Shown piece by piece: positions 1 through 64,000 of a stretch of 64,000 nt of DNA (position 1 is the first letter of the stretch; each line of letters opens with the position of its first letter). The position numbers were made by a program, and so were the translations under genes. Below the pieces are notes generated by a model. It had not been told where the DNA came from and did no database searches. It was given only the letters and a program-made list of their open reading frames with translations. The stretch spans positions 1 to 64,000 of the forward strand of contig DAIDHP010000020.1 of NCBI GenBank assembly GCA_027459625.1, written 5' to 3'. The DNA is from Chthonomonadales bacterium. GTDB lineage: Bacteria; Armatimonadota; Chthonomonadetes; Chthonomonadales; CAJBBX01.

Positions 1-760
1 GGGGTGGGGGGAGAGGGGGAAGCTTGCCGTCGATAATCGCCAAACCCGGATCTTCCGTCGCTTCGAACACTCCGAGCATTTTGCCGGACTTATCCGAGAC
101 AAGCCACATATGCCCGGTATAGGAGTTCTGTTTTCGCCGACCTCCAGGGGAAATGGAGCCGTAATCCACCTTTTGCCCCTCCGAATTTATCCAATACAAC
201 TCCGCATCCTCGCCGGTTTTATTCAGGAAGGTGATTGTGGTATTGGCTCCTGTATTGTAAGAGGCGTGCGGATCCCTGCCGCAGGGGATGGCATGCAATG
301 GCGGGGGGATATCCGGTCGTTCCTTGATGGAATAGGTGGCGAGATCGCACTCCAAGGTGCGCTCGTCAACGGAGAGCAGCACGGAGGACATATTGTTCCT
401 GAACTCAATTCCCTCAACTGGCAACTTGTTCGGCTGAATTTTGCGGCCTAGCGTTTTGGAAAGCTCCGTCGCAAGGTTTTTATGGTTGAATGCGGGCTTG
501 CGCCGTGCGTTAATCGCATCCACGAGCATAAACTCTCTGCCATCGTCAGGAAGATTGTTCTTGTACCAAAAGAGGTTATTATTGGAAAACCAGTGAGGAA
601 AAACACGGGACTTGAAAACTTTGTTTTGAAAGAGCGTTGACAGTTCGTGCGCTCGGGAATAGTTCTCAGCCAATTCCTCTTGTTTAACATAAGCGAAGGA
701 AAGGGGTAAAAACAGCAAAAAAAGATGGAGTGGCGTGGAAGTAAATGCGAAATGATACAT
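1..760 (-). CDS. S9 family prolyl oligopeptidase / DPP4-like peptidase, N-terminal part (runs off the window)
   Basis: The minus-strand frame from ATG at 760 is open to the window edge (about 253 residues). It begins with a hydrophobic signal-like stretch and reads on through FWYKNNLPDDGREFMLVDA and RKPAFNHKNLATEL, the pattern seen at the start of planctomycete- and acidobacterial-type S9 peptidases of the DPP4 type. Residues about 175-240 (TITFLNKTGEDAELYWINSE, then SYTGHMWLVSDKSGKMLGVF) look like a VHL-beta-type domain inserted in this N-terminal region. The beta-propeller and the Ser-Asp-His catalytic domain would lie beyond base 1. AGGTGA sits 5 nt before the ATG. The gene follows the tRNA-Cys by 17 nt, so the two are probably co-transcribed. 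Likely a secreted or periplasmic peptidase; the catalytic half cannot be checked here. Confidence 0.72.
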   Translation of the reverse strand, partial: MYHFAFTSTPLHLFLLFLPLSFAYVKQEELAENYSRAHELSTLFQNKVFKSRVFPHWFSNNNLFWYKNNLPDDGREFMLVDAINARRKPAFNHKNLATELSKTLGRKIQPNKLPVEGIEFRNNMSSVLLSVDERTLECDLATYSIKERPDIPPPLHAIPCGRDPHASYNTGANTTITFLNKTGEDAELYWINSEGQKVDYGSISPGGRRKQNSYTGHMWLVSDKSGKMLGVFEATEDPGLAIIDGKLPPLPPP

Positions 761-777
761 TGTGTCACCTATGAAAC

Positions 778-853
778 TGGAGGCGCCGAGCGGAATCGAA
801 CCGCTGAATAAAGGTTTTGCAGACCTCTCCCTTAGCCACTTGGGTACGGCGCC
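778..853 (-). tRNA. tRNA-Cys (anticodon GCA), CCA encoded
   Basis: Read on the minus strand, this folds as a complete cloverleaf: 7-bp acceptor stem GGCGCCG/CGGCGCC, D arm CCC...GGG, anticodon arm AGGTCTGCAAAACCT with anticodon GCA, and T arm AGCGG TTCGATT CCGCT. The discriminator base is T at 781 and CCA is encoded at 778-780. No terminator is seen between it and the peptidase gene whose ATG is 17 nt downstream. Confidence 0.97.
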
Positions 854-864
854 ATCGACGGAAT

Positions 865-894
865 ATTCTATCCCATATCACAGACTAAAGTCAA
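865..894 (-). promoter_or_regulatory. sigma-70 promoter for tRNA-Cys (and probably the S9 peptidase gene)
   Basis: On the minus strand TTGACT (894-889) and TAGAAT (870-865) are separated by 18 nt, and the tRNA 5' end lies 11 nt past the -10 box. This is a near-consensus housekeeping promoter in the right place. Confidence 0.8.
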
Positions 895-1074
895 CCACTT
901 ACAGGGAGCAATGCCCTGTATTTGCACCCATCAGCGCCATATGAAAAAAATATTAAATCGGATGAGACACAAAATGGATCTTTATGCGTCTAAAACTATG
1001 GATGAGAACTGTTTAGAGGTGTGAAATCCATCACTTCCTTTAAACTGTCGGCAATTGGAGATCGAGGCGTTAAG

Positions 1075-3135
1075 ATGAAGCGAGTGGTATCCGCTCCTAC
1101 GATGATAAAAATGGCAGGTTTGCTTATTTTCGCGTACTTCATGCTGACGTGCACATTGTTCGTGTCGGCGGATACGCCCTTTAACTTCACCTCCGATTCG
1201 GCTTCGCAATTTGGCGAGTTGGCTGCAACGGACATATTCATCGGCAAGGGTGTCACAGGCCCTTATCTTCTCACTTGGAACGGGATTGTGCCGGGAAGCG
1301 AGACGGTGATGCGGAACTCCGCCCAACGGGAGCCTGCCAACGATTATCGAATCGACGAGGCGACCGGGGAGATATTCTTCACCACGCCACTCGGAACGAA
1401 TGAAATCGTGAGAGTGGACTATCTCTATACGCCGGGACAATCCACCGTAAATGCATCTTCAAAATCCAATCCCATCACCTTAAATCTGTTATCCAAACTG
1501 CAGGGGAATCTGGTTTTGAACGCAGTTCTTCAGCCGTCCGATATGGGGGGAGCCGGATCCGCAGCAACATCCCCAAACCCTTTGGATTTTTCATTGAGCG
1601 CCAAGTCCCAATTGTCACAAGGCTCTACGATCCAGAGCGCATTGTATTTGGATACGAGAGGAGGGAACCTGTTGCAAAGATCCGGTTTGAGCTTGGATCA
1701 ATCCAACAAAACTTCCATTGGCTCTTTCAATCTCCATTTTGCGCGAGGCGGTGCGAATTTCACACCGAACTTCCCCACCAGCATTGCGTCAGGCTCGCAA
1801 GTGATGGAGGGTACCGCGAACTTCAATCCGTTGTTTGGAATCAAAGCCGCGGCATCCTTTGCGCAGACGAATCAACTTACCGATACAGGCGTTGGGAATA
1901 AGCAAACCACGCTTCATGAAAATCTGACTGGAAGTTACAAGACCGGCACACAGATCAGTCTCATGAACACGGAGACATATGTGGACCCGGCGGATTCCTC
2001 GAAACTTTCCGAGATGGAAAACAGTCTGCATCTATCCCAGCGTTTGGGATCAGCGTCAAACCTGGATTTCGTTTTGGATTGCGTAAACCAAAGGCAAGGG
2101 GAAACGTCATCACAGTCAAATAATTCGACTCTCTCCTTCACAACACAACCTTCGAAGATCATTAAACTTAGCGGGTCGTGGTTGAACTCATTCAACGCTC
2201 CAAACGGATCCAACGATACGAAACTCAATCTTATAGCGGATCCATCAAAGCAGATGAACGTATCCGTTTCAACGGAAGATAGCATCCAAGGTGCGAGTTC
2301 ATTTCATAATCGCCGGGCTCAGGTGAATTACAAACCGTTGAAAAATGTCAGTTTGACCGGTGGTGTGCAGGACCAAACCAATTCCGGCACAGAGAACCTA
2401 TCCGAGAATTTGGGTGCATCCATCACGCCATCGCGTACGCTGCAGTTAAGCGGGAATCTTCAAATAGGGAACGTAAATTCCAATAGTCAAGCACAGTTGA
2501 AATTCACTCCGCTGCAAAGCTTCACGCTCACAGGCGGCGTGCAGGATCAATCCTCTTCCGGAGTGAAGGACCTCTCGGCAAATATGAGCGCCTTCGTCGC
2601 GCCATCTCGTTATTTGCAGGTAAGCGGTGGGGTGCAGGTGCGAAAGTCCAATTGGGGTTTCGTCACTTCCTCTAGTCAGCAGGATTCATACAATCTTCAA
2701 CTTGCGCTACAACTCCCCAGGCATGAATTCCGTTTGACCAGCGGCATTCAGACAAACCCATCCGCGCCAAACGGTGTGTTCACACTACAATCCAAGCAAA
2801 ACCTTGGGATTCAATCGACTATCGGACCGCTCAACCTCACCGGCAACTATGCATACTCGCAAAATAATTTGCAAGCCGGTTGGCTTCGACAAATGGAGGT
2901 GCAACTTGGCTGGCGATTGGCTCCAAACACATCGCTGAGTTCGGCTTATAGGTTAAATCAAACTTTCAGCGGCGGCATTACCACAATAAACAATTACACT
3001 CTGAACTTCACTCGCTCCCTCGGATCCACGTTCAACCTTAGCCTCGGCGGAGGGATGACGGACACGATTCAGCCTGGCGACTCTTCTCTTGATCGTGCGT
3101 ATCAGGCGAATGCACAGTTAGCGTATAAGTTTTAG
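1075..3135 (+). CDS. Predicted outer-membrane beta-barrel protein with internal repeats
   Basis: A 686-residue protein. I start it at ATG 1075 because GAGG lies 7 nt upstream; an in-frame GTG at 1021 has no such site. An N-terminal hydrophobic segment (MAGLLIFAYFMLTCTLFVSA) acts as a signal peptide. Residues about 35-110 form a short distinct domain (NGIVPGSETVMRNS, DYRIDEATGEIFF), and the rest is alternating polar/hydrophobic strands rich in Ser, Thr, Asn and Gln, ending in LAYKF with a terminal Phe, as in outer-membrane barrels. A unit with YKPLKNVSLTGGVQDQ near residue 418 recurs as FTPLQSFTLTGGVQDQ near residue 476, a 58-residue (174-nt) period, so the barrel has grown by internal duplication. 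Cargo or function is unknown. It precedes the ExeA/ParA cluster on the same strand by 126 nt. Confidence 0.6.
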   Translation: MKRVVSAPTMIKMAGLLIFAYFMLTCTLFVSADTPFNFTSDSASQFGELAATDIFIGKGVTGPYLLTWNGIVPGSETVMRNSAQREPANDYRIDEATGEIFFTTPLGTNEIVRVDYLYTPGQSTVNASSKSNPITLNLLSKLQGNLVLNAVLQPSDMGGAGSAATSPNPLDFSLSAKSQLSQGSTIQSALYLDTRGGNLLQRSGLSLDQSNKTSIGSFNLHFARGGANFTPNFPTSIASGSQVMEGTANFNPLFGIKAAASFAQTNQLTDTGVGNKQTTLHENLTGSYKTGTQISLMNTETYVDPADSSKLSEMENSLHLSQRLGSASNLDFVLDCVNQRQGETSSQSNNSTLSFTTQPSKIIKLSGSWLNSFNAPNGSNDTKLNLIADPSKQMNVSVSTEDSIQGASSFHNRRAQVNYKPLKNVSLTGGVQDQTNSGTENLSENLGASITPSRTLQLSGNLQIGNVNSNSQAQLKFTPLQSFTLTGGVQDQSSSGVKDLSANMSAFVAPSRYLQVSGGVQVRKSNWGFVTSSSQQDSYNLQLALQLPRHEFRLTSGIQTNPSAPNGVFTLQSKQNLGIQSTIGPLNLTGNYAYSQNNLQAGWLRQMEVQLGWRLAPNTSLSSAYRLNQTFSGGITTINNYTLNFTRSLGSTFNLSLGGGMTDTIQPGDSSLDRAYQANAQLAYKF

Positions 3136-3261
3136 CGAGCGGGGTAGATATTATCTCCACAATTTCCACACCCACATTCCTAATAAAAAACTGGTATCCA
3201 CATAGCGAAAGCTGCGTCGGATATGGAATAAACACATAGCTCTGTCAGAGGAGGTATAGGG

Positions 3262-4110
3262 ATGCCTACGGAATATATTCGGCATTTTGGGATGTCGGAA
3301 ACCCCGTTCGCGCGAAACCACGATCCCCGCTGGCTTTATCTCTCTTCCCAACACAAGGAGGCGATTATTAAAGCCAGATGGACGATTGAGGAACATGGCG
3401 GACTCGCTTTGATACGCGGGGATGTCGGTCATGGTAAATCCTTTCTTATTGAATATCTTATGACAACATGGCCCAATCAATTCGGATGGAAATGCGCCAA
3501 GCTGCAAAACACCGGCACGATTTCCACCCCAAAGGCTCTATTGACTGAGGTGTTGTCCGCGTTTGGACTGGAACCTGCCAACACTGTGCGGGAGATGGCG
3601 ACAAATTTGGAATCCTGGCTTCTTTCTCAATGTTATGAAGATAACAAAACCATTGTGTTATTTGTGGATGAGGCTCAGTCTGTTGGATCTCGCGCTTTGC
3701 CCGTGTTGAGAGACTTGTTGAACCTGGAAACTCGCGAACAGATATTGATGCAGATAGTTCTTTCCGCGCAACTAAATATCGATAAAAAGCTGATGCATTT
3801 CCCGGCGCTGCAAAGCAGAATCGCATCGGTATCCACCTTGGAGCCGTTGTCCGCGGAGGAAACGGACGCCATGCTTTTGCATCGCTTCCGTCGAGCGGGA
3901 TGCATCGACCCCATTCATCTCTGCCCCTTCGAAACCATGCATGCAATCTATTTGCATAGCGGGGGAGTTCCAAGGGACATCCTCGTGGTTGCGGAGGCGG
4001 CGATGAAGGAGGCGTTTTTACGGGATAATTGGCAACTCTTGCCGGAACATGTGGAACAGGCTGTGAAGGACATGGCGGGACGAAAGCCGAAACTAGCGAA
4101 GGCGGCTTGA
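3262..4110 (+). CDS. ExeA/GspA-like AAA+ ATPase
   Basis: A 282-residue cytoplasmic ATPase. It opens with YIRHFGMSETPFARNHDPRW, the signature of the ExeA/GspA/TniB-like AAA family that often works with secretion or transposition machinery. Walker A is GDVGHGKS (residues 53-60), Walker B is IVLFVDEAQ (D137, E138), and LNLETREQILMQIVLSAQ supplies the sensor-1 strand. A C-terminal winged-helix-like tail (SGGVPRDILVVAEAAM) follows. No membrane or peptidoglycan-binding segment is present, unlike full-length ExeA/GspA. The site AGGAGG lies 7 nt before the ATG. First gene of a six-gene plus-strand cluster (3262-8076) with ParA and a cyclase-like protein. The actual partner is not evident from the sequence. 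Confidence 0.8.
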   Translation: MPTEYIRHFGMSETPFARNHDPRWLYLSSQHKEAIIKARWTIEEHGGLALIRGDVGHGKSFLIEYLMTTWPNQFGWKCAKLQNTGTISTPKALLTEVLSAFGLEPANTVREMATNLESWLLSQCYEDNKTIVLFVDEAQSVGSRALPVLRDLLNLETREQILMQIVLSAQLNIDKKLMHFPALQSRIASVSTLEPLSAEETDAMLLHRFRRAGCIDPIHLCPFETMHAIYLHSGGVPRDILVVAEAAMKEAFLRDNWQLLPEHVEQAVKDMAGRKPKLAKAA

Positions 4111-4111
4111 A

Positions 4112-4486
4112 ATGATGGATCGAGAGAAATCGCAAAACGGAAACAAGCGACGAAAATTAGACGAACTCTTCGCGGATGAACCATACCTGTCCGCAACGAT
4201 GAAGGCTAACAGACTCCATGAAAAGCTTAAAATGCTTGAAGAGCAGGAGAGGGCGGCGCAGGGTCTGCCCACGGAAGCCTACGTTGTCGATCGAAACTCA
4301 TCGCCGGAACGCCTCACGACTCCTAACGTCCTTAACCAGCCTCATAGCACTGTGGTCATCTTCCAACAAGCGAAACGCTACTATTCGGAAGGATTGATAC
4401 AGGGGTTGGACAGGCACCAAATCCACTCCTTGGATTTGGTGCGCAATACCACTATTGCGAAATGGCTGGAAAATCAGTCTCGATAA
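4112..4486 (+). CDS. Small protein with KRRKLDELFA/YLSATMKA N-terminal motif
   Basis: A 124-residue soluble protein starting 1 nt after the ExeA-like gene, so very probably translated with it. The family is not one I recognise. Residues 12-40 (RRKLDELFADEPYLSATMKA, then HEKL) match the N-terminus of the HTH protein at 7471-8076 at about 20 of 29 positions, while the rest is unrelated. After the motif come a charged helix (KLKMLEEQERAAQ), a linker, and a C-terminal part ending SLDLVRNTTIAKWLENQSR that is predicted helical. The shared motif may be an interaction peptide used by both proteins within this cluster. The alternative start is the second ATG at 4115. Confidence 0.7.
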   Translation: MMDREKSQNGNKRRKLDELFADEPYLSATMKANRLHEKLKMLEEQERAAQGLPTEAYVVDRNSSPERLTTPNVLNQPHSTVVIFQQAKRYYSEGLIQGLDRHQIHSLDLVRNTTIAKWLENQSR

Positions 4487-4654
4487 AGGCGATTGCGGTC
4501 ATTCTCGGAACCGGGAGCGTTCATTTCCTTTAACCCCGGAACCAAAGACGAGCAATCGCATAAAAAACGAACAGGAATCACAGAACTTGGTGTGTGTAAT
4601 ATGGTTTGCGTTGATGCGCTAATCGATATTTACTACCGAGGATGGAGGTCAATC

Positions 4655-5470
4655 ATGATGATATACGCAGTGACCAGCCAAAAGGGCGGCGTGGGCAAAA
4701 CCACAACCACCGTGAACTTGGGGGCGGGTCTTGTTTCTCAGGGGAAGAGAGTCTTGATCATAGATTTGGATCCTCAGGGAAGCCTGTCCGCCTCAGTTGG
4801 CGTCCATCTGATTAAAACCTCTCTCTCGGATGTGCTATTGAATCCTGAATGGATTAAAAACGCAATCTATCCTTGCTCAGGAGGGATGAACGTCATACCG
4901 GCAAGCGCATCGTTGGCGAATGTGTTGCTTGAGTTATCGGATATGGAGGCCCCGGCATGGAGACTTGCCCAGGCTCTAAGATATGTCTCCAACTTGTATG
5001 ATTACGCTTTGATCGATTGCCCGCCCTCCTTGGGGCACGCCACGACGAACGCCCTTACCGCCGCAAACGTGGCGCTGGTACCACTCCAGTGCGAGTTTCT
5101 CTCGCTTCGCGGACTTGCCGATGTTCAAGAGATCTCTCGTGCAATTCAGGATACGACCAACCCGGATTTACGCCTCAGAGTGGTTGCCACAATGTATGAT
5201 AAACGCACCATTCACGCCAACGATGTGTTAAGAGAGGCCCGCCTCGCCTTGCCTGGTTTGGTTTATGAAACAGTAATTCCCCGCACAATCCGATTGGCGG
5301 AGGCTCCCGCAATGGGGAAAACGATTTTGGAATACGCGCCGGATTCCAATGGCACGTACGCCTATTGCGCCTTGGCGACCGAGATAATGGAGGAGGATAA
5401 GGGATATGGAACGACGCGAAGATATACGAGCGGCGATGCACAATCTACTCTCACAAGGAAAGCCGCATGA
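4655..5470 (+). CDS. parA: ParA/Soj-family partitioning ATPase
   Basis: A 271-residue deviant-Walker ATPase. MMIYAVTSQKGGVGKTTTTV carries the ParA-type Walker A with the signature Lys (KGGVGKT, residues 10-16). DLDPQGSLSASVG is the A' box, and DYALIDCPPSLGHAT is Walker B. I start at ATG 4655, where GGAGGT lies 5 nt upstream; the frame is open further back to 4493 but lacks a site. No ParB or parS site is recognisable nearby, so a role in positioning a protein complex (as ParA homologues do for chemoreceptors, pili or secretion machines) is at least as likely as chromosome partition. The 3' end overlaps the next gene by 65 nt. 167 nt separate it from the upstream small gene. Confidence 0.9.
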   Translation: MMIYAVTSQKGGVGKTTTTVNLGAGLVSQGKRVLIIDLDPQGSLSASVGVHLIKTSLSDVLLNPEWIKNAIYPCSGGMNVIPASASLANVLLELSDMEAPAWRLAQALRYVSNLYDYALIDCPPSLGHATTNALTAANVALVPLQCEFLSLRGLADVQEISRAIQDTTNPDLRLRVVATMYDKRTIHANDVLREARLALPGLVYETVIPRTIRLAEAPAMGKTILEYAPDSNGTYAYCALATEIMEEDKGYGTTRRYTSGDAQSTLTRKAA

Positions 5471-5753
5471 ATCAACACCCGCCAATCCTCCATCTGTCCA
5501 TCCGGAGCGAGCAGGCTCCATACGTAAAGACGATATCATCCCCTCAAACTCACTGAGTTGGGAGTTTTTACTTTCTGGTATGCAGGAGGAATTGAAATCC
5601 GTTGGTATATTGGCTGAACGAGAGGAATTGATAGACGCCATTGGCACTAGCCTATCCTTGCGTTTGGACTTGGTGAGGTATTTAATAGCCTCTTATTTGA
5701 CCGGAGAAAATCATTCCGGAAATCAGGCGATACAATACCAAACCGGAAAATAA
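5406..5753 (+). CDS. Uncharacterised 115-residue protein downstream of ParA
   Basis: It starts at ATG 5406 inside the 3' end of parA in another frame. The strong site GGAGGAGG ends 9 nt before this ATG and supports the start. The N-terminal half is polar and Pro/Ser-rich (likely disordered). The C-terminal half (SWEFLLSGMQEELKSVGILA, then AIGTSLSLRLDLVRYLIASY) is predicted helical. Small proteins encoded right after an orphan ParA often act as its partner or adaptor; that role here is inference from position only. No known domain recognised. Confidence 0.6.
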   Translation: MERREDIRAAMHNLLSQGKPHESTPANPPSVHPERAGSIRKDDIIPSNSLSWEFLLSGMQEELKSVGILAEREELIDAIGTSLSLRLDLVRYLIASYLTGENHSGNQAIQYQTGK

Positions 5754-5886
5754 AAGGATCATTTACAACATGAATCTTTATCAATCATTGTCGTGCTGCT
5801 TTCATAACCGGAATGATGAGAATCGCGGTAAGGTTTGAAGATATCGGCCGGCACTCAAAAGGGAAGTATCCAGAGGTAGATTGGCC

Positions 5887-7329
5887 ATGAAAAAAAAGAA
5901 TATTATTAAAGGGTTGTACTCGAAAATTGTTACGGGTCCGGTTGTATTACTTCTGCTATGGCTGTTGATACCCGGCGTGATCAACTATATCCTATCCAAG
6001 CAAGCAGCGGATCAAGTTATACAGGACAAGGCTATGCTTGCCATAAACTCCTTTTTATCCAATCGTTCGATCATGCAGTACAACTCGGAGAAGGATATGA
6101 ACTCTGCTCAACCGGAATGCCAAGTTCGATACCTTCCATCAAGTTGGCTTAACGACGGTAAAAACGGATCCGCATTGGATAACAGGATATGCGCCGCATT
6201 TTTAGCGGACCCTCGCGTTAAAAATCTTGAAGAGTATATCAACAGGGATGAGGGAAGATATTATCTGTACGCCGAACCAATCAGAGATTCCACGCCTGGA
6301 GTGCTCAATACGGAAGGAGATAAGAACAATCAGCCCGGAAAATTGCGCGGGGTTGCGATGGTATTGCTGCCTGTCGCACCCGATTATCAATTGGCGGTGA
6401 ACGCAGGGTTCACATCATTGAAAATAGGCGCATTCCTTGTGCTCGGCTGTATGCTGTTGCTCATTTGGCAGGTTAGATCGAAAATCCTTTCTCCGGTTGA
6501 AAAGCTCTTTAAGATTAGCGAATCCATACGACAAGGGCAATGGGATGCAAAGTTCACCCTCCCCGAGAAAACGGAGTTGCAGACACTTGCAATGTCTTTC
6601 CAGGAAACTAGTTTATGGTTGCGCCAAAGAGTGGCGCAGGAGGAGAAACTTCGGTCGATGTTCCAACAGTTCGTGCCTGCGTCGGTAGCGGCAAAGGCGC
6701 TTGGTAAAAAGAGCGATGATGTGCTGGAAGGGCGTCAATACCATGTAACCGCGATGGTGATTAATATTCGTAACTTCAGATTGCTTATGGATAATCTCCC
6801 GCCTGCGGAAACTGTCAACACTCTCAATGATTATTTCAGAGTGGTGAATAATGTGATTGTGGCGAATAAAGGAATTGTATGCCGATATATGGGCGACACA
6901 GTGCTCTCCTTGTTCGGTGTTCCCGAAACGACAGAGAACCACACGCTGCATGCCATCAAGGCGGCGTTGGAGGTGCCTGCTGCGCTCCAAAATCTGTATG
7001 TGCGATTGAGCGAACAGAAGGGATGGGAACTGGGAGTCGGGATAGGTATCGCGGCAGGAGAACCGATAGTGGGGCATTTCGGAAGCACGGAGCATATGGA
7101 ATACACCGCTCTTGGCGATGTTGTCTTGCAAGCGGGAAATATGGAGGGTATTAGTAAAACCGTTCCGGAAGAGGATACGATACTCCTTACCGAATCCGCC
7201 TATCGCAATGTGATGTCGGATGTGCATGTATATGATATCGGAGAGAAAACAATTGCCGAAGGATCTAAAATGCATGTGTTTGTGGTTCAGGGTCTTAGGG
7301 CGGAGGCCAGACAAAAGCTTGCCGCCTAA
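5887..7329 (+). CDS. Membrane HAMP protein with a degenerate class III adenylate/guanylate cyclase domain
   Basis: A 480-residue protein. TM1 is at about residues 17-37, then a roughly 140-residue extracytoplasmic domain, TM2 at about 176-196, HAMP at about 197-250, and a cyclase-fold domain at about 285-470. The fold signatures are clear (RYMGDTVLSLFG, GIGIAAGEPIVGHFGS, MEYTALGD). Key catalytic positions are not: the first metal-binding Asp of the usual ADIRGF motif is Asn293 (VINIRNF), the purine-contacting Lys position is Arg333, and the transition-state Asn and Arg after GD are Leu414 and Asn418 (GDVVLQAGN). Only Asp337 is kept. It is therefore probably not an active cyclase and may instead sense or bind nucleotide or act as a scaffold. 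Start chosen at ATG 5887; TTG 5881 is possible. Confidence 0.85.
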   Translation: MKKKNIIKGLYSKIVTGPVVLLLLWLLIPGVINYILSKQAADQVIQDKAMLAINSFLSNRSIMQYNSEKDMNSAQPECQVRYLPSSWLNDGKNGSALDNRICAAFLADPRVKNLEEYINRDEGRYYLYAEPIRDSTPGVLNTEGDKNNQPGKLRGVAMVLLPVAPDYQLAVNAGFTSLKIGAFLVLGCMLLLIWQVRSKILSPVEKLFKISESIRQGQWDAKFTLPEKTELQTLAMSFQETSLWLRQRVAQEEKLRSMFQQFVPASVAAKALGKKSDDVLEGRQYHVTAMVINIRNFRLLMDNLPPAETVNTLNDYFRVVNNVIVANKGIVCRYMGDTVLSLFGVPETTENHTLHAIKAALEVPAALQNLYVRLSEQKGWELGVGIGIAAGEPIVGHFGSTEHMEYTALGDVVLQAGNMEGISKTVPEEDTILLTESAYRNVMSDVHVYDIGEKTIAEGSKMHVFVVQGLRAEARQKLAA

Positions 7330-7470
7330 TAAAACAGGCAAGGTTGCGCGTTTGACTCGACCAAGCGTTGTGGCACAAATCATATAAAAGGATGATGCGG
7401 AGCCAACAATCCAGTGAGATTGTGTATGCATCCTCCCATGCGTGATCCTCAAAAGGCGGCAAGGAAGAAA

Positions 7471-8076
7471 ATGAACGAAAACAGCGAAATCGTGCAGCTC
7501 AACAGACGGCGCAAACTGGATGAGCTTTTTGCCGAGCAGCAGTATCTCTCCGCCACAATGAAAGCCAGGTCCATTCATGACAGGCTTGATGACGAACCCA
7601 TACCTATGGTGATTCCGATCATCACGCAGGAGGCGAGTGATGGTGCCTCCCCGACCAACTTCAAGGAGATTCCATGGACGCATCAACCGTCTGAGCGTAA
7701 GCAAGCGGATGCCAGGTCGGAAAGCATGTCCATGAGAACCAACACCGTAATCGAACCTTATCAATCTCAGACGATTAGCATCTCATCTTCGAAAAAGGAG
7801 AACAAGCAAGAGGAACGGATGCTGCTCCAGTTGAGCATTTCATCCGAAGTCAAGGATGAAATTCGCGGTCATTCCCAGCATGGCTTGCCCGCTCCGGATG
7901 TTATGACTATCGAGGAAGCGGCGAATTATCTCCGTGTGAGCGTCGCAATCATACGCACATGGGTGCGTGAGAAAAGCGTCCCATGTGTACATCTTGGTAA
8001 AAAAGTGAGATTCCGAAAAGAGTCTCTCCTATCTTGGCTTGGGGAGCAGGAGGTGGAATTTCGAACCAAGGCATAA
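7471..8076 (+). CDS. Excisionase-type HTH protein with KLDELFA/YLSATMKA N-terminal motif
   Basis: A 201-residue protein starting at ATG 7471 behind AAGGAAG; that start aligns its N-terminus with the protein at 4112-4486. Residues 12-40 repeat the shared motif (RRRKLDELFAEQQYLSATMK). A long, polar, likely flexible linker follows (about 40-140). Residues about 144-192 are a MerR-like helix-turn-helix of the excisionase family (MTIEEAANYLRVSVAIIRTW, then HLGKKVRFRKESLLSWL). It is therefore probably a DNA-binding regulator for the cluster, or an adaptor that tethers the complex to DNA. It is the last gene of the cluster, 141 nt after the cyclase-like gene. Confidence 0.75.
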   Translation: MNENSEIVQLNRRRKLDELFAEQQYLSATMKARSIHDRLDDEPIPMVIPIITQEASDGASPTNFKEIPWTHQPSERKQADARSESMSMRTNTVIEPYQSQTISISSSKKENKQEERMLLQLSISSEVKDEIRGHSQHGLPAPDVMTIEEAANYLRVSVAIIRTWVREKSVPCVHLGKKVRFRKESLLSWLGEQEVEFRTKA

Positions 8077-8096
8077 TGTACGGTTGACATTCTCCG

Positions 8097-8126
8097 ATGG
8101 GTCGAAGTGAATTGGCTTCGACCCAT
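8097..8126. promoter_or_regulatory. 11-bp perfect inverted repeat just upstream of the gpmA -10 box
   Basis: ATGGGTCGAAG (8097-8107) and CTTCGACCCAT (8116-8126) flank an 8-nt loop. There is no T-run after it; TATAAT follows at 8131-8136, so the repeat covers the -35 region for gpmA. It could be an operator or a weak terminator for the HTH gene that ends 20 nt upstream. Confidence 0.5.
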
Positions 8127-8173
8127 TGGGTATAATGGATATGATTAACAATCAACATCAAGGAAACAATATC

Positions 8174-8782
8174 ATGTCCAAACTGATCTTACTCCGCCAC
8201 GGACAATCCACTTGGAATTTGGAAAACCGATTCACCGGATGGATTGACGTTCCGCTTACGGAACAGGGGGAATTGGAGGCGGCGGAAGCAGGGAAACTTC
8301 TCAAAGACATTGCTTTTGACATCGCCTTCACTTCCGTTTTAAAAAGAGCCTGTGACACGTTATACATCGCGATGAAAACGTCGGAACAGGATTCTCTCCC
8401 CATCATTTACAACAAAAAAATCAATGAGAGAATGTATGGTGATCTCCAAGGATTAAACAAAGCTGAAACCGCCAAGAAATTCGGGGACGCCCAAGTGAAA
8501 CTTTGGAGAAGAAGTTACGACGTGGCGCCTCCGAACGGTGAAAGCCTAAAAGACACCGCAGCCCGATCCATACCGTACTACAACGAGGAGATATTGCCTC
8601 AAGTTAAAAAGGGAAGAAATGTGCTTGTATCGGCTCACGGCAATAGCCTTCGTGCTATCGTGATGCATTTGGACAAGCTGAACAAGGAGGAGGTTATCGA
8701 GCTTAACATTCCCAATGGAGTGCCTATCGTTTATGAAATGGGTGCGGAAGGCAATATCCTTTCGAAAACGGAACTTCATTAA
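8174..8782 (+). CDS. gpmA: 2,3-bisphosphoglycerate-dependent phosphoglycerate mutase
   Basis: A 202-residue glycolytic enzyme interconverting 3- and 2-phosphoglycerate through a phosphohistidine. The motif LRHGQSTWN carries the catalytic His (residue 8). Also present are [40 protein letters not shown] and the second-His motif [14 protein letters not shown]. It is of the short form (about 200 residues against about 250 in the E. coli type), which lacks part of the lid, as in several other phyla. The start is ATG 8174 with AAGGA 9 nt upstream; the open frame extends back to 8126 without a site. It is a single-gene unit between an inverted repeat at 8097-8126 and a terminator-like hairpin at 8796-8835. 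Confidence 0.93.
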
Positions 8783-8795
8783 CCTATACACTCGG

Positions 8796-8835
8796 CACAG
8801 AGAGGATAGTTCATCAAGAATGAATTCTCTCTGTG
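8796..8835. terminator. Hairpin between convergent gpmA and ppiC-like gene
   Basis: CACAGAGAG (8796-8804) pairs with CTCTCTGTG (8827-8835) across a 22-nt loop, in the 82-nt gap between two convergent genes. It lacks a long T-run, so a terminator role is likely by position but not certain. Confidence 0.4.
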
Positions 8836-8864
8836 TTAGGGTGCATCCTTGATGCATAGGACAA

Positions 8865-9863
8865 TTATTTTGTTTGTGCACCTGAGCTTGGCATCATCTG
8901 TTGATAGCCTGGAAGGCTTATCACAATGGACGATACCTTCTGGAAATCCGCAATCTTCTTTTGCACCGCCGACATGCCCCCCGCCTTGGCGAGCAAAGCC
9001 ATCCTTTCAACCTGTGGTTCAACCTGATTGAACGGGAGAACCGTCATCTCCTTTTTCGAGACTAGCTGGATGATGTAGTAGACCGTCTGCCCGTTAACAA
9101 CAACTTTCAGAACAGGTGAGAACTCCCCAACTTTCAGCTTCGATACCGCATCCTTGATGAATTGCGGCAAGTTGGGATTGTTTGCGACAACATACCCTAC
9201 ATCACCGCCCTTGGCTTTCGTGGCGGCGTCCACGCTCATTTCGGAAGCAACGGTTGCGAAAGGCGAGCCAGCTTTCAACTTTTCCATCGCCTTGTTAGCG
9301 TCAGTTTCATTGGAAAGCTGAATCATGGAGAGCCGCCACGTCTCAGGCGTCCCCCATTTGTCCGGATGCTTGTCGTAGTACTCCTTGACCTCATCCTGGG
9401 TGCATCTTTCATTCACCGTAGCCACGTTATAGAGGGTTCGCTCAAATTTCACCTGTTCCTTGAGTTGCTGATCCGTAAGTTGCTTGGATGCGAGAGCTTG
9501 CACTATGGAGGGGTTTTGCTCCGCTATTTTCATATCCGAATTGATATCCGCCTCAGTGGGCATCAAACTTGTTTTCTGAGCGAATTGATATAGAAGCTTC
9601 ACGAATATTAAAGATTGGAGTGCGATTTGTCCTGCGGTTTCATTCTTGAATTGCAATGGAGAAGTGGATGCGATAAAATCCTGGGCTCGTAAGGATTGCA
9701 TTTTATTGATCCAATCCGAGACTGTGATGTTATCCCCATTCACAATCGCAGCAATCTGATCGTTCGTTGATGTCTGAGCATGAGATACTGCAGGAGAACA
9801 CAACACCAAAGCGAGCGGCAATAGAACCATCATAAAAAGAGCGCGGTACCGGCTGGCGATCAT
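8865..9863 (-). CDS. PpiC/SurA-type peptidyl-prolyl cis-trans isomerase (parvulin), exported
   Basis: A 332-residue exported foldase. The ATG at 9863 has AGGAGGA 7 nt upstream. A signal peptide (LFMMVLLPLALVLCSPAVSHAQ) is followed by a SurA-like helical N domain (IAAIVNGDNITVSDWINKMQ) at about 35-180. A parvulin PpiC domain sits at about 190-300, with TWRLSMIQLSNE, FATVASEMSVD, KGGDVGYV and VGEFSPVLKV. It would assist folding of envelope or outer-membrane proteins in the periplasm, which fits the diderm features of the window (beta-barrel at 1075-3135). The C-terminus ends in a short Gln/Ser-rich tail. It stands alone on its strand. Confidence 0.85.
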   Translation of the reverse strand: MIASRYRALFMMVLLPLALVLCSPAVSHAQTSTNDQIAAIVNGDNITVSDWINKMQSLRAQDFIASTSPLQFKNETAGQIALQSLIFVKLLYQFAQKTSLMPTEADINSDMKIAEQNPSIVQALASKQLTDQQLKEQVKFERTLYNVATVNERCTQDEVKEYYDKHPDKWGTPETWRLSMIQLSNETDANKAMEKLKAGSPFATVASEMSVDAATKAKGGDVGYVVANNPNLPQFIKDAVSKLKVGEFSPVLKVVVNGQTVYYIIQLVSKKEMTVLPFNQVEPQVERMALLAKAGGMSAVQKKIADFQKVSSIVISLPGYQQMMPSSGAQTK

Positions 9864-10023
9864 ACGTGAATCCTCCTTTTTCGGATGCAAACGATATCTC
9901 TGCGATAAATCACTCACCATTCCATTATACCGTTTAACCGCTGCAGCTATTGTTACACACTTGGGAAAAGAAAACAGACAGGGTGCATGTAAATCCACCC
10001 TGTCCGCCCTTCAAAACTCAATA

Positions 10024-11142
10024 CTAAGAACCGTTGTTTGCCTTATTGCTGTTCTGCTGCACAGCTCCGTTGTGAATTATTACTGTTTGACTGGGATCAT
10101 CCCAACTCACGGTTCTGTTGGTTAGTATGGACAACACATTCATCGGCACATATAATGTGGAGTTGCTGATGATAGGCGGCGCTGAAATTCGTTCCCGCCT
10201 TCCATTTGCGAAGATCACCGTGGAACCCACAAACAGTTTTAGCCTTCGATCCTTAGTTACCAAGGATTTATTCGTTTTATTGTAAGTATATTGCACACCC
10301 GCCGCTTCCGCAACAGGGGCGAGAGGAACATACACCGTGCCGCCCTTCATAAAAGGCTGACCGTTTGGAAAGCTGATGGACTGATTGGCATACATAACGC
10401 CTATGGAATTGCCTTGTGGAACCTGCGCATTTGGATGCGCTTGGGTGTTGCTTGATACTATTGACTTGGTATACGAAACGGATGTAGGGGCGTAACCGAC
10501 GTTGTGCGCAACGACATTAACCCCATTATTGATCAACACACCGAACTTCGATCCCGGTTTCAACAATACGTCGCCCGCTTTGGGTTTATTCACATATTGA
10601 TTGTAGAGATAGCCAAGTCCGGCTCCCACCGCCATCTCCTCCAAGGTGTTACCCTTGGTGAGCGTAGCGATCACCAGCCCTGCGCCTGCGCCAATGCCGA
10701 CAAATTTTAAAGTCGACGCGTTTTTATTGGGATGAGCCACCAACCTGCCCGAACTGGAATGAGTTAGGCCTTTCCCGTTTAATGAATAGAGAGTGCCGTT
10801 AATTAAATATGTTTGTGAATCGGGCAGCACTATGCGCTTGAAGGATACGCCAATGTAACCCGGTTTTCCGTTTCTTGAACGATACGCCTCGTTCACCACT
10901 CCCTCAATCCGTGTTCCAGCGGGGAGCCCTGCGTCATACTGCCCTTGCTGAATAGTGGTTGCGAAGGTTTCCCCTCGATAAGAGGATTTACTGCTGAGGG
11001 TGTTGTCTAGGGTGACGGGTAGCACAGTGCCACTCGGCAGGGATATCTTACTGGTTTTCGCTCGCACGGATCCGGCTGCTAAAATCATCAGAGATACGAC
11101 TACAGCAATGTGTAATTTCGACTTGTTCGTAAATGTCATCAT
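10024..11142 (-). CDS. Exported protein with copper-amine-oxidase-like N-terminal domain
   Basis: A 372-residue protein with an N-terminal signal (LHIAVVVSLMILAAGSVRA). Residues about 30-200 form a beta-rich region (LPSGTVLPVTLDNTLSSKSS, LPAGTRIEGVVNE) with a glycine-rich hydrophobic segment, FVGIGAGAGLVIATL, resembling glycine-zipper segments. Residues about 245-355 have two repeats of the copper-amine-oxidase N domain (GGTVYVPLAPVAEAAGVQ and NSTLYVPMNVLSILTNRTVS), a fold often used for binding envelope glycans and not itself catalytic. An Asn/Gln-rich tail ends the protein. The site AGGAGG lies 10 nt before the ATG. The role is unknown; probably periplasmic or surface-associated. Confidence 0.65.
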   Translation of the reverse strand: MMTFTNKSKLHIAVVVSLMILAAGSVRAKTSKISLPSGTVLPVTLDNTLSSKSSYRGETFATTIQQGQYDAGLPAGTRIEGVVNEAYRSRNGKPGYIGVSFKRIVLPDSQTYLINGTLYSLNGKGLTHSSSGRLVAHPNKNASTLKFVGIGAGAGLVIATLTKGNTLEEMAVGAGLGYLYNQYVNKPKAGDVLLKPGSKFGVLINNGVNVVAHNVGYAPTSVSYTKSIVSSNTQAHPNAQVPQGNSIGVMYANQSISFPNGQPFMKGGTVYVPLAPVAEAAGVQYTYNKTNKSLVTKDRRLKLFVGSTVIFANGRRERISAPPIISNSTLYVPMNVLSILTNRTVSWDDPSQTVIIHNGAVQQNSNKANNGS

Positions 11143-11228
11143 ATCTTCATAACCTCCTAGATAATTTAATATACGCTATGACCGATGCAATCGGCTATGT
11201 TCTTACTATCAGACGTCAAAAATACATC

Positions 11229-11282
11229 CAATGATCCATAATACAAAAAAAATACGGGAAACGCCATTCAATGATCCCTAAT
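11229..11282. repeat. Two direct copies of CAATGATCCnTAAT, 40 nt apart, in a divergent promoter region
   Basis: Copies at 11229-11242 and 11269-11282 match at 13 of 14 positions and start exactly 40 nt apart (about four helical turns). They lie between the divergent genes at 11142 (minus) and 11408 (plus). A short inverted repeat CCGAT-GCA-ATCGG is at 11182-11194, and a possible -10 box TATACT is at 11335-11340 on the plus strand. These look like regulator-binding sites, but the regulator is unknown. Confidence 0.4.
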
Positions 11283-11407
11283 GATGATTTTTCGGCGAAT
11301 GTCCCGAATATGAAATACATGTCAAAACCAAAGGTATACTAATAAAAAAGCGGTCATGGCTAGGACGCCACCCGCATTTATTCCTATTATGAAACAAGAG
11401 GTGAGGA

Positions 11408-12244
11408 ATGTCATTCCCTATCAAATTGGGACACAGCCCCGATTCAGACGACGCATTTATGTTTTACGGATTGGCGAAGCATTTGGTGGACGAAGAGGGG
11501 TTGGAGTTCACACACATTCTCAAGGATATTCAAACTTTGAACGAATGGGCGAAAGAGGGAAGGTTGGAGTGCACCGCGATATCCGCGCACGCCTATGCAT
11601 ACGTGAAGGATAAGTATGCAATTTTAACCCATGGCGCCAGCATGGGGGATGGATATGGACCGATGGTCATATCAAATCATCCGATGACGGCTATGGATAT
11701 CACGTCAAAAAAAATCCTAATACCTGGGGAGTTAACCACCGCGTTTCTCGCTCTTTCGCTTTATCTCGACCAACCATTCGAATACACAGTCATGCCCTTC
11801 GATCAAATCATTCCGGCGTTGAAACGCGGGGACGCCGAGGTGGGATTGATCATTCATGAAGGTCAGCTTACTCATTCCGCGGACGGGATGCATATGATTG
11901 TGGATTTGGGGCATTGGTGGAAGCTTGACACCGGCTTGCCATTGCCGTTAGGTGTCAACACAATCAGAAAAGATCTCCCTTCGGACATCCAAATGAAGGC
12001 GTCGAGGGCGTTGAAAGCCAGCATCTTATATTCCTTGGAGCATCGCACACAAGCTTTGGAATACGCAATGCAGTTCGCACGGGATATGAAAACGGAGATA
12101 GCGGACACATTCGTTGGAATGTATGTGAACCATTGGACGGTGGATATGGGCGAGGAGGGAAAACGCAGCATTCGTTTGTTAATGGATCGATCTCAAAGTC
12201 GAGATTTGGTGCCGCTATTTGGCGACGTTGAATTCGTGGATTAA
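11408..12244 (+). CDS. mqnD: MqnD-like 1,4-dihydroxy-6-naphthoate synthase (MqnA/MqnD/SBP family)
   Basis: A 278-residue protein of the periplasmic-binding-protein fold used by the futalosine route to menaquinone. MqnD converts cyclic dehypoxanthinyl futalosine to 1,4-dihydroxy-6-naphthoate in the cytoplasm. Signatures are LGHSPDSDDAFMFYGLAKHL at the N-terminus, CTAISAHAYAYVKDKYAIL, HGASMGDGYGPMV and LIIHEGQL, followed by LPLPLGVNTIRKDL. No signal peptide. The site GAGG...GAGGA lies immediately upstream of ATG 11408. The substrates for this step would be made by MqnE and MqnC, encoded at 19784-22039; mqnA and mqnB are not in the window. MqnA and MqnD are related, so the choice of D rests on the SPDSDDAFMFY pattern. 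Confidence 0.78.
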   Translation: MSFPIKLGHSPDSDDAFMFYGLAKHLVDEEGLEFTHILKDIQTLNEWAKEGRLECTAISAHAYAYVKDKYAILTHGASMGDGYGPMVISNHPMTAMDITSKKILIPGELTTAFLALSLYLDQPFEYTVMPFDQIIPALKRGDAEVGLIIHEGQLTHSADGMHMIVDLGHWWKLDTGLPLPLGVNTIRKDLPSDIQMKASRALKASILYSLEHRTQALEYAMQFARDMKTEIADTFVGMYVNHWTVDMGEEGKRSIRLLMDRSQSRDLVPLFGDVEFVD

Positions 12245-12265
12245 GTTGCTATATTGCATCCCCTT

Positions 12266-12292
12266 AACGCCCCCAAGAATGTCGGGGGCGTT
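12266..12292 (+). terminator. Hairpin terminator after mqnD
   Basis: AACGCCCCC (12266-12274) pairs perfectly with GGGGGCGTT (12284-12292) around a 9-nt loop, 22 nt after the mqnD stop and just before the stop of the convergent operon. The T-rich tail is short, and it may serve both strands. Confidence 0.6.
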
Positions 12293-12297
12293 ACCAT

Positions 12298-12630
12298 TTA
12301 GTTATCCTCGCCAATATCACCAAAGAGCGTATTGAACCTCTCCGCAAGTTGCATCTCCAAAGCGGAGAAAGAGAGATCAAACGCCATTGTCCACATCAGC
12401 ATCAACGCTTCCTCGGGAGGGTAATCCAGAACTCGAGAGAAAAAATCCTTTATGATCTCCTCGTATGTCGTTTTCGGTTCGTTGAGAACCATACGACCAG
12501 GCATGGAGTTTTGATAGAGCTTTTGCTGAAAATGATCCAAAAACTCCCGGACATTTGCAGGGGTGGCGTGCTCCAGCTTATCCCCAAACTCTTTTCTTAT
12601 TTCCTCTCGAAATTCGCTTAGACGCACCAT
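12298..12630 (-). CDS. Uncharacterised 110-residue acidic protein
   Basis: The family is not recognised. It is all-helical by appearance, with FREEIRKEFGDKLEHATP, a Phe-rich middle (VREFLDHFQQKL) and EEALMLMWTMAFDLSFSAL near the C-terminus. There is no signal or membrane segment. It is the last gene of a four-gene minus-strand operon, starting 24 nt after the pfkA stop and ending just before the hairpin at 12266-12292. The Met/Phe-rich C-terminal helix and acidic tail suggest a protein-binding role; nothing more specific can be said. Confidence 0.65.
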   Translation of the reverse strand: MVRLSEFREEIRKEFGDKLEHATPANVREFLDHFQQKLYQNSMPGRMVLNEPKTTYEEIIKDFFSRVLDYPPEEALMLMWTMAFDLSFSALEMQLAERFNTLFGDIGEDN

Positions 12631-12654
12631 CGTTTCCTTTGGAAGATTATGTGA

Positions 12655-13617
12655 TTAGGTTGCCATCACATCCACAACGTTCAGCACGTTTGGGTCCACG
12701 GGTCTTCCGCCTGCGGTGACATCCTCCAACGGGCTGGCGTGAATACGCCCCCCCAGCATACCTACCATCAAATTGGTTTGTCCCTGAGCTAACAAATCCA
12801 CCGCATAATTTCCAAAATGGGTTGCGAGGGAACGATCCTTGGCTGACGGGGAGCCCCCGCGTTGAACATGCCCCAGAACGGATAAACGTGTCTCTATACC
12901 CGTAACCTGAGTGATTGTCGCGGCGATGTCCGCCCCTTTCGCCGCCCCTTCGGCGACGATAATGATGCAGGACATTTTACCGCGATTGCGCCAAGCCTCG
13001 ATGTTGCGACACAACTTAATCATATCATGTTTCACTTCAGGAATCAACACCGCTTCGGCGCCTCCGGCGATGGCAACATCCAATGCGATGGAGCCATTCA
13101 AGCGACCCATCACTTCCACAACGAATATACGGTCGTGGGAAGCCGCCGTGTCACGAATTTTATCGATGGATTCAAGTGCCGTATTCACTGCGGTATCGAA
13201 TCCGATGGTGTACTCCGTTCCGTTGATATCGTTATCGATTGTGCCTGGAAGTCCGATAACTTTGACTCCGCATGTTTCATGAATGGCAAGCGCGCCGCGA
13301 TAGGAACCGTCTCCTCCGATAACGACCAATCCATCGATTCCCGTATCCTCTATTTGCTTGGCGGCTTTAGCTTGTCCTTCGGGGGTTTTGAATTCCATGC
13401 TTCTGGCGGTTCGTAGAATTGTCCCTCCGTCATCGATAATGCCACTTACCGAATGAGCGTTCATTTGGCGGAACAAACCGCTCAAAAGGCCTTCATATCC
13501 TTTTTCAATGCCAATTACCTCCATGCCTTTGAAAATGCCCGTCCGCACTACCGCGCGTATGGCGGCGTTCATGCCGGGGGCGTCCCCGCCACTTGTCAGC
13601 ACACCTATTTTTCTCAT
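12655..13617 (-). CDS. pfkA: ATP-dependent 6-phosphofructokinase
   Basis: A 320-residue group-I phosphofructokinase, phosphorylating fructose 6-phosphate to the 1,6-bisphosphate. Motifs are IGVLTSGGDAPGMNAAIRA (ATP site), VVIGGDGSYRGA, GLPGTIDNDING with the catalytic Asp, and IFVVEVMGRLNG with GGAEAVLIPE. The Gly in GGDGS and the Gly in PGTIDND are those of ATP-users rather than pyrophosphate-users (which have GGDD and PKTIDND). Full length for the family. It follows the fructokinase gene by 23 nt, so fructose could be taken through fructose 6-phosphate to the bisphosphate by two neighbouring gene products. Confidence 0.95.
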   Translation of the reverse strand: MRKIGVLTSGGDAPGMNAAIRAVVRTGIFKGMEVIGIEKGYEGLLSGLFRQMNAHSVSGIIDDGGTILRTARSMEFKTPEGQAKAAKQIEDTGIDGLVVIGGDGSYRGALAIHETCGVKVIGLPGTIDNDINGTEYTIGFDTAVNTALESIDKIRDTAASHDRIFVVEVMGRLNGSIALDVAIAGGAEAVLIPEVKHDMIKLCRNIEAWRNRGKMSCIIIVAEGAAKGADIAATITQVTGIETRLSVLGHVQRGGSPSAKDRSLATHFGNYAVDLLAQGQTNLMVGMLGGRIHASPLEDVTAGGRPVDPNVLNVVDVMAT

Positions 13618-13640
13618 GATGTCCTCGAAAAAAACGAAAG

Positions 13641-14612
13641 TTAATGGGTCAACACCATCACGTCTTCATGATTGGGCAGGGAGGTTATCGCTCCTTTGCG
13701 TGTGGTGGTTAGAGCCCCCACACGGTTTGCGTAACCGAAAATGCGTTCAAAATCTCCGTGGCTCAGATTCGTAAAACCACCATGAATATCAATGGCATGA
13801 AGCAATTCAATCAACATTCCCCCGACAAAACCGTCGCCTGCGCCCGTCGTATCCACGGAGAGAACCTGATACCCATCAACATACCCCCGCAGGGAATCAG
13901 ACGCCTCCCAATAGCAGCCCGATCTTCCCTTCGTAACCACGATGAGTTGGATATTCGGCGCGTGCTGTCGGAGATGCTTCACCCCCCGAGTCTCATCGTT
14001 CACGCCGGTGAGAAATAGCAACTCCTCGTCGCTGATTTTAAGGATATCCGTGAGAGGCAGCGCCTCAATAATCGTGTTTCTGGCGACGTCCTCACCTTTC
14101 CAGAGCGGCAGGCGAAGATTTGGATCAAAGGAAAGGATGGCTCCGGAGTCTCTGGCGATTTCAATAGCAGCAAGAGTGGCGGATTTGCTCGGCTCCTCAA
14201 TCATAGTTATACTTCCAAAATGAAATATACGACCTTTGCGAATAAGATCGGAGTCCACCTCATTCGGTTGGTAAAGCATGTCCGCGCTCGGGTTACGAAA
14301 AAAACAGAAGTCACGCTCGCCATTTTGCTGCAGGGATACGAATGCGAGTCCCGTTCTTACATACGGATCGAATCGCATCCCTGATACGTTCACGCCTGCT
14401 TGAGAGAATGTGTCGCATAAAAAATGGCCGAATGGATCGTCTCCAACTTTTCCAAGAAAAGCGCTTGATCCGCCTAGCTTGGCCACAGCCGCTGCGACAT
14501 TGGCCGGCGCGCCTCCAGGAGCCTTTAAGAACCCCGAGGATTCAGCGACACCCACGCCGCTTTCCAAGGAAACCATGTCGATCAGAGCCTCGCCTAGGCA
14601 GACCACATCCAT
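13641..14612 (-). CDS. PfkB-family carbohydrate kinase, probable fructokinase
   Basis: A 323-residue ribokinase-fold sugar kinase. It opens MDVVCLGEALIDMV, then has the substrate-loop motif APGGAPANVAAAVAKLGG and KVGDDPFGHFL. The C-terminal signature DTTGAGDGFVGGML contains the anion-hole GAGD with the catalytic Asp. The pattern FRNPSADMLY is typical of fructokinases (ScrK-like), which make fructose 6-phosphate, the substrate of the adjacent PfkA; this supports the substrate call, but other hexoses cannot be excluded. It starts 12 nt after the hpf stop, within the operon hpf-kinase-pfkA-small gene. Confidence 0.85.
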   Translation of the reverse strand: MDVVCLGEALIDMVSLESGVGVAESSGFLKAPGGAPANVAAAVAKLGGSSAFLGKVGDDPFGHFLCDTFSQAGVNVSGMRFDPYVRTGLAFVSLQQNGERDFCFFRNPSADMLYQPNEVDSDLIRKGRIFHFGSITMIEEPSKSATLAAIEIARDSGAILSFDPNLRLPLWKGEDVARNTIIEALPLTDILKISDEELLFLTGVNDETRGVKHLRQHAPNIQLIVVTKGRSGCYWEASDSLRGYVDGYQVLSVDTTGAGDGFVGGMLIELLHAIDIHGGFTNLSHGDFERIFGYANRVGALTTTRKGAITSLPNHEDVMVLTH

Positions 14613-14624
14613 GAATCACCCCCT

Positions 14625-15179
14625 TTACAACTCCGGCTCGATGATTCCATAGTCACCATCTTGTCGACGGTAGAGTAAATTGACTGTTCCTGTCTCATCA
14701 TTAAGGAAGAGAAAGAAATCGTGGTCGAGCAATTCCATCTGAATTGCTGCCTCTTCCGGAGGCATAGGTTTCATAGGAAATCTCTTGCGTCTGGAGATAA
14801 CAAGAGGTTGAAACTCATTCTCATCTGGTTCGTCAAGCAAAGTTATTGCCGATTTTTCTGCGGCTGTCTCCTTCACCGGTCCGGGGCGTTGATGACTTCG
14901 TCGCACTCGGGCTTTGAAGTTTTTGATCTGTTTTTCCATTTTATTAAGCGCATTATCAACGGCGATGTTCAGATCATTGCATCGCTCTTCACTGCGTAGT
15001 GTAATACTGTCCCCTTTGATGGAGAACTCAACTACTTGAATGCCACGAATGTGAGAGACTTCCATTTCAGCGGATTCGATGTGATGAAAAAATTTTTCCA
15101 ACTTCTGAAATTTTCTGTCAACATGCTGCTTGAGTGCGTCTGATACGACGCCGTTTCGGGTTTTTACGCTGATAAGCAT
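14625..15179 (-). CDS. hpf: Long-form ribosome hibernation promoting factor
   Basis: A 184-residue protein. The N-terminal domain (residues 1-105; MLISVKTRNGVVSDALKQHV, KFFHHIESAEMEV, LRSEERCNDLNIAVDNALNK) is the RaiA/HPF fold that binds the 30S decoding region. The C-terminal domain (about 125-184; VISRRKRFPMKPMPPEEAAI, HDFFLFLNDETGTVNLLYRR) is the dimerisation domain that joins 70S ribosomes into inactive 100S pairs. I start at ATG 15179, where AGGAG lies 7 nt upstream, rather than the frame opening at 15218. It is the first gene of an operon with two sugar kinases, an unusual linkage of ribosome dormancy with glycolysis genes. Confidence 0.9.
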   Translation of the reverse strand: MLISVKTRNGVVSDALKQHVDRKFQKLEKFFHHIESAEMEVSHIRGIQVVEFSIKGDSITLRSEERCNDLNIAVDNALNKMEKQIKNFKARVRRSHQRPGPVKETAAEKSAITLLDEPDENEFQPLVISRRKRFPMKPMPPEEAAIQMELLDHDFFLFLNDETGTVNLLYRRQDGDYGIIEPEL

Positions 15180-15440
15180 GGTGTATCTCCTGTGGGTAAT
15201 GTATTGCTCCGACATCACTCTTGGCTAACGAATGGCGCGGAAGATCATGGATGATGGAAGAAACTCGAAGGCTGTCAAGCCATCAATCGCATCTATTCTC
15301 CATATATACCAATTACGGATGAAGGCGTTTAAAGTGCTAAGTTAATGTTCAGCATAATCACAGTTATCATACGTTAAGGTGTATCTGTCCTATATCCTCA
15401 TACGCATTGGCGGTTATGCAAAACAAACTTTATCAAAAAT

Positions 15441-16598
15441 TCAACGAGAGAGAGTTGCTATCGCCCAGCAGGCGATGCCTTCGGATCTCCCGACAAAGCC
15501 CATCTTTTCGGATGTTGTCGCTTTGATGTTAACTCTATCCCTTCCCACTTGCAGTCCGGATGCGATACGGTCAATCATTAAGTTCCTCCACGGACCGATT
15601 TTCGGCGCTTCGGCGAGAATAGTGAGATCGACGTTTTCAATTGTCCATCCGTTACGTTTAAGCAGATCGGCGGTCTCCTCCACAAACTCCATACTGGCTC
15701 TGTTCATATGCGCGGGGTCCGTGTCAGGGAAGAGTACGCCTATGTCTCCCAAGCCAGCCCCTCCAAGTAATGCATCGCATAATGCGTGCAACGCCGCATC
15801 GGCGTCGGAATGCCCTTTTAAACCCAGTGTATGAGGGATATGAACCCCGCCGAGCCAAAGCTCACGGCAACCGACAAATTGATGCACATCATATCCCATA
15901 CCGGTCCGGTATGTCGCAGGAGATCGCGGAGTGGTCATAAGATAAAATTCCATGCGGAGTATGTCTTCCGGAACAGTTAATTTAAAGTTGCTCTCTTCTC
16001 CGCTAACGATATGAACTGGAAATCCCATCGATTCAAGCACGCTCGCCTCATCCGTCATTTCACGAATTCGCGCTCCCAACGTATTGAACGCGGACAGGAG
16101 CGTTTCACGGCGAGCGCCTTGAGGTGTTTGAACAGCCCATAAATTGTCTCTATGCACGGTTTCCGTAATGACGCCGTTATTCGATCGTTTGACCGTGTCT
16201 CGAATGGGAATTCCCGGCACCGCAGAACCCTCGGCTCGGATGGTGTCAATGACCGCGGATATCAAATGTCGAGATATTAGCGGACGAGCCGCATCGTGAA
16301 CCAAGACTATTTCGCAATCGTCCGGCAGCGCCTGAAGACCGCGCCAAACCGATTCCTGACGGGATTCCCCGCCTTCCACCACCTTCAGCATCTTGGGATA
16401 ATTCAAGGAGATATCCTTGATTCGTTCCATATCCCGCATGGATGCCACCACGACAATCCACTGAATGTCCTCATGACTCTCAAATGCGGATAGGGTATGT
16501 TCCAGCACCGCCCGTCCAGCTAATGAAGTAAATATCTTGTTTTCAGCGCTACCGAACCTTGAACCTTGTCCTGCCGCCGGAATTACGACTCCCACCAT
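15441..16598 (-). CDS. ispDF: Bifunctional IspD-IspF (MEP cytidylyltransferase / MECDP synthase)
   Basis: A 385-residue fusion for two steps of the MEP isoprenoid pathway. Residues 1-225 are Isp[14 protein letters not shown] (CTP-binding loop), [26 protein letters not shown] and [13 protein letters not shown]. Residues about 230-385 are Isp[12 protein letters not shown] (zinc ligands Asp and His), [30 protein letters not shown] and [15 protein letters not shown]. The intermediate enzyme IspE is separate and not in the window. Its 5' end overlaps the 3' end of the PIN-TRAM gene by 50 nt in another frame; a purine-rich stretch encoding that protein's Glu-rich tail doubles as the ribosome site. 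Confidence 0.95.
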
Positions 16599-17733
16599 CG
16601 TTGTCTTCCTCTTCCTCCTCCTCTTGGATTTTTGCGAAGATCATCTTACCGGCGACGGTTTGAAGTACGCTGGTAACCACCACATTCATATGCTCCCCGA
16701 TGTGCTTCCTGCCATCCTCAATCACCACCATGGTGCCGTCATCCAGATACGCCACGCCCTGGTTTTGCTCCTTGCCCTCTTTAATGACCGTAACAGGCAT
16801 ATCCTCTCCGGGCAGCACGACGGGCTTCAGAGCGTTTGCGAGTTCATTAACATTCAGAACAATCACCCCTTGCAACGCCGCCACCTTGTTGAGATTGAAG
16901 TCATTCGTGATGATATCCCCGTTCATCTCCTTGGCGAGCGAGACCAGTCTCGCATCCACCTCCTCCACGGGGGCTCCGGCAGTCTCAATGAGATGATCGT
17001 AAGAACGCACGATCAGAGGAAGTTCCTTTTGCATTCCGTTGAGAATGTCCAGACCGCGACGCCCTCTTGCGCGTTTGAGGGAATCGGATGAATCGGCTAT
17101 ATGTTGCAATTCGTCCAGCACAAAACCGGGTATGTATATCGGACCAGAGACAAATCCCGTGCGACATACATCCGAAATCCTTCCATCTATGATAACGTTA
17201 GTATCAAGGATTTTAAAGCGTTCCATCGCTATATCGTTGTTTTGTGAAGGATGGTCTAGAGACACGGAGCTAACAAACTTGAACTCATCCTTAAGACTCA
17301 TCATTCCACGAACGCCAAGATAGACCGATGCGAAGAGTATTAATATTGCGCAGGGTAATCCCAAAAGTGGAATCTGAAGCAGGAGGAGGAAGAATGGCAG
17401 GGAAGTGATTACACCCAAAAGCAATCCCATCGCCACGGCTATCTTTTCACGGGTGGACATTTTTTCGAACACCGCGCCCGTGTTAATTACAGATTGAGCG
17501 AGCCTGGGACCGAAAATGGTTCCGAGAAGAACTCCTAAAATAAAGAACGCTATGACTAAAAACGAGTTGTAGGTTGAATTGAAAACAAGATCCCGGAAAG
17601 CCTGCGGTAGTCGATCGTGAAAGTTGGCGCCATTAACCCAACCTCTGATATTCAATCCGAGAGCCATTAGTAATCCGCCTAGAACCAAAGCGAATACCGT
17701 GCTGAAAAGTTGTTTGAAGCTTCTTATAGTCAC
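16549..17733 (-). CDS. PIN and TRAM domain membrane protein (YacL-like)
   Basis: A 394-residue protein with a GTG start (GGAGGTGG 11 nt upstream). About four membrane segments occupy the first 150 residues ([72 protein letters not shown]). A PIN nuclease domain is at about 175-300, with acidic residues in [39 protein letters not shown] domain at about 315-375 ([20 protein letters not shown]) is followed by a Glu-rich tail. This is the YacL/PilT-like family common in Firmicutes and cyanobacteria, presumed RNA-binding and possibly RNA-cleaving; its physiological target is unknown. Confidence 0.88.
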
Positions 17734-18158
17734 TTTATTTTTCCACCTCCATATACTCCTTTGAGATAAATGCGAAATTCAACCGGATGAGCGGAGATAG
17801 AACATAATTCTCGTCAAATAAAGCCGATGAAAATGAATTTAGCAAATACCTATAAACAAAATTTATGCAACTAATAACACGTAGATTGAAAAAAATAACA
17901 ATGGAATCTTTTGATAAGCTCCTGAAGCGTAATCTAAGATTCAAAGTGTGATATTGGTTAATATATGTCGCAGCGCAATAGCGAATTGCAACGAAACCGT
18001 TGATTTCACACTGCGCTCATGGGTCTAAAAACAGCAAGCAAACAGAGCAAATAACTTTTATACACGCAATTGAAAAACCGGATTTGATGTGTTTCCGTTC
18101 GGTTGAAACGAGTTATCCCAGTCACACACCACGTATTTTGCTGTTATCCATACTTTAT
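17734..18158. other. Intergenic, A+T-rich, no gene supported
   Basis: This 425-nt stretch lies upstream of the PIN-TRAM gene and downstream of the transglutaminase gene, both on the minus strand. It holds the GGAGG site for the PIN-TRAM start (about 17745-17750). A 69-codon minus-strand frame (17735-17944) has atypical composition and no ribosome site. I see no hairpin with a T-run and no convincing promoter. Confidence 0.5.
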
Positions 18159-19652
18159 TTAGTCGGCTTCCAACACCTTCACTTTAATGCGTCCAATCAT
18201 TCCGCTAACACCATACATATCGGTAACCTCTCCTTGCGCCAGTTTTACATGGGTGGCGTCCACGAAGGAGTTTGGAAGTGTGGCGTCCATCGGCACCCAC
18301 TTGCCAACCCAACTTTCAGCCCATGCGTGATAGAAAAATCTGCCGTTTGCGTATACAATACCGCTCACCAACCTTGTGGGGATTCCCGCCGCTCGCGCAA
18401 TTCCGGCATAGAGAGTGGCGTAGTCTCTGCAGACGCCGACGGGATGGTCGAGAATATCCAAGCAAGATCGGGGCACGCCAATACTAGCGTTTGGAGTCAT
18501 ATGAGAGTAAACCCAACTTCGTATACGTTCCGCCACCTCATATGCGTTACTGTCACCGTCTTTTAATTGTGCGGCGAGTTCACGGACTTTCGGAGAATTG
18601 ACTTCCAAATACGCCGCGCTGCGAAGATATGGTTGAAATTGAGTTTCCGAAATCGGTAAATTCACCGATTTTGACGAATCAAATTCCGTTGCATGAATTT
18701 CTATCAGATAGGAACCATCGCTTTGTTTCAACGCTTGCTGTCGCGTGTCGGATTGCGGAATGCTCAAACCTGACAGTCCGGACACCACTAATTTCAGATA
18801 CTTAGCTGTTCGAGGATCCGGGATTTTCAGGTCTGATGCAATGGAGGTTGCCAATGCAAAATCCTTTGGCGGAATGTATCCCGTCTTTGTTTCGGTGGTT
18901 GCATCCTTTACGCTGAATTGCGGCGCAGAAGCGCCTAGTGTCAGGGCATCCTTGGCGGATTCCAAATACATGGTTAATCCGACGGGGGAGTCCGCTTCCA
19001 ATGTGGTTCCATCAGCGGTTTCCCAGGTGGATAGCTCCTCCATGGGGCCTTGACTGAGAACCCGGTAAGCGTTATATGTCTTACCATTCAAAGATACAAC
19101 GGATTCCGACATAATCTGAATATTATATGGGTCCAAGGAGATGGTCAAAGGGTCTATGGCGTAAAGAGTGTATTTTGCTCCTACAGTGTACTGATTTTTT
19201 TGTAGTGGATTGTCACCATCCGTGGCGAATTTCGCTCCTTCGGGGATGTCGAGAGTTTTCACCGTGACGCCATGCCCCGAATTCATCTCGCAGGTGATGG
19301 TGGTTTTGTGAAACACGGCGGTGAGTTGAACTTTGCTGCCGTTGGATTCGATTACAAACTGCTGATAGAGCGGAGTGTCATTTAAATCAGTGTATGAAAG
19401 GGAGTTAGTCTTTTGCGTGGCGTTAACCCCCATGAGATGAATGGTGATATCGCTCACACTCACCACCTTGCGCGCCTTGACACCCTGATATACGGCGGGT
19501 TCTAAACGAACCTCGGTATTCCCCACTTTTGAGCCCATGAGATACACTCCCATCCAACTCGTCGATTCCGCAAGCGAGCAAGAGGAGAGCGCCATAAAGA
19601 GCGCAAGAAAAAAGGAAGCAAAATAAATGGAATATTTCGAAAATCTAAACAT
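18159..19652 (-). CDS. Exported transglutaminase-like protein (putative lipoprotein)
   Basis: A 497-residue protein. I start at ATG 19652 (GGAG 6 nt upstream) and not at 19679. The N-terminal hydrophobic segment ends in ALSSC, a plausible lipobox (Leu-Ser-Ser-Cys). A large beta-rich region (about 35-340) is followed by a transglutaminase-like cysteine-protease-fold domain at about 370-455. There, VGVCRDYATLYAGIARAAGI supplies Cys, FYHAWAESWVGKW supplies His, and WVPMDATLPN supplies Asp. Such domains in exported bacterial proteins are usually peptidases or amide-bond enzymes acting in the envelope. A second transglutaminase protein is at 57332-59371. The substrate is unknown. Confidence 0.8.
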   Translation of the reverse strand: MFRFSKYSIYFASFFLALFMALSSCSLAESTSWMGVYLMGSKVGNTEVRLEPAVYQGVKARKVVSVSDITIHLMGVNATQKTNSLSYTDLNDTPLYQQFVIESNGSKVQLTAVFHKTTITCEMNSGHGVTVKTLDIPEGAKFATDGDNPLQKNQYTVGAKYTLYAIDPLTISLDPYNIQIMSESVVSLNGKTYNAYRVLSQGPMEELSTWETADGTTLEADSPVGLTMYLESAKDALTLGASAPQFSVKDATTETKTGYIPPKDFALATSIASDLKIPDPRTAKYLKLVVSGLSGLSIPQSDTRQQALKQSDGSYLIEIHATEFDSSKSVNLPISETQFQPYLRSAAYLEVNSPKVRELAAQLKDGDSNAYEVAERIRSWVYSHMTPNASIGVPRSCLDILDHPVGVCRDYATLYAGIARAAGIPTRLVSGIVYANGRFFYHAWAESWVGKWVPMDATLPNSFVDATHVKLAQGEVTDMYGVSGMIGRIKVKVLEAD

Positions 19653-19783
19653 CTTACGCTCCAGTTGCATATAACCCATTCCGCCCGCGTTTTTTCGTAG
19701 GCGCTATTTCATTATACCATGCTGGTATCGCTTCCGACGGTTCTGACCTTGGATTCGGAGGACATTGGATGACGACAAAATGA

Positions 19784-20911
19784 TCAATGGGAATTGAGGG
19801 GATGCATCGTCAAATAGGGACTGTTATCGGGAACTCCCAAAGGGAGCAACACATATTGCGTGGTGCGACGCATCGGTTGGTATCCTGCAGCACGGATCGT
19901 GTATTCTAATTCATCAATGGGCATTGTGAACGAACAACCTGCGGAGGATACGACGTTTTCCTCCATCATCGTGGATCCGAAATCATCCACTCCGTAGGAG
20001 AGCGCGATTTGAGCGATCCGGGGACCTTGCGTTACCCATGACGCTTGAATATGGGGAATGTTATCCAGGATAATACGAGAGACAGCCACAGTACGTAAAT
20101 AATCGAACCCGCTTGCCCTTGATCCTTTCAATTCCGTGCCATCTGGTTGGAATGACCATGGAATGAACGCGGTGAAGCCACCTGTCTCGTCCTGCAATTG
20201 ACGGGTGCGCATGAGATGTTCGAGCCGGTCCTCCCAGGTATCGACCGAGCCGTACATCATGGTGATCGTAGTTCGCAATCCGACCTTATGCGCCACTCTC
20301 ATGCATTCGAGCCATTCATCGGCGGTGTCCTTGTATGGAGCGATCTGCTGTCTCACGTGGTCGGTCAATATCTCCGCTCCTCCGCCAGGTATGCTGTCCA
20401 ATCCTGCGTTTTGGAGTCTAAGGATACAATCCTCCAGCGAAAGCCTGCTTATTTTGGCGATATAGATGATTTCCGCAGGAGACAGCGCGTGAAGAATCAC
20501 TCTCCAATCTCCAAAATGAGACTTGATCGCCATAAAAAGGTCTTCAAACCATTCGATTTTAAGCTTTGGATTCAATCCCCCCTGCATTAGGATTTCGATT
20601 CCGCCATTCTCCACCATCTGCCTGATTTTTTCAAGAATAACATCTTTTGGCAGAACGTACCCCTCATCGTTTCCAGGAATGCGATAAAAGGCGCAGAATT
20701 TGCATCGCACCCAACATACGTTCGTATAATTGATATTCCTCCCAACAACATATGTCACACGGTTTTCCGGGTTCCATCTTTTTCGCACGATATCCGCTAG
20801 AGACGCGAGTTCGGGGAGATTATGGTGATGAAACAGGACTCGGCCGTCTTCCCATGTCAACCTTTCTCCATTACGCACTTTTTCTGCGATTAAATCGAAT
20901 TCCTGATCCAT
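19784..20911 (-). CDS. mqnC: Cyclic dehypoxanthinyl futalosine synthase
   Basis: A 375-residue radical SAM enzyme of the futalosine menaquinone pathway, cyclising dehypoxanthinyl futalosine. The cluster motif is CWVRCKFC (CxxxCxxC) after GRNINYTNV. LMQGGLNPKL, DSIPGGGAEIL, TMMYGSVDTWEDRLEHL and AFIPWSFQPDGTEL are family signatures, and the C-terminal RRTTQYVLL is characteristic of MqnC rather than MqnE. It starts 3 nt after the mqnE stop, so the two radical SAM genes form an operon in the order mqnE-mqnC. An mqnD-like gene lies separately at 11408-12244. Confidence 0.92.
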   Translation of the reverse strand: MDQEFDLIAEKVRNGERLTWEDGRVLFHHHNLPELASLADIVRKRWNPENRVTYVVGRNINYTNVCWVRCKFCAFYRIPGNDEGYVLPKDVILEKIRQMVENGGIEILMQGGLNPKLKIEWFEDLFMAIKSHFGDWRVILHALSPAEIIYIAKISRLSLEDCILRLQNAGLDSIPGGGAEILTDHVRQQIAPYKDTADEWLECMRVAHKVGLRTTITMMYGSVDTWEDRLEHLMRTRQLQDETGGFTAFIPWSFQPDGTELKGSRASGFDYLRTVAVSRIILDNIPHIQASWVTQGPRIAQIALSYGVDDFGSTMMEENVVSSAGCSFTMPIDELEYTIRAAGYQPMRRTTQYVLLPLGVPDNSPYLTMHPLNSH

Positions 20912-20914
20912 GCC

Positions 20915-22039
20915 TTACGATTCCTTGCTCACGATTTGATAAAAACTATCCCTCTCAATAGGCGTTCTTCCCGCCTCTCGAATCATGGAGATGAGTTGGG
21001 GTCTAGTGAGAATCTGACGTTTTTGTCCGATATGCCCTTCGGGGTAGGTGATCTCATATTCATGAACCGTGCCGTCTATATCATCCGCTCCATACCAGAG
21101 GGATATCTGGGACACGGCAGCGGTGTTCATGATCCAGAAGGATTTGATATGAGGAAAGTTATCCAAAGCCAGACGGCTTACCGCAATGATCCGCAGATCG
21201 TCATCGCCTGTCGGGGCGGATAAATGATCCCAGTAGGTGCCTTCTGGATGAAAGGATAGGGGAGTGAATGCGAGAAAATGCCCGGTTTCATCCTGTAGCT
21301 TTCTGAGGCGAACAAGATGCTCCGCTCTCTCTTCTATCGTCTCTACATGTCCATAAAGCATCGTGGAATACTGTGGCAAACCCGCTTTGGCAATCTCACG
21401 CGCCACGTCCTCCCATTCATTTGGGCCAATCTTTCTCGGATGCGCCAAGTCATGAACGCGATCGGATAAAACCTCGGCGCCGCCTCCGGGAACCGAATCC
21501 AGCCCTGCATCCTTGAGCGCGATCAGCGTGTCCTTAATGCTCATATCCGCTACGCGCGCGATTTCGACGATCTCCACCGCAGTGAAAGCTTTGATATGAA
21601 CCTCAGGACGCACTCTTTTCACAGTTCGCAGTAAATCCAAATAGTAGGTGAAAGGTAGTTTGGGATTGATGCCTCCGACTATATGAACTTCCGTTATTGG
21701 AACATTCATATGGTTTTGAATGGCATTCTCCACGTCCACCATGGACATCAGATAGGGCGTTGGACCGCCATCCTTCGGATTCTTAGCGAAAAAGCAAAAT
21801 TGACAGTGCTTGTTGCAGATATTCGTATAGTTGATATGTTGGTTGCGAATATAATAGGTGTTGGTTTGGTGCATTCTCTCACGCACCGTATTCGCAAGAT
21901 ACCCCACCACATTCAGGTCGGGGGACAGGAAAAGGTCAACAACATCTTCGTACGATAGCCTCTCAGCGGACAATACCTTTTCCGCTATGCGCCAAAGACT
22001 TGAACCCTTTAAGGAATGAAGAATATGCTGCTGTTCCAT
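20915..22039 (-). CDS. mqnE: Aminofutalosine synthase
   Basis: A 374-residue radical SAM enzyme that joins 3-[(1-carboxyvinyl)oxy]benzoate and S-adenosylmethionine to give aminofutalosine. CNKHCQFCFFA (CxxxCxxC) follows NQHINYTNI. EVHIVGGINPKLP, DSVPGGGAEVLSDRVH, TMLYGHVETIEERAEHL and AFTPLSFHPEGT are the MqnE signatures. The frame is open back to a TTG at 22111, but the family N-terminus (LWRIAEKVLSAERLSYED) fits ATG 22039, or 22048; neither has a good ribosome site, so the start is uncertain. Translationally close to mqnC (3-nt gap). Confidence 0.92.
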   Translation of the reverse strand: MEQQHILHSLKGSSLWRIAEKVLSAERLSYEDVVDLFLSPDLNVVGYLANTVRERMHQTNTYYIRNQHINYTNICNKHCQFCFFAKNPKDGGPTPYLMSMVDVENAIQNHMNVPITEVHIVGGINPKLPFTYYLDLLRTVKRVRPEVHIKAFTAVEIVEIARVADMSIKDTLIALKDAGLDSVPGGGAEVLSDRVHDLAHPRKIGPNEWEDVAREIAKAGLPQYSTMLYGHVETIEERAEHLVRLRKLQDETGHFLAFTPLSFHPEGTYWDHLSAPTGDDDLRIIAVSRLALDNFPHIKSFWIMNTAAVSQISLWYGADDIDGTVHEYEITYPEGHIGQKRQILTRPQLISMIREAGRTPIERDSFYQIVSKES

Positions 22040-22194
22040 GATTGGCATAACTGAAATACCCAAGGTAACTGCAAAAATCATCAAAATAGCGGATTTAATC
22101 ACACATATCAAGCAAAAAGCGTTTTTGCGATTACCATACCCGTTGTATAGTTCATTCGTTCAAAGTATACCTTACGTATTGCGGAAAATATGTT

Positions 22195-22223
22195 TTCAAA
22201 CTAAATATTACCGCATGTATACT
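22195..22223 (+). promoter_or_regulatory. Possible sigma-70 promoter for the D-aminoacylase gene
   Basis: TTCAAA (22195-22200, 4 of 6 to consensus) and TATACT (22218-22223) are 17 nt apart, in the divergent region between mqnE and the D-aminoacylase gene. It would give a leader of nearly 190 nt that includes the large stem-loop at 22319-22358. The rest of 22040-22414 shows nothing else that I can name. Confidence 0.35.
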
Positions 22224-22318
22224 AATTAAATGGATTGAAACAACCGCTCGTCTTCATATTCGTTGAAGAAGCACATCCATTCTGACGCCGATGTGAGATG
22301 CATATGAAATGAAGCCGA

Positions 22319-22358
22319 AAGCGTTCATTCGATTGGGCTCTTTCAATCGAGAACGCTT
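22319..22358 (+). promoter_or_regulatory. 15-bp stem-loop in the leader of the D-aminoacylase gene
   Basis: AAGCGTTC (22319-22326) pairs with GAACGCTT (22351-22358) and, inside it after a 2-nt bulge (AT), TCGATTG (22329-22335) pairs with CAATCGA (22344-22350), leaving an 8-nt loop. No T-run follows, so it is not a normal intrinsic terminator. It lies 57 nt before the start codon and may be a regulatory leader structure or an operator. Confidence 0.45.
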
Positions 22359-22414
22359 AGGGTGTAAAATGCGTAAGGAATGATACCACGCGAGCTAAAT
22401 GACAGGGAGAATGT

Positions 22415-24046
22415 ATGGAAAAGGATTTGCAAGTTAACAATCAGTATGATCTTATCATTCGAGGCGGGTCGGTTTATGACGGGACCGGTACGGAACCGCG
22501 GAATGTGGATATAGCAATTACAGGCGAGACAATCGCAAAAATTGGCGACTTAACCGACGCTCATTCATCCATCGATATTGATGCATCCGATCTTCGCGTA
22601 GCTCCGGGTTTCATTGACATCCACACTCATTCCGACATCTCCGCCTTATTCAATCCCAAGATGGAAAGCATGGTTTCCCAGGGTGTGACCACTCAGGTTA
22701 CGGGGAATTGTGGGTTAAGCCTCGCCTTGGCGACACGTGATGAGCGTTTTTTCTTCGAAAAAAGGTGGTTGAGACAGTTTGGAGTTAGCATCACTTGGGA
22801 TTCCCTGGATGAGAACCTACGTTTGGTTGAGGAGAACGGAATCGCCACCAACTACTTAACCCTCGTCGGACAGGGGACGTTACGTAAAAGAGTTATGGGG
22901 CAGGACAATAGACCGCCAAACGCCAAAGAGATGCAAACGATGAAAACTCACCTCTTTCATGCAATGGAGGAGGGGGCGTGGGGGATGTCCACAGGTTTGG
23001 AATATACGCCTTCGAGTTACGCGGACGTTGCTGAATTAGCGGAACTGAGCGAAGTGGTGGCACATCGGAACGGCCTCTACGCCAGTCACCTTCGCAATGA
23101 GGGGGATACTCTTATCGAATCCGTGTCGGAGGCGTTGGAGATCGGGGCGAGAGCGCATATACCAGTGCAAATATCTCATCATAAGTCTGAAGGGCGCAGG
23201 AATTGGGGCAAAGTGAAAACCACGTTGGAAATGATTTCGAAAGCTCGAAGCAATGGAGTGGATGTGCAGTTGGACCAATATCCCTACACGGCGTTTCAGA
23301 CTTCCATGAGTGTTCAATTTCTTCCGACTTGGGCGAATGTGGGAGATAATGACGCGGTACTGGCAAGGCTCACCTCGCCTGAGACACGACAGAGCATACT
23401 GGATGACATACGCCGTAATCACCCCGAATGGGACGACCTAGGTGAAAATTCCGTTTGGGACGGCGTCGAGATCGCCATGGCGCGAACCCATAGGAGGTTG
23501 CAAGGGAGGACCATTGGAGAGTTGGCGCGTCAATCGGGCGCCAATCCCATCGAATACGCTTTGGACTTGATCACAGAGGAGCGCAATTTCATTAGCGCCA
23601 TCAATTTTGCCATCAATGAAGAGGATATCGCTTTGGTTTTACAATACCCATGCACCATGATCGGTTCGGATGCGGTTGGGGCGTCGCCTGAAGGCAAAAT
23701 GGGCGAGGACCATGTGCACCCTCGATGCTACGGAACATTCCCTCGCGTACTTGGCAGATATGTGCGGGAAAACAACGTGATATCCGAATCCGCAGCCATT
23801 GTCAAGATGACATCGCTCCCCGCAAGCAGACTGGGAATCAATAAGCGCGGTGAATTGAAAGAAGGGTATTATGCGGATATCGTGATTTATGATCCGAAAA
23901 CCATCATCGATAAGGCCACTTACCGCGATCCGCACAAATTCGCTGGCGGGGTGGTAACGACAATCGTAAATGGAGGGGTCGTATGGAAAAACGGGGCTCA
24001 TACGGAAAGACTGCCCGGGATGGTTCTCCGAAAAAACCGTCAATGA
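22415..24046 (+). CDS. N-acyl-D-amino-acid deacylase (D-aminoacylase), amidohydrolase family
   Basis: A 543-residue zinc amidohydrolase that releases D-amino acids from N-acyl forms. Signatures are DLIIRGGSVYDGTGTEP, the metal-site APGFIDIHTHSD, SMVSQGVTTQVTGNCG (the Cys of this family), MSTGLEYTPSSYADVAEL, YASHLRNEGD (metal His), VQISHHKSEGRRNWG, MIGSDAVGASPEGKMGEDHV and HPRCYGTFPRVLGRYVRE. It opens with a polar extension (MEKDLQVNN) and has no signal peptide, so it is cytoplasmic. It likely recycles D-amino-acid-containing material such as peptidoglycan or dietary D-amino acids. It is monocistronic and its 3' end overlaps that of the convergent gene at 24040 by 7 nt. Confidence 0.92.
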   Translation: MEKDLQVNNQYDLIIRGGSVYDGTGTEPRNVDIAITGETIAKIGDLTDAHSSIDIDASDLRVAPGFIDIHTHSDISALFNPKMESMVSQGVTTQVTGNCGLSLALATRDERFFFEKRWLRQFGVSITWDSLDENLRLVEENGIATNYLTLVGQGTLRKRVMGQDNRPPNAKEMQTMKTHLFHAMEEGAWGMSTGLEYTPSSYADVAELAELSEVVAHRNGLYASHLRNEGDTLIESVSEALEIGARAHIPVQISHHKSEGRRNWGKVKTTLEMISKARSNGVDVQLDQYPYTAFQTSMSVQFLPTWANVGDNDAVLARLTSPETRQSILDDIRRNHPEWDDLGENSVWDGVEIAMARTHRRLQGRTIGELARQSGANPIEYALDLITEERNFISAINFAINEEDIALVLQYPCTMIGSDAVGASPEGKMGEDHVHPRCYGTFPRVLGRYVRENNVISESAAIVKMTSLPASRLGINKRGELKEGYYADIVIYDPKTIIDKATYRDPHKFAGGVVTTIVNGGVVWKNGAHTERLPGMVLRKNRQ

Positions 24047-26067
24047 TTCGGCATGCGATCATGCGGCGACCATAAAAGGTAAATTCCTCCCGATATAAAG
24101 ACAGACAATATGAATATTGCCGCAACCACTCCCGAATCATTGAAAATGAGAGCAACCAGGGAGCCATAGCCTACAGCGGGCAACGCGGAGTGGAATTGGG
24201 GATGAGATTTTCTGAGGCTCGATACCATTTGTTGAATATCCCTTTTTTTCACCATCCAAGCCAACACGAGACCAACATACGTCGCGATCATTCCCGGTGA
24301 TGCGCTTAGCCTGATGTTCATCATCACCTTTCGCAGGATAATCTCCGCAAAGTATCCATATCCCCGAGCGTGAAGGGATTCCAACGCGGCGCCGATATGG
24401 CTGACGTGATGCGGAAAAAGATATTTTTCCATCATTCCGATGGCGAAAATAAGGATCACACCCAAACACAGTAATATTACAATGGTTTTCCATCGTAACT
24501 GACGCTCTTTCAAAGAAAACAGCGCCACCCCGTAAGCGACGAAACAGACCAAAGCGGCACCCGCCTTCGCACCGAGAGGAGGCGCTACCAAGATTAAGGT
24601 GCAGAGACAAAAAATGCAAAAGGCAAGCCATGTGGGAGGACGAATCAGGAACACCCCAAGCAGGGACATTCCTATGAAGAACCCCATGAACTCATTCCCT
24701 ATACCATAAAAACGGATTCCAGTTAGTTGGTATCCAGAAATCAAAGCGAATTTGACCATTGTTTGACCGGTAAAGCTGTCAAGCGCTAACACGCCAACGG
24801 TGAGGAGCGCAAGGATCGATAGTGCGATCTCACTGGTTTGAGTTTGGGTTTTACCGAGGAGGAGAAGTTTTGATGTTAGGGTGACCGCCAAGCCAATCAA
24901 CGCCATGATCCCGAAAAGGGTGCATATATATCCTTGGACATTAATTATATCGCCTTTCCGTAAATCCTCTGCTATCAATAACATCGACACCGGCATGGTC
25001 ATCATACACAATATTCCAAACCGCCAGAACCCGAGCGAGTGACTTCTTTTTCTCTCCGCGTAAATTCCTGCAAAAGCAAAGACCGAAACCGCCACTCCAA
25101 GCAACGCACCTCCAGGTATCAGAGCGCGTTGGTTCAAGGCGATTGCATGATCCAGCTTGGACACATCCTCGAAAGGATGAGCGTCCGAATCGGAATGTAT
25201 GGGATGTCCCGTAAAAAAAGGATTGATTTTTTCCCCGAGAATCCTTTGGATCGTTGGAGCGATATCCAAATTTGAGATCAATCCGGGAGTTCGAGTGGTG
25301 ATCGAGCTAGCCTCGCCGGATGTGTATGATCCCCCGGAGATAATCATTAGAGGAAGGCGGTCCCACACCCCTCTGCTATTGTATGAAGGTATCGGGGATA
25401 TTAACATCGTCACCACATTCTTGGAGGAACTTGCGATTAATCGATTCAAGAAAAGATCAAGGGATGAGAGGATCGTATTGATGTCGTTGGGATCATGAAA
25501 TCCATGCGCCATGGGGATTAAATGGCATGGTATTGTTTGACCGCCGTAATTTCCATCACCGGACAGCAGTTTTGCAAGGGCAATTGAATAATCATCCGTC
25601 CACGAATATATTTCAAATCTGGATTGATCATGCGCCCGAAGGATCATTTCCGGTATGGATCGATGATTTTGCTGATCGTAAGTGGACATATCGTAAAGGA
25701 TTTGACTCTTAAGTGAATGAACATTCAGGGATACGCCTTTTAACGATTTAGGAGAGTGATACAATTCAATCGCCTCTCCGTAATCAGTGGATGCTATCGC
25801 CGAAAGTGGATTATAATGCGGTGTGGATGCATAACTAACCAATCCAACCGTGCCATTACGAGCTAATCCGAGGATGTCAGGGTACATCTGAGTGGCTAGG
25901 ATATCCGTCGAAAGATCAGGGCAAATGATTAGACGAATGCTGCTCGCAGGCTCTATTGACGCATTTCCCTGGGTTAATGAAGCGATTACGCATGCAATGA
26001 TTAAAAATATGATAAACAATATACGATTGCAACAGATTTTAAACGTCTTAAGCGGAAATCGCCTCAT
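24040..26067 (-). CDS. Polytopic membrane protein with extracytoplasmic alkaline-phosphatase-like domain
   Basis: A 675-residue protein. One N-terminal membrane segment (FIIFLIIACVIASLT) is followed by about 270 residues outside the cytoplasm resembling the alkaline phosphatase/sulfatase superfamily in its later motifs (LPLMIISGGSYTSGE, NLDIAPTIQRILG and the short HPI), and then about ten membrane segments (about 315-670). The early metal motifs of active phosphatases are not evident to me, so it may be a transporter or ligase-associated fold and not a hydrolase. Its ATG overlaps the recN stop (ATGA), indicating translational coupling. Related proteins of this plan occur in Firmicutes and Actinobacteria without known function. 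Confidence 0.65.
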   Translation of the reverse strand: MRRFPLKTFKICCNRILFIIFLIIACVIASLTQGNASIEPASSIRLIICPDLSTDILATQMYPDILGLARNGTVGLVSYASTPHYNPLSAIASTDYGEAIELYHSPKSLKGVSLNVHSLKSQILYDMSTYDQQNHRSIPEMILRAHDQSRFEIYSWTDDYSIALAKLLSGDGNYGGQTIPCHLIPMAHGFHDPNDINTILSSLDLFLNRLIASSSKNVVTMLISPIPSYNSRGVWDRLPLMIISGGSYTSGEASSITTRTPGLISNLDIAPTIQRILGEKINPFFTGHPIHSDSDAHPFEDVSKLDHAIALNQRALIPGGALLGVAVSVFAFAGIYAERKRSHSLGFWRFGILCMMTMPVSMLLIAEDLRKGDIINVQGYICTLFGIMALIGLAVTLTSKLLLLGKTQTQTSEIALSILALLTVGVLALDSFTGQTMVKFALISGYQLTGIRFYGIGNEFMGFFIGMSLLGVFLIRPPTWLAFCIFCLCTLILVAPPLGAKAGAALVCFVAYGVALFSLKERQLRWKTIVILLCLGVILIFAIGMMEKYLFPHHVSHIGAALESLHARGYGYFAEIILRKVMMNIRLSASPGMIATYVGLVLAWMVKKRDIQQMVSSLRKSHPQFHSALPAVGYGSLVALIFNDSGVVAAIFILSVFISGGIYLLWSPHDRMPNH

Positions 26068-27740
26068 TGCCCAATAAATCCTTGAAGCATCTCCCGTGCA
26101 TGCTGCATGACTGTGTCGGAAATGTGAGCGCCGGCAAGCATTCTCGCCACCTCTCGTACTCTCTCTTCTCCATTAACCCGATCAATGGATACCGAAGTTC
26201 TGCCATCCGTCTCCAATTTGTGAATATAAAAATGCATATTCGCCTGACTCGCTATCTGCGCCAGATGGGTGATGCAAATAATTTGCGAGGATTCGGATAG
26301 GGAGTGCATTTTTTTGCCGATCATATACGCCGTTTTTCCGCCTACCCCCACATCAATTTCATCGAAAACCATGGTTGGGAGAGGCTGCTTTTTCGCCATT
26401 GAGCTTTTAATCGCCAACATCACTCGGGACAGTTCCCCTCCAGAGGCTATCTTTGCCAATGGACGCAACGCTTCGCCCGTATTGGGGGAAATCATAAATT
26501 CGACGGAATCCATGCCTTGGGAGGAAAGCGTCGAAGGCTGAATCACCACCTTAAACTTCGTTTTTTCCATAGCAAGGTCAGAGAGTTCGGATATTACCAT
26601 ACCTCCGAACTCATCCGCCAAACTCATTCTCATTGAAGTTAGCTTCCCGCACATATCGAGCAACAACTTTTCATCCTTGGCTATTTCCCTTTGTAATCCA
26701 TCAATTTTTTCCTCATGATGCGTCAACCCGTCCATATCATTCGCGGTTTTAGCGGCGTAAGCGAGTATTTCTTCAATTGAAGCGCCGTATTTACGCTTCA
26801 ATGTGCGTATGGTCTCGTTGCGCTCCACCAACTGCTCCAATCGCAAGGGATTGTTCTCGATGGAATCATTGTAATGCAGAATATCCCTAGCCAACTCCTC
26901 CAATTCATAAAGAGTGGAACGTAACGCCTCAAGTTGCTCCGACATGTCAGAATCCAACGAGGCGATCGTTTCCATATCCTTTACGGCGGCGTTAAGGGAA
27001 TCAATGATAGAGTTGCCAGTTTCATCCTTTAGCAATTCATATACGTTTCCGGTCAATTCCGATAACTTTTGCGTATTGCTCAAGCGAAGGATATCTTGTT
27101 CGAGTTTTTCCTCCTCCCCGGGGATTAAAGCCGCATTACCTATCTCTTCCAATTGGAAATTGAAGAGATCAATTTTGCTTGCTCTGTCTTTGGCGTTATC
27201 TTCGAGACGAGATAACTCCGTACGTTTGGCGAGAAGTTGCCGATACGCCGATTCAACTGTTTTCCGCAGCGAGAGAACCTCCTCCCCTCCCGATTCATCA
27301 AGAAGATTGAGATGACGGTTCACGCTCAACAAAGACTGGTGCTCGTGTTGTCCGTGAAGGTCCACAAGATACTCGCCCACTTGTCGCAGAATGTTAATCG
27401 GAGCAGGTCTGCCTCCAATGCGGGCGGATGACTTTCCATTGATCGAAATCTCTCTGTTGAGAAAAAGATTCTCGTCATCCAACTCGTAACCGCATTCGCT
27501 TAGGAATTTAATAAGGGCTGCGTTATCGGATATATCAAACACGGCATCCACTATGGCCCGCTCCTCTCCGGAACGCACCCATTCCACGACACCCCTGCCT
27601 CCTAAGATTGCGGTTAACGCCCCTACGATGATGGATTTTCCGGCGCCTGTTTCACCCGTCAATACGTTCAAACCGCTGGTGAACCGTATCTCCAGGCGGT
27701 CGATGATTGCGAAGTTTACAATGTTCAGTGAAAGTAACAT
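26064..27740 (-). CDS. recN: DNA repair protein RecN
   Basis: A 558-residue SMC-like ATPase for double-strand-break repair. The N-terminal head has Walker A TGETGAGKSIIVGALTAIL (about residues 29-47) preceded by LRIVNFAIIDRLEI-type sequence. DLHGQHEHQSLL is the RecN signature. A coiled-coil region spans about 150-370. The C-terminal head has the ABC signature LASGGELSRVMLAIK-type segment (ASGGELSRVML) and Walker B TMVFDEIDVGVGGKTAYMIG, with ICITHLAQIA. Full length for the family. It is first in a two-gene unit with the membrane protein at 24040-26067, overlapping it by 4 nt. Confidence 0.95.
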   Translation of the reverse strand: MLLSLNIVNFAIIDRLEIRFTSGLNVLTGETGAGKSIIVGALTAILGGRGVVEWVRSGEERAIVDAVFDISDNAALIKFLSECGYELDDENLFLNREISINGKSSARIGGRPAPINILRQVGEYLVDLHGQHEHQSLLSVNRHLNLLDESGGEEVLSLRKTVESAYRQLLAKRTELSRLEDNAKDRASKIDLFNFQLEEIGNAALIPGEEEKLEQDILRLSNTQKLSELTGNVYELLKDETGNSIIDSLNAAVKDMETIASLDSDMSEQLEALRSTLYELEELARDILHYNDSIENNPLRLEQLVERNETIRTLKRKYGASIEEILAYAAKTANDMDGLTHHEEKIDGLQREIAKDEKLLLDMCGKLTSMRMSLADEFGGMVISELSDLAMEKTKFKVVIQPSTLSSQGMDSVEFMISPNTGEALRPLAKIASGGELSRVMLAIKSSMAKKQPLPTMVFDEIDVGVGGKTAYMIGKKMHSLSESSQIICITHLAQIASQANMHFYIHKLETDGRTSVSIDRVNGEERVREVARMLAGAHISDTVMQHAREMLQGFIGQ

Positions 27741-28138
27741 GAGGAAATCTGACGATTAGGCAAGAATTATGATATCATGCAGTATGATGATTACATACGA
27801 GATATTACCGCTCCGCCTCTAATCTGTCAAGTCGTGGTTATCTTAGTATACGAATTATAGGGTCGTGACGACATGCCCGCTATTCATCTCGTATGGTTTT
27901 AATAACCCATGGTTGCATCATGGAGGGAATCCTGTAAATATTCATGGTTAGGTCAGGCGGTGTAAGTGGGTATTATAACGCAGTACATGCATGATGTATG
28001 CCAAGGTTATGATGAGATGAGTGATTTCAGTTTCACGAATTTAATATAATGTCAGATCATTATTGGTTTATTGTTTGAGTTTTAGATTCCACCATGCCGC
28101 ATAAACCAACATTAATCTAATAATTGAGGAGTCAGCTT
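27741..28138. other. Divergent intergenic region between recN and a receiver protein
   Basis: This 398-nt stretch contains a possible -10 box TATAAT (28045-28050, plus strand) without a clear -35 box. The ribosome site GAGGA (28126-28130) serves the next gene. A 10-bp inverted repeat CATACGAGAT/ATCTCGTATG lies at 27794-27803 and 27886-27895, 82 nt apart, and may be chance. No gene is seen. Confidence 0.45.
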
Positions 28139-28525
28139 ATGGAAAAGGTGTCGAGCAGCGCCGCAAATCTGTTGATTGTAGACGATGAAGAGATGCTGGT
28201 GGAGTTATTGAGAAGGATTGTGGTTCGTTTGGGGTACCACGCCATCAGCGCGCTAAGCGTAAAAGAGGCTTTGGAGATATACGAGGCGCAAAAAGAATCG
28301 ATTGACTTGATCATCACCGATCTTGTGATGCCGGACATAGGCGGGAGGGCGCTCGCTCTGGAACTTTTACAAAAGTATCCGAATGTGCGTATTCTGATAT
28401 CAACCGGTTTCAGTGCCATGGATGAAATACACGAGCTTCTTGAATTAGGGGTCAGGGGGGTTGTCATGAAACCCTATCAAGCGGATCAATTAAACAGCAG
28501 CATTCAAGCCGCCCTGTCGGATTAA
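28139..28525 (+). CDS. Single-domain response regulator (receiver only)
   Basis: A 128-residue CheY-like receiver. The acidic pair is D15-D16 (LLIVDDEE), the phosphoacceptor is D61 in DLIITDLVMPDIGG, the switch residue is in ILISTGF, and the conserved Lys is in VVMKPYQ. There is no output domain, so it acts by protein contact or as a phosphorelay intermediate. The sequence resembles receivers found attached to hybrid histidine kinases (DLVMPDIGGRAL). GAGGA lies 8 nt before ATG 28139. No kinase gene is adjacent, and it is a single-gene unit convergent with the HAD gene. Confidence 0.9.
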   Translation: MEKVSSSAANLLIVDDEEMLVELLRRIVVRLGYHAISALSVKEALEIYEAQKESIDLIITDLVMPDIGGRALALELLQKYPNVRILISTGFSAMDEIHELLELGVRGVVMKPYQADQLNSSIQAALSD

Positions 28526-28551
28526 CAGCCTGTTCCAGATTTTTGATCTCG

Positions 28552-29406
28552 TTACCCTGGGAACAGATAGTTGATAATGCCTTGAGTATTTTCGTAGTCG
28601 ATAATGATTGCGTCCGCGCCAGCTTCAATCAATCGATTTCTTTTCCATGCGTCAAGCTCGCCCGCCTTCATCTCATCGCACGCCACCGCTAAAGCGTATC
28701 CTCCGGCGGATTTTCCCTCTTCGATTTCAACATATCCATCGCCGATGACTATTAACCCATCTCCCATAAGCCGATTTTCCTCAATGATATTTGAAATGAT
28801 CATGTTTTTGGAAAACTCCTTCCAGTTATCCTTGGCGCCGAAAATCCGATCCCCGAAAAAACCATTCAACTCAAGCACGGTTGCCTCTTCCAACACGTTC
28901 ACTTGATCCGTGCCACTGGCCAAATAAAGTTTAATACCTCGCTGCTTCAATGCGGTTAAAAATGTACGTGACCCTTTGAGCATAAGATCATCGGCTGAAC
29001 GAGATTTGTTCTTTAGCGAATTAAATGAGATCTCAATCCGCGCCCATAATCGTGCGAGATATTCCTTTTTATACGCAAGAGGATCCTTCGGTCTTCCGCC
29101 ATATCTGGAAACGGTTTGCCCCAATTGAATACACTGATAGATCGTTTGCTTGCCGGTTAGCCTAGTAACAAACTCACGCACGATGCTTTCCGTCTCCTTC
29201 TTTACCGGAGCGTCGGGGCACGCCATAATCTCCTCCACGAAGTAGGGGACCATAATCTCGCGCCAGCCCCTGCGGATGAGGGATAACGTACCGTCGAAAT
29301 CAAATAACGCGCATTTGAAATTCCCGCGAGGGACGTCTGGATGAATTATTTCGAAATACGAGGATGAGCCGTTGGATGTTGATATCATTGAGGATTGCTG
29401 AATCAT
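28552..29406 (-). CDS. HAD-superfamily hydrolase
   Basis: A 284-residue cytoplasmic HAD phosphatase-like protein. Motif I is [12 protein letters not shown] (nucleophile and acid Asp), motif II the Ser/Thr of [12 protein letters not shown], motif III a Lys in the region [10 protein letters not shown], and motif IV is [13 protein letters not shown]. An alpha-helical cap is inserted after motif I (about 60-150). The last part, [19 protein letters not shown], is a family extension. It is similar to phosphoglycolate-phosphatase-like proteins, but the substrate is not predictable. Its ATG overlaps the end of the DUF255 gene by 4 nt (29403-29406), so the two are translationally coupled. Confidence 0.83.
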
Positions 29407-31526
29407 ACCTTCACCTTGCGTGATAGACTTAAGCCATCGATTTTTTTCAACAACTCCTGCGGATCAGCGATCGGCGGATAACAGACTCCCGCTTCGCAAT
29501 AATACGCTTTGGCGGAATGAGATAACTCGACAGCCTCATTTGAGGTGGCGGCCTGATCCGAATCCGGTGTTTGATGCACCATGCGGAATGGATCATAGCC
29601 ATCCAATGCGACATTCAGCAACTCCCTGAAATCATTGGTGTTTTTATCACCCGCAATACGAATATCTCGCCTATTCCCTGAGAGATACTCCAGCAGACAC
29701 AAAAACGAGGGATACGCCGAGGGGTGGGCATTGAATGCATCTGCGTTGAGTTGAACGATTTTCGTAACCCTATCCTCGTAATTTGCTTCGTCGGGCTGGA
29801 TAATCGGCAATTGAGCCAAAACGCGACAGAATACGGCATTGGGGGCAGGTGTGGCTCCGTCCATTAATTCAAACGGACGATGTATCAACTCTTCTCCGGA
29901 TCTTAAGGATGTGGTATAGAAACCGGATTCCGAATTGCTGAAATCCTGCAAAACGGAATCAACCAATTGATTGATCACCTCCAGCCACCGAGCGCTTCCA
30001 GTGGCGCTGAAAAGAGAGAGAAGAGAATCACATAAAAATGCGTAATCCTCGAGAAATCCTTCGATATCCGCTCTATGGAACGTTCGTATATCGGACTTTG
30101 TGTTCGGAAACCTTCCAGTGCGCCACAAAAGACGTTTAGGCGAGGAAGACGTATTATCCTCCAATTGTGAGAGACTCGCCAGTATAAACTGTGCGTTTTT
30201 GATCGCAGCTTCCAGGTAATCGCCGCGTTTCAACACGACTCCGGCTTCGACAAAAGACTTCATCATGAGAGCGTTCCACGCTATGATGATTTTATCATCG
30301 ATTGGAGGTTGATTTGATTGTTCGCGATACAGGCGGAGCTTGTGATTTACATCCCGTAACCAAGTTAGGAACTCGTCCAGCGGAATGTCATTGTTGGAGG
30401 TGAAATCGCGAATGGAATTGACTTGATTTAATATATTTCGCCCCTCCCAATTCCCGTTTCCGGTGACATCATAAAATCGACAAAACAGTTCACCATCTCG
30501 TCCTGGCAACAAGCGATCCAGAGTTTCTTTTTCCCATGTGTAAAAAATCCCTTCGCCTGCGGAGCTATCCGCATCTTGAGAGGAGTAAAACGCCCCCTCG
30601 GGAGAAGTCATCTCGCGCAAAACATAGTCAAGTATCTCTTCCACAACCAGTCTGTATTCCACATTTCCCGTGATTTGCCATCCTTTGAGGTAGATGAGCG
30701 ACAATTGAGCGTTATCATAGAGCATTTTTTCAAAATGAGGCACCAGCCAGTATGCATCCGTGGAGTAACGATGAAATCCGCCACCTATATGATCATACAT
30801 TCCCCCCATCGCCATTTGGTCGAGTGTATGCAGAGCAATGTCAAGCGGAATGTCGGACTTAGTTGCAAGGGAGTGGTGGAGTAAGAACTCAATTTGTATG
30901 GGACATGGAAATTTCGGAGCGGTGCCGAAGCCCCCATTTTTTGCATCAAAGGATTTTTGGAACATGTGGAAACCTCTTTGAGGGATATCCTTAAGTGAAG
31001 TGTCAGCCGACAGGGACGCCTCCATCTCATGGCGTAAACTTTCAAATATCTCCTGGGTTGCTGCTTCGATTTGAGATCTATCGGTTTCCCATAAATCCGC
31101 GACAAACTTCAATAAGCGCAAAAATCCCGGTTTGCCTAATCGATCCACGGGGGGAAAATAGGTGCCTCCTAGAAATGGTTTGCCGTCCGGAGTCATAAAG
31201 ACTGTCATCGGCCAGCCTCCTTGTCCCGTGGTGAGTTGGACAAAGGTCATATAGAGATGGTCCACGTCGGGGCGTTCTTCCCGATCCACTTTGATGTTGA
31301 TGAAATGCTCATTCATAAACTGAGCGATGGTTTGATTTTCAAAAGATTCATGCGACATCACATGACACCAGTGACACGCGGAATAGCCTACGGATAGAAG
31401 TATCGGCTTGTTGACATCAACGGCGTATTGCAACGAATCTTTGCTCCAAGGTCGCCAATCCACGGGATTGTACGCATGCTGGAGAAGATACGGGCTTGTT
31501 TCATGAATAAGACTATTTGGATTCAT
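29403..31526 (-). CDS. Thioredoxin-domain protein of the YyaL/DUF255 family (SSP411-like)
   Basis: A 707-residue protein. The N-terminal thioredoxin-fold domain (about 1-165) starts [20 protein letters not shown], with the active-site-like [17 protein letters not shown] and [16 protein letters not shown] six-hairpin (alpha/alpha)6 glycosidase-like domain follows (about 190-640), with [37 protein letters not shown] and [19 protein letters not shown]. This is the widespread family that includes human SPATA20 and B. subtilis YyaL; its biochemical role is unknown. Full length. The first gene of a two-gene unit with the HAD gene. Confidence 0.92.
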
Positions 31527-31565
31527 ATATCTATTGCGCCCTGCGTGATAGAACGATATCAGCGT

Positions 31566-32774
31566 TCAAAAATAATCAGGAATTGGAATTAGAAACTCTC
31601 TTTTGGGAAATAGTGGCGAGGCTAACGTTGTTGCTGCGTCGGTGGAGGCTCGCACTTTTCCTGCAGCTAGCGCATCATCAAAGCATATGTATCCGCCCAC
31701 AAGCTGCGCCATTATCCTAACATCCATTGTGACCTTGTGTATGGTGTCATTATTATTCCGCAAGGGACTGACTTGCAAGTATGTCCCGTCTCCCTCCAAA
31801 AGAGCCAATTTCGGAATGCCTTTTGGAAGCCTCTCATCCTTTATCACGAACCCCAAACTTCCGTGAAACCCTTGGAAATTAGCTTTTAAAAGTTCGAGAC
31901 AGTGCAAAATGTTGACGATTCGAAGCATTACCCCAGGCAATATATCCACGTGTGAAACCGAATCCGCCGGATTTTCAGTGCTTAATGATATCAGCCCGGA
32001 ATTGCGTATCATTTCAATTGATGATACATACTGGATTTCATCATAACCCTGTTCCTCTGCGAGACTGGAAATCATCCCCCTTGCGGCCTCATTCGAAATC
32101 GCTGCAAACTCCATCAGCCGTAGAATACGTCTGCCATTCTCTTCACGGGGCTCGAAGAAGAGATATCCTTCCATGCGATTTCGCTTGTAAATTACTTTGT
32201 TTTTAATGTGTTCGAAGAGATACTCCCACCTTCTCATATCCCGTATCCAACTTCCGGACTTATGTTCATACACCGCCTTGTAAACCTGATGGGCGTCGAT
32301 TAAATCGGAGTGATTCATTCGCCTGACATAACGCGATTCGGAATACGAGGGGATAACGGATGGAACTTGATGCACCTGATAATGCGTGGAGGAGCGTTCC
32401 CAGCCAAAGCGGCGATAATAGGGGTAAGAGAAGGGAAAGAGAGCGGTTAATCCATATCCCTTCTCGGATAAAAAGGCTAACGTATCCAGTAAAAGCTTTT
32501 CTGCGTAGCCCTTGCGCCGTTCGGTTTCCTTTGTCGCCACCCCTGCGATTCCCGCAATGGGAGTCGCTGCATTCCCTATCCATATCGGTGCATGTACAAC
32601 CGTAAGACAGGATATGAGGTCCCCTTGATCCACAAGGACTCGCTTCCGCTCTATGTCAAAATAAGGGTCTTTGTAAAACAGTTCACGCGCTGCCGGGAAG
32701 GGAAGCGAAAAGGCTTCACACATTAACGCCAGCATGTAATCCAATTCATCCGAATGGGCGGCACGGGTTTCCAT
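31566..32774 (-). CDS. Eis-like GNAT N-acetyltransferase
   Basis: A 402-residue protein with the Eis tripartite plan: an N-terminal GNAT domain (about 1-130; IAGIAGVATKETERRKGYAEKL is the acetyl-CoA loop, followed by FPFSYPYYRRFGWE), a second GNAT-like domain (about 140-280), and a C-terminal sterol-carrier-like domain (about 290-402). The C-terminal carboxylate conserved in Eis is close to IPIPDYF. Eis enzymes acetylate amines, including aminoglycosides, but most environmental members have no known substrate. The ribosome site is poor. It lies 39 nt upstream of the DUF255 start, on the same strand. Confidence 0.85.
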   Translation of the reverse strand: METRAAHSDELDYMLALMCEAFSLPFPAARELFYKDPYFDIERKRVLVDQGDLISCLTVVHAPIWIGNAATPIAGIAGVATKETERRKGYAEKLLLDTLAFLSEKGYGLTALFPFSYPYYRRFGWERSSTHYQVHQVPSVIPSYSESRYVRRMNHSDLIDAHQVYKAVYEHKSGSWIRDMRRWEYLFEHIKNKVIYKRNRMEGYLFFEPREENGRRILRLMEFAAISNEAARGMISSLAEEQGYDEIQYVSSIEMIRNSGLISLSTENPADSVSHVDILPGVMLRIVNILHCLELLKANFQGFHGSLGFVIKDERLPKGIPKLALLEGDGTYLQVSPLRNNNDTIHKVTMDVRIMAQLVGGYICFDDALAAGKVRASTDAATTLASPLFPKREFLIPIPDYF

Positions 32775-32805
32775 TATTTTTTTCGCAGAAAGTGGATGTT
32801 TTTGT

Positions 32806-33804
32806 TTAGCCTTTTATCTTCGATGCTTTCTTCGCCTTCGCCCATTCACCACGGGTGAGCACGGTCACATGTCCGTCCGCAAAAACCGCCGCCACCGAAC
32901 CATCGGGTCGAGGATGCGGCTCATAAAACAGCACCAATTTCGCAGGCATCGGAATTGTGAGAAATCGATGCTTGTTCAACAAAGGGTTGAATGCATATGG
33001 CGTTTTCGTGCCTGGAAGGTAGAAAACACTTTCGTTTTTAACATACGGCATGAGAAGCTTTTTTATCTCTTCGAAACTCTTCATCGGGGGGAAAGTTTCG
33101 TTATAATCCTGCACATACATAAGGGTCGCAAGTCCAAGCTGCTTGAGATTATCAACGGACTTGGCGTATGACGACTGATTCATCTCCGGTTCGACGCGAG
33201 TCTCCGTGGGCGTTGCCACAGGGGATTCGGGTCGCGGTTGAGATTGTACCGCCGTTGGCTGTGTGATGGATGATATCTCCTTGGATAGATCAAACGGACG
33301 AATGTTCAGAATACTGATTGCCGAATAGAGATTCAACAGACAGAGGTGCAATTCCGTGTCCGGGGTCACCTTCAAGGGGGCGGGAGGTGTGGATTGGCGC
33401 AAATCCTCTTGTGTAAATTTGCGCTCCGGCAGTGCGTATGCGATCAGATAGGGCACGCTATTCAGAGTGATAATCTCCCCCTTTGAATAATAACCCGACA
33501 TCATGCCGCCTAACACACTTGTTAACATCGAACCAATCTGGGAATCCTGAGGTGTGGAGATGTTGAAATGAGACCAACTGGAATCCAAGTTTTTCAATAT
33601 CATCGTGGTTGGCGCGATTTTGCCTGCAAACAGATCCTTGAAATTCGTGACAGAGGTTGTGGTCATTTCCTGTGTGGGAATAACCACAAGCGGTCGAGCT
33701 GGAGCGACGGCCACAGGTTCCGGCGTGTTTGCCGGTTTAGGGGTCTGAGCGTATAATGGAAGGGCCATGACTATTAATATTACGACGAGGGAAGACTTGA
33801 ACAT
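32806..33804 (-). CDS. Exported protein with pilin-like (DUF1559-type) C-terminal region but no pilin N-terminus
   Basis: A 332-residue protein starting at ATG 33804 (AAGGA 8 nt upstream). A cleavable signal (LVVILIVMALPLYAQTPKP) is followed by a Pro-rich linker, a central domain (about 60-200; LFAGKIAPTTMILKNLDSSW) and a Pro/Ser/Thr linker. The C-terminus (about 225-325) reads [20 protein letters not shown] and VFADGHVTVLTRGEW. These are the same phrases as in the prepilin at 46951-47709 ([29 protein letters not shown]). The usual [10 protein letters not shown] pilin helix is missing. Thus the globular part of this phylum's pseudopilins has been placed on an ordinary exported protein. Function unknown. 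Confidence 0.7.
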   Translation of the reverse strand: MFKSSLVVILIVMALPLYAQTPKPANTPEPVAVAPARPLVVIPTQEMTTTSVTNFKDLFAGKIAPTTMILKNLDSSWSHFNISTPQDSQIGSMLTSVLGGMMSGYYSKGEIITLNSVPYLIAYALPERKFTQEDLRQSTPPAPLKVTPDTELHLCLLNLYSAISILNIRPFDLSKEISSITQPTAVQSQPRPESPVATPTETRVEPEMNQSSYAKSVDNLKQLGLATLMYVQDYNETFPPMKSFEEIKKLLMPYVKNESVFYLPGTKTPYAFNPLLNKHRFLTIPMPAKLVLFYEPHPRPDGSVAAVFADGHVTVLTRGEWAKAKKASKIKG

Positions 33805-33971
33805 CGCGAATATCCTTTCGTGTACATAGTCCGATAATGCCAAATTCTCATATCGGGGAGTTTTGAAAGCGTGAAATCCAAGACAAAACCTCCATTGTCC
33901 GAATTTAGCAATCATCTCTATTGAGTGGAATAATAGCCGATATGTTCTTCAAGGAATAATATACTTCTTTT

Positions 33972-36900
33972 TTACGATTTCCTCCAAGGAGCGTGCAATT
34001 TGGCGGTTCCGTGTCGCTCGAACTTATTCCAGCCGACTGCGCTTCCGCTGAAGGCTTTTAATAATGACTTAAGAATAACATAATACATCATCTGTCTATA
34101 GACAAAGCGTTGTAACAAAAGCCATGGAAGCAGTTTCCAATCCCCTTTGTCCATCCAGATAGCCAAAGCCGCGCCCACGAGTTCGAGTCCGATCATGAAG
34201 AAGTAGTAAATCGCCACCCGAGCAAAGTTGCCCGCAAGTAAAGCCCAGATGACTGCAATATCCATGAACGGGGATATCGCTGGAAAGAGGATTTGATAGA
34301 CCCACAAGCTCGGCAGGGCTATCCATCCGAAACTGCCATATCTGAAAAGCGCGTCCCTATGTTTCCAAAGATTTTGGAGGGTGCCAAATGCCCAACGGAA
34401 CCGTTGCTTCGATAGATTGGTGAAGGATTCAGGCGCTTCCGTATAACCAATCGCTGCGACATCGTTGGAAATTCGCCAACCTGATCTGCGAATTCTCCAT
34501 GTAAGATCAGTATCCTCCGCCAAGGTATCGCCGCTATATCCTCCAGCCTGATTAATGGCGTCGATTCTCCAAGCTCCCACCGCTCCAGGCACCACGGTGA
34601 TGCAGTTTAGCAGGTCGTAAGCTCTGCGATCGAAATTTTGACTTGTGACATATTCCAGAGACTGCCATTTGGTCAGAATGTTATTCGTGTTTCCTACCTT
34701 GACATTGCCGGACACTGCGCCGACCTTGGGATCGGAGAAATGCCTGACCAGCTTCCACATCGTGTCGGGTAGAAATAGGGTGTCCGCATCCAATGCCACC
34801 GCGATTTCTCCGCTAGCGATTCCAATGCCCGCATTGAGCGCGGAAGCTTTCCCGCCATTCTCCTTGGTGATTAATCTAACTTTGGGGTTCTCGCCGAACG
34901 CCTCCTTGACCTTTTCGTATGTGGTGTCCCGGCTTCCGTCATCAACAACGATAACCTCATAGTGAGGATAATCGGACTGAAGAGTGGCGTTAATCGTGCG
35001 CTGAATTACCTTCTCTTCATTGTAAGCGGCGATGATTACCGATACCATCGGGGCGAAATCAGCCATCAATGGATAGGAACTCTCCTCCGTTTTTTCGCTC
35101 TGCATTCTGATTAAGGCAAGGCATGCCAGCCAAATTTGGCGCACCACCCCTAAAAATACGGAAAGCGTGAACAGAGTGATCAAAATGATCTGAAACCAAT
35201 AGGAGCTTTGGAAGACAAAGTCATCAATTCGCACCAACAACAGTTCACCGGGTGGGACTATGGGAAACATTTTTGACTTGGGTAGCCCTCTCAACTTCGA
35301 AAGCGTGATGAATTTGTATCCTGCGTTCTTGAACATATCAATGATCACAGGCAACGCAGCCACGGTTGAGCTTCTGTCCCCTCCGCTATCATGGAGAAGT
35401 ATGATGTTCCCTAAATTACGGTCTCGCCAGACATCATGAATGATATCCTGAGGGGTTTTACGAATCAGTTGACCGCTCGTGCCTTTTTTCCATAGGTTCC
35501 AATCCTGCGGATCATCCATTTCCCCCACGGATATGAAATGCATGGCGGAGGCGAGGATGATAGGATGCAACTCCTCGCCTGTTCTCGGTTCGACATCTAT
35601 GGCGTATGGAGGTCGAAAAAGCGTTGTGGAATGTCCTGTGATGGTCTCGATGATTCTTTGAGTTGCGTTTATCTCCAGCTTGTCACGTTCGTTGCTTGTA
35701 ATGGCGAAATTCGGGTGGGTGAAGGAGTGGTTGCCAATTTCGTCTCCTTCTCTCCATTCCCTGGCAACGATCGATGGATATAACTGCGCCTGAGCACCGA
35801 CGACAAAGAAAGTAGCCTTAACGCCCTTCTGTCTGAGTATATCCAGGATTTTCGGTGTCCAGTCCGGGCTAGGGCCATCGTCGAATGTTAAGGCGACGCA
35901 CTTGGTTTTACGCCCGTATCTACGTACAATGAAGCTGGAAGGAAAGTGAACATATTTCTCATGAATGATTAAGCCTGTCTTGCTGTCCCTTGTTATATCG
36001 CGCAATCCTTCGGTGGGTTGAGCTTCCACTTCAAGTAGCTCGCCTTCCCCTTCGAAATCCACCTCGGACTGATTGGTAGTTTTACCGTAGGAGATGGGAT
36101 CAATAAGTCCTCTGTCGATCTCACCGCCTTGGTCACGAACAATATGGTTTCTTCCTATGATTTTCCAGGTATCCGGGTCTTCGGATCCCATGTACCATAA
36201 TGCCACTCCGCGTGGCATCCATTGGCGCGCAATCCGAAGTTGGTTATATGCCGTTGTTGCATCAAGCATCCATACCTGATGCTCCTTGCCGTTGTCATCG
36301 TAGTAATTATAAAACGGGTTCAGGGATTTCGGATCGATTTTGATATTTGCGATACTGGGATCATCAGGGTCTTTTGATTCCTTGGCTTGAATCACAGCGG
36401 ATTGGTAGGATAACGAAACCGCCCCGCCGGATTTATCGCCCTTTTGCCAATCGTAAGCGTAATTTCCCAATGCCAGTATCACCTTTTGAGGTGGTACCTC
36501 TGAAAAAATCTTGTTCAATTGACGCTTTGTCCAGGAAATCCCCGCGATGCATCCCGCTCCGGAACCGTCTCCGGGCGAATGTTCGTCGTATATCATCGGG
36601 ATAATGGCATCGTTCCATCGTGAAAGCTGGGCGATGTCATACACTGGATCATCAACCGTTACATCCTGGGTCACTCGCAATCCGGCGGGAAGGAACGCCT
36701 GATATAGCTGCTTCATGAATAGCGTAAGGTAATCTCTATCCGCAGCGGGAATCATTTCAAAATCGATGTTAATTCCCTGGAAGTGTTCGGCGATGAGGAG
36801 TTTTTTGAGTTTGGCAATAAACTCCGCGCGATTCCCAGGCTCTGAGATCAGTCTGTGAATGGCATTTGAACTCCACTCCCCCTGATCGGAGTCGGGGCTT

Positions 36901-37493
36901 TTCGGTATGTAATTGTTGATCACAGGTAGGATCGGAACGCCATGTTGGCGAACGAAAGGCTCGATAAGTTCGTGATCTTCGGGGATTCGCGCGTCAAGAA
37001 CACCATTGCCCTCCTTGGATATATGGAACCACTCTGGAAAGAAATGTGTGATGTGATCAATGTTTCTGATGAGGGAGGCGCGAGAGGTTTCATCCCAGTT
37101 CACATAAAATCCGGCGACAATTGGCTTGAGATTTTGAGAGGCGACCGGGCGAAGGCTTGGTCGAACGCCATATCGCAACTTGCGCAGGAGAGTGGCGCGA
37201 TCCTTCTCGATCGTTCGAAGTAATTTACGCTGCTCTCTTCTTAAGAACATTTGATGACGTGCAAGGCTCCTGTTTGTCAGGATGGGATTTCTATTACCGT
37301 AATCCTTCGCCTCCTCCAGGCGGGGGAGATTGTTATAAGGGAGCAGTGGCAAAGCGATGATACTCACGATGAAATAGGTGAGCAAAACGCCCGCCGCGAT
37401 GAATAATACAATCAAAAAGCGAGTGAGCCAGGATCGTCTTTTGTTGGATTCGTCATAAAAAATGGGACGCTGTGGCTTATCGGGCGTAGGCAT
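33972..37493 (-). CDS. Trimodular GH18-like / NodB polysaccharide deacetylase / family 2 glycosyltransferase membrane protein
   Basis: A 1173-residue fusion. An N-terminal membrane anchor (about 24-50) precedes a GH18-like domain (about 120-430) with the catalytic-type motif GINIDFEMIPA. A NodB deacetylase domain (about 530-730) carries VALTFDDGPSPDWTPKIL and NHSFTHPNF (metal Asp and His residues). A membrane segment follows (about 770-795), then a family 2 glycosyltransferase (about 820-1060) with VIIAAYNEEKVI, VVDDGSRDTTY, ALDADTLF, AEDTDLTWR and KQRFRWAFG. At least three further membrane segments end the protein. The set suggests synthesis of a GlcNAc-type polymer coupled to its deacetylation and cleavage outside the membrane, similar in logic to the PgaB-PgaC pair but in one chain. 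This role is inferred from domains. Confidence 0.9.
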   Translation of the reverse strand: MPTPDKPQRPIFYDESNKRRSWLTRFLIVLFIAAGVLLTYFIVSIIALPLLPYNNLPRLEEAKDYGNRNPILTNRSLARHQMFLRREQRKLLRTIEKDRATLLRKLRYGVRPSLRPVASQNLKPIVAGFYVNWDETSRASLIRNIDHITHFFPEWFHISKEGNGVLDARIPEDHELIEPFVRQHGVPILPVINNYIPKSPDSDQGEWSSNAIHRLISEPGNRAEFIAKLKKLLIAEHFQGINIDFEMIPAADRDYLTLFMKQLYQAFLPAGLRVTQDVTVDDPVYDIAQLSRWNDAIIPMIYDEHSPGDGSGAGCIAGISWTKRQLNKIFSEVPPQKVILALGNYAYDWQKGDKSGGAVSLSYQSAVIQAKESKDPDDPSIANIKIDPKSLNPFYNYYDDNGKEHQVWMLDATTAYNQLRIARQWMPRGVALWYMGSEDPDTWKIIGRNHIVRDQGGEIDRGLIDPISYGKTTNQSEVDFEGEGELLEVEAQPTEGLRDITRDSKTGLIIHEKYVHFPSSFIVRRYGRKTKCVALTFDDGPSPDWTPKILDILRQKGVKATFFVVGAQAQLYPSIVAREWREGDEIGNHSFTHPNFAITSNERDKLEINATQRIIETITGHSTTLFRPPYAIDVEPRTGEELHPIILASAMHFISVGEMDDPQDWNLWKKGTSGQLIRKTPQDIIHDVWRDRNLGNIILLHDSGGDRSSTVAALPVIIDMFKNAGYKFITLSKLRGLPKSKMFPIVPPGELLLVRIDDFVFQSSYWFQIILITLFTLSVFLGVVRQIWLACLALIRMQSEKTEESSYPLMADFAPMVSVIIAAYNEEKVIQRTINATLQSDYPHYEVIVVDDGSRDTTYEKVKEAFGENPKVRLITKENGGKASALNAGIGIASGEIAVALDADTLFLPDTMWKLVRHFSDPKVGAVSGNVKVGNTNNILTKWQSLEYVTSQNFDRRAYDLLNCITVVPGAVGAWRIDAINQAGGYSGDTLAEDTDLTWRIRRSGWRISNDVAAIGYTEAPESFTNLSKQRFRWAFGTLQNLWKHRDALFRYGSFGWIALPSLWVYQILFPAISPFMDIAVIWALLAGNFARVAIYYFFMIGLELVGAALAIWMDKGDWKLLPWLLLQRFVYRQMMYYVILKSLLKAFSGSAVGWNKFERHGTAKLHAPWRKS

Positions 37494-37519
37494 TTACATC
37501 CTCAATGGGGTCTTGAAAG

Positions 37520-38416
37520 TTAATTAACAATCGTTCTTGCACGCATCCTAAACACGGGGCGACGCGAAATTCTTTCTTCGCTTTCAAGGAGATGTCGGGC
37601 TAGAACGGAAATTGTGACAAATCTGTAGCCCTGAGACCGCAATCTCCTCACCAAGTCGGGAAGAATTTGCATAGTCTCCGGAATGCCATCGTGACAAAGC
37701 AAAATTGCACCATTGTGGTTCACAGCCATCAGCCTGGCTTCCAAAAGCTTATCAGGCGGATAGGTGAAATCCTTTGAGTTCGCCGTCCACATTACGGAAG
37801 TCATATGCAATTGCGCGGCAACCGCTTTGCCCTCATTCGTCAACCCTCCCCCTGGAGGTCTGAAGAAATAGGGCGTATATCCGGTTATTCGACGGATCGC
37901 TGCGGCGCCGTCCTCCAATTCGATGCGAACCTGAGGACCATCCAAGCGTTTCATGCTAATGTGGTCGTATGTGTGATTTTCCACCTCATCGCCATCAAGA
38001 ACCTCTTGGGCGACCAAATACGGATATTTGTCCACCATTTTACCCACAACGAAAAAAGTTGCATGCACCTTGAGCGACTCTAATATTCGAAGTAACTTGG
38101 GCGTCCACTTGGGATGGGGTCCATCATCGAATGTTAACGCAACATCCTTGGAATGCAGATCGCCGTGGAACAGTTCCGGAATATAAATGTTTTTATCCAC
38201 CAAATCGAAACGGCGCGCATCGAAGCGGATGGATTTAATTTCCACGGGAGTCAAATGCAATGGGGCGGGGGGCTCATGCGGCCCTAAAATCATCACATTC
38301 GTCCTATTGTTCCAAAATACAAAAAAGTAAGAGATGCATGCCAAGAACACAATCGCTATCAGCGAAACTCCAACCTGCATCCTTTTGGAGTGTGTTGCAA
38401 AGGGGTGTTTTTTCAC
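37520..38416 (-). CDS. NodB-type polysaccharide deacetylase, membrane-anchored
   Basis: A 298-residue protein with a GTG start. One N-terminal membrane segment (VGVSLIAIVFLACISYFFVF) is followed by a NodB domain (about 85-290). The metal and base motifs are ALTFDDGPHPKWTPKLL and ENHTYDHISM; YFFRPPGGGLTNEG contains the Arg-Pro-Pro motif, and AILLCHDGI the catalytic-type His. It ends 26 nt upstream of the GH18-NodB-GT2 gene and precedes it in transcription, so the two probably form an operon for modifying a cell-surface polymer or peptidoglycan. The weak ribosome site leaves the exact start uncertain. Confidence 0.88.
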   Translation of the reverse strand: MKKHPFATHSKRMQVGVSLIAIVFLACISYFFVFWNNRTNVMILGPHEPPAPLHLTPVEIKSIRFDARRFDLVDKNIYIPELFHGDLHSKDVALTFDDGPHPKWTPKLLRILESLKVHATFFVVGKMVDKYPYLVAQEVLDGDEVENHTYDHISMKRLDGPQVRIELEDGAAAIRRITGYTPYFFRPPGGGLTNEGKAVAAQLHMTSVMWTANSKDFTYPPDKLLEARLMAVNHNGAILLCHDGIPETMQILPDLVRRLRSQGYRFVTISVLARHLLESEERISRRPVFRMRARTIVN

Positions 38417-38919
38417 GTAATATCTATCTTTCCGCTTGCCATTATGGATAAGTCTCTAACATAATCGGCATTTTGGTGAAAAAAGTTCCACGATATTTTA
38501 CAACCCATTCCTTTATGCCGTATCGCCTACTGTTATAACCCCGTAAAAACCGCCATCACGTCATTCCATACTCCATCGCCCCATCCAACTTTCGGAAGAG
38601 ATCGAAGGGTGATTGCATGTTTATCCGTGACATTCCCCCGTTTTCAGTGTGACAGTATATTGTATCATATTCACGGTCACGATCCAAATCGGATGAACGT
38701 TGACCAAAGCATGTACTAGATCGAGATCCGATCCTACTGAATTCACCCCCTTTCGTCATATGTACAAAGCACTTGCGAAAACGCACCGATTGTGTGAAAA
38801 TAGAATTGATAAATGATTAGTTATACACGCCTAACGGGTTCGATTTTTTAATGATGAAGCCTTTGCGTAACGCCCTGCGCCAGCATAGAGTGACAGTATC
38901 TTCGAAAAAGGGGAAACAA
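38417..38919. other. Divergent intergenic region, no gene supported
   Basis: A 503-nt stretch between the deacetylase (minus) and a secreted protein (plus). It contains an isolated TTGACC (about 38699-38704) and a TATCAT box (about 38673), but no well-spaced promoter pair. The ribosome-site-like AAGGGG precedes ATG 38920. The frames crossing it are short and lack coding character. Confidence 0.45.
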
Positions 38920-39765
38920 ATGAATACTCGGCATCTGCTAATCTTCATGCTTTTAATTTGCGCAATGCTCCTTTTCGCCACGATGGCGGTCGGACAAGTA
39001 AACGGAACTCAAAATCAACCTGCAAAGCAGGATTCTCAAAGTATACTCGCACAATACAAACAACAACTTGATGAGTTGGTGAAAAGTCTGTCCAAGACAT
39101 TCAATATCCCAATCCTGGTGGATCCGGGCATCACTCCGCTTCAGAAAGTTGTGTGCACGATCAATCCAAACGATCTGACCGCCACCATGAACAGTCTCCA
39201 ATCCAATATTCCGGATACGGCATGGAAACGAGTCTATTGCTCTTTGAATGACAAGGGACAACCCCCTTCCGTAGAGAAAATCGCCCCTGTATTGAGGGCT
39301 TTGGATTCGATGGGCGGTATGGAGTTGGTTGTGGATAACGGATCGGATAAGGGGTTGGCGTCTGTATCACAATCGTCCAAACCATCGAACGATCTGAATT
39401 CCATGCTCTCGTCAGAAGGTCTATCGAAGTCACCGGTTATAGTATTATACTATTCCCCCAAGGACACCACTTCCAACATGGCGGGGGAGCCTCTGCTGCA
39501 AAAAATAACCAGCCTGCAGCGACAGCAGTTCCAGTATATGCTGCAAATGGATCCTACTCAGATTTCACAGACTGTGAAGCAGAGCATGTCCATGTTCATG
39601 CAACTAGATCCAAACACTCGCATGCAAATGCTGTCAGGCTTCGTGCGAGGTGGTTTCGAGATGATGCAAAGCCTCACTCCGAACCAAAGACAGGAGTTCT
39701 TCCAAAACATGGCGCAAATATTCAAGCAGATTCGATCTCAACAAGGCGGCAACCCTTCCCAATAA
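38920..39765 (+). CDS. Exported protein with a secretin-N-like (STN-type) region, unknown function
   Basis: A 281-residue protein starting at ATG 38920 with an A/G-rich ribosome site. The signal peptide (LLIFMLLICAMLLFATMAVG) is followed by a domain at about 40-125 (LVKSLSKTFNIPILVDPGIT, then VCTINPNDLTATMNSLQSNI) that resembles the short STN/secretin N domains, in which a small alpha/beta fold matches IPILVDPG. The C-terminal half is Gln/Met-rich helical (QMDPTQISQTVKQSMSMFMQ, QEFFQNMAQIFKQI). Such a protein could be an assembly or periplasmic factor. No family is recognised with certainty. Confidence 0.6.
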   Translation: MNTRHLLIFMLLICAMLLFATMAVGQVNGTQNQPAKQDSQSILAQYKQQLDELVKSLSKTFNIPILVDPGITPLQKVVCTINPNDLTATMNSLQSNIPDTAWKRVYCSLNDKGQPPSVEKIAPVLRALDSMGGMELVVDNGSDKGLASVSQSSKPSNDLNSMLSSEGLSKSPVIVLYYSPKDTTSNMAGEPLLQKITSLQRQQFQYMLQMDPTQISQTVKQSMSMFMQLDPNTRMQMLSGFVRGGFEMMQSLTPNQRQEFFQNMAQIFKQIRSQQGGNPSQ

Positions 39766-39778
39766 CGTCGGGGAAGGG
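39753..39778 (+). terminator. Hairpin across the stop codon of the exported protein gene
   Basis: CCCTTCCC (39753-39760) pairs perfectly with GGGAAGGG (39771-39778); the TAA stop (39763-39765) lies in the 10-nt loop. There is no T-run, so it is either a weak terminator or an mRNA 3'-end stabiliser. Confidence 0.4.
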
Positions 39779-40182
39779 AGTTATGTTATATTCGAGTCGC
39801 GCTTTTGAGAATATCGTACTCTGTAAGGCTTCTTCGCTTGTTTGATGCGATTATACATTGAACCGTATCTATTGTCACAGTATGATTCTGACTGAGTATG
39901 TTCCAAAATAGAACTTCTAAATTCAAATCTCAGTCTTTCGTCCGTTGCGCAATGGGCGATCCCATTCGAACATGCTTTTTTACAATAAACTCTTTGTACA
40001 AGTTATTTTTCCTCCTTGCATTTATCCGTTTCAAAGTGTACGCGAGAAGCTATTCAGGTATAATCTTTTCGATTAGAGAGGATTGCAAAGCTCGGATGAT
40101 GAAAAGAGTATCCATCATTTTCCATATGGCGTAAATATGGATTTGCAATCACTTGGATTGTTCATAAGGAACGACTATCCCA
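39779..40182. other. Intergenic region upstream of the ccm operon
   Basis: 404 nt without a supported gene. A TATAAT box at 40059-40064 is a candidate -10 for the ccm operon, but no -35 is clear. A 78-codon plus-strand frame (39898-40134) has Phe/Arg-rich composition and no ribosome site and is not accepted. AAGGA lies about 12 nt before the TTG start of ccmA. Confidence 0.45.
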
Positions 40183-40809
40183 TTGACTCCGCTCAAACTT
40201 CAGGTTTCATTCGAAAGTGTCTTTAAAAAATTCGGAGATCGCGAGGTTATCAGGGATATAAGCTGCGATATTCAACACGGACAAGTGTTGGTGGTCGCGG
40301 GACCCAACGGGTCTGGGAAAAGCACTTTCCTGCGTATTGCCGCCGGTTTGCTGAAACCCGACAGCGGAAATGTGCAAATATCCGTCAACAACATCCGTTT
40401 CGACCCGCAAGCGTATCGAACTCAATTGGGGTATCTCTCTCCGGACCTCACGTTTTACAATGAGCTTTCCGCAGTGGAGAATCTCCTGTTCTTCTCATCC
40501 TTGCGCGGGATTCGATTGCACCATGACGACTTGGCGTCCATACTCGAAATGGTGGGACTCCGAGGCAGGGGAAGAGATCCTGTTTCGGCATATTCCTCCG
40601 GTATGGTTCAACGATTAAAGTTCGCTTTCGCTGTTCTGCATCATCCACCCTTGCTTTTACTGGATGAACCAACATCCTATTTGGATGAGCCGGGATTCCG
40701 CATGGCGGAGAAAATTGTGAAATCTTACAAACAAAACGGAATCATTATGATCGCCACAAACGATGCAAGAGAGAAGGAATGGGGAGATCTAACGCTTTCA
40801 TTGGGGTAG
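40183..40809 (+). CDS. ccmA: Cytochrome c maturation ABC ATPase CcmA
   Basis: A 208-residue ABC ATPase. Walker A is GPNGSGKSTF, the signature is AYSSGMVQRLKFA (degenerate against LSGGQ, usual in CcmA), and Walker B is LLLLDEPTSYLD. The TTG start has a weakly spaced AAGGA. CcmA with CcmB uses ATP to release holo-CcmE from CcmC at the cytoplasmic membrane. First gene of a tightly packed plus-strand operon ccmABCDEF (40183-45318). Confidence 0.88.
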   Translation: MTPLKLQVSFESVFKKFGDREVIRDISCDIQHGQVLVVAGPNGSGKSTFLRIAAGLLKPDSGNVQISVNNIRFDPQAYRTQLGYLSPDLTFYNELSAVENLLFFSSLRGIRLHHDDLASILEMVGLRGRGRDPVSAYSSGMVQRLKFAFAVLHHPPLLLLDEPTSYLDEPGFRMAEKIVKSYKQNGIIMIATNDAREKEWGDLTLSLG

Positions 40810-40811
40810 AT

Positions 40812-41531
40812 ATGGTCGCGCAACCGAATTCTTCGCCGCATAACGGAACAACGCTTCCGATAATACATCAAACCCTCTTGATTCTACGCAAGGATATCCT
40901 TCTTGAATTACGCAATCGCGCGGCAATACAAGCCATATTGCTTTTTTCGATTACCACCTTGATTGTAGTTGGTTTTTCCGCGGGAGGCGGAGCCAATCTT
41001 CCCCCTGACACCTTGGCCTCCCTTCTTTGGATTATCCTCTTCTTTTCGGCGTTTAGCGGATTATCCCACGTGTTCATCAGGGAGGAGGAGAGCAACACCG
41101 CTATCGCATTGAGGCTCACTTCGGAAGCGAACGCTGTATTATGGGGAAAACTCCTCTTTAACACCTTGCTGACCTTCGTCATCATTATTATTATCGCACC
41201 TCTTTACTTCATCATACTTAATGCTCCGATTGTCCAACCCGGCAAGTTGGCGCTGTCTCTGTTGACAGGGGGGATAGGATTAAGCGTGTCCGCGACAATC
41301 ATAGCGGTTATAATCGCACGTTCGCATGGAAAGCCGGCGCTTTTTGGCGCAATCGGATTCCCTATACTTCTGCCTATGCTATTCATCGCAGTGGATGCAA
41401 CACGATTAACTTTTCAATCGTATTCAAACATAAATGTTTTGAATCGAGATATACTTGGATTAGCTTCTTTTGATGTGCTGATGATCGTTACTGCTGGGCT
41501 GTTGTTTCCCTATGTTTGGGAAAGCGAATAA
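40812..41531 (+). CDS. ccmB: Haem exporter membrane subunit CcmB
   Basis: A 239-residue membrane protein with six predicted membrane segments (AILLFSITTLIVVGFSAG and later TLLTFVIIIIIAPLYFIIL). It begins as CcmB does with an N-terminal helix rich in charged residues (ILRKDILLELRNRAAIQ). It partners CcmA in the ABC module that drives CcmE release. It starts 2 nt after the ccmA stop; the open frame extends upstream but would overlap ccmA. Its 3' end overlaps ccmC by 20 nt. Confidence 0.85.
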   Translation: MVAQPNSSPHNGTTLPIIHQTLLILRKDILLELRNRAAIQAILLFSITTLIVVGFSAGGGANLPPDTLASLLWIILFFSAFSGLSHVFIREEESNTAIALRLTSEANAVLWGKLLFNTLLTFVIIIIIAPLYFIILNAPIVQPGKLALSLLTGGIGLSVSATIIAVIIARSHGKPALFGAIGFPILLPMLFIAVDATRLTFQSYSNINVLNRDILGLASFDVLMIVTAGLLFPYVWESE

Positions 41532-42252
41532 ACATACAAGGAAAGTACCTGGATTGATAAAAGGATTATGGTGGAAAATTTTAGTGGGTGTTTGGATGGG
41601 TGTGGCGATATATTGTGCATTTATCGTCGTTGGTCCCGCTCAAGGTTTCTCAATGAACGGTGAGGGAGCCAAAATCATCTTCTTTCATGTACCCAGCGCA
41701 TGGCTGGCAACCCTCTCCTATGTTGTCGCCGCATTTTACGCCATACAGTATCTCATACGTCATAACATTGAATCTGATGAGAAATGCGCTGCGAGCATGG
41801 AATTGGGCTTGGTGTTTGGCATTTGCGCCACTGTAACGGGAAGCATATTTTCTCATAACGAGTGGGGCAAGTATTGGTCTTTCGATCCCCGTCAGACATC
41901 CATCCTTGTCATACTCTTGCTCTTTACGGCGTACCTTGTTCTTCGAAACTCCATTACGGAAACAAGAAAACGAGCCATCATATCTTCCGTGTATGCGCTT
42001 GCCGCGCTTCCTCCAGCTATGTTTCTTATCTGGGTGGTTCCGAGAGTTGTGGAATCGCTGCACCAATTCGCAAACCAAGCCGTTATCGGCGGTGGACTGG
42101 GTGGTTCCTACAGGCCTGTTCTCTATTTTCTTTCGCTGCCCGCATTTCTTGGTTTGTTCATTTGGATGTTTCAATTGCGAATGCTATACTATAAGCTATA
42201 TCTCCTAAATCAAAAGTTGAAAGCTGAGAAAAAACAATGCAATCTGAAATGA
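41512..42252 (+). CDS. ccmC: Haem-handling membrane protein CcmC
   Basis: A 246-residue protein of the haem-handling (HHP) family with six predicted membrane segments. The two haem-ligand histidines are likely H59 (KIIFFHVPSAWLA) and the His in VESLHQF. The tryptophan-rich motif is WGKYWSFDPRQTS (residues 118-130), close to the usual WGxxWxWDxRLTS but with Phe for one Trp and Gln for Leu. It delivers haem to CcmE. It overlaps ccmB by 20 nt and ccmD by 16 nt, which indicates translational coupling. Confidence 0.88.
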   Translation: MFGKANKHTRKVPGLIKGLWWKILVGVWMGVAIYCAFIVVGPAQGFSMNGEGAKIIFFHVPSAWLATLSYVVAAFYAIQYLIRHNIESDEKCAASMELGLVFGICATVTGSIFSHNEWGKYWSFDPRQTSILVILLLFTAYLVLRNSITETRKRAIISSVYALAALPPAMFLIWVVPRVVESLHQFANQAVIGGGLGGSYRPVLYFLSLPAFLGLFIWMFQLRMLYYKLYLLNQKLKAEKKQCNLK

Positions 42253-42365
42253 TCTCCCTGGCGATAGTACCCTTGATTATCTGGGTGGCGGTTTTCGCTT
42301 ACCTTCTTATACTTGATAAAAAGATCAGTGCGATGTTATCCTCTAAAAAGGAGGATGACCTTTGA
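42237..42365 (+). CDS. ccmD: Short CcmD-like membrane protein
   Basis: A 42-residue protein (starting MQSEMISLAIVPLIIW, containing AYLLILDKKI) with one membrane segment followed by a Lys-rich cytoplasmic tail, as in CcmD/CcdA-like proteins that hold CcmC and CcmE together. It is too short for default ORF cut-offs. Its ATG lies inside the end of ccmC, and its TGA overlaps the TTG start of ccmE (42362-42365). Position, size and the LDKKI tail all support the call. Confidence 0.75.
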   Translation: MQSEMISLAIVPLIIWVAVFAYLLILDKKISAMLSSKKEDDL

Positions 42366-42742
42366 AACCGGCTCACATTATTGCGCTGATCGTTATCGCC
42401 ATTACCATGGGCGTTACTTTGTACAGCTTCTCCGGCGCCATTGCCAAGCACGTCACCTTGGAACAAGCCATGCATGATCCCGGGGCAACTTTGCAGGTGC
42501 CGGGGAAAATTCTAAAAAACACAGTCACCTACGATCCCTCCAAAGGCGGTCTAAGGTTTAAAATAGCGGATATGAACAACCCTTCCGAAGTGATGCAAGT
42601 GGTGTACGATCAACCAAAGCCTCAAAACTTCGACACCGCCACAAGCGTGGAAGTTGTGGGGCAATACGGTCAAGACGGCGAATTTCACGCATCGACGTTG
42701 CTGGTGAAGTGTCCTTCGAAATACAGCGACACCGCCAAATAA
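42362..42742 (+). CDS. ccmE: Cytochrome c maturation chaperone CcmE, CxxxY variant
   Basis: A 126-residue haem chaperone. A membrane anchor (IIALIVIAITMGVTLYSFSG) is followed by the OB-fold periplasmic domain (VPGKILKNTVTYDPSKGGLR, VEVVGQYGQDGEFHA). The haem-binding site, normally HxxxY, is here CPSKY (C117, Y121). This His-to-Cys change is known from archaeal and some bacterial (for example Desulfovibrio) systems, and marks the variant often called system I*, in which haem attachment proceeds without CcmH. The gene has a TTG start that overlaps the ccmD stop. Confidence 0.9.
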   Translation: MKPAHIIALIVIAITMGVTLYSFSGAIAKHVTLEQAMHDPGATLQVPGKILKNTVTYDPSKGGLRFKIADMNNPSEVMQVVYDQPKPQNFDTATSVEVVGQYGQDGEFHASTLLVKCPSKYSDTAK

Positions 42743-42798
42743 CTGATTTCTACATCACGAGATGTCATCCTCATATGGAATATATCACAGGTTAATGT

Positions 42799-45318
42799 AT
42801 GGATATAGGTAAATTAAGCATCCTCGCAGGATTGGCGGCATCTTCGCTGACCGTTCTGCTATATATATTTTCGATGGGAAAACGCAAGCCCTTGATAGTT
42901 TTGGCAAGGGTTTGTTTTGTCATAGCTTTTTTGATGGGGGGCTTTGCGTTTTTCAGACTGATGTGGCTTATCGCCCACCATGCTTATCAGTATAAATACG
43001 TTTTTGATTACTCATCGTCCAATTTGGATTCTCCCTTCATATATGCTGCGACATGGGCGGGACAACAGGGCAGCTTTTTATTATGGCTGGTTTGGACAGG
43101 GGTAATCGGAATAATTCTGCTTTGGAAATCGGGAGACTGGGAACACCGGATCATGCCTATCTACGCTTCGGTACTGGTCTTCCTTTTCGCTATCCTACAC
43201 TGGTTAAGCCCCTTTAATCTTATAACTCGCGGAACCGGACCTAACGATTGGCCGCTTTCCTTTCCATGGCCCCCGCCTGACGGATCAGGCTTGAATCCTT
43301 CTCTTCAAAACTACTGGATGGCAATTCATCCTCCCACGATTTTTTTCGGGTTCGCCTCGCTTGCAGTCCCTTTTTCCTTCGCCATTGCAGCTATGATATG
43401 GAAAAAGTATGACGATTGGGTGCAAAAAGTCGCTCCATTCGTTCTGCTAACCGTAGCAACGCTGGGAGTCGGTTTATTCATGGGCGGATACTGGGCTTAT
43501 GAAACCCAAGGATGGCACGGTTTCTGGGCTTGGGATCCCGTGGAAAACGCCTCGCTGTTCCCATGGCTGGGTTCCTTGGCTTTGTTGCACGGGTTAATCG
43601 TACAGAGAAGTCGCGGGGGAATGGGAAAAACCAACATATTTCTCGCTCTTTTCTCCTGGTTGCTTTTCATTTACGGTACCTTTTTAACCCGCTCAGGAGT
43701 ATTGGCGAATTTCTCCGTACACGCTTTTGGCATGCTAGACAATGATACGCTTAAGCTTTTGCTTGCAATGATTGCCTTTTATGGGATTGGCGGATTAATA
43801 TTGGTTGTGATCCGTTGGAGACAAATCCCCGGCAAATCCATAGCGGATAATGTCCTATCCCGTGATACAGCCATGCTCCTAGCGGTCTGTTTCATGATAC
43901 TCGCCGCCATAGTCATCACCATAGGCACTTCGTGGCCGCTTCTATCGCAGCTTAAATGGTTTTCCATATTCGGGGCGTATAATCCTTCCGGCAGTGCGGT
44001 AAGTAAGCTTTTTTACAACAGGGTTGGCTCGCTGTTGGCGTTGCCCTCTTTGCTGGTTATGGGATTGGTACCATGGATGTATTGGAAAAACACAGATGGA
44101 AACAAACTCCTTTGGAAGATACTGCCAGCATGGTTCATCGCATTGATCGCGGGTTTTGGGATCATCATGTTTGCGCACTCGCAAACCACGGCGAATTTCC
44201 AAGCGTCCACTCCACTGGCGTTGGTGGTGAGTATGGGCACGCTCGGGGTTTTCGCTGCTGTTTCAAATCTTCAATTTATGATATCGGCGCTTCGCACCCG
44301 ACGCATTACCGCAGGAGGCTGGCTCTCGCATGTGGGAATAGGGATCATCTTGCTGGGCACCATACTCACAAACGTATATGAAAAAAGTGAAAATAGAACG
44401 ATTGTGGAGGGAATGGCGCCAGTCGAAACTCACTTTGGATATGCTATCGCTTATGATGGGTGGACGCATGACGGCCAAACACCACAGCAAATTGAGGCGG
44501 ATTGGACCAAGTTCACCCATGCTGTTAAATTAAAACTCATCCCAATCAGTTCGAACGGGGATGCCGCAAACACAAGCTCAGAAACAAAAATTTCAAATAC
44601 GAAGGGTGATATTGTCGGAAATCTGGCGGTGTTTCATTATTGGCAAGAGGATCACTGGGCGACTATGACATGGCCGTTAATCCTCAAACAACCATTCAGA
44701 GATTTGTATATCAGCGCTGCGAATGATCCTCAACTCGTATGCATATCCGCCACGGTTCGCCCTGGTGAAACATCGACTATTGGGGATGTCCTTAGGAACC
44801 CAGGCTATCAAGTGTATTACAAGCGCTTCAAAATGATTGGTCAGCCCGGACAGCCTGGCACCATAATGGAGACGCAAATGATCCTAACAACGCCAACAGG
44901 TCAAAAAGTTCCAATCGACCCGGGGTTGCGATTGGGGGGGGACAATGGTCCCGAGCATGTGAATATCCAAATCCCTCAGGTTCAGGGAGCCGTTTTAATT
45001 GATGGAGCGATTAATCCGGCATCCAAGGAGGTAACCGTGGAGTTCGAATTTCCCGATGCTCCGGCTCTATGGGCCATACCAATCACCATTACAAATAAAC
45101 CATTCATAAACTTTGTTTGGATTGGGGTGCTGTTGATGGGGCTGGGGGCGTTATGGGCTATGGTGAGAAGGGCGTTTGAATCCGGTAAAAGATATGTTCC
45201 CCTTACCGAGGAGGAGATGGGAGGGGTGAAGGAATCAATCAAATCGAAAAACAGTGGAAACGCAAATGGTAAAGGCCACATCAAACCCGCGAAAATCTCG
45301 ACCGGAACAAGAAGATAG
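42799..45318 (+). CDS. ccmF: Cytochrome c haem lyase subunit CcmF
   Basis: An 839-residue membrane protein with about 15 membrane segments. The WWD domain GWHGFWAWDPVENASLFPWL contains the haem-handling motif, and WQLGWGGYW-like sequence is replaced by MGGYWAYETQGWHG. Conserved HHP histidines are present in IHPPTIFFGF and ALLHGLIVQRS. A periplasmic domain (about 550-760) with a beta-rich sequence follows, then a last membrane segment (FVWIGVLLMGLGALWAMV). It ligates haem from CcmE to apocytochrome. It is the last gene of the operon; a terminator follows at 45365-45390 and neither ccmG nor ccmH is encoded before it. Confidence 0.93.
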   Translation: MDIGKLSILAGLAASSLTVLLYIFSMGKRKPLIVLARVCFVIAFLMGGFAFFRLMWLIAHHAYQYKYVFDYSSSNLDSPFIYAATWAGQQGSFLLWLVWTGVIGIILLWKSGDWEHRIMPIYASVLVFLFAILHWLSPFNLITRGTGPNDWPLSFPWPPPDGSGLNPSLQNYWMAIHPPTIFFGFASLAVPFSFAIAAMIWKKYDDWVQKVAPFVLLTVATLGVGLFMGGYWAYETQGWHGFWAWDPVENASLFPWLGSLALLHGLIVQRSRGGMGKTNIFLALFSWLLFIYGTFLTRSGVLANFSVHAFGMLDNDTLKLLLAMIAFYGIGGLILVVIRWRQIPGKSIADNVLSRDTAMLLAVCFMILAAIVITIGTSWPLLSQLKWFSIFGAYNPSGSAVSKLFYNRVGSLLALPSLLVMGLVPWMYWKNTDGNKLLWKILPAWFIALIAGFGIIMFAHSQTTANFQASTPLALVVSMGTLGVFAAVSNLQFMISALRTRRITAGGWLSHVGIGIILLGTILTNVYEKSENRTIVEGMAPVETHFGYAIAYDGWTHDGQTPQQIEADWTKFTHAVKLKLIPISSNGDAANTSSETKISNTKGDIVGNLAVFHYWQEDHWATMTWPLILKQPFRDLYISAANDPQLVCISATVRPGETSTIGDVLRNPGYQVYYKRFKMIGQPGQPGTIMETQMILTTPTGQKVPIDPGLRLGGDNGPEHVNIQIPQVQGAVLIDGAINPASKEVTVEFEFPDAPALWAIPITITNKPFINFVWIGVLLMGLGALWAMVRRAFESGKRYVPLTEEEMGGVKESIKSKNSGNANGKGHIKPAKISTGTRR

Positions 45319-45364
45319 AGAGGATATTCATTTCCTTAATATCCGAATGATATCCGATTAATGG

Positions 45365-45390
45365 AAATCCCCTGTTCGTATGGGGGATTT
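45365..45390 (+). terminator. Intrinsic terminator after ccmF
   Basis: AAATCCCC (45365-45372) pairs with GGGGATTT (45383-45390) across a 10-nt loop and is followed by TTC, with T-rich sequence at the stem end; it lies 46 nt after the ccmF stop. Confidence 0.65.
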
Positions 45391-45574
45391 TTCATATCAT
45401 TCCCCTAGGACATAGCCCCCAAAATACCGATATCAATAAGGGGGATAGTATACTCCTGCTTCATAGTCACTCTTATATACTTATCGAAATACGATGTTAC
45501 CACAGGATATCCATCCCTCCACGCCATACCAACTCCATCCTGGGATTCAGGTTTGAATAGGATTTGGAATTTAT

Positions 45575-46450
45575 ATGATGCCCATCATCATACTTTTTTT
45601 ATCATTCATGGCTCCCATGGGAATCAGGCATTCCTTGACGGATAGCCTGCGAACCGATTTATGGTTCATCTTAATATCATGCGCACTCCTTGTGTGGTTC
45701 TTAAACCGGCTAGTGTTTTCCACGGTGCATAGGATATTCATTGGCCGCGCGTGCAAATCCATTAAAGGGCAAGTCGTCCCAGCATCCTTCTTGCATATCG
45801 GATTCCCAGTGAAAATTCACATACTCTCCAATCAAAACGAACCGGAAATCCATGGTGTGATGGAGTGGCTTGATAGGCGATGGATCCGAATCCAAACGGA
45901 ATATATCCCAAGAAGCAGGCTGAAAGCTGGTTTGCCATTGGAAATTATCGTGGTGGGCGATACTTTTATCTATCGATTCAACACTTTGCTTGGTGATGAA
46001 AATCATTCCGAGAACGCCACAGTGCTCAGCGTTCGCAAGCCAGATTGGATGGAACGGGTTCAGAGACGATCGTATTTCCGCATTCCACTGAATATCCCTG
46101 CGGTTGTTAACCGAATTAACATAAGCATGGATCGAATGTATCCTATCCGATGCAAAATCAATGATCTCTCCGGCGGAGGGATTCGGATTTCCTCCAAGGA
46201 AGGTCTGGAAATCGGTATGCAAGTTCGTATTCACTTTCCCGTTGAAATCATGAACGGAGCATCCTTCGAGGCGAGGGTACTAAAATGTGACGAGGCGGGC
46301 AACAACACCGAGTTCCCATTCAAGGTGCATTGCGAATTCTTATATATCTCCGAAGATACGAGGAATAACATCATTAATTACTGCTTTTGCGTGCAGAAGA
46401 AAATGCTTATGCAAAAGAATGAATTGATGAATAAGGACGATACGAAATAA
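45575..46450 (+). CDS. PilZ-domain c-di-GMP receptor, YcgR-like, membrane-anchored
   Basis: A 291-residue protein. A membrane segment (about 28-50; LWFILISCALLVWFLNRLVF) precedes a YcgR-like N domain (about 75-160; GFPVKIHILSNQNEPEIHGV). A PilZ domain follows (about 163-270) with the c-di-GMP motif RRSYFR (R165, R169) and NDLSGGGIRI (D197, S199, G202). YcgR proteins slow the flagellar motor on c-di-GMP binding. Nearby flhF and flhA support a motility role, though the pilin gene just downstream leaves a pilus role open. There are two adjacent ATG codons (45575, 45578). Confidence 0.85.
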   Translation: MMPIIILFLSFMAPMGIRHSLTDSLRTDLWFILISCALLVWFLNRLVFSTVHRIFIGRACKSIKGQVVPASFLHIGFPVKIHILSNQNEPEIHGVMEWLDRRWIRIQTEYIPRSRLKAGLPLEIIVVGDTFIYRFNTLLGDENHSENATVLSVRKPDWMERVQRRSYFRIPLNIPAVVNRINISMDRMYPIRCKINDLSGGGIRISSKEGLEIGMQVRIHFPVEIMNGASFEARVLKCDEAGNNTEFPFKVHCEFLYISEDTRNNIINYCFCVQKKMLMQKNELMNKDDTK

Positions 46451-46950
46451 TATGTAATATATTACTAATATAGGGGCTATTTACGCGAATTCGCTCATCT
46501 TGCATTTCAATTTGAAATATCCCGCCACCTTCCGTTAAATGCTAACCTCGGGTTCGACGATCAGAACCACTCATGTTTTTTTGGGCGTTTTAGTGATTGA
46601 CAGATGATCTTAAACACTCATCCTCTTCGAAATTGCCAACTAACCGTCAAGAGCCGATGCGGGTTTCCAATGAATTTAACTGTGTTCACCGAAAATCCGA
46701 GAGATTCTCACCTCTTTTTTTATATGCATTTGCCACCCATTTAATTATTGATACTTGACAATTATTGTATTTATGTATAGAATCTAATTGAACAACTTAC
46801 ATGAATGAGCGCCACTAGGTAGTGGAGTGTTTGGCGGAATATCAAGATTCGCCAGAACCGGAAAAGAGGATTTTTATGATTGTTTCGTAAAGTTCCGTTT
46901 GGTAACACCCGGTCCCTTGCTTTTTCGCCAATCATGAGGATTAAAAGGAT
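46451..46950. other. A+T-rich intergenic region upstream of the prepilin gene
   Basis: 500 nt without a supported gene. It contains the near-consensus promoter described at 46755-46783, giving a leader of about 160 nt, and otherwise only short unsupported frames. Confidence 0.6.
46755..46783 (+). promoter_or_regulatory. Strong sigma-70 promoter for the prepilin gene
   Basis: TTGACA (46755-46760) and TAGAAT (46778-46783) are 17 nt apart: six of six and five of six to consensus. The predicted transcript has a leader of about 160 nt before ATG 46951. Confidence 0.8.
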
Positions 46951-47709
46951 ATGAATATGAAAAGCACAAAAAATGGTTTTACGTTGATCGAACTTCTTGT
47001 AGTTATCGCTATAATAGCGATACTGGCAGCGATCTTGTTCCCTGTTTTCGCTCAGGCGCGACAAAAAGCAGAGCAGACAGACTGCCTCTCCAATCTCAAG
47101 CAACTAGGTCTTGCTTCAACGATGTACGTCCAGGATTACGATGAACAGTATATGAGCGAGTGGCAGAATTACCATAATGATGGATGTACGAATTACTGGC
47201 CGTGTCAGAACACCGGTTACGGCTGGTACACCGCTCCTATGAACGATCCTAATACATTTGGATTAAACTGGGCGTATGAGCTTATCCCTTACAGTAAGAA
47301 TTCTCAGATCATGGCTTGTCCATCGACTTCACAATCAGCTTGGAATCCAGCGACCAATACCGATTGGGCATCCTATGCTTATGTCAATTGGATAGGAGAT
47401 CAGGGCACAGGGGGACCGGCAATCAGACTGGCAGGAATTCCAGATCCAGCCAATCAGATCATATTCTGGGATAGCGGCAAGGGATGTAGCCGTGTGGAAA
47501 TTCAGGGTTGGAATAATAACACCGGCTGCACGAAAAGCCCAACTCTTTATCCCACCAGTACTCCGCCAATGCCAGCGCCGGATTGGGTGCCTCCTCATAA
47601 CGGAGGACGCAACTACGCCTTCGCTGACGGGCATGCTAAATGGGCTATGGATTCCAGCATGTATGTCACCGCGAATCCACAATACTGGATGCCTTGGTGT
47701 AATAATTAA
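46951..47709 (+). CDS. Type IV prepilin-like protein with H-X9-DG C-terminus
   Basis: A 252-residue prepilin. [20 protein letters not shown] contains the Gly-Phe cleavage site, the Glu5 residue and the membrane helix typical of type IV pilins and pseudopilins. [15 protein letters not shown] and [19 protein letters not shown] follow; the C-terminus ([16 protein letters not shown]) carries the DUF1559-type H-X9-DG region. These phrases are characteristic of Armatimonadota and Planctomycetota, which have many such genes. Starts at 46951 and 46957 are both possible; the latter has AAGG 8 nt away. The two repeated phrases also occur in the exported protein at 32806-33804. Confidence 0.88.
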
Positions 47710-47730
47710 CACTGCGAAATAGTTAAAACC

Positions 47731-47817
47731 GAGGTGATTGTAAAATTCAACGCAATGGTCGGATAAGGTTTCGTCTCACGCTGAACATTATGCGGCTATG
47801 AATTTTGCAATCACCTC
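47731..47817. repeat. 18-bp inverted repeat with 51-nt loop between convergent genes
   Basis: GAGGTGATTGTAAAATTC (47731-47748) matches the reverse complement of GAATTTTGCAATCACCTC (47800-47817) with one mismatch. It lies between the prepilin gene (plus) and flhF (minus). As RNA, the mismatch becomes a U-G pair on one strand. It may be a bidirectional terminator or a remnant of a small mobile element. Confidence 0.45.
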
Positions 47818-47885
47818 ATAAGGGCTGATATCGCTCACATTACGCTCCGCGCACGCCTGTTGGTCGCATTCCGTATGACATGCAA

Positions 47886-49067
47886 TTATTGAAGCGCATT
47901 TCCTAGTACGATGCCTACAAGGCGCTGCGCATCCGCCGCCTCGATATCCTCCGGCACTTTTTGACCGGTGGTGATGTAACTGATCGGTATCTGGCATTGG
48001 GTGGCGGTGTTGAATATGGTTCCATAAGCCGCCGTTTCATCCAACTTCGAGAATATAATCCTGTGAACTCCCACTCCTGAAAACTTGCTTACCTGCTCCA
48101 TCATATCCATATCCTTTGTGGAGGCTGATAGCACAAGATGTGTTTCGCATCTCGCAACCTCCACCAAGGATTGAAGTTCCTTGACCTGCATGACGTTCTT
48201 TTGACTGCGCCCGGCTGTATCAATCAAGACCAAATCACTGTCCTTAAAAGTCTGCAAAGCGGGGGCTACGTCGCTTTGATTATAGGCTACGCGCACAGGG
48301 ATGTCTATGATTTGGCTGTAAGTTTTCAACTGATCCACGGCTGCAATGCGATATGTGTCCACCGTTAAAAGTCCCACCTTTTTTTTCTCAACCAGCGCGA
48401 AATGCGCCGCCAGTTTGGCGATGGTGGTGGTTTTCCCAACGCCCGTAGGACCGATCAAAGCGATGAATTTTGTCTGTCCCGGAGTTAACTTTATCGCTCC
48501 GTCGCACTTTATCATGCCGCACATGATATCACGAAGAGCCGCCTCGGCAAGTGGAAGACGAGCTTGCGGTCCCCACGCGCTCAAATCCGGCAATTTACCA
48601 AGCATCTCCAGCGCCAATGATTCGGGGAGGTCCGACTGCACTAGGCGATTCAGCAGTTCCGGAAATTCGGAGTTGGTGTGCGAATTGGATTGCTGGGCTA
48701 TCATCCCGCTATTCACAGCTAACCGAATGGAATTAATTCCCTCCTTAATGGAACCGATCTCCTCCTCTAACCGGTTGAGCTTTTCACGGGTTTCCTTGTC
48801 ATTTATCACATGAATCTGTGGGGGATTAGGGGAGGGCGTAGTTTGCACCGGGACGGTGTCACGAGGTGATTCCTTTTTTGCCGGTGCTTCATTCACGGAG
48901 ATGCCCAACGCAGCGGTAATCTGAATTCGCTCCTTGCTGCCAAAGCCTAGGAATCCTCCAACCCTCTTTTTTTTGGTTTCAAGGATCACAGCTTCAGGAC
49001 CCATTTCCTGTCGGACTTGGTTCAAGCATTCCTTTAAAGTTTGCGCTTCAAATTCCTTAATCTTCAT
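47886..49067 (-). CDS. flhF: Flagellar biosynthesis GTPase FlhF
   Basis: A 393-residue SRP-type GTPase that sets flagellar position and number. The N-terminal part (MKIKEFEAQTLKECLNQVRQ, then PEAVILETKKKRVGGFLGF) is the FlhF B domain. The NG domain follows at about 185-390 with FIALIGPTGVGKTTTIAKLA (G1), LLTVDTYRIAAVDQLKTYSQ (G2/insertion box), DLVLIDTAGRSQ (G3) and FSKLDETAAYG (G4). I start at ATG 49067 with AGGAG 11 nt away; an earlier in-frame Met at 49127 has no site. It is downstream of flhA, in the usual order. Confidence 0.93.
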   Translation of the reverse strand: MKIKEFEAQTLKECLNQVRQEMGPEAVILETKKKRVGGFLGFGSKERIQITAALGISVNEAPAKKESPRDTVPVQTTPSPNPPQIHVINDKETREKLNRLEEEIGSIKEGINSIRLAVNSGMIAQQSNSHTNSEFPELLNRLVQSDLPESLALEMLGKLPDLSAWGPQARLPLAEAALRDIMCGMIKCDGAIKLTPGQTKFIALIGPTGVGKTTTIAKLAAHFALVEKKKVGLLTVDTYRIAAVDQLKTYSQIIDIPVRVAYNQSDVAPALQTFKDSDLVLIDTAGRSQKNVMQVKELQSLVEVARCETHLVLSASTKDMDMMEQVSKFSGVGVHRIIFSKLDETAAYGTIFNTATQCQIPISYITTGQKVPEDIEAADAQRLVGIVLGNALQ

Positions 49068-49139
49068 CCAGGAAATCGCTCCTAAATATTCTAAAACATT
49101 TTCTCCGCTTACGTTTGGTGCAACCAATAAACGAAATCC

Positions 49140-51227
49140 TTATGCGGCAAGCGCTGCGTGTGTCACGGTTGCCACGTTTTCTATCTCCATATTGGCAATT
49201 ATTTCATTATATGCCAGTATCGGCAGATTCGGCAAGGTTCTTTCCGTCAATCTCTTGAGTGCCAAACGGACTTGCGAAGAGCATAACAGAACAGGGGAAA
49301 TCCCCGAACGTCCAGCTTCCTCAATTTGTCTCGACAGCACGGACACGAATTTAGTGGCTGTCGATGGGTCAATCGCCAGCATCACCCCGTTAGCGGTCAC
49401 TTGCACGGATTCACGAAATTTTTGCTCCAAATTGGAATCTAGCGTTAGAACATGCATCTTACCCAATTCATCGGAATGTTGCTTGCATATCTGCCTCGCC
49501 AAGGCTGAACGCACATACTCGGTTAGTTGATCAATATCCTTTGTGCGTGGCGACCAATCAGCTAATGTCTCCAAGATGGTGCCTAAATCCCTAATGGAGA
49601 CTCGCTCTCGGAGCAGATTCTGCAGGACCTTCTGAACCTCGCCCAATGACATCAGATTGGGAATTAACTCATCCACTACAACTTTGTTTTGTTGCGCCAC
49701 ATGGTCCACCAACGCCTGAACATCCTGTCTATTCAATAACTCATTGGCATGTTTTTTGATAACCTCGGTGAGATGGGTGATGATCACCTCGCCTGGTTGC
49801 ACCACGATATATCCCGACATATCCGCCCGTTCTCGCATGGCGTGCGGAATCCAAAGCGCCGGTCCGCCGAAAGCCGGTTCCGTTGTCGGCACTCCTTGAA
49901 CCGGCTGAATCACAGTTCCAGGGTCCAACGCAAGAAGCATGTTGGGTGAGACCTCATGGGAGGCGACTACTTGGTCCTTGATCTTTATCACATACTGATT
50001 AATCTTTAGCTGCAGATTGTCCCTTATCCGCACCATCGGCAGAATGATCCCGAGTTCCATCGCAATCTGTTTGCGCGCTCCGGAAACGCGATCCGCCAGA
50101 TCACCTCCCTCATCCGGAAGGGCGAGAGGAACCAGACCTGATCCAAGCTCTAACAAAAGCATATCCACTTTAAGCAACTTCATTGGATCCTCCGGCGCCT
50201 TGGCTGGGGGTTGAGACGCCTTGGCATCCATGGCCGCTTTCTGCAGGGAAGATCTCTTTTCGTTACGTGAGAGAACCACGGCTGAACCAACTACAAAGGA
50301 CCCCACAATGAACAATGGAAGCTTGGGAAATCCGGGTACGAGGAAAAGACCGATCAGTAACACACCCGCCATCATTAAAGGTCGGGATTTTGCGAACATC
50401 TGCGTAAGGAAATCAGACCCCATGTCGCTTTCCGACGCAGCTCTCGTAACCATCAATCCCGTCGCAGTGCTAATGAGCAACGCCGGTATCTGACTAACCA
50501 TCCCTTCGCCAACAGTCAACAGGGTGTATGTTTGCAATATGGTGAGTGCATCGGAATGACCTTGCATCATGCCTATGATGAATCCGCCGGCGATATTAAT
50601 GATGATGATGATGACGGCGGCTATTGCGTCTCCGCGAACGAACTTACTGGCGCCGTCCATCGCACCGTAAAAATCCGCCTCGGCTTCAATCTGTTTCCGT
50701 CTTGCCTTCGCCACCTCCTCCGTGATCAAGCCTGCATTCAAATCCGCATCGATGGACATCTGTTTGCCGGGCATGGCGTCCAAGGTAAACCGCGCGGCAA
50801 CCTCCGCCACTCTTCCCGCTCCGCTTGTGATTACAACGAACTGAATGACGACCAGAATGAGGAACGAGATGACACCCACAACGAAGTTCCCCCCCAACAC
50901 CACCGTACCAAAAGCCTTGATAACGTTGCCTGGCTCCGCAGTGGAGAGAATGAGCTTGGTTGCGGCAATATCCAAAGCCAGACGGTAAAGCGTGGTGATG
51001 AGAAGCAATGAGGGAAATACGCTGAATTGCAACGGCTCAGTGCAATTCAACGTCACCAGTACTATGACCACCGATGCCGTGAGATTAATGATAATGCAGA
51101 AATCCAATAACCAGTCGGGCATGGGGATGATCAACATGCCGATAATGAGAATGATGGCTATCGCCATGATTTCATCACTATGCTTGGAGATTGAATTTCC
51201 CATATTCGCCGGAGCGGTTTGGGGCAT
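49140..51227 (-). CDS. flhA: Flagellar type III export gate protein FlhA
   Basis: A 695-residue component of the flagellar export apparatus. Eight membrane segments fill the N-terminal half; TTLYRLALDIAATKLIL and GAGRVAEVAARFTLDAMPGKQMSIDADL are the FHIPEP-family signatures. KARRKQIEAEADFYGAMDGA is the cytoplasmic loop before the C-terminal domain (about 345-695), which binds export chaperones. The start is ATG 51227 with AGGAGA 10 nt upstream; MGNS at 51203 is an alternative. flhB is not adjacent. It is followed by flhF at 49067 with a 72-nt gap. Confidence 0.95.
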   Translation of the reverse strand: MPQTAPANMGNSISKHSDEIMAIAIILIIGMLIIPMPDWLLDFCIIINLTASVVIVLVTLNCTEPLQFSVFPSLLLITTLYRLALDIAATKLILSTAEPGNVIKAFGTVVLGGNFVVGVISFLILVVIQFVVITSGAGRVAEVAARFTLDAMPGKQMSIDADLNAGLITEEVAKARRKQIEAEADFYGAMDGASKFVRGDAIAAVIIIIINIAGGFIIGMMQGHSDALTILQTYTLLTVGEGMVSQIPALLISTATGLMVTRAASESDMGSDFLTQMFAKSRPLMMAGVLLIGLFLVPGFPKLPLFIVGSFVVGSAVVLSRNEKRSSLQKAAMDAKASQPPAKAPEDPMKLLKVDMLLLELGSGLVPLALPDEGGDLADRVSGARKQIAMELGIILPMVRIRDNLQLKINQYVIKIKDQVVASHEVSPNMLLALDPGTVIQPVQGVPTTEPAFGGPALWIPHAMRERADMSGYIVVQPGEVIITHLTEVIKKHANELLNRQDVQALVDHVAQQNKVVVDELIPNLMSLGEVQKVLQNLLRERVSIRDLGTILETLADWSPRTKDIDQLTEYVRSALARQICKQHSDELGKMHVLTLDSNLEQKFRESVQVTANGVMLAIDPSTATKFVSVLSRQIEEAGRSGISPVLLCSSQVRLALKRLTERTLPNLPILAYNEIIANMEIENVATVTHAALAA

Positions 51228-51342
51228 GCGAACGAGTTCTCCTAATTAAAAAAATAAAAAAAACGTGCTCGACTTATTTCTATTCCGGGTTATGTCTCTA
51301 TTATCGGCGAGTGATCCTGGAATATATAGGGTGATTTAAAAA

Positions 51343-54000
51343 TTATTTAGCTTGAAACGGGATGATTTTTGACGCCAAGGCGTACGCCTCGTCATCCGAC
51401 AACGTCTCCGCCCCGGTTACATACAGTGAAGCGACTATCCTCCCGCGGAACAACGACACTCTCGCACTGTGGATGTCCCAGCCCAATGAGGAAATCCCGC
51501 CGCATATCCTGTAGAAAAATGATCTATCATCCGGCGCTGTGATTTCTATGACTGTGAAACGACTGGCCAAATCATTTCTAATGACCATTTTTTCCACCAA
51601 ACCTCCAACTTCAAGATGCTTATGACGTTTGCTTAATACATCCGCCAATTGCGTGGTTCCCAGCAAAACTGAGCGCAGATTTGTGGCAAGCTCCTTGCGT
51701 TTTCCGGAGGTAAGCTGCTTTCCTCGGTAATCAACATAAAAACTGTCGATCGCTATGCGTTCCTCGGCGGATACTCGGGTAAATATCTGGGCGCTATGCA
51801 CGTTTAAATCGGAAGCGTGAAACACCCCCGTGATCTTCGCCAGCAAGCCCGGCACTGGATCGTCCTGGGTGCATATGGTCACCTCAGTGAAGGTGGAGTT
51901 TCTTTCATCGTGAAAATCGATTACTGGTTCGCCTTCACGCGCCTTGCGCACATAGAGTATATGCAAAGCGATGTCACTAAGATCAACGTTCAGTATGTAG
52001 GTTGCGGGCATATTATCCACATGCTCCGCCACTTCATCCGGCGGGAGGTTCTCCAGAGACAACTCCTTCATCAACCTACGTCGCGCGCGATTCAAAGCGA
52101 CATCGCTATATTCATCGGCCTCCTCGCCCGCAAGCACGCGCTCAGAACGCCGAAGCAGATCATGGAGAAACTTTCCCTTAACCTGGTTCCATATTCCCGG
52201 GGCCACGGCGTTAGTATCCGCGAAAGTTAAAATATAGAGCATATGAAGCCGGTCCATATCATCCACAATCGAGGTGAAATAACGGATGGTCTCCTCCAAG
52301 TTCAAGTCTCTCAAACGCGAAACTTCCGCCATGAGAAGATGATGTCTCACAAGGAAACAAGCATTTTCCGTCGCAGTGTCATCCCAGTAAAGTCGTTTAC
52401 ACACCTTGCGCGCCAGCGTCTCTCCCACTTCGGAGTGCGGAATGTCAGGATATCTTTTGCCTGCGTCATGAAGGAGTGCGGCGAGGTATAGCTGCTCTCT
52501 GTTTGGTATTTCCGCCATCACCTGCTTATACTCCTTTAACTCCTCGGGGACGTCGTACAACCTTAGGTTATCTAGGTTTTTGATGACATACAAGGTGTGT
52601 TGCCCAACAGTATAATCGTGCGAGGGATCATAGGAAATCAGGTTCATGATCCCCGCCACTTCGGGAAACATCCATCCGAGTATACCCAGCGTGGCCATCT
52701 TTTCCAGCATGTGCCACACGCCTCGGGGAGAAGCGAGAATACGAGTGAATATATCTGCGGCTTGACGATGCTCCGAGGATATGGGATGTGTGTCCAGCAG
52801 ATCCAGAATCGCTCGTTCAAGCGTGTCGCCAAACTCCAGTTCAAACCGTTGCGCCACCTCGCAAGCCCATATCATCCACACAGGATCATCCATCCCAAGC
52901 AGGGGATTTGCCGGTACGATTTGACGATTCACGCAGTCAATGCCAATGCCAAGAAAGATGCGACTATTCTCAACACGCCGAAAAATATCTTCGCATATGC
53001 GATGTAATGAGGATGCATGAAGATAATAATCCCGCATGAATATCTCCACTGGAGGATGCCCGTTGCCCACATCCGGGTGAGATTCGAATCCTAACGACAT
53101 GGACACCTCCTCCTGCCTTGTCACAACAAGGTCATCCCTCTCGGTTCCGGTAATAGCGTGGAGCGCATTGCGAACACGAAAGATAAACTCCTTGGCATCC
53201 TTCAGTTTCCGGATCTCATCCGGGGTAACTTCTGCATCTCTCCCAAAAACATCCCACGCGCGCGCACCTCTCACATTTGCGGCGGGAAGATTTCTCAAAG
53301 CCTGTATCAGCCAGACGGCGGTGTGTAAATCGCGCAATCCTCCCGCTCCTTCCTTCACGTTTGGCTCGATAAGTCGAGGGGTGTGCCGCATCCTGATAAG
53401 CATGGATCTACGCTCCTCCAGCTTACTGAAGATGAATTCCGCCGTATTGAAATGCAGCCAGAAGTCGTTCTCGAACACGATAAAGAGACGCGGGTTGCCG
53501 GCGATAAGCCTTGCATCCATCAATCCCGATACTGTTTGATGGTCCAAATTCGGACAATCTTCAATTAGCCGATATGCGTATCCCACCTCCATTCCATTGG
53601 CGTCAATGAATATCCGAACTAATAGGTTGAACATCTCCTTGACGATCATGTCAATGTTCCTGTCACCGTCCTTGTGCGGGATGAAGGTGATATCGATGTC
53701 GGAATGAGGACATAGTTCCATCCTCCCGTATCCGCCTGTGGCTACGACTGACAGGGGGATGTTATCCATATCCGAATGCCTTCCCGTGCGGTGTACGGCG
53801 ATCTCAAGCATACGGCGAATGATGGAATCAACGTGTGAGCTATATTCTCTGGCTAGAGCCAAACCAGGCGAACCTTGCATCGCCTTTTGCTCAATTTCAT
53901 TCCGGATGGAACGAAGATGAGAGGATAGCTGATCGGCGGATTCCAGATGCGAAAGAGTGGGCTTGTTGAAATTTGAAGGTGTGAATTCCGGTATTGTCAT
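51343..54000 (-). CDS. glnD: [Protein-PII] uridylyltransferase / uridylyl-removing enzyme GlnD
   Basis: An 885-residue nitrogen sensor. The nucleotidyltransferase domain has GGYGRMELCPHSDIDI (catalytic Asp pair). The HD domain (LYLAALLHDAGKRYPDIPHS) removes UMP, and two ACT domains at the C-terminus (FTEVTICTQDDPVPGLLAKI and FTVIEITAPDDRSFFYRICG) sense glutamine. Full length for the family. No glnB or glnA gene is in the window, so the PII partner is elsewhere. Lies upstream of flhA on the same strand (115-nt gap containing a poly-T stretch). Confidence 0.94.
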   Translation of the reverse strand: MTIPEFTPSNFNKPTLSHLESADQLSSHLRSIRNEIEQKAMQGSPGLALAREYSSHVDSIIRRMLEIAVHRTGRHSDMDNIPLSVVATGGYGRMELCPHSDIDITFIPHKDGDRNIDMIVKEMFNLLVRIFIDANGMEVGYAYRLIEDCPNLDHQTVSGLMDARLIAGNPRLFIVFENDFWLHFNTAEFIFSKLEERRSMLIRMRHTPRLIEPNVKEGAGGLRDLHTAVWLIQALRNLPAANVRGARAWDVFGRDAEVTPDEIRKLKDAKEFIFRVRNALHAITGTERDDLVVTRQEEVSMSLGFESHPDVGNGHPPVEIFMRDYYLHASSLHRICEDIFRRVENSRIFLGIGIDCVNRQIVPANPLLGMDDPVWMIWACEVAQRFELEFGDTLERAILDLLDTHPISSEHRQAADIFTRILASPRGVWHMLEKMATLGILGWMFPEVAGIMNLISYDPSHDYTVGQHTLYVIKNLDNLRLYDVPEELKEYKQVMAEIPNREQLYLAALLHDAGKRYPDIPHSEVGETLARKVCKRLYWDDTATENACFLVRHHLLMAEVSRLRDLNLEETIRYFTSIVDDMDRLHMLYILTFADTNAVAPGIWNQVKGKFLHDLLRRSERVLAGEEADEYSDVALNRARRRLMKELSLENLPPDEVAEHVDNMPATYILNVDLSDIALHILYVRKAREGEPVIDFHDERNSTFTEVTICTQDDPVPGLLAKITGVFHASDLNVHSAQIFTRVSAEERIAIDSFYVDYRGKQLTSGKRKELATNLRSVLLGTTQLADVLSKRHKHLEVGGLVEKMVIRNDLASRFTVIEITAPDDRSFFYRICGGISSLGWDIHSARVSLFRGRIVASLYVTGAETLSDDEAYALASKIIPFQAK

Positions 54001-54176
54001 AAAGATTCAATCTCTTATCATGAGATAATCGCCAAATTCGGAAAAGCGGGTAGCAATTAAAAGATCATGCCTTGTAAATACCCCGAATTGAAATTTCCCA
54101 ATTATCCATTGTTATGTCGTTTGTGCTGCGAACTTTTTTCATGTGCGTTTGGCTAGGTCAACAACGAAACCGAATT

Positions 54177-54956
54177 TTACAGCTCCGCCTTCTTTTCAGA
54201 TGTAAACTGCGATGGCTCCATTGCATACAGAGCGATTTGAGTGCGGTCACTCAGTTCTAATTTTTCCAAAATACTGCTGACGTAATTTTTAACCGTGGAA
54301 TAGGCGAGACGTAATTCACGGCAGATTTCCTTGTTGGATTTCCCTTGCGAGATAAGATAGATGATCTGCCTTTCCCGCAATGTCAATGAACCAACTCCTG
54401 AGTGCCGCCTGCAATCCGTTTTTTCCCCTTGCAGGGTCAGAAGATATTGTCTCGCGAGACGGTTTGCCGTGGTAAGTTCCATCCAGTATTGACCTGCGTT
54501 CACGGTTTTAATCGCCTGCAACAAGTAACTGAAAGAGCAATGTTTCCTTAAAACCCCATGTGCGCCCACCTTCAGGGCGATTTGCAGACAATCATCCGGG
54601 GCGGAATAGGTTTCAAAAACGGAAGGATCGGATCTGACAAGCGGAGAGTTAGGATTGATCACAACGCAACGCTCCTCGGGACAATCCACAGTAACGATGA
54701 TTCTCAAATCCTTGAAGTTCGCCCTCAAACGTTTCAGCATATCAAATCCATGCTTCTCAGGCAGCTTGATATCGGCGAGTACAACATTGGGCGGTCTTAT
54801 TGAAAGGGATTGCAACGCCTCATCGACATCTCCCCAACTGCCAACACACTTAAATCCGGGTTCATATTGAAACAGAGAGACTAATCCTTCACGCATAAGT
54901 GTATTCCCGTCAAGAATCCCGACCGTTATTTCATTGTGCGCTTTAGACGGTTTCAT
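54177..54956 (-). CDS. NarL/LuxR-type response regulator with an insertion in the receiver
   Basis: A 259-residue protein. The receiver (about 10-150) has D62 (VVLADIKLPEKHGF) as likely phosphoacceptor and K138 (VLRKHCS). The acidic pocket reads ILDGN instead of DD, so one of the two metal-binding Asp residues is Gly17. About 23 residues (97-119, RCVVINPNSPLVRSDPSVFE...) are inserted between the fourth beta strand and the fourth helix, where most NarL receivers have none. The LuxR helix-turn-helix follows (about 187-245; LTLRERQIIYLISQGKSNKE, STVKNYVSSILEKL). A GTG at 54968 is an alternative start. No histidine kinase is adjacent. Confidence 0.85.
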   Translation of the reverse strand: MKPSKAHNEITVGILDGNTLMREGLVSLFQYEPGFKCVGSWGDVDEALQSLSIRPPNVVLADIKLPEKHGFDMLKRLRANFKDLRIIVTVDCPEERCVVINPNSPLVRSDPSVFETYSAPDDCLQIALKVGAHGVLRKHCSFSYLLQAIKTVNAGQYWMELTTANRLARQYLLTLQGEKTDCRRHSGVGSLTLRERQIIYLISQGKSNKEICRELRLAYSTVKNYVSSILEKLELSDRTQIALYAMEPSQFTSEKKAEL

Positions 54957-54979
54957 GAATCCTTCCACTCCCGATATTC

Positions 54980-56098
54980 TCAGGAGTTGATGTATGCGCG
55001 TGGCACGCGGGAGGTCAATCTCGTGGTGATATCGTGTTCCGTTGTCGGAACCATACGCGCCAAGTCCTCCGCCAATATCTTTTCATTAGCCTGTGCACCT
55101 ATCAATACGACTTCCGAACCAATGGAAGCATCAATGACATGAGACACATCCACAACCATCACGTCCATGCAGACTCTCCCCAAAATAGGACATCTTTTCC
55201 CAGATATGAGCACATCGGCTTTGTTGCCGAGCGCTCTTGGATAGCCATCCCCGTAACCTACAGGGATGGTGGCAAGCCTGGAATTGGTCCTTAGCACATG
55301 AGTACGCCCGTAGCTGATCGACGATCCAGCAGAAAGGGAGCGAATCGCAACGATTTGAGACTTTAATGTGAGCATGGGTTTGAGATTGGGAGAATCCACA
55401 TCCCCTGGAACGGAAGGGCGAATGCCGTATATTAACAAGCCCGGGCGAATCATGTTAAGTCGCGTTTCAGGATATCGCAATATTGCCGCGCTGCTTGCAC
55501 AATGCAGATGCTGTAAAAACGTATCCGTAGCCTCCACGGTCTTTACGATGCTGAGAAATGTTTGAAATTGATGTAATGTTATAGTTGCATCATCCTCCGG
55601 AACCGGAAAATGCGTCATCAATCCCGTTATGGTGATCCCATTCAAACGGTTAATCATATCCGCCAGCTTGGATGCCTGTTCAGGAAGACATCCGCTTCTG
55701 CCCATTCCCGTATCGACCTCGATGTGAACCTTCACGTTTGATCTCAGCTTATGAGCGGCTTTGCTCAACGCCAAGGCGGTTTCAAAATCCCCAATAATGG
55801 GTATGAACCGATGAAACACCACCTCTTCGGCTTCATCACGCTGTATCGGAGACAAAATGCAAATAGAAGCGCCCGGGGTGGCTTTCCCAAGTTGAATCGC
55901 CTCCTCCAAAGTGGCAACGCCCAGCCATTCGGCACCCGCGCTGACCGCCGCCTTGGATATCTCGCAGGCGCCGTGCCCGTATGCATCCGCCTTGACTATC
56001 GCCATGATATTCGTTCGCATCCCGACAATCTGGCGCAATTCTTGCATATTATGCCGCAGAGCGGAGATATCCACTTGCGCCATTACACGTTCTTTCAT
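54980..56098 (-). CDS. alr: Alanine racemase
   Basis: A 372-residue pyridoxal-phosphate enzyme making D-alanine for peptidoglycan. The PLP lysine is K36 in AIVKADAYGHGACEIS. Also present are HIEVDTGMGRSG, ITGLMTHFPVPED, MIRPGLLIYGI, IPVGYGDGYPRALGN (the second catalytic base Tyr) and VLGRVCMDVMVVDV-like sequence. Full length. Two Met codons near the start (56098, 56083) are possible. It is transcribed toward the NarL-type regulator, with which it is separated by 11-23 nt, so the two may be co-transcribed. Confidence 0.95.
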   Translation of the reverse strand: MKERVMAQVDISALRHNMQELRQIVGMRTNIMAIVKADAYGHGACEISKAAVSAGAEWLGVATLEEAIQLGKATPGASICILSPIQRDEAEEVVFHRFIPIIGDFETALALSKAAHKLRSNVKVHIEVDTGMGRSGCLPEQASKLADMINRLNGITITGLMTHFPVPEDDATITLHQFQTFLSIVKTVEATDTFLQHLHCASSAAILRYPETRLNMIRPGLLIYGIRPSVPGDVDSPNLKPMLTLKSQIVAIRSLSAGSSISYGRTHVLRTNSRLATIPVGYGDGYPRALGNKADVLISGKRCPILGRVCMDVMVVDVSHVIDASIGSEVVLIGAQANEKILAEDLARMVPTTEHDITTRLTSRVPRAYINS

Positions 56099-56164
56099 AT
56101 TTTTTCCGAAAAGAATTGAAATTGAATGAAACTTTTTCCGTTTTCAAGTGTCAAAGTATACAGC

Positions 56165-56298
56165 AGCTCGATTAGGGGAAACCCTTTTGCCTTTCTCGAT
56201 CCTTTATTGGGTTGTGTCTCATTTATTTGCGACGCAGGCCCCACTACGAGAACAGGCGTTTTACGGAGGATGTCATCGCTGACACCTCCTCTTTTTTT
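56165..56298 (+). ncRNA. Candidate structured small RNA with intrinsic terminator (plus strand)
   Basis: Three helices lie end to end. (1) AGGG-GAAA-CCCT (56174-56185), a GNRA-type hairpin. (2) GCCTTTCTCG (56189-56198) pairs with CGAGAACAGGC (56247-56257) over ten pairs with one bulged C, enclosing an asymmetric loop and an inner stem GGGTT.GTGTC (56209-56218) with GACGC.A.GGCCC (56231-56241). (3) The terminator at 56265-56298. The inner stem has three G-U pairs that would be A-C mismatches on the other strand, so the plus strand is the likely RNA. A -10-like TATACA is at 56157-56162; no good -35 box. No gene lies downstream on this strand, so it looks like a stand-alone RNA and not a leader. 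It is shorter than 6S RNA and I cannot assign a family. Confidence 0.5.
56265..56298 (+). terminator. Intrinsic terminator of the candidate small RNA
   Basis: GGAGG-A-TGTCA (56265-56275) pairs with TGACA-CCTCC (56280-56289) around a TCGC loop, with one bulged A, and is followed by TC and seven T residues (56292-56298). Both neighbouring genes are on the minus strand, so it must end a plus-strand transcript. Confidence 0.8.
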
Positions 56299-56302
56299 GC
56301 CT

Positions 56303-56644
56303 TGATCAACGTTAATAAACTGCGCCTTTTTCGCTTACCTTATACCACTCCATGAGTCGCAATAGTCTCAAAATCACCACCGTCCGGAATGTGATAATGA
56401 GATGCTCGTAATCAGGTTGATATAAATTATATCCCCCTTCGACGCCAATTGCAAAATTCAGGCTGACCGAGGCAACAGGCGATTTCTCGCAAGAAGAATG
56501 AACCTTTTTGGAATAACACTTACAGTTAAAATGGAGAGAACGTTACCGCGTACCCTACGTTGTGTCGCGGATTATTTTACACGTACATGGGCGCATCCGG
56601 ATGGGGTGGATACCGTCCGGATGCAATAAGGGAGTGAGTTGGAG
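56303..56644. other. Intergenic, no gene supported
   Basis: About 340 nt between the small RNA and the cyclic-nucleotide-binding gene. On the minus strand a frame is open for 68 codons (about 56334-56536) but has no start codon with a ribosome site before its last ATG. No repeat or hairpin stands out. Confidence 0.45.
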
Positions 56645-57106
56645 CTATTTCGATATGCCATAAGATTCAAACAACTGTCGTCTCGTCGCTTGCAATCTCT
56701 GCTCGAGAATTGCGGCGAACTTTTTCAGTAGATTGTATCCCAGCATGGGGTTCTCCTCGCATGTTTGGCGAAGCGCTTCACCATCGAGGGCAATTGTTTT
56801 CACAGAATCTATCGCGCGAGCGTCAAAATGCCAACTAAAAGGCGGAACAAGCCAGGACCATCCAAGCACTTCCCCTGGACCAAGAGTCTGCACGTGGATG
56901 TTGCCTATTTCCAGATTAAAAATCTCCAGAATAACCTTTCCCTCCACGATTAAATAGCAATGCTTAGCCTCTTCGCCTTCACGAAATATATTCTGCGACG
57001 AGCTGAAATTCTGGAAGGATGCACATTTCATCACCAAATCCAATTCATCATCCGGAATTCCTTCCAAAAGGGGATGATTTGCGATCATTTGTTGCATGAT
57101 ACTCAT
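56645..57106 (-). CDS. Cyclic-nucleotide-binding domain protein (CNB only)
   Basis: A 153-residue protein consisting of a single CNB/Crp-type beta-roll (about 12-120): NHPLLEGIPDDELDLVMKC, REGEEAKHCYLIVEGKVILE, LGPGEVLGWSWLVPP, followed by C-terminal helices without a DNA-binding HTH. The phosphate-binding cassette GEVLGWSWLVPPFSWHFDAR lacks the usual Arg-Ser/Thr pair of cAMP binders, so the ligand is uncertain. The site AGGAGGAAAACT precedes the ATG. Possibly a binding partner for a membrane or enzyme complex. Whether any real cyclase exists in the genome matters here, because the cyclase-like gene at 5887 looks inactive. Confidence 0.85.
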   Translation of the reverse strand: MSIMQQMIANHPLLEGIPDDELDLVMKCASFQNFSSSQNIFREGEEAKHCYLIVEGKVILEIFNLEIGNIHVQTLGPGEVLGWSWLVPPFSWHFDARAIDSVKTIALDGEALRQTCEENPMLGYNLLKKFAAILEQRLQATRRQLFESYGISK

Positions 57107-57331
57107 AGTTTTCCTCCTTGCGCCGTTATATCGGCTTGCTCACTTTTGAACGAAGATTAAACAGCCATCCATTTTTTTTCACGGTTGAGTATAAACCATA
57201 TATTACCCGCCAACGCAAATACTAATTCAAAACGGCCTCGAAACAAGAAAAAACTAGGTTTAAAATCAAGCATGGGCTCTGCAATTCGTCGAAAAACGAA
57301 CTTGCAGTCAACTCAGGCGAAAGAAACACCT

Positions 57332-59371
57332 CTATCCTGTCTTTTTCATGATGATCAGATCGCCGTTGGCGTGGAGTATCGCATTATAGTACTCCTTCAC
57401 CTGGGTGTAGAGTGCGGGGGGTATAGCCCCGTTCTTGGAAATACTCGTCACTGATATTACCAATGTACGCTTATCCGGAGACTCCACAGTCTTTCTTCGG
57501 TACTCGAATAAAGAGGTGGACAGACTTACATCGGGAGGCAGTTCCTCAATCTCATACCCTGATGGCAAATTGATGGTGGTTTCGGAATGTTCTTTCATGG
57601 GATTGTTCACCACAATCGGCCAAACGCGAGTGTCTTGGACGAATGGATTTTGAGCGTTGGAATCGTTCAATCCGATTGCTGCGGGTATTAACATGAAATG
57701 CACCGTGGTTTTTGCCAGGTGTGGTGCGCTCAGAGACATTTGGATGGAGAAATTCCCGTTTACAGCCGAGCCATCAGGCAAATTCCATTTCTGCAAGGTT
57801 GCTCCGGTGGAGACTGACTGCGCCCATTGTTGCATTAGTTGCAACCTCTGATCCGGTGTGAGATTGCGGGCCGTCTCCCTCCATTGCTGAGATTCCGCCC
57901 CCAGCATTGTGGCGCTGGTCTCGATTTTCGCACCTCCGTCAACGTTGAGTTGGACATTGACCACGGAATCCAAACCGGATTGTTCCGGAGAGTATTCCGG
58001 TATCATCTCAAATTGTCCGACACCCTCTCTAATCACCATCGCCTCCGCCCCCCTGTCATTCACCGGTATATCTCCATACGCGCAGGAAGCGGAAGTTGCG
58101 TCCAACCAAACTTCGCTGTTATCCACAAACGCCACGGCAATGCAGTGGTTAAAACTACTTAATGTGGGAAGTTGGTTGTGAATAAGAGAACTATCGCCGG
58201 ATTCCAACAACGCCGGCCATGCTCTGATGCCGGCGACATTCAGCATCGTGATAAGAAGCGTCGCTTTGTCTTTGCAATCTCCGTATAGATTTTGAAGCAC
58301 CTCCGTCGCCGAATGAGGGCGAAACGCGGATAGCCCGAATTCCAAGCCCACGTAACGCACCTTATCCGCCACAAATGCGTAAATGGCGGCGGCCTTCTCC
58401 GGTTCGCTACGCTTCCCGGCGATAAGTTGATTCACCACGCTGCGCAATGAGTCATCCGGAACGGACTCGGGTTTCGACAGAGCCCAGTACCAAGCTGCAA
58501 TCTGCTGCCAAGTATCCATGGAGGATATCTCCAACCATTTCTTAACCTCGTTCATGCCTGGCATGGCAGGTTCGATAACGATGGGTTTCAGGTTTCGCTC
58601 CTCGAAAACGTAGTTCCTGATTCTCCCGCTCGATGAAAGGGTGATTTTCGGATGCAAATTCGGATCATTAAACACCTGATAATGTATCGCTTTACTGACG
58701 GGAATATGCACGGTGAAACGACTGAGCATCACAGGATCCGTCCCGTCAAAGGTCCAGTATTGCCAAAACTCGCCCGGCATCAATACAGGGCGGGTAATCT
58801 CTTGAAAAGTATAATCGATTAAGCATCCGTCCTCGACGCCAGGCATGGAAAAGCCCAGCGACATAGTGTCATCATACAAAGGAAAGTCGTTATACATGGA
58901 CGTATTACGCATGTCCGAACCCCGCAAACCCATTATTTTCCCATCGGGCTTGATGGTTCGCGCTTGGATCACTTTCACCGATTGATAACTGGCGTTATAG
59001 GGGATGGAAACCTCCGCCAACCGCCTCGCGCGTTCGTTAAACAGCTTGAATATCTCACGATATGTTCCCACAACCGTCCCATCCGGCTTGATGGTGATGT
59101 CGCCGATATCCAAAACCCGAGCATAGTCGTTATTCGGCCATTGAGCTGCGGATGGCGCCATCTCCATGGCCGTCCGAAGTTGGGGATCAATTGTCTCATT
59201 ATCAATAGCCGAAGGCATTACATTGTATGTGACGCTCTTTAAAATCTTATGATAATTGCGAACGACATGGTTCTTCTTCGAAGGTGCGTGAAGGGGGCGA
59301 GCGAAACCGCCCGTTGGCAGAAGAAATATAAGCAGAGGTAAGAATAGCTTGAAGCTCCGCTGCGATCTCAT
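57332..59371 (-). CDS. Exported DUF3857/transglutaminase-domain protein
   Basis: A 679-residue exported protein. A signal peptide (LFLPLLIFLLPTGGFA) is followed by a DUF3857 domain (about 60-240; FKLFNERARRLAEVSIPYNA, IKPDGKIMGLRGSDM). A transglutaminase-like domain (about 290-410) has YGDCKDKATLLITMLNVAGI with the Cys, ALLESGDSS, and FNHCIAVAFVDNSEVWLDAT with His and Asp. A DUF3858-type beta domain (about 450-640) completes the usual plan. AAGGAG precedes the ATG. This is the commonest domain order of bacterial secreted transglutaminase proteins and its substrate is unknown. Confidence 0.85.
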   Translation of the reverse strand: MRSQRSFKLFLPLLIFLLPTGGFARPLHAPSKKNHVVRNYHKILKSVTYNVMPSAIDNETIDPQLRTAMEMAPSAAQWPNNDYARVLDIGDITIKPDGTVVGTYREIFKLFNERARRLAEVSIPYNASYQSVKVIQARTIKPDGKIMGLRGSDMRNTSMYNDFPLYDDTMSLGFSMPGVEDGCLIDYTFQEITRPVLMPGEFWQYWTFDGTDPVMLSRFTVHIPVSKAIHYQVFNDPNLHPKITLSSSGRIRNYVFEERNLKPIVIEPAMPGMNEVKKWLEISSMDTWQQIAAWYWALSKPESVPDDSLRSVVNQLIAGKRSEPEKAAAIYAFVADKVRYVGLEFGLSAFRPHSATEVLQNLYGDCKDKATLLITMLNVAGIRAWPALLESGDSSLIHNQLPTLSSFNHCIAVAFVDNSEVWLDATSASCAYGDIPVNDRGAEAMVIREGVGQFEMIPEYSPEQSGLDSVVNVQLNVDGGAKIETSATMLGAESQQWRETARNLTPDQRLQLMQQWAQSVSTGATLQKWNLPDGSAVNGNFSIQMSLSAPHLAKTTVHFMLIPAAIGLNDSNAQNPFVQDTRVWPIVVNNPMKEHSETTINLPSGYEIEELPPDVSLSTSLFEYRRKTVESPDKRTLVISVTSISKNGAIPPALYTQVKEYYNAILHANGDLIIMKKTG

Positions 59372-59529
59372 TCAAGGCTCCTTGCAATTTCAGACATTCT
59401 CTCCATGCTAACTCACTGAAGAACGGCCAAAATATGTTTGCCCATCGATACTTCTTGGAAAGATGACGGAAGACGATGCATGAACCTTATATTACTGGAA
59501 AACGTCGAGATTTTCCACATTAATCTCAT

Positions 59530-59718
59530 CTATATGAGACAAGCGAATATAACCATCACCTGAGTACGCCTTTGCAAATGCACTCTATGGTCATACAACA
59601 TACGGCGAGACGTCACCTTAATCTCTGTGATCTTCAATCGGAGAGAAAAAGCGCCGCCACTCCGAAGATCGATGTGGAGTCCGAACGAAGTCAAATATTC
59701 GAGAATTTCCTTCACCAT
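59530..59718 (-). CDS. Possible 62-residue protein downstream of the small membrane protein
   Basis: An ATG at 59718 lies 5 nt after the stop of the upstream gene and opens MVKEILEYLTSFGLHIDLRS, which vaguely recalls short docking-type domains (TubC-N-like), then KITEIKVTSRRMLYDHRVHL. There is no recognisable ribosome site and no firm homology, so it is only a candidate. The rest of 59372-59529 shows nothing. Confidence 0.28.
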   Translation of the reverse strand: MVKEILEYLTSFGLHIDLRSGGAFSLRLKITEIKVTSRRMLYDHRVHLQRRTQVMVIFACLI

Positions 59719-59723
59719 GAATG

Positions 59724-59903
59724 TCAGACTGCCGTTTTCTTTCCGAATAGCAGCATCACCAGCCATATCACTCCAGCTATGAATAGAGTGGATATGAGGA
59801 TGTGCCATAGACCTCCCAAAAAATAGAGAAAGGAGAGAAATATCTTCAGTCCCACCAGAACCACGAACACAATGACGCATATTTTCAGAAATGAATTTCC
59901 CAT
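59724..59903 (-). CDS. Small 59-residue membrane protein
   Basis: It starts at ATG 59903 behind AGGAGGT (5 nt). The sequence MGNSFLKICVIVFVVLVGLK, SFLYFLGGLWHILISTLFIA, then WLVMLLFGKKTAV, shows two membrane segments and a short basic tail. Length and composition fit a real small membrane protein; the family is not recognised. It is divergent from proS (134 nt between starts). Confidence 0.7.
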   Translation of the reverse strand: MGNSFLKICVIVFVVLVGLKIFLSFLYFLGGLWHILISTLFIAGVIWLVMLLFGKKTAV

Positions 59904-59976
59904 GATTGACCTCCTAAAACGTCTACGTTCCATACTGCTTATCGGTTTCACCACTTAGGAAATGACCTCGTGTTAT

Positions 59977-60006
59977 TTGACCCTGATTTTCTTCATCGGT
60001 TATAAT
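59977..60006 (+). promoter_or_regulatory. sigma-70 promoter for proS
   Basis: TTGACC (59977-59982) and TATAAT (60001-60006) are separated by 18 nt; the predicted start lies about 20-25 nt before the TTG codon at 60037. Confidence 0.78.
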
Positions 60007-60036
60007 ATCACAACAATAGATCCGGAGGGTTGTTAC

Positions 60037-61770
60037 TTGAGAGCTTCTCACCTTTTCGCACCGACATTGCGTGAAATTCCATCTGATGCTGAATTAATTA
60101 GTCATCGTCTGTTATTAAGAGCAGGTTTCATTCGCAAGCTCGCCGCTGGTGTATACAGTTATCTCCCATTAGGTTGGAAGGTGCATCAGAAAATATCCCA
60201 GATCGTCAGAGAGGAGATGAACACCATCGGAGGTCAGGAAATGCTCATGCCCACCTTGGTGCCATCCGAATTGATGGAAGAGTCAGGAAGGATAAGCGTT
60301 GACGTTCTGTTCCATCTTCAGGATCGTTCGCTTCGCGAGTTCGTACTGGGTTTCACACATGAGGAGGTAATCACGGACATTGCCCGCAATAGCATGCGTT
60401 CGTGGAAGCAGCTTCCCATTCTTTTGTATCAAATACAAACCAAGTTCAGGGATGAACCAAGACCTCGGGGAGGTCTCGTAAGGGTCCGTGAGTTTACCAT
60501 GAAGGATGGGTACAGTTTTGATTACGATGAAGATGGGTTGGATCGTCAATATCAGGCGAATTACAAAGCCTATTGCACCATCTTTAACCGTTGCGGGCTG
60601 GAATATCTCGCTGTGGACGCCGATGCGGGGGCGATTGGGGGATCAGTCAACAAGGAATTCATGCTTTTGGCGGACAGCGGCGAGGACACCGTACTTCAAT
60701 GCGATTCGTGCGGTTACGCCGTGAACGCCGAGCGCGCGGATATCGGCGTTTCCTTAACGGAGAACTACGTTGATTCGTCCAAATCGAACAAAACCGGTGG
60801 GGAAGTGGTCTCCACGCCTGAAATGCATACGGTGCAACAGGTGTGTGAATTTCTCAAGGTGTCACCGCAACAATTGATTAAAACGATCATTGTGACCGCC
60901 GGCGAACAACCCGTCGCCGCGTTGGTGCGTGGGGACAGGGAGCTTAATCTCTCCAAGTTGGGGCGTCATTTGGGAAAACCGGTTCAAATGGCAACACCGG
61001 ATGTCATCGAACGCGTCACCGGTGCGCCGGTGGGATATGCGGGTCCGGTGGGATTGAATGAAGTTCCCATCATTGCCGACTACGAATTGAAGAGATCGAA
61101 AGATATGGTTGTGGGTGCAAATGAAGCGAACATGCATCGGATTCATGTCACACCGGAAATCGATTTCAAAATAACACAGTGGAACGACATACGCACCGCT
61201 ACGGCGGGGGATCGCTGCGGGCAGCCTTCCTGCAACGGTTCGTACAAGGAAACCAGAGGAATTGAGGTTGGGCACATTTTCAAGCTTGGTGTGAAATACA
61301 GCCAAGCCATGAACGCAAAGATCCAAAACGAAAAAGGGGAGATGCAGGATATTTTAATGGGTTGTTACGGGCTTGGGGTGAGTCGCGTGATGGCTTCGGC
61401 GATAGAGGCTCACCATGATGATGATGGCATCATTTGGCCTATCACCATAGCCCCTTATGAAGTGGTGATAATCCCCGTCAATCCCAGTGATGAGTTGCAA
61501 TGCCAAGCTGCGGATAAGTTATACGATCAGCTACTTTCCAAGGGCGTGGATGCGCTTTTGGATGATCGCAAGGAACGATCCGGAGTGAAATTCAACGATG
61601 CGGATCTCGTGGGATATTCAGTGAGAGTCGTCATCGGTCGCTCTCTTCAAGATGGCAAAATTGAAATATCCCTCAGACGTACGAAGACAAACAGGGAATT
61701 GGTTCCTATCGAAGATGCACCCTCTTATATCGCTTCGCTTGTATTGAAATTGAAGAGCGAATTGAAATGA
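60037..61770 (+). CDS. proS: Prolyl-tRNA synthetase (bacterial type with editing domain)
   Basis: A 577-residue class II aminoacyl-tRNA synthetase. It starts at TTG 60037, which has GGAGGG 7 nt upstream; the frame is open earlier, but that part has no site. Motifs are LLRAGFIRKLAAGVYSYLPL, TPTLVPSEL-type motif 1 (MPTLVPSELMEESGRI), motif 2 RDEPRPRGGLVRVREFTMKDGYSFD, and motif 3 MGCYGLGVSRVMASAIEAHH. The central YbaK-like editing domain (about 225-405) removes mischarged alanine: VCEFLKVSPQQLIKTIIVTA, LGRHLGKPVQMATP and VGYAGPVGL. The anticodon-binding domain closes the protein. Full length for the bacterial form. Confidence 0.95.
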   Translation: MRASHLFAPTLREIPSDAELISHRLLLRAGFIRKLAAGVYSYLPLGWKVHQKISQIVREEMNTIGGQEMLMPTLVPSELMEESGRISVDVLFHLQDRSLREFVLGFTHEEVITDIARNSMRSWKQLPILLYQIQTKFRDEPRPRGGLVRVREFTMKDGYSFDYDEDGLDRQYQANYKAYCTIFNRCGLEYLAVDADAGAIGGSVNKEFMLLADSGEDTVLQCDSCGYAVNAERADIGVSLTENYVDSSKSNKTGGEVVSTPEMHTVQQVCEFLKVSPQQLIKTIIVTAGEQPVAALVRGDRELNLSKLGRHLGKPVQMATPDVIERVTGAPVGYAGPVGLNEVPIIADYELKRSKDMVVGANEANMHRIHVTPEIDFKITQWNDIRTATAGDRCGQPSCNGSYKETRGIEVGHIFKLGVKYSQAMNAKIQNEKGEMQDILMGCYGLGVSRVMASAIEAHHDDDGIIWPITIAPYEVVIIPVNPSDELQCQAADKLYDQLLSKGVDALLDDRKERSGVKFNDADLVGYSVRVVIGRSLQDGKIEISLRRTKTNRELVPIEDAPSYIASLVLKLKSELK

Positions 61771-61778
61771 ATTGAATG

Positions 61779-62129
61779 ACATGGCTTCGTTCGAATGAAA
61801 AAAAACATGTGGTACTCCTGAGATAACCGGTTTGTCTCGTTTACGAAATTCCAGTGCGATATCATAAGCTCTCAGGAGGATAGCGTCCATATCGTTATCG
61901 CCACGAGGTCTGTCGGCGTATCAAGATCGATATACTCAAGTAATTTATCGGTGTCTTTGACTTCCCAATCGTTAGGCGTAAGAGAAGCTAGGCAGAGGAG
62001 CGCCAAGGACACCAATTTGCGAATAGACAACCTGGCACTTGTTTTTCGCCCCTTGGAACGGTAATAAGATGGCTGGATGATAAGTATCCGCTTCAAAACG
62101 AAGAAATATCCTCCTATGCCTGTCGTCAT
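61779..62129 (-). pseudogene. Remnant of a B12-binding radical SAM protein gene (frameshift and truncation)
   Basis: From ATG 62129 the minus strand reads KRILIIQPSYYRSKGRKTSA and LASLTPNDWEVKDTDKLLEY, then DLDTPTDLVAITI. This is the N-terminal B12-binding fold of the radical SAM family (typical: ILLINPP, GLAYLAAxL, VRVxDexxE, DLVGISV). It then meets a stop in frame. In the next frame near 61890 the expected continuation appears: RAYDIALEFRKRDKPVISGV, then PHVFFHSNEAM (typical: RAYEIADxFRxRGVPVVxGG.HVT). The remnant ends where it meets the 3' end of proS; the radical SAM CxxxCxxC half is absent. It is probably decaying. Confidence 0.65.
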
Positions 62130-62536
62130 ATTCCGCTTGACGCTTAAACTACATTTCATGTACAATGAAAATCAAAGCGATTTTGATAAGTGGCAATTCT
62201 CCTTATGTCATGACTCATTCATTACCGGAATGAATTTCATTGGACGCAAATAACGAATTATGCGTCATCGTGAATAAAGACCTGATGTTGATTTGATATC
62301 CAACGAGATATTTGCTACATATTCATGAGCCGGATATTATCCAAATTCATCCATATAAGTTATCTCAAGCGCATTCATGGCAAATACTCGCCTTATTCTA
62401 TGATACGAATACCCTGGTATTCGTATCATAATTGAGTATATTCAGTTTTAAGAGCTAACCGCACGAACAATCATGTATCGTCATTGGCAATTGCAGCGTC
62501 ATTATTCATTTGACTTCACAGGATAGTCGATTTGTC
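62130..62536. other. Upstream region of the ABC sugar-transport operon
   Basis: 407 nt without a gene. It contains the 32-bp palindrome at 62399-62430. No classical -35/-10 pair is evident beside it; the ATG 62537 has only a weak AGGA-like site. The rest is A+T-rich and featureless. Confidence 0.5.
62399..62430. promoter_or_regulatory. 32-bp perfect palindrome, probable operator
   Basis: The arms are TATGATACGAATACC (62399-62413) and GGTATTCGTATCATA (62416-62430), perfectly complementary with a 2-nt centre (CT). It is too tight for a terminator loop and has no T-run. Its position 107 nt before an ABC sugar transporter gene suggests a transcription-factor operator (for example of LacI type), though the regulator is not identified. 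Confidence 0.6.
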
Positions 62537-63886
62537 ATGAAAAAGTTCTTCGTGTTCACTTTCTTTTTTCTAATCGTTCTAAGTGTAGTCGCTTGGAAAA
62601 TCCAACCTCCCCCCAACCCTCCCGGTAAAACGGAACTGACTTGGGTGAGCGATGACAATCCGGCAAGAAGAGGTCAGATCGCACTTTATAATCAGTTATA
62701 CCCAAAGGATATTCTTAAATTGGACCCCGACAACTCCGGGATGGAGAAAGTGATTGTACAATCTCTGGCGGGTGTGGGACCGGATTTGTTTGATTGTTAC
62801 GACGGTTTCCAGTTGAGCGCCTATGTGAAATCAGGAATCGCGTGGGATATAACCGATCAACTCAAAAAAATGGGAATCAACGTGAAAAAACAGGTTTGGC
62901 CCTGCATTTTCCCCGATTTGATGCTTGATGGGCGGATTTACGGTGTGGGGACCAATGTCTCTGTAAACGCAATTTGGATTAACAAGAAACTTTTCGATGA
63001 AGACCACGTTCCGTATCCCAAGGGGCCCTGGACGTGGAAGCAGTTTATTCCGATAGCCGAGAAGATGACGAAACGAGATAGCACCGGTCGCATCGTCCAA
63101 TATGGATTGCTCTGCGATTGGTACAACTGGCCTCAGTTTATCATGCAATGGGGCGGGAGCATCTACTCCCCGGATGGCACGAGTTGCACCCTTGACAGTC
63201 CTCAATGCATCGCCGCGATTCAATTCATGCATGATCTTATCTACAAGTATCATGTGATGCCTAGCCCTGTGGAGCAGGCTGCAGCCACCGCCGGAGGATG
63301 GGGGTCCGGCACTATCAGTTTCTTTGCAGCCGACAAAGGAGCCATGGCTTTGGGGGGCAGGTGGTGGTTGTGCACCTTGCGTCAAAACAGTGTGCCCATG
63401 GATCTGGGGGTGGTCCCTTGTCCATTCGGACCCAAGCGCGTCTATCTCGGATATGGCAAAGCGACCTTAATAAATAAAAACAGCCCGAAAAGATACGAGG
63501 CGCTTAACTTCCTGAAATTCGAGGCGAGCAAAGCCTACAGCAATCTCATTTGTCATCAAGCCGACGGTTTCGGGCCGATAAAGGCGGATATACATGACCC
63601 CATCGTGCTTCACGATCCCGCATATCCTCAAGAGAATTACAACCAAGTGTGGATCAACGTGATGAAATATGCTCAACCGGAGCAGATATCCCCGTTTATA
63701 AACGGAAACACGGTGACGATCATCATCAATAAACAGATGGACCTTATTCAGGGCAATGAAAAATCCGTACCCGACGCAATGAGAACGGCTACGCGTCAGA
63801 TCAACGAAGAGATTCAAAAAACCATCGCCATTGATCCAACATTGCGCATGCGTTATGAGAAATTGACAGGGAGAACAGTCAATTGA
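62537..63886 (+). CDS. Extracellular solute-binding protein of an ABC sugar transporter (family 1)
   Basis: A 449-residue binding protein. An N-terminal hydrophobic segment (FFVFTFFFLIVLSVVAW), with no lipobox Cys, acts as signal or anchor. ELTWVSDDNPARRGQIALYN, LAGVGPDLFDCYDGFQLSAY, GVGTNVSVNAIWINKKLFDE and WTWKQFIPIAEKMTKRD are the pattern of maltose/oligosaccharide binding proteins. The Trp-rich segment WGSGTISFFAADKGAMALGG lies in the binding cleft. Its stop overlaps the TTG start of the permease gene (63883-63886). The substrate is probably a sugar or oligosaccharide but not defined. Confidence 0.88.
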   Translation: MKKFFVFTFFFLIVLSVVAWKIQPPPNPPGKTELTWVSDDNPARRGQIALYNQLYPKDILKLDPDNSGMEKVIVQSLAGVGPDLFDCYDGFQLSAYVKSGIAWDITDQLKKMGINVKKQVWPCIFPDLMLDGRIYGVGTNVSVNAIWINKKLFDEDHVPYPKGPWTWKQFIPIAEKMTKRDSTGRIVQYGLLCDWYNWPQFIMQWGGSIYSPDGTSCTLDSPQCIAAIQFMHDLIYKYHVMPSPVEQAAATAGGWGSGTISFFAADKGAMALGGRWWLCTLRQNSVPMDLGVVPCPFGPKRVYLGYGKATLINKNSPKRYEALNFLKFEASKAYSNLICHQADGFGPIKADIHDPIVLHDPAYPQENYNQVWINVMKYAQPEQISPFINGNTVTIIINKQMDLIQGNEKSVPDAMRTATRQINEEIQKTIAIDPTLRMRYEKLTGRTVN

Positions 63887-64000
63887 ACAAGTCTCGGAAA
63901 AGTTCGGATTTCTGGAGTGCAATGGGCTTCCTGTTGCCAAACCTCCTTGGCTTTCTTATCTTCACCGCCGGCCCCGTACTCTTCTCTCTTGCCGTCAGTT
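63883..64000 (+). CDS. ABC sugar transporter permease (N-terminal fragment, runs off the window)
   Basis: It starts at TTG 63883 overlapping the binding-protein stop. The first 39 residues (SAMGFLLPNLLGFLIFTAGP, then VLFSLAVS) are the N-terminal membrane segment of MalF-type sugar permeases. The gene continues beyond base 64000, so only the start is described. Confidence 0.8.
   Translation, partial: MNKSRKSSDFWSAMGFLLPNLLGFLIFTAGPVLFSLAVS

Follow-up and report, generated by a model that had tools for sequence, protein, structure and literature searches.

In the genome of a Chthonomonadales bacterium, six adjacent genes on one strand form two modules that are inherited together and that may, as we tentatively propose, belong to one device. 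Module A comprises an ExeA-like AAA ATPase (hereafter AAA), a small adaptor (m1), a ParA/Soj-type ATPase and a second small protein (sm4), and module B a membrane receptor with a HAMP region and a dead cyclase domain together with a helix-turn-helix (HTH) protein (m2), which has an N-terminal peptide in common with m1. The tentative case for a device draws on the confinement of this peptide motif to genomes that carry the AAA, the co-occurrence of ParA with sm4 and of the receptor with m2, the linkage of the modules in some genomes and their separation in others, the layout of sm4, and the phylum-wide habit of related AAA genes of preceding a gene for a DNA-binding partner.

All six open reading frames (ORFs) were found in the window, i.e., the whole 64,000-nucleotide stretch of DNA that was analysed, in the order and on the strand claimed by the first-pass annotation (Table 1). 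Inner ATG codons were taken as the starts of ParA, the receptor and m2, because the longer starts given by the ORF finder are absent from homologues: ParA begins at ATG 4655, where its homologues begin (the ORF from TTG 4493 is too long), which leaves a gap of 168 nt after m1, and the receptor and m2 begin at ATG 5887 and ATG 7471, respectively. Comparison of the window genome with a second species of the genus indicates purifying selection on all six genes (dN/dS 0-0.33). Between the same two species, the intergenic region 5754..5886 is 97% identical, against 90-92% for the flanking coding DNA, and it is probably a regulatory region. A scan for promoters and terminators gave chance-level results, and a search of the cluster for a parS-like or iterated site returned just short two-copy repeats, also at chance level. 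An outer-membrane-like gene upstream was considered as a further member and rejected, as it is order-wide (24 of the 31 order genomes, many of them without the AAA) and not specific to the cluster.

Table 1. Features of the six-gene cluster (positions counted from the first letter of the window)
Feature	Position	Strand	Remarks
ExeA-like AAA ATPase (AAA_22), 282 aa	3262..4110	+	Walker A GDVGHGKS and Walker B-type LFVDEAQ both present
m1, small adaptor with the motif RRKLDELFADEPYLSATMKA at its N-terminus and possibly a decayed HTH at the other end	4112..4486	+	
m1 copy of the shared motif (coding)	4136..4240	+	profile E 1.9e-22
ParA/Soj-type ATPase, 271 aa	4655..5470	+	ATG start inferred from homologues
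sm4, candidate ParA partner	5406..5753	+	65 nt shared with the ParA gene
Spacer between the sm4 and cyclase genes, probable regulatory region	5754..5886	+	
Membrane receptor: N-terminal hydrophobic segments, Cache (Tll0287-like) region, HAMP-like linker, class III cyclase domain	5887..7329	+	
m2, with the motif RRRKLDELFAEQQYLSATMKA at its N-terminus and an HTH_17/excisionase-type DNA-binding domain at its C-terminus, joined by a long linker	7471..8076	+	
m2 copy of the shared motif (coding)	7495..7599	+	profile E 8.6e-22

The distribution of the genes was followed across 291 genomes of the phylum, 31 of them from the order. Module A occurs in five genomes of one family, and module B in four of these five. 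Orthologues of the AAA (70-100% identical) are present in five other genomes, and the AAA search together with the flanking DNA recovered the order AAA-m1-ParA-sm4 not only in the window's genus but also in G003, G004 and G006. The module-type ParA is restricted to five of the 31 order genomes (the next best match is 44% identical), and sm4 was found in these very five among all 291. Receptor orthologues (43% identity or more) occur in G000, G001, G004 and G006 and in no genome without module A; in all four, the receptor gene lies directly upstream of an m2-type gene. Module A without module B was seen in G003, the genome of which is 94% complete. The view of the six genes as a single cluster therefore holds for the window's genus, where the modules lie side by side, but not elsewhere, where they are two unlinked loci, the receptor and m2 genes of G004 and G006, which represent two genera, being on a different contig from module A. 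The gene after m2 in G004 is gpmA, as in the window, and in G003 and G006 module A adjoins a phosphodiester glycosidase-family gene, near a gene called polyphosphate kinase-like from its sequence only. Co-inheritance, on which the earlier reading had been made to depend, was found among the 291 genomes, with the reservation that the system is present in just five or six related genomes and that its co-occurrence is partly phylogeny. Joint function is suggested by the adjacency, in one genus, of two loci that are elsewhere unlinked and yet share a peptide.

The receptor retains a cyclase fold by sequence (Guanylate_cyc, E 2e-12; cyclase structures, E 1e-16), but unlike active class III adenylate/guanylate cyclases it has lost one metal-binding Asp and the transition-state Asn/Arg. 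Each of the four orthologues has Asn in place of the first metal-binding Asp and lacks the Asn/Arg pair but keeps the second Asp, a pattern that bears out the initial description of the cyclase as degenerate. Because its dN/dS is 0.06, the gene appears to encode a maintained pseudo-enzyme rather than to be decaying, and its membrane-protein layout agrees with the receptor role assigned to it earlier. HAMP is weak in the G006 protein and above the cut-off in that of G004. Like the sCache_heme (Tll0287/DUF3365) receptors, the G006 protein has a Tll0287-like Cache ectodomain (E 6.9e-13) with the heme motif intact as CVRCH; the G004 ectodomain gives a match below the cut-off, and in the receptors of the window, G001 and G004, unlike that family, CXXCH is gone. 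Given that CXXCH is kept in 99% of the sCache_heme family (PMC12889525), its loss from the window receptor is unusual.

Receptor and m2 probably act as a pair, and this pair gives rise to the main rival of the device, namely transcription control from the membrane, in which the two proteins would form a one-component-like regulator while the AAA and ParA remodel or sequester, with no positioning involved. The constant adjacency of the two genes, the HTH_17/excisionase-type domain at the C-terminus of m2, the conserved region upstream of the receptor gene and the loss of catalytic residues, which fits a binding platform, are all in keeping with such signalling. However, it leaves unexplained both the constant company of ParA and sm4 that m1 keeps and the retention of the motif in m1, where no HTH is recognisable, and we regard it as rather unlikely.

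The motif reported for the second and sixth proteins was recovered as described, with 20 of 29 residues identical (68.97%) in a block at positions 30-58 of m2 in long-ORF numbering (E 2e-8 to 5e-9 when a collection of 16 kb loci was searched by tblastn). Twelve positions are invariant across eight m1- and m2-type proteins, i.e., R13, L16, D17, L19, F20, A21, L26, S27, T29, M30, A32 and H36 in m1 numbering. Across the 291 phylum genomes, a 36-column profile of the motif matches only G000, G001, G003, G004, G006 and G012 (E 1e-14 or better), all six of which carry the AAA; the other 285 have none above chance, three weaker matches (E 4e-4 to 5e-3) looking like chance. This confinement to AAA-carrying genomes excludes, within the phylum, a common unrelated linker. 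In G012, from a different family, the AAA is followed by a single protein with both the motif and HTH_17; the module ParA is absent, and the two ParA genes of this genome are of the other ParA types. Because G012 keeps motif and AAA without the module ParA, the motif tracks the AAA rather than ParA. On this comparison of sequences, docking of the motif on the AAA is somewhat favoured, and we infer it to be more likely than docking on ParA. The earlier statement that the remaining parts of m1 and m2 differ is only partly right, as m1 may end in a degenerate version of the HTH of m2 (a weak alignment by hhalign, E 0.001, probability 20%); m1 has no Pfam or other family match and a poor structure model of low confidence. 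This alignment is compatible with, and suggestive only of, m1 as a copy that lost its DNA-binding domain.

The module ParA is of the Soj type by match (AAA_31, E 1.6e-46; Soj structures, E 1e-49), keeps the deviant Walker A motif KGGVGKTT, and forms its own clade in the tree, apart from the genome's chromosomal ParA and from a third ParA type. Unlike in ParABS chromosome segregation, it has no ParB gene beside it, as had been noted; the genome's ParA-ParB pair sits on another contig. The first 15 residues of sm4 are nearly invariant (M.RR[DE]DIRAAM..LL), and in its AlphaFold model a low-confidence helix (residues 4-15) is connected by a disordered linker to a C-terminal bundle of three helices (local pLDDT 80-91). 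For sm4, no fold match in the PDB and no sequence family match was found. ParA partners generally bind via a charged N-terminal segment, and in McdB the first 20 residues, a predicted helix, are necessary and sufficient for ParA-partner binding (PMC12204374, PMC10241942). At the sequence level, sm4 has a charged N-terminal helix and lies next to ParA, as expected of a ParA partner, and it is quite probably that partner, the best candidate in the cluster. In ParA/MinD positioning systems such as McdAB and PomXYZ, ParA likewise has a small neighbour that combines a basic N-terminal helix and a disordered linker with a separate C-terminal part (PMC12204374); the present cluster differs in having a second ATPase, of the AAA type, that comes with motif-bearing adaptors of its own, as well as a membrane pseudo-cyclase. 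No cargo gene was recognised in the cluster or among shared neighbours. A different assignment would make the shared motif the ParA-activating peptide, with m1 and m2 as ParB-like partners and the AAA as an accessory; the basic N-terminal stretch of the motif, followed by hydrophobic residues, does resemble ParA partner peptides such as the start of the genome's own ParB (MEKRGLGKGLGALIAD), yet the persistence of motif and AAA in G012 without the module ParA, and the better placement of sm4 as the partner, make this assignment improbable.

The AAA itself belongs to AAA_22, with only ATPase families matched over its 282 aa; its best NCBIfam match, TIGR03015, reaches 137.3 bits against a cut-off of 324.5. 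The family is present in 105 of the 291 phylum genomes. In 19 of 20 sampled loci (families f14, f34, f35 and f36), the AAA gene is followed by a protein in which a linker joins a conserved short N-terminus to HTH_17, and next comes PilM, the exception being L212, where PilM comes directly after the AAA. In other families, the AAA partner has a ribbon-helix-helix (RHH)-like end, and several of these loci adjoin RepO-type initiators or RepB primase. A partner of this kind gave PDB profile matches to a 56-residue protein (E 2.8e-4), which we take to be an RHH regulator, and to an RHH-type antitoxin. The idea that all AAA partner classes have one docking motif in common was considered and rejected: such a motif was significant with related representatives but not robust with one per class, where 28 of 60 shuffles did equally well at width 8, though 0 of 40 at width 7. 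In the AAA tree, which has long branches and a midpoint root, the window AAA lies closer to the AAA proteins with RHH partners than to those of the pilus, GspA or XrtA type, and its relatives adjoin DNA-binding proteins, several near replication genes. At a contig end in G040, probably from a plasmid, ParA, an RHH protein, the AAA and the start of its partner stand in a row. Among plasmids, just 39 distant AAA relatives were found, the three loci inspected being of the EPS, XrtA and GspA types, and no relative was found in phages.

These relationships bear on a further explanation, that the cluster descends from the maintenance cassette of a mobile element (an AAA with a DNA-binding adaptor and a ParA with an adaptor, acting in replication or partition) and is now chromosomal, either reused or residual. 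The grouping of the AAA with relatives beside RHH partners, several in RepB primase or RepO modules, and the consecutive genes on the G040 contig speak for such a descent. Against it, no replication, mobilisation or integrase genes were recognised around the window cluster, G003 and G006 have chromosomal neighbours in common, the module ParA stands in its own clade apart from the G040 ParA, and the long branches and midpoint root limit what the tree can carry, so that we give this origin little credence.

The cluster also shares features with several envelope systems. As in GspA/ExeA-GspB, the AAA precedes a partner whose N-terminal cytoplasmic segment is short (GspB starts MSYILDALRRADAERER), but in the window the next gene is m1, the partners are DNA-binding or unassigned rather than GspB, no secretin is present, and the 282-aa AAA has no peptidoglycan-binding or periplasmic region, a difference that weighs less because GspA also occurs in forms that lack the periplasmic part (PMC9239104). 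In the XrtA/PEP-CTERM ATPase locus (TIGR03015), an AAA, a ParA-fold kinase and an outer membrane protein likewise adjoin, whereas the window has a score far below the cut-off, a Soj-type ParA instead of a tyrosine autokinase, and no polysaccharide genes. The pair of AAA and HTH_17 protein before pilMNO-secretin in other families of the phylum has the same short-N-terminus/linker/HTH_17 protein directly after the AAA; in the window's order, by contrast, the pair lies away from the pilus operon and is tied to ParA and the receptor. A role of the ExeA/GspA or XrtA kind in assembling an envelope machine, be it a type IV pilus, a secretin or a polysaccharide exporter, as TIGR03015 as best match, the pairs before PilM and the outside relatives in GspA-GspB and XrtA/EPS loci might suggest, is the least probable explanation, given the score of 137 against 324.5, the AAA tree, which separates GspA, XrtA and pilus types from the window AAA, the genome's own pilus operon, which has no AAA or HTH gene, and a cluster in which no secretin, exporter or sortase gene was recognised. 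The tree position and the AAA-free pilus operon also count against the ExeA-type secretion or envelope-assembly role put forward in the first-pass annotation, which had itself recorded, correctly, that the cluster holds no secretion-channel gene. Its remark that no named system has this composition agrees with a literature search, with subscription papers largely outside its coverage, in which neither such a system nor any account of ExeA/GspA with ParA in such a composition was found.

In the device that we infer, with every protein contact, the direction of signalling and the cargo, module A would consist of two ATPase-adaptor pairs, ParA with sm4 and the AAA with m1. Both m1 and m2 would dock on the AAA via the shared 29-residue peptide, and sm4 on ParA via its basic N-terminal helix; ParA would move or anchor the assembly on the nucleoid, and m2 would tie it to DNA. 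The periplasmic Cache sensor would drive the dead cyclase domain, a binding platform from which m2 is released or on which it is captured, and a DNA-linked complex would thereby be positioned at the membrane under the control of a signal. From the original proposal of a positioning or signalling complex of the envelope, the co-inheritance, the specific motif and the degenerate membrane receptor stand and the secretion link finds no support, while positioning or signalling would be as just set out.

ParA ATPases are common, and many count as orphans for which neither partner nor cargo is known (PMC10241942); the present case supplies an orphan-type ParA for which a candidate partner stands out clearly, accompanied by a second ATPase and a receptor. 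ExeA-like AAA genes are generally interpreted as secretion factors, but those of this phylum mostly precede a DNA-binding partner, a pattern of which we found no earlier description. It is conceivable, if doubtful, that AAA and ParA, each with a docking adaptor, form a dual-ATPase device that would hold either a specific DNA region or a complex bound to DNA at the membrane under the control of a dead-cyclase receptor and that, more broadly, ExeA-like AAA proteins may be a class of motors using N-terminal-peptide adaptors, many of them with DNA-binding domains.

Between the two species compared, namely that of the window genome and a second of its genus, the ExeA-like ATPase (AAA) of the window cluster is identical in protein sequence (100%), with a low dS of 0.07 versus 0.15-0.36 in neighbour genes; either recent exchange or constraint at the DNA level may account for this similarity of the AAA gene. 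Intergenic DNA within the cluster shows 97% identity between the species, compared with 90-92% in the coding DNA on either side. Upstream, the repeat-rich protein, which is present in 24 of the 31 genomes of the order and matched no family in Pfam or NCBIfam, is probably an outer membrane barrel. Downstream, an inverted repeat adjoined by TATAAT could serve either as an operator of the adaptor m2 or as a terminator.

Features in and around the window cluster
Feature	Window position	Details
Repeat-rich protein	1021-3135	704 aa; signal-like N-terminus
AAA	3262-4110	
Intergenic DNA	5754-5886	
Inverted repeat	8094-8129	14 nt, spacer 8 nt; between m2 and gpmA

Type IV pilus operons were sampled from 20 genomes of families f14, f34, f35, and f36 (L196-L215). 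In 19 of them, an ExeA-like AAA gene is followed by a gene encoding a protein with a short N-terminus, a linker, and HTH_17, and then by PilM; the exception, L212, lacks the HTH_17 gene between AAA and PilM. No account of this AAA-HTH_17 pair was found.

At a contig end in a genome of another family than the window's, locus L042 (7017-9980) carries successive genes for a ParA with an HTH-like N-terminus, a ribbon-helix-helix (RHH) protein, and an AAA, followed by the beginning of a partner gene; it shares two ATPase-adaptor pairs with the window cluster but differs in gene order. A third ParA type occurs at L093 (7184-8954) and L097 (5186-7297), preceded by a conserved 272-282 aa protein with no Pfam family match and, in L097, also followed by a small protein. 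Seven further loci (L037, L038, L041, and L191-L194) pair AAA with an RHH-like partner adjoining RepO-type replication genes, L038 additionally being flanked by genes resembling those for RepB primase on the upstream side and Shedu on the downstream side; these loci may represent a mobile-element replication or partition module.

Follow-up and report, generated by a model that had tools for sequence, protein, structure and literature searches.

We find that the gap between alr and a gene for a cyclic-nucleotide-binding (cNMP-binding) protein appears to encode a conserved stand-alone small RNA. The gap lies in the window, a stretch of 64,000 nt that is part of contig C20 in the 4.55-Mb draft genome of a Chthonomonadales bacterium. 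We consider it somewhat probable that this RNA is a sigma-E-like, trans-acting sRNA of envelope stress, which would block the prepilin family through the signal-peptide codons that its members share. Comparison among genomes shows a conserved predicted promoter, 5′ end, hairpin layout and terminator, independence from alr and computed complementarity to prepilin genes far above chance. An initial annotation, made from the letters alone, had called the locus an orphan structured RNA; the informative parts beyond it are the upstream ECF-type promoter and the prepilin-antisense 5′ end.

Architecture and strand of the RNA

Read along the plus strand, the gap holds first a promoter, then AGCAGCUCGAUU and three hairpins: one small, one irregular and one that forms the terminator with its U-run (Table 1). 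Both neighboring genes are on the minus strand, which places the structured RNA opposite to both and makes it a leader of neither, as had been proposed, and the three consecutive helices that had been described do fold as P1, P2 and P3. The intrinsic terminator that had been claimed is present and reads GGAGG-A-UGUCA-UCGC-UGACA-CCUCC, followed by UCUUUUUUU; it was identified by direct reading and is absent from the list of an automated terminator scan. With regard to extent, the earlier 3′ end stands, and the likely 5′ end lies slightly before the earlier start at 56165, at about 56162, where the conserved GCAGCUCG starts.

Table 1. Coordinates of the RNA, its parts, its neighbors and one prepilin segment in the window
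Feature	Position	Strand	Basis or remark
alr (alanine racemase)	54980-56098	minus	Divergent neighbor; synteny only, functional link with the RNA unnecessary
ECF-sigma-type promoter (TGAAAC 56127-56132, 17 nt, GTC 56150-56152)	56127-56152	plus	Consensus match
Stand-alone small RNA, predicted 137 nt	56162-56298	plus	Identity to G001, fold z, 21 of 31 order genomes
Unpaired invariant 5′ end AGCAGCUCGAUU	56162-56173	plus	Proposed seed, antisense to ...(L)IELL prepilin codons
P1 hairpin AGGG-GAAA-CCCU	56174-56185	plus	Also antisense to GGN-TTY-ACN codons
Pyrimidine-rich stretch (linker) UUUGCCUUUCUCGAUCCUUUA	56186-56206	plus	Partly inside P2; contains CCUUUC
P2 irregular hairpin	56189-56257	plus	Sequence varies between genera
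P3 intrinsic terminator	56265-56298	plus	Hairpin 56265-56289, then U-run to 56298
cNMP-binding protein gene	56645-57106	minus	Other neighbor of the RNA
Prepilin N-terminal segment	46966-47040	plus	One of 60 in the genome; weak candidate target, −24.9 kcal/mol

The predicted RNA has a minimum free energy of −46.6 kcal/mol (shuffle mean −32.78, sd 3.5; z −3.95), and none of 200 shuffles folded as well; for the wider interval 56150-56310 the z was −3.30, with 1 of 200 shuffles as good. Since the minus strand of the region folds too (z −3.20), the fold alone cannot choose the strand; what points to the plus strand is the U-run together with the promoter upstream and the comparison across genomes. 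The 26 copies that were folded have a common layout, with a mean fold z of −3.2, and opening nt 1-11 of the RNA would cost 0.33 kcal/mol. A hairpin followed by a U-run was found in those copies whose sequences were read, and the RNA thus has the rho-independent terminator that characterizes sigma-E-dependent sRNAs.

A terminator behind a conserved 5′ part would also suit an attenuator leader of a plus-strand gene. We regard this as very unlikely, because the next gene in the window is on the minus strand and because a convergent gene, judged by eye, lies behind the terminator in G016, G021, G028, G007, G009 and G011.

Length and the internal loop in P2 could instead point to a 6S-like RNA that binds RNA polymerase, a reading that we find scarcely credible. 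The likeness to 6S RNA (RF00013) is one of length and irregular stem, whereas the RF00013 covariance model is unmatched at the RNA, and Rfam searches of the RNA, the window and relatives gave no match at the gathering score, the weak matches being to other families. Where 6S RNA has one long stem with a central bubble, this RNA has an unpaired 5′ end and three separate hairpins; its copies range from 85 to 144 nt, share no such stem and conserve the unpaired 5′ end instead. The first annotation had judged the 6S look to be superficial, and both the Rfam result and a separate, sub-threshold 6S candidate elsewhere in the genome bear this out. That candidate, the only one in the genome, lies at C17:75344-75524 (L022) and scores 24.9 bits against a cut-off of 46.4.

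Distribution among relatives and covariation

With a covariance model built from the promoter and the first 36 nt of the RNA, 21 of 31 genomes of the order carry the RNA at E ≤ 2.5e-8, so that the conservation for which the initial annotation had asked exists, and the other 10 have no copy at E ≤ 1e-4. The RNA adjoins alr in 20 of the 21, the exception being G015, where it lies between a membrane-protein gene and a tmRNA gene, far from alr. This copy (L150, 1693-2044) is the sole one in the order away from alr. Across the phylum, 31 of 291 genomes match at E ≤ 1e-4, comprising the 21 order genomes, G040 (in two places), six genomes of genus g23, G257, G184 and G168; look-alikes of the RNA outside the order come from three further families. 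In G184 and G168 the match is confined to model positions from about 32 or 40 to 78, on the 3′ side, and both were counted as prepilin antisense, the sequence of G184 being the one of the two that was inspected.

Within the genus, G001 is 97.1% identical over both the RNA and the promoter, and identity falls to 76-85% in the intergenic DNA directly behind the terminator. A sequence search of the own genome and 60 relatives returned a near-full-length match only in G001, and query positions 12-48 were matched widely. The matches that were read are of two kinds, upstream of alr and antisense to it (an alr match is present in 57 of the 61 genomes) or at the N-terminal codons of prepilin genes, and those read outside alr are mostly the latter. 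We found the element in the alr upstream regions of 20 of 50 genomes, every one in the order. These alr-linked copies were picked by eye through the shared AGCAGCTCG, a false second place in L056 being left out, and the promoter-like arrangement was then found in all 20. Their 5′ end reads GCA(G/A)CUCG, in which GCA and CUCG are invariant and the G between them occurs in 19 of the 20. The label "orphan" is wrong, because the RNA is one of a family that has a promoter and a partner that can be predicted.

A scan of genome contigs for the exact promoter-plus-seed pattern gave 12 stretches, 11 of them in records titled Chthonomonadaceae, Chthonomonas, Chthonomonadales, Armatimonadetes or plain "bacterium". 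The remaining match, in Nocardioides carbamazepini (L171, 3857-3907), is outside the phylum and probably due to chance. The six genomes of genus g23 (family f6; L173-L176, L178, L179) carry a shortened version of the RNA (the three that were folded measure 85-86 nt), in which the common 5′ end is followed by GGGAAAGCCCUCCC or a close variant and which, as far as read, is not beside alr. The two copies of G040 are at C139:44229-44307 and C97:24395-24472, the first with the promoter GGAAAC-N16-CGTC.

Compensatory changes in relatives, which had been named as a check, were found, with 9 of 35 predicted pairs changed on both sides in one group of four sequences; none of the 36 pairs in the own genus carries a double change, and the P2 stem on which the check was to turn has none there. 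In two groups of three sequences the double-sided changes numbered 3 of 38 and 7 of 43 pairs, the consensus fold of these groups being doubtful. Double changes were seen only in other genera and mostly in P3, and covariation is clear only within small groups. For P1, covariation was not supported on the covariance-model alignment, where 388 of 500 shuffles scored as high, because loop lengths differ and the model did not fit this hairpin. Aligning on the P1 loop instead gives varied pair types, a list that we discount as evidence because it was fitted per sequence and picked another stem in some rows.

Promoter and candidate sigma factor

The arrangement TGnnAC-spacer-GTC is the layout of ECF-sigma promoters. 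We found TGnnAC-N17-GTC in 18 of the 20 alr-linked copies, with near-matches in the other two (CGTAAC with the same gap in G018, TGTAAC with an 18-nt gap in G030), and the first G of GCAGC follows 9-11 nt after the GTC. The −35 and −10 elements of the window itself (TGAAAC, TGTC) are off consensus. No plus-strand sigma-70 promoter was found at the RNA in a promoter scan, which is expected if the promoter is of the ECF type.

We then looked for the sigma factor among Sigma70_r2 matches, of which the own genome has 22 and G013 has 30. A first scan of 30 of these 52 loci gave two strict promoter matches, and the exact motif lies upstream of one ECF gene among the 30, in G013. The second strict match (L200) lies where an rpoD-like gene begins and was treated as chance. 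A match to the G013 ECF protein is present in all 31 order genomes, including those with no copy of the RNA, and the best match was examined in 30 of them (G014 left out). TGTAAC-N16-CGTC occurs within 400 nt upstream of this sigma gene in 16 of the 18 loci of families f2 and f3 (G017 has CGTT and G018 has none), at a chance rate of one match in 194,614 positions. In f1, the family of the window, none of 12 loci has the promoter within 400 nt upstream, and none of the 10 that were read has it 6-11 kb upstream.

The ECF gene is flanked by tamB on one side and an Omp85/bamA-type gene on the other; Pfam identified TamB upstream and Omp85/POTRA downstream in the two genomes tested, and at the other sigma loci the downstream neighbor was similar by eye (the contig of G012 gave none). 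We infer that this tamB/omp85-linked ECF factor is the regulator of the RNA. Since the promoter was found at f2/f3 loci and not in f1, the assignment is strong in f3 and an extrapolation in f1. The leader of the ECF gene in G013 (L209, on contig C5) contains AACAGCTCGAT, the same word as the 5′ end of the sRNA, behind the sigma gene's own TGTAAC-N16-CGTC; the word was not seen in the other leaders that were read.

Complementarity to prepilin genes and comparison with known RNAs

In type IV prepilin genes, the codons for GFTLIELL are complementary to the first 27 nt of the RNA. When reverse-complemented, the 5′ part reads QGFTLIELL exactly in G028, G021 and G040, KGFPLIELL in the window and RGFPLTELL, behind an ATG, in G005. 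A complement that can often be read in frame as the start of a prepilin, together with the position upstream of alr in 20 of the 21 order copies and a minus strand that itself folds, would be understandable if the element were a remnant of a prepilin antisense strand, or regulatory DNA or a leader element of alr, with no function as an sRNA. We hold this to be improbable, because promoter and terminator are conserved on the opposite strand, because copies occur away from alr in G015 and outside the order, and because single-base differences break the frame in G003, G007, G009, G011, G015, G022, G025 and G030, which argues that pairing and not coding has been kept. A coding or leader function on the alr strand was rejected because of the indels and stops that interrupt the frame and because of the copies away from alr.

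The own genome has 60 PF07963 (prepilin) matches, 59 of them over the cut-off. From 20 stretches of 20 kb and the window, using simple ORF calling and dropping stretch-end and overlapping ORFs, we assembled a target set of 27 prepilins and 333 other genes. RNAduplex with nt 1-41 gave a mean of −28.9 for the prepilins (n = 27) compared with −22.9 for the others (n = 333; p = 8e-6), and when 60 shuffled RNAs were compared using 150 of the 333 others, the difference was +3.1 (sd 1.1) against an observed −5.8 that none of them reached. When nt 1-27 were used with opening energies, the 8 best of the 360 start regions of the own genome were all prepilins, and a net energy of −8 kcal/mol or lower was found for 9 of 27 prepilins and 3 of 333 others (p = 1.2e-8), a comparison with a small asymmetry in that prepilin start regions were centered on the GF codon and the others on the called start.

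We obtained z values for nt 1-27 over all exact-pattern sites of five genomes, namely −7.5 in G008 (32 sites), −6.7 in G007 (26), −9.0 in the own genome, G000 (29), −5.6 in G015 (20) and −5.8 in G013 (20), with none of 400 shuffles as good in each, whereas the control region nt 38-64 gave +1.3, 0.2, −0.1, −0.6 and −0.2, respectively. Prepilins were picked as the target class after the first matches were seen, which makes the result look somewhat more surprising against the shuffles than it should; even a large correction for that choice would leave z values of this size standing. By computed complementarity, the RNA thus has what the class of sigma-E-dependent sRNAs has, an accessible region complementary to envelope mRNA starts.

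Behind the first 27 nt, CCUUUC in the linker is complementary to GAAAGG before many prepilin starts of the own genome, and in single examples there the predicted pairing extends into the ribosome-binding site. GAAAGG is the likely ribosome-binding site of many prepilin genes in this genome (L080-L109). Against the prepilin leaders of its own genome, the linker was the best of 26 RNAs in G000 and G007 and not in G015, G008 and G013, and z values for the five genomes were mixed (−1.6, −2.4, 0.1, −0.9 and −1.9). Codon co-adaptation was not found among 26 RNAs, the own RNA ranking 24 in G015, 16 in G008 (20 of 32 sites used), 6 in G013, 20 in G007 (20 of 26 sites) and 5 in G000 (26 sites), and in G000 and G013 many prepilins have GAA at the codon for which the seed would require GAG.

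A seed that does not follow the codon usage of its own genome could belong to an sRNA that is genuine and ECF-controlled but acts mainly on other envelope mRNAs; its complementarity to prepilin genes would then stem in part from the hairpin and from common codons. This idea is in line with the z values of only −2.4 to −3.7 that the first 12 nt give by themselves, and with the weak model matches resembling prepilin antisense in several genomes that lack the RNA. We consider it possible but rather unlikely, given that the full 27 nt reach −5.6 to −9.0 in all five genomes, that the complement is an exact QGFTLIELL in three and that eight prepilins top the net-energy ranking of 360 regions.

Prepilin repression under envelope stress remains our preferred reading, and we infer that the RNA is transcribed, that it pairs in the cell and that repression is the outcome. 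The ECF factor tied to tamB/omp85 would respond to trouble in outer-membrane assembly, recognize TGTAAC-N16-CGTC and transcribe both the RNA and, in two families, its own gene. The accessible 5′ end GCAGCUCGAU and the small hairpin would together act as 27 nt antisense to the GFTLIELL codons, with the pyrimidine-rich stretch behind them pairing with the ribosome-binding site. Pairing a few codons after the start would block initiation of prepilin translation and leave the mRNAs of 20-60 prepilin genes open to decay, and a single RNA might in this way relieve the envelope of a whole exported family. Whether one sRNA silences a family of 20-60 members by being an antisense copy of ribosome-binding site and signal-peptide codons is, in our judgment, evenly balanced. 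Such a target could account for a seed frozen across the phylum while the remaining RNA diverges, because the target protein motif cannot drift far.

Envelope-stress sRNAs are known mainly from proteobacteria. If the proposal is true, one exists in Armatimonadota, a phylum from which few members have been cultured, and it has been found along with its likely sigma factor and a target rule open to test. One RNA would then control a large paralogous family with no separately evolved site per gene, and outer-membrane assembly (tamB/omp85) would be linked to the production of prepilin-like proteins. Searches of open-access literature on sRNA and prepilins, pilin mRNA, and RNA in Armatimonadetes/Armatimonadota turned up no such prepilin-targeting sRNA.

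CcsR is a C-rich anti-Shine-Dalgarno sRNA under stress sigma control. The RNA would resemble this type in its pyrimidine-rich stretch, which is able to pair with ribosome-binding sites, and in its predicted stress sigma control; it differs in that the conserved part here is GCAGCUCGAU with P1, whereas the C-rich stretch varies between genera.

The seed of RybB is its 5′ end. MicA and RybB, sigma-E-dependent sRNAs of enterobacteria, limit the synthesis of outer-membrane proteins under sigma E (PMC4618604). The likeness is that the RNA stands alone, ends in a terminator and would be controlled by an envelope-stress ECF sigma factor, that hairpins lie behind the pairing region and that several mRNAs of one envelope-protein class would be its targets. 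The present RNA differs in that its proposed targets are prepilins, at shared signal-peptide codons, in that the sigma gene is linked to tamB/omp85, and in its phylum; no Rfam match at the RNA places it in the MicA or RybB sequence families. The best reading is that the RNA would be a functional analogue of MicA and RybB outside their sequence families.
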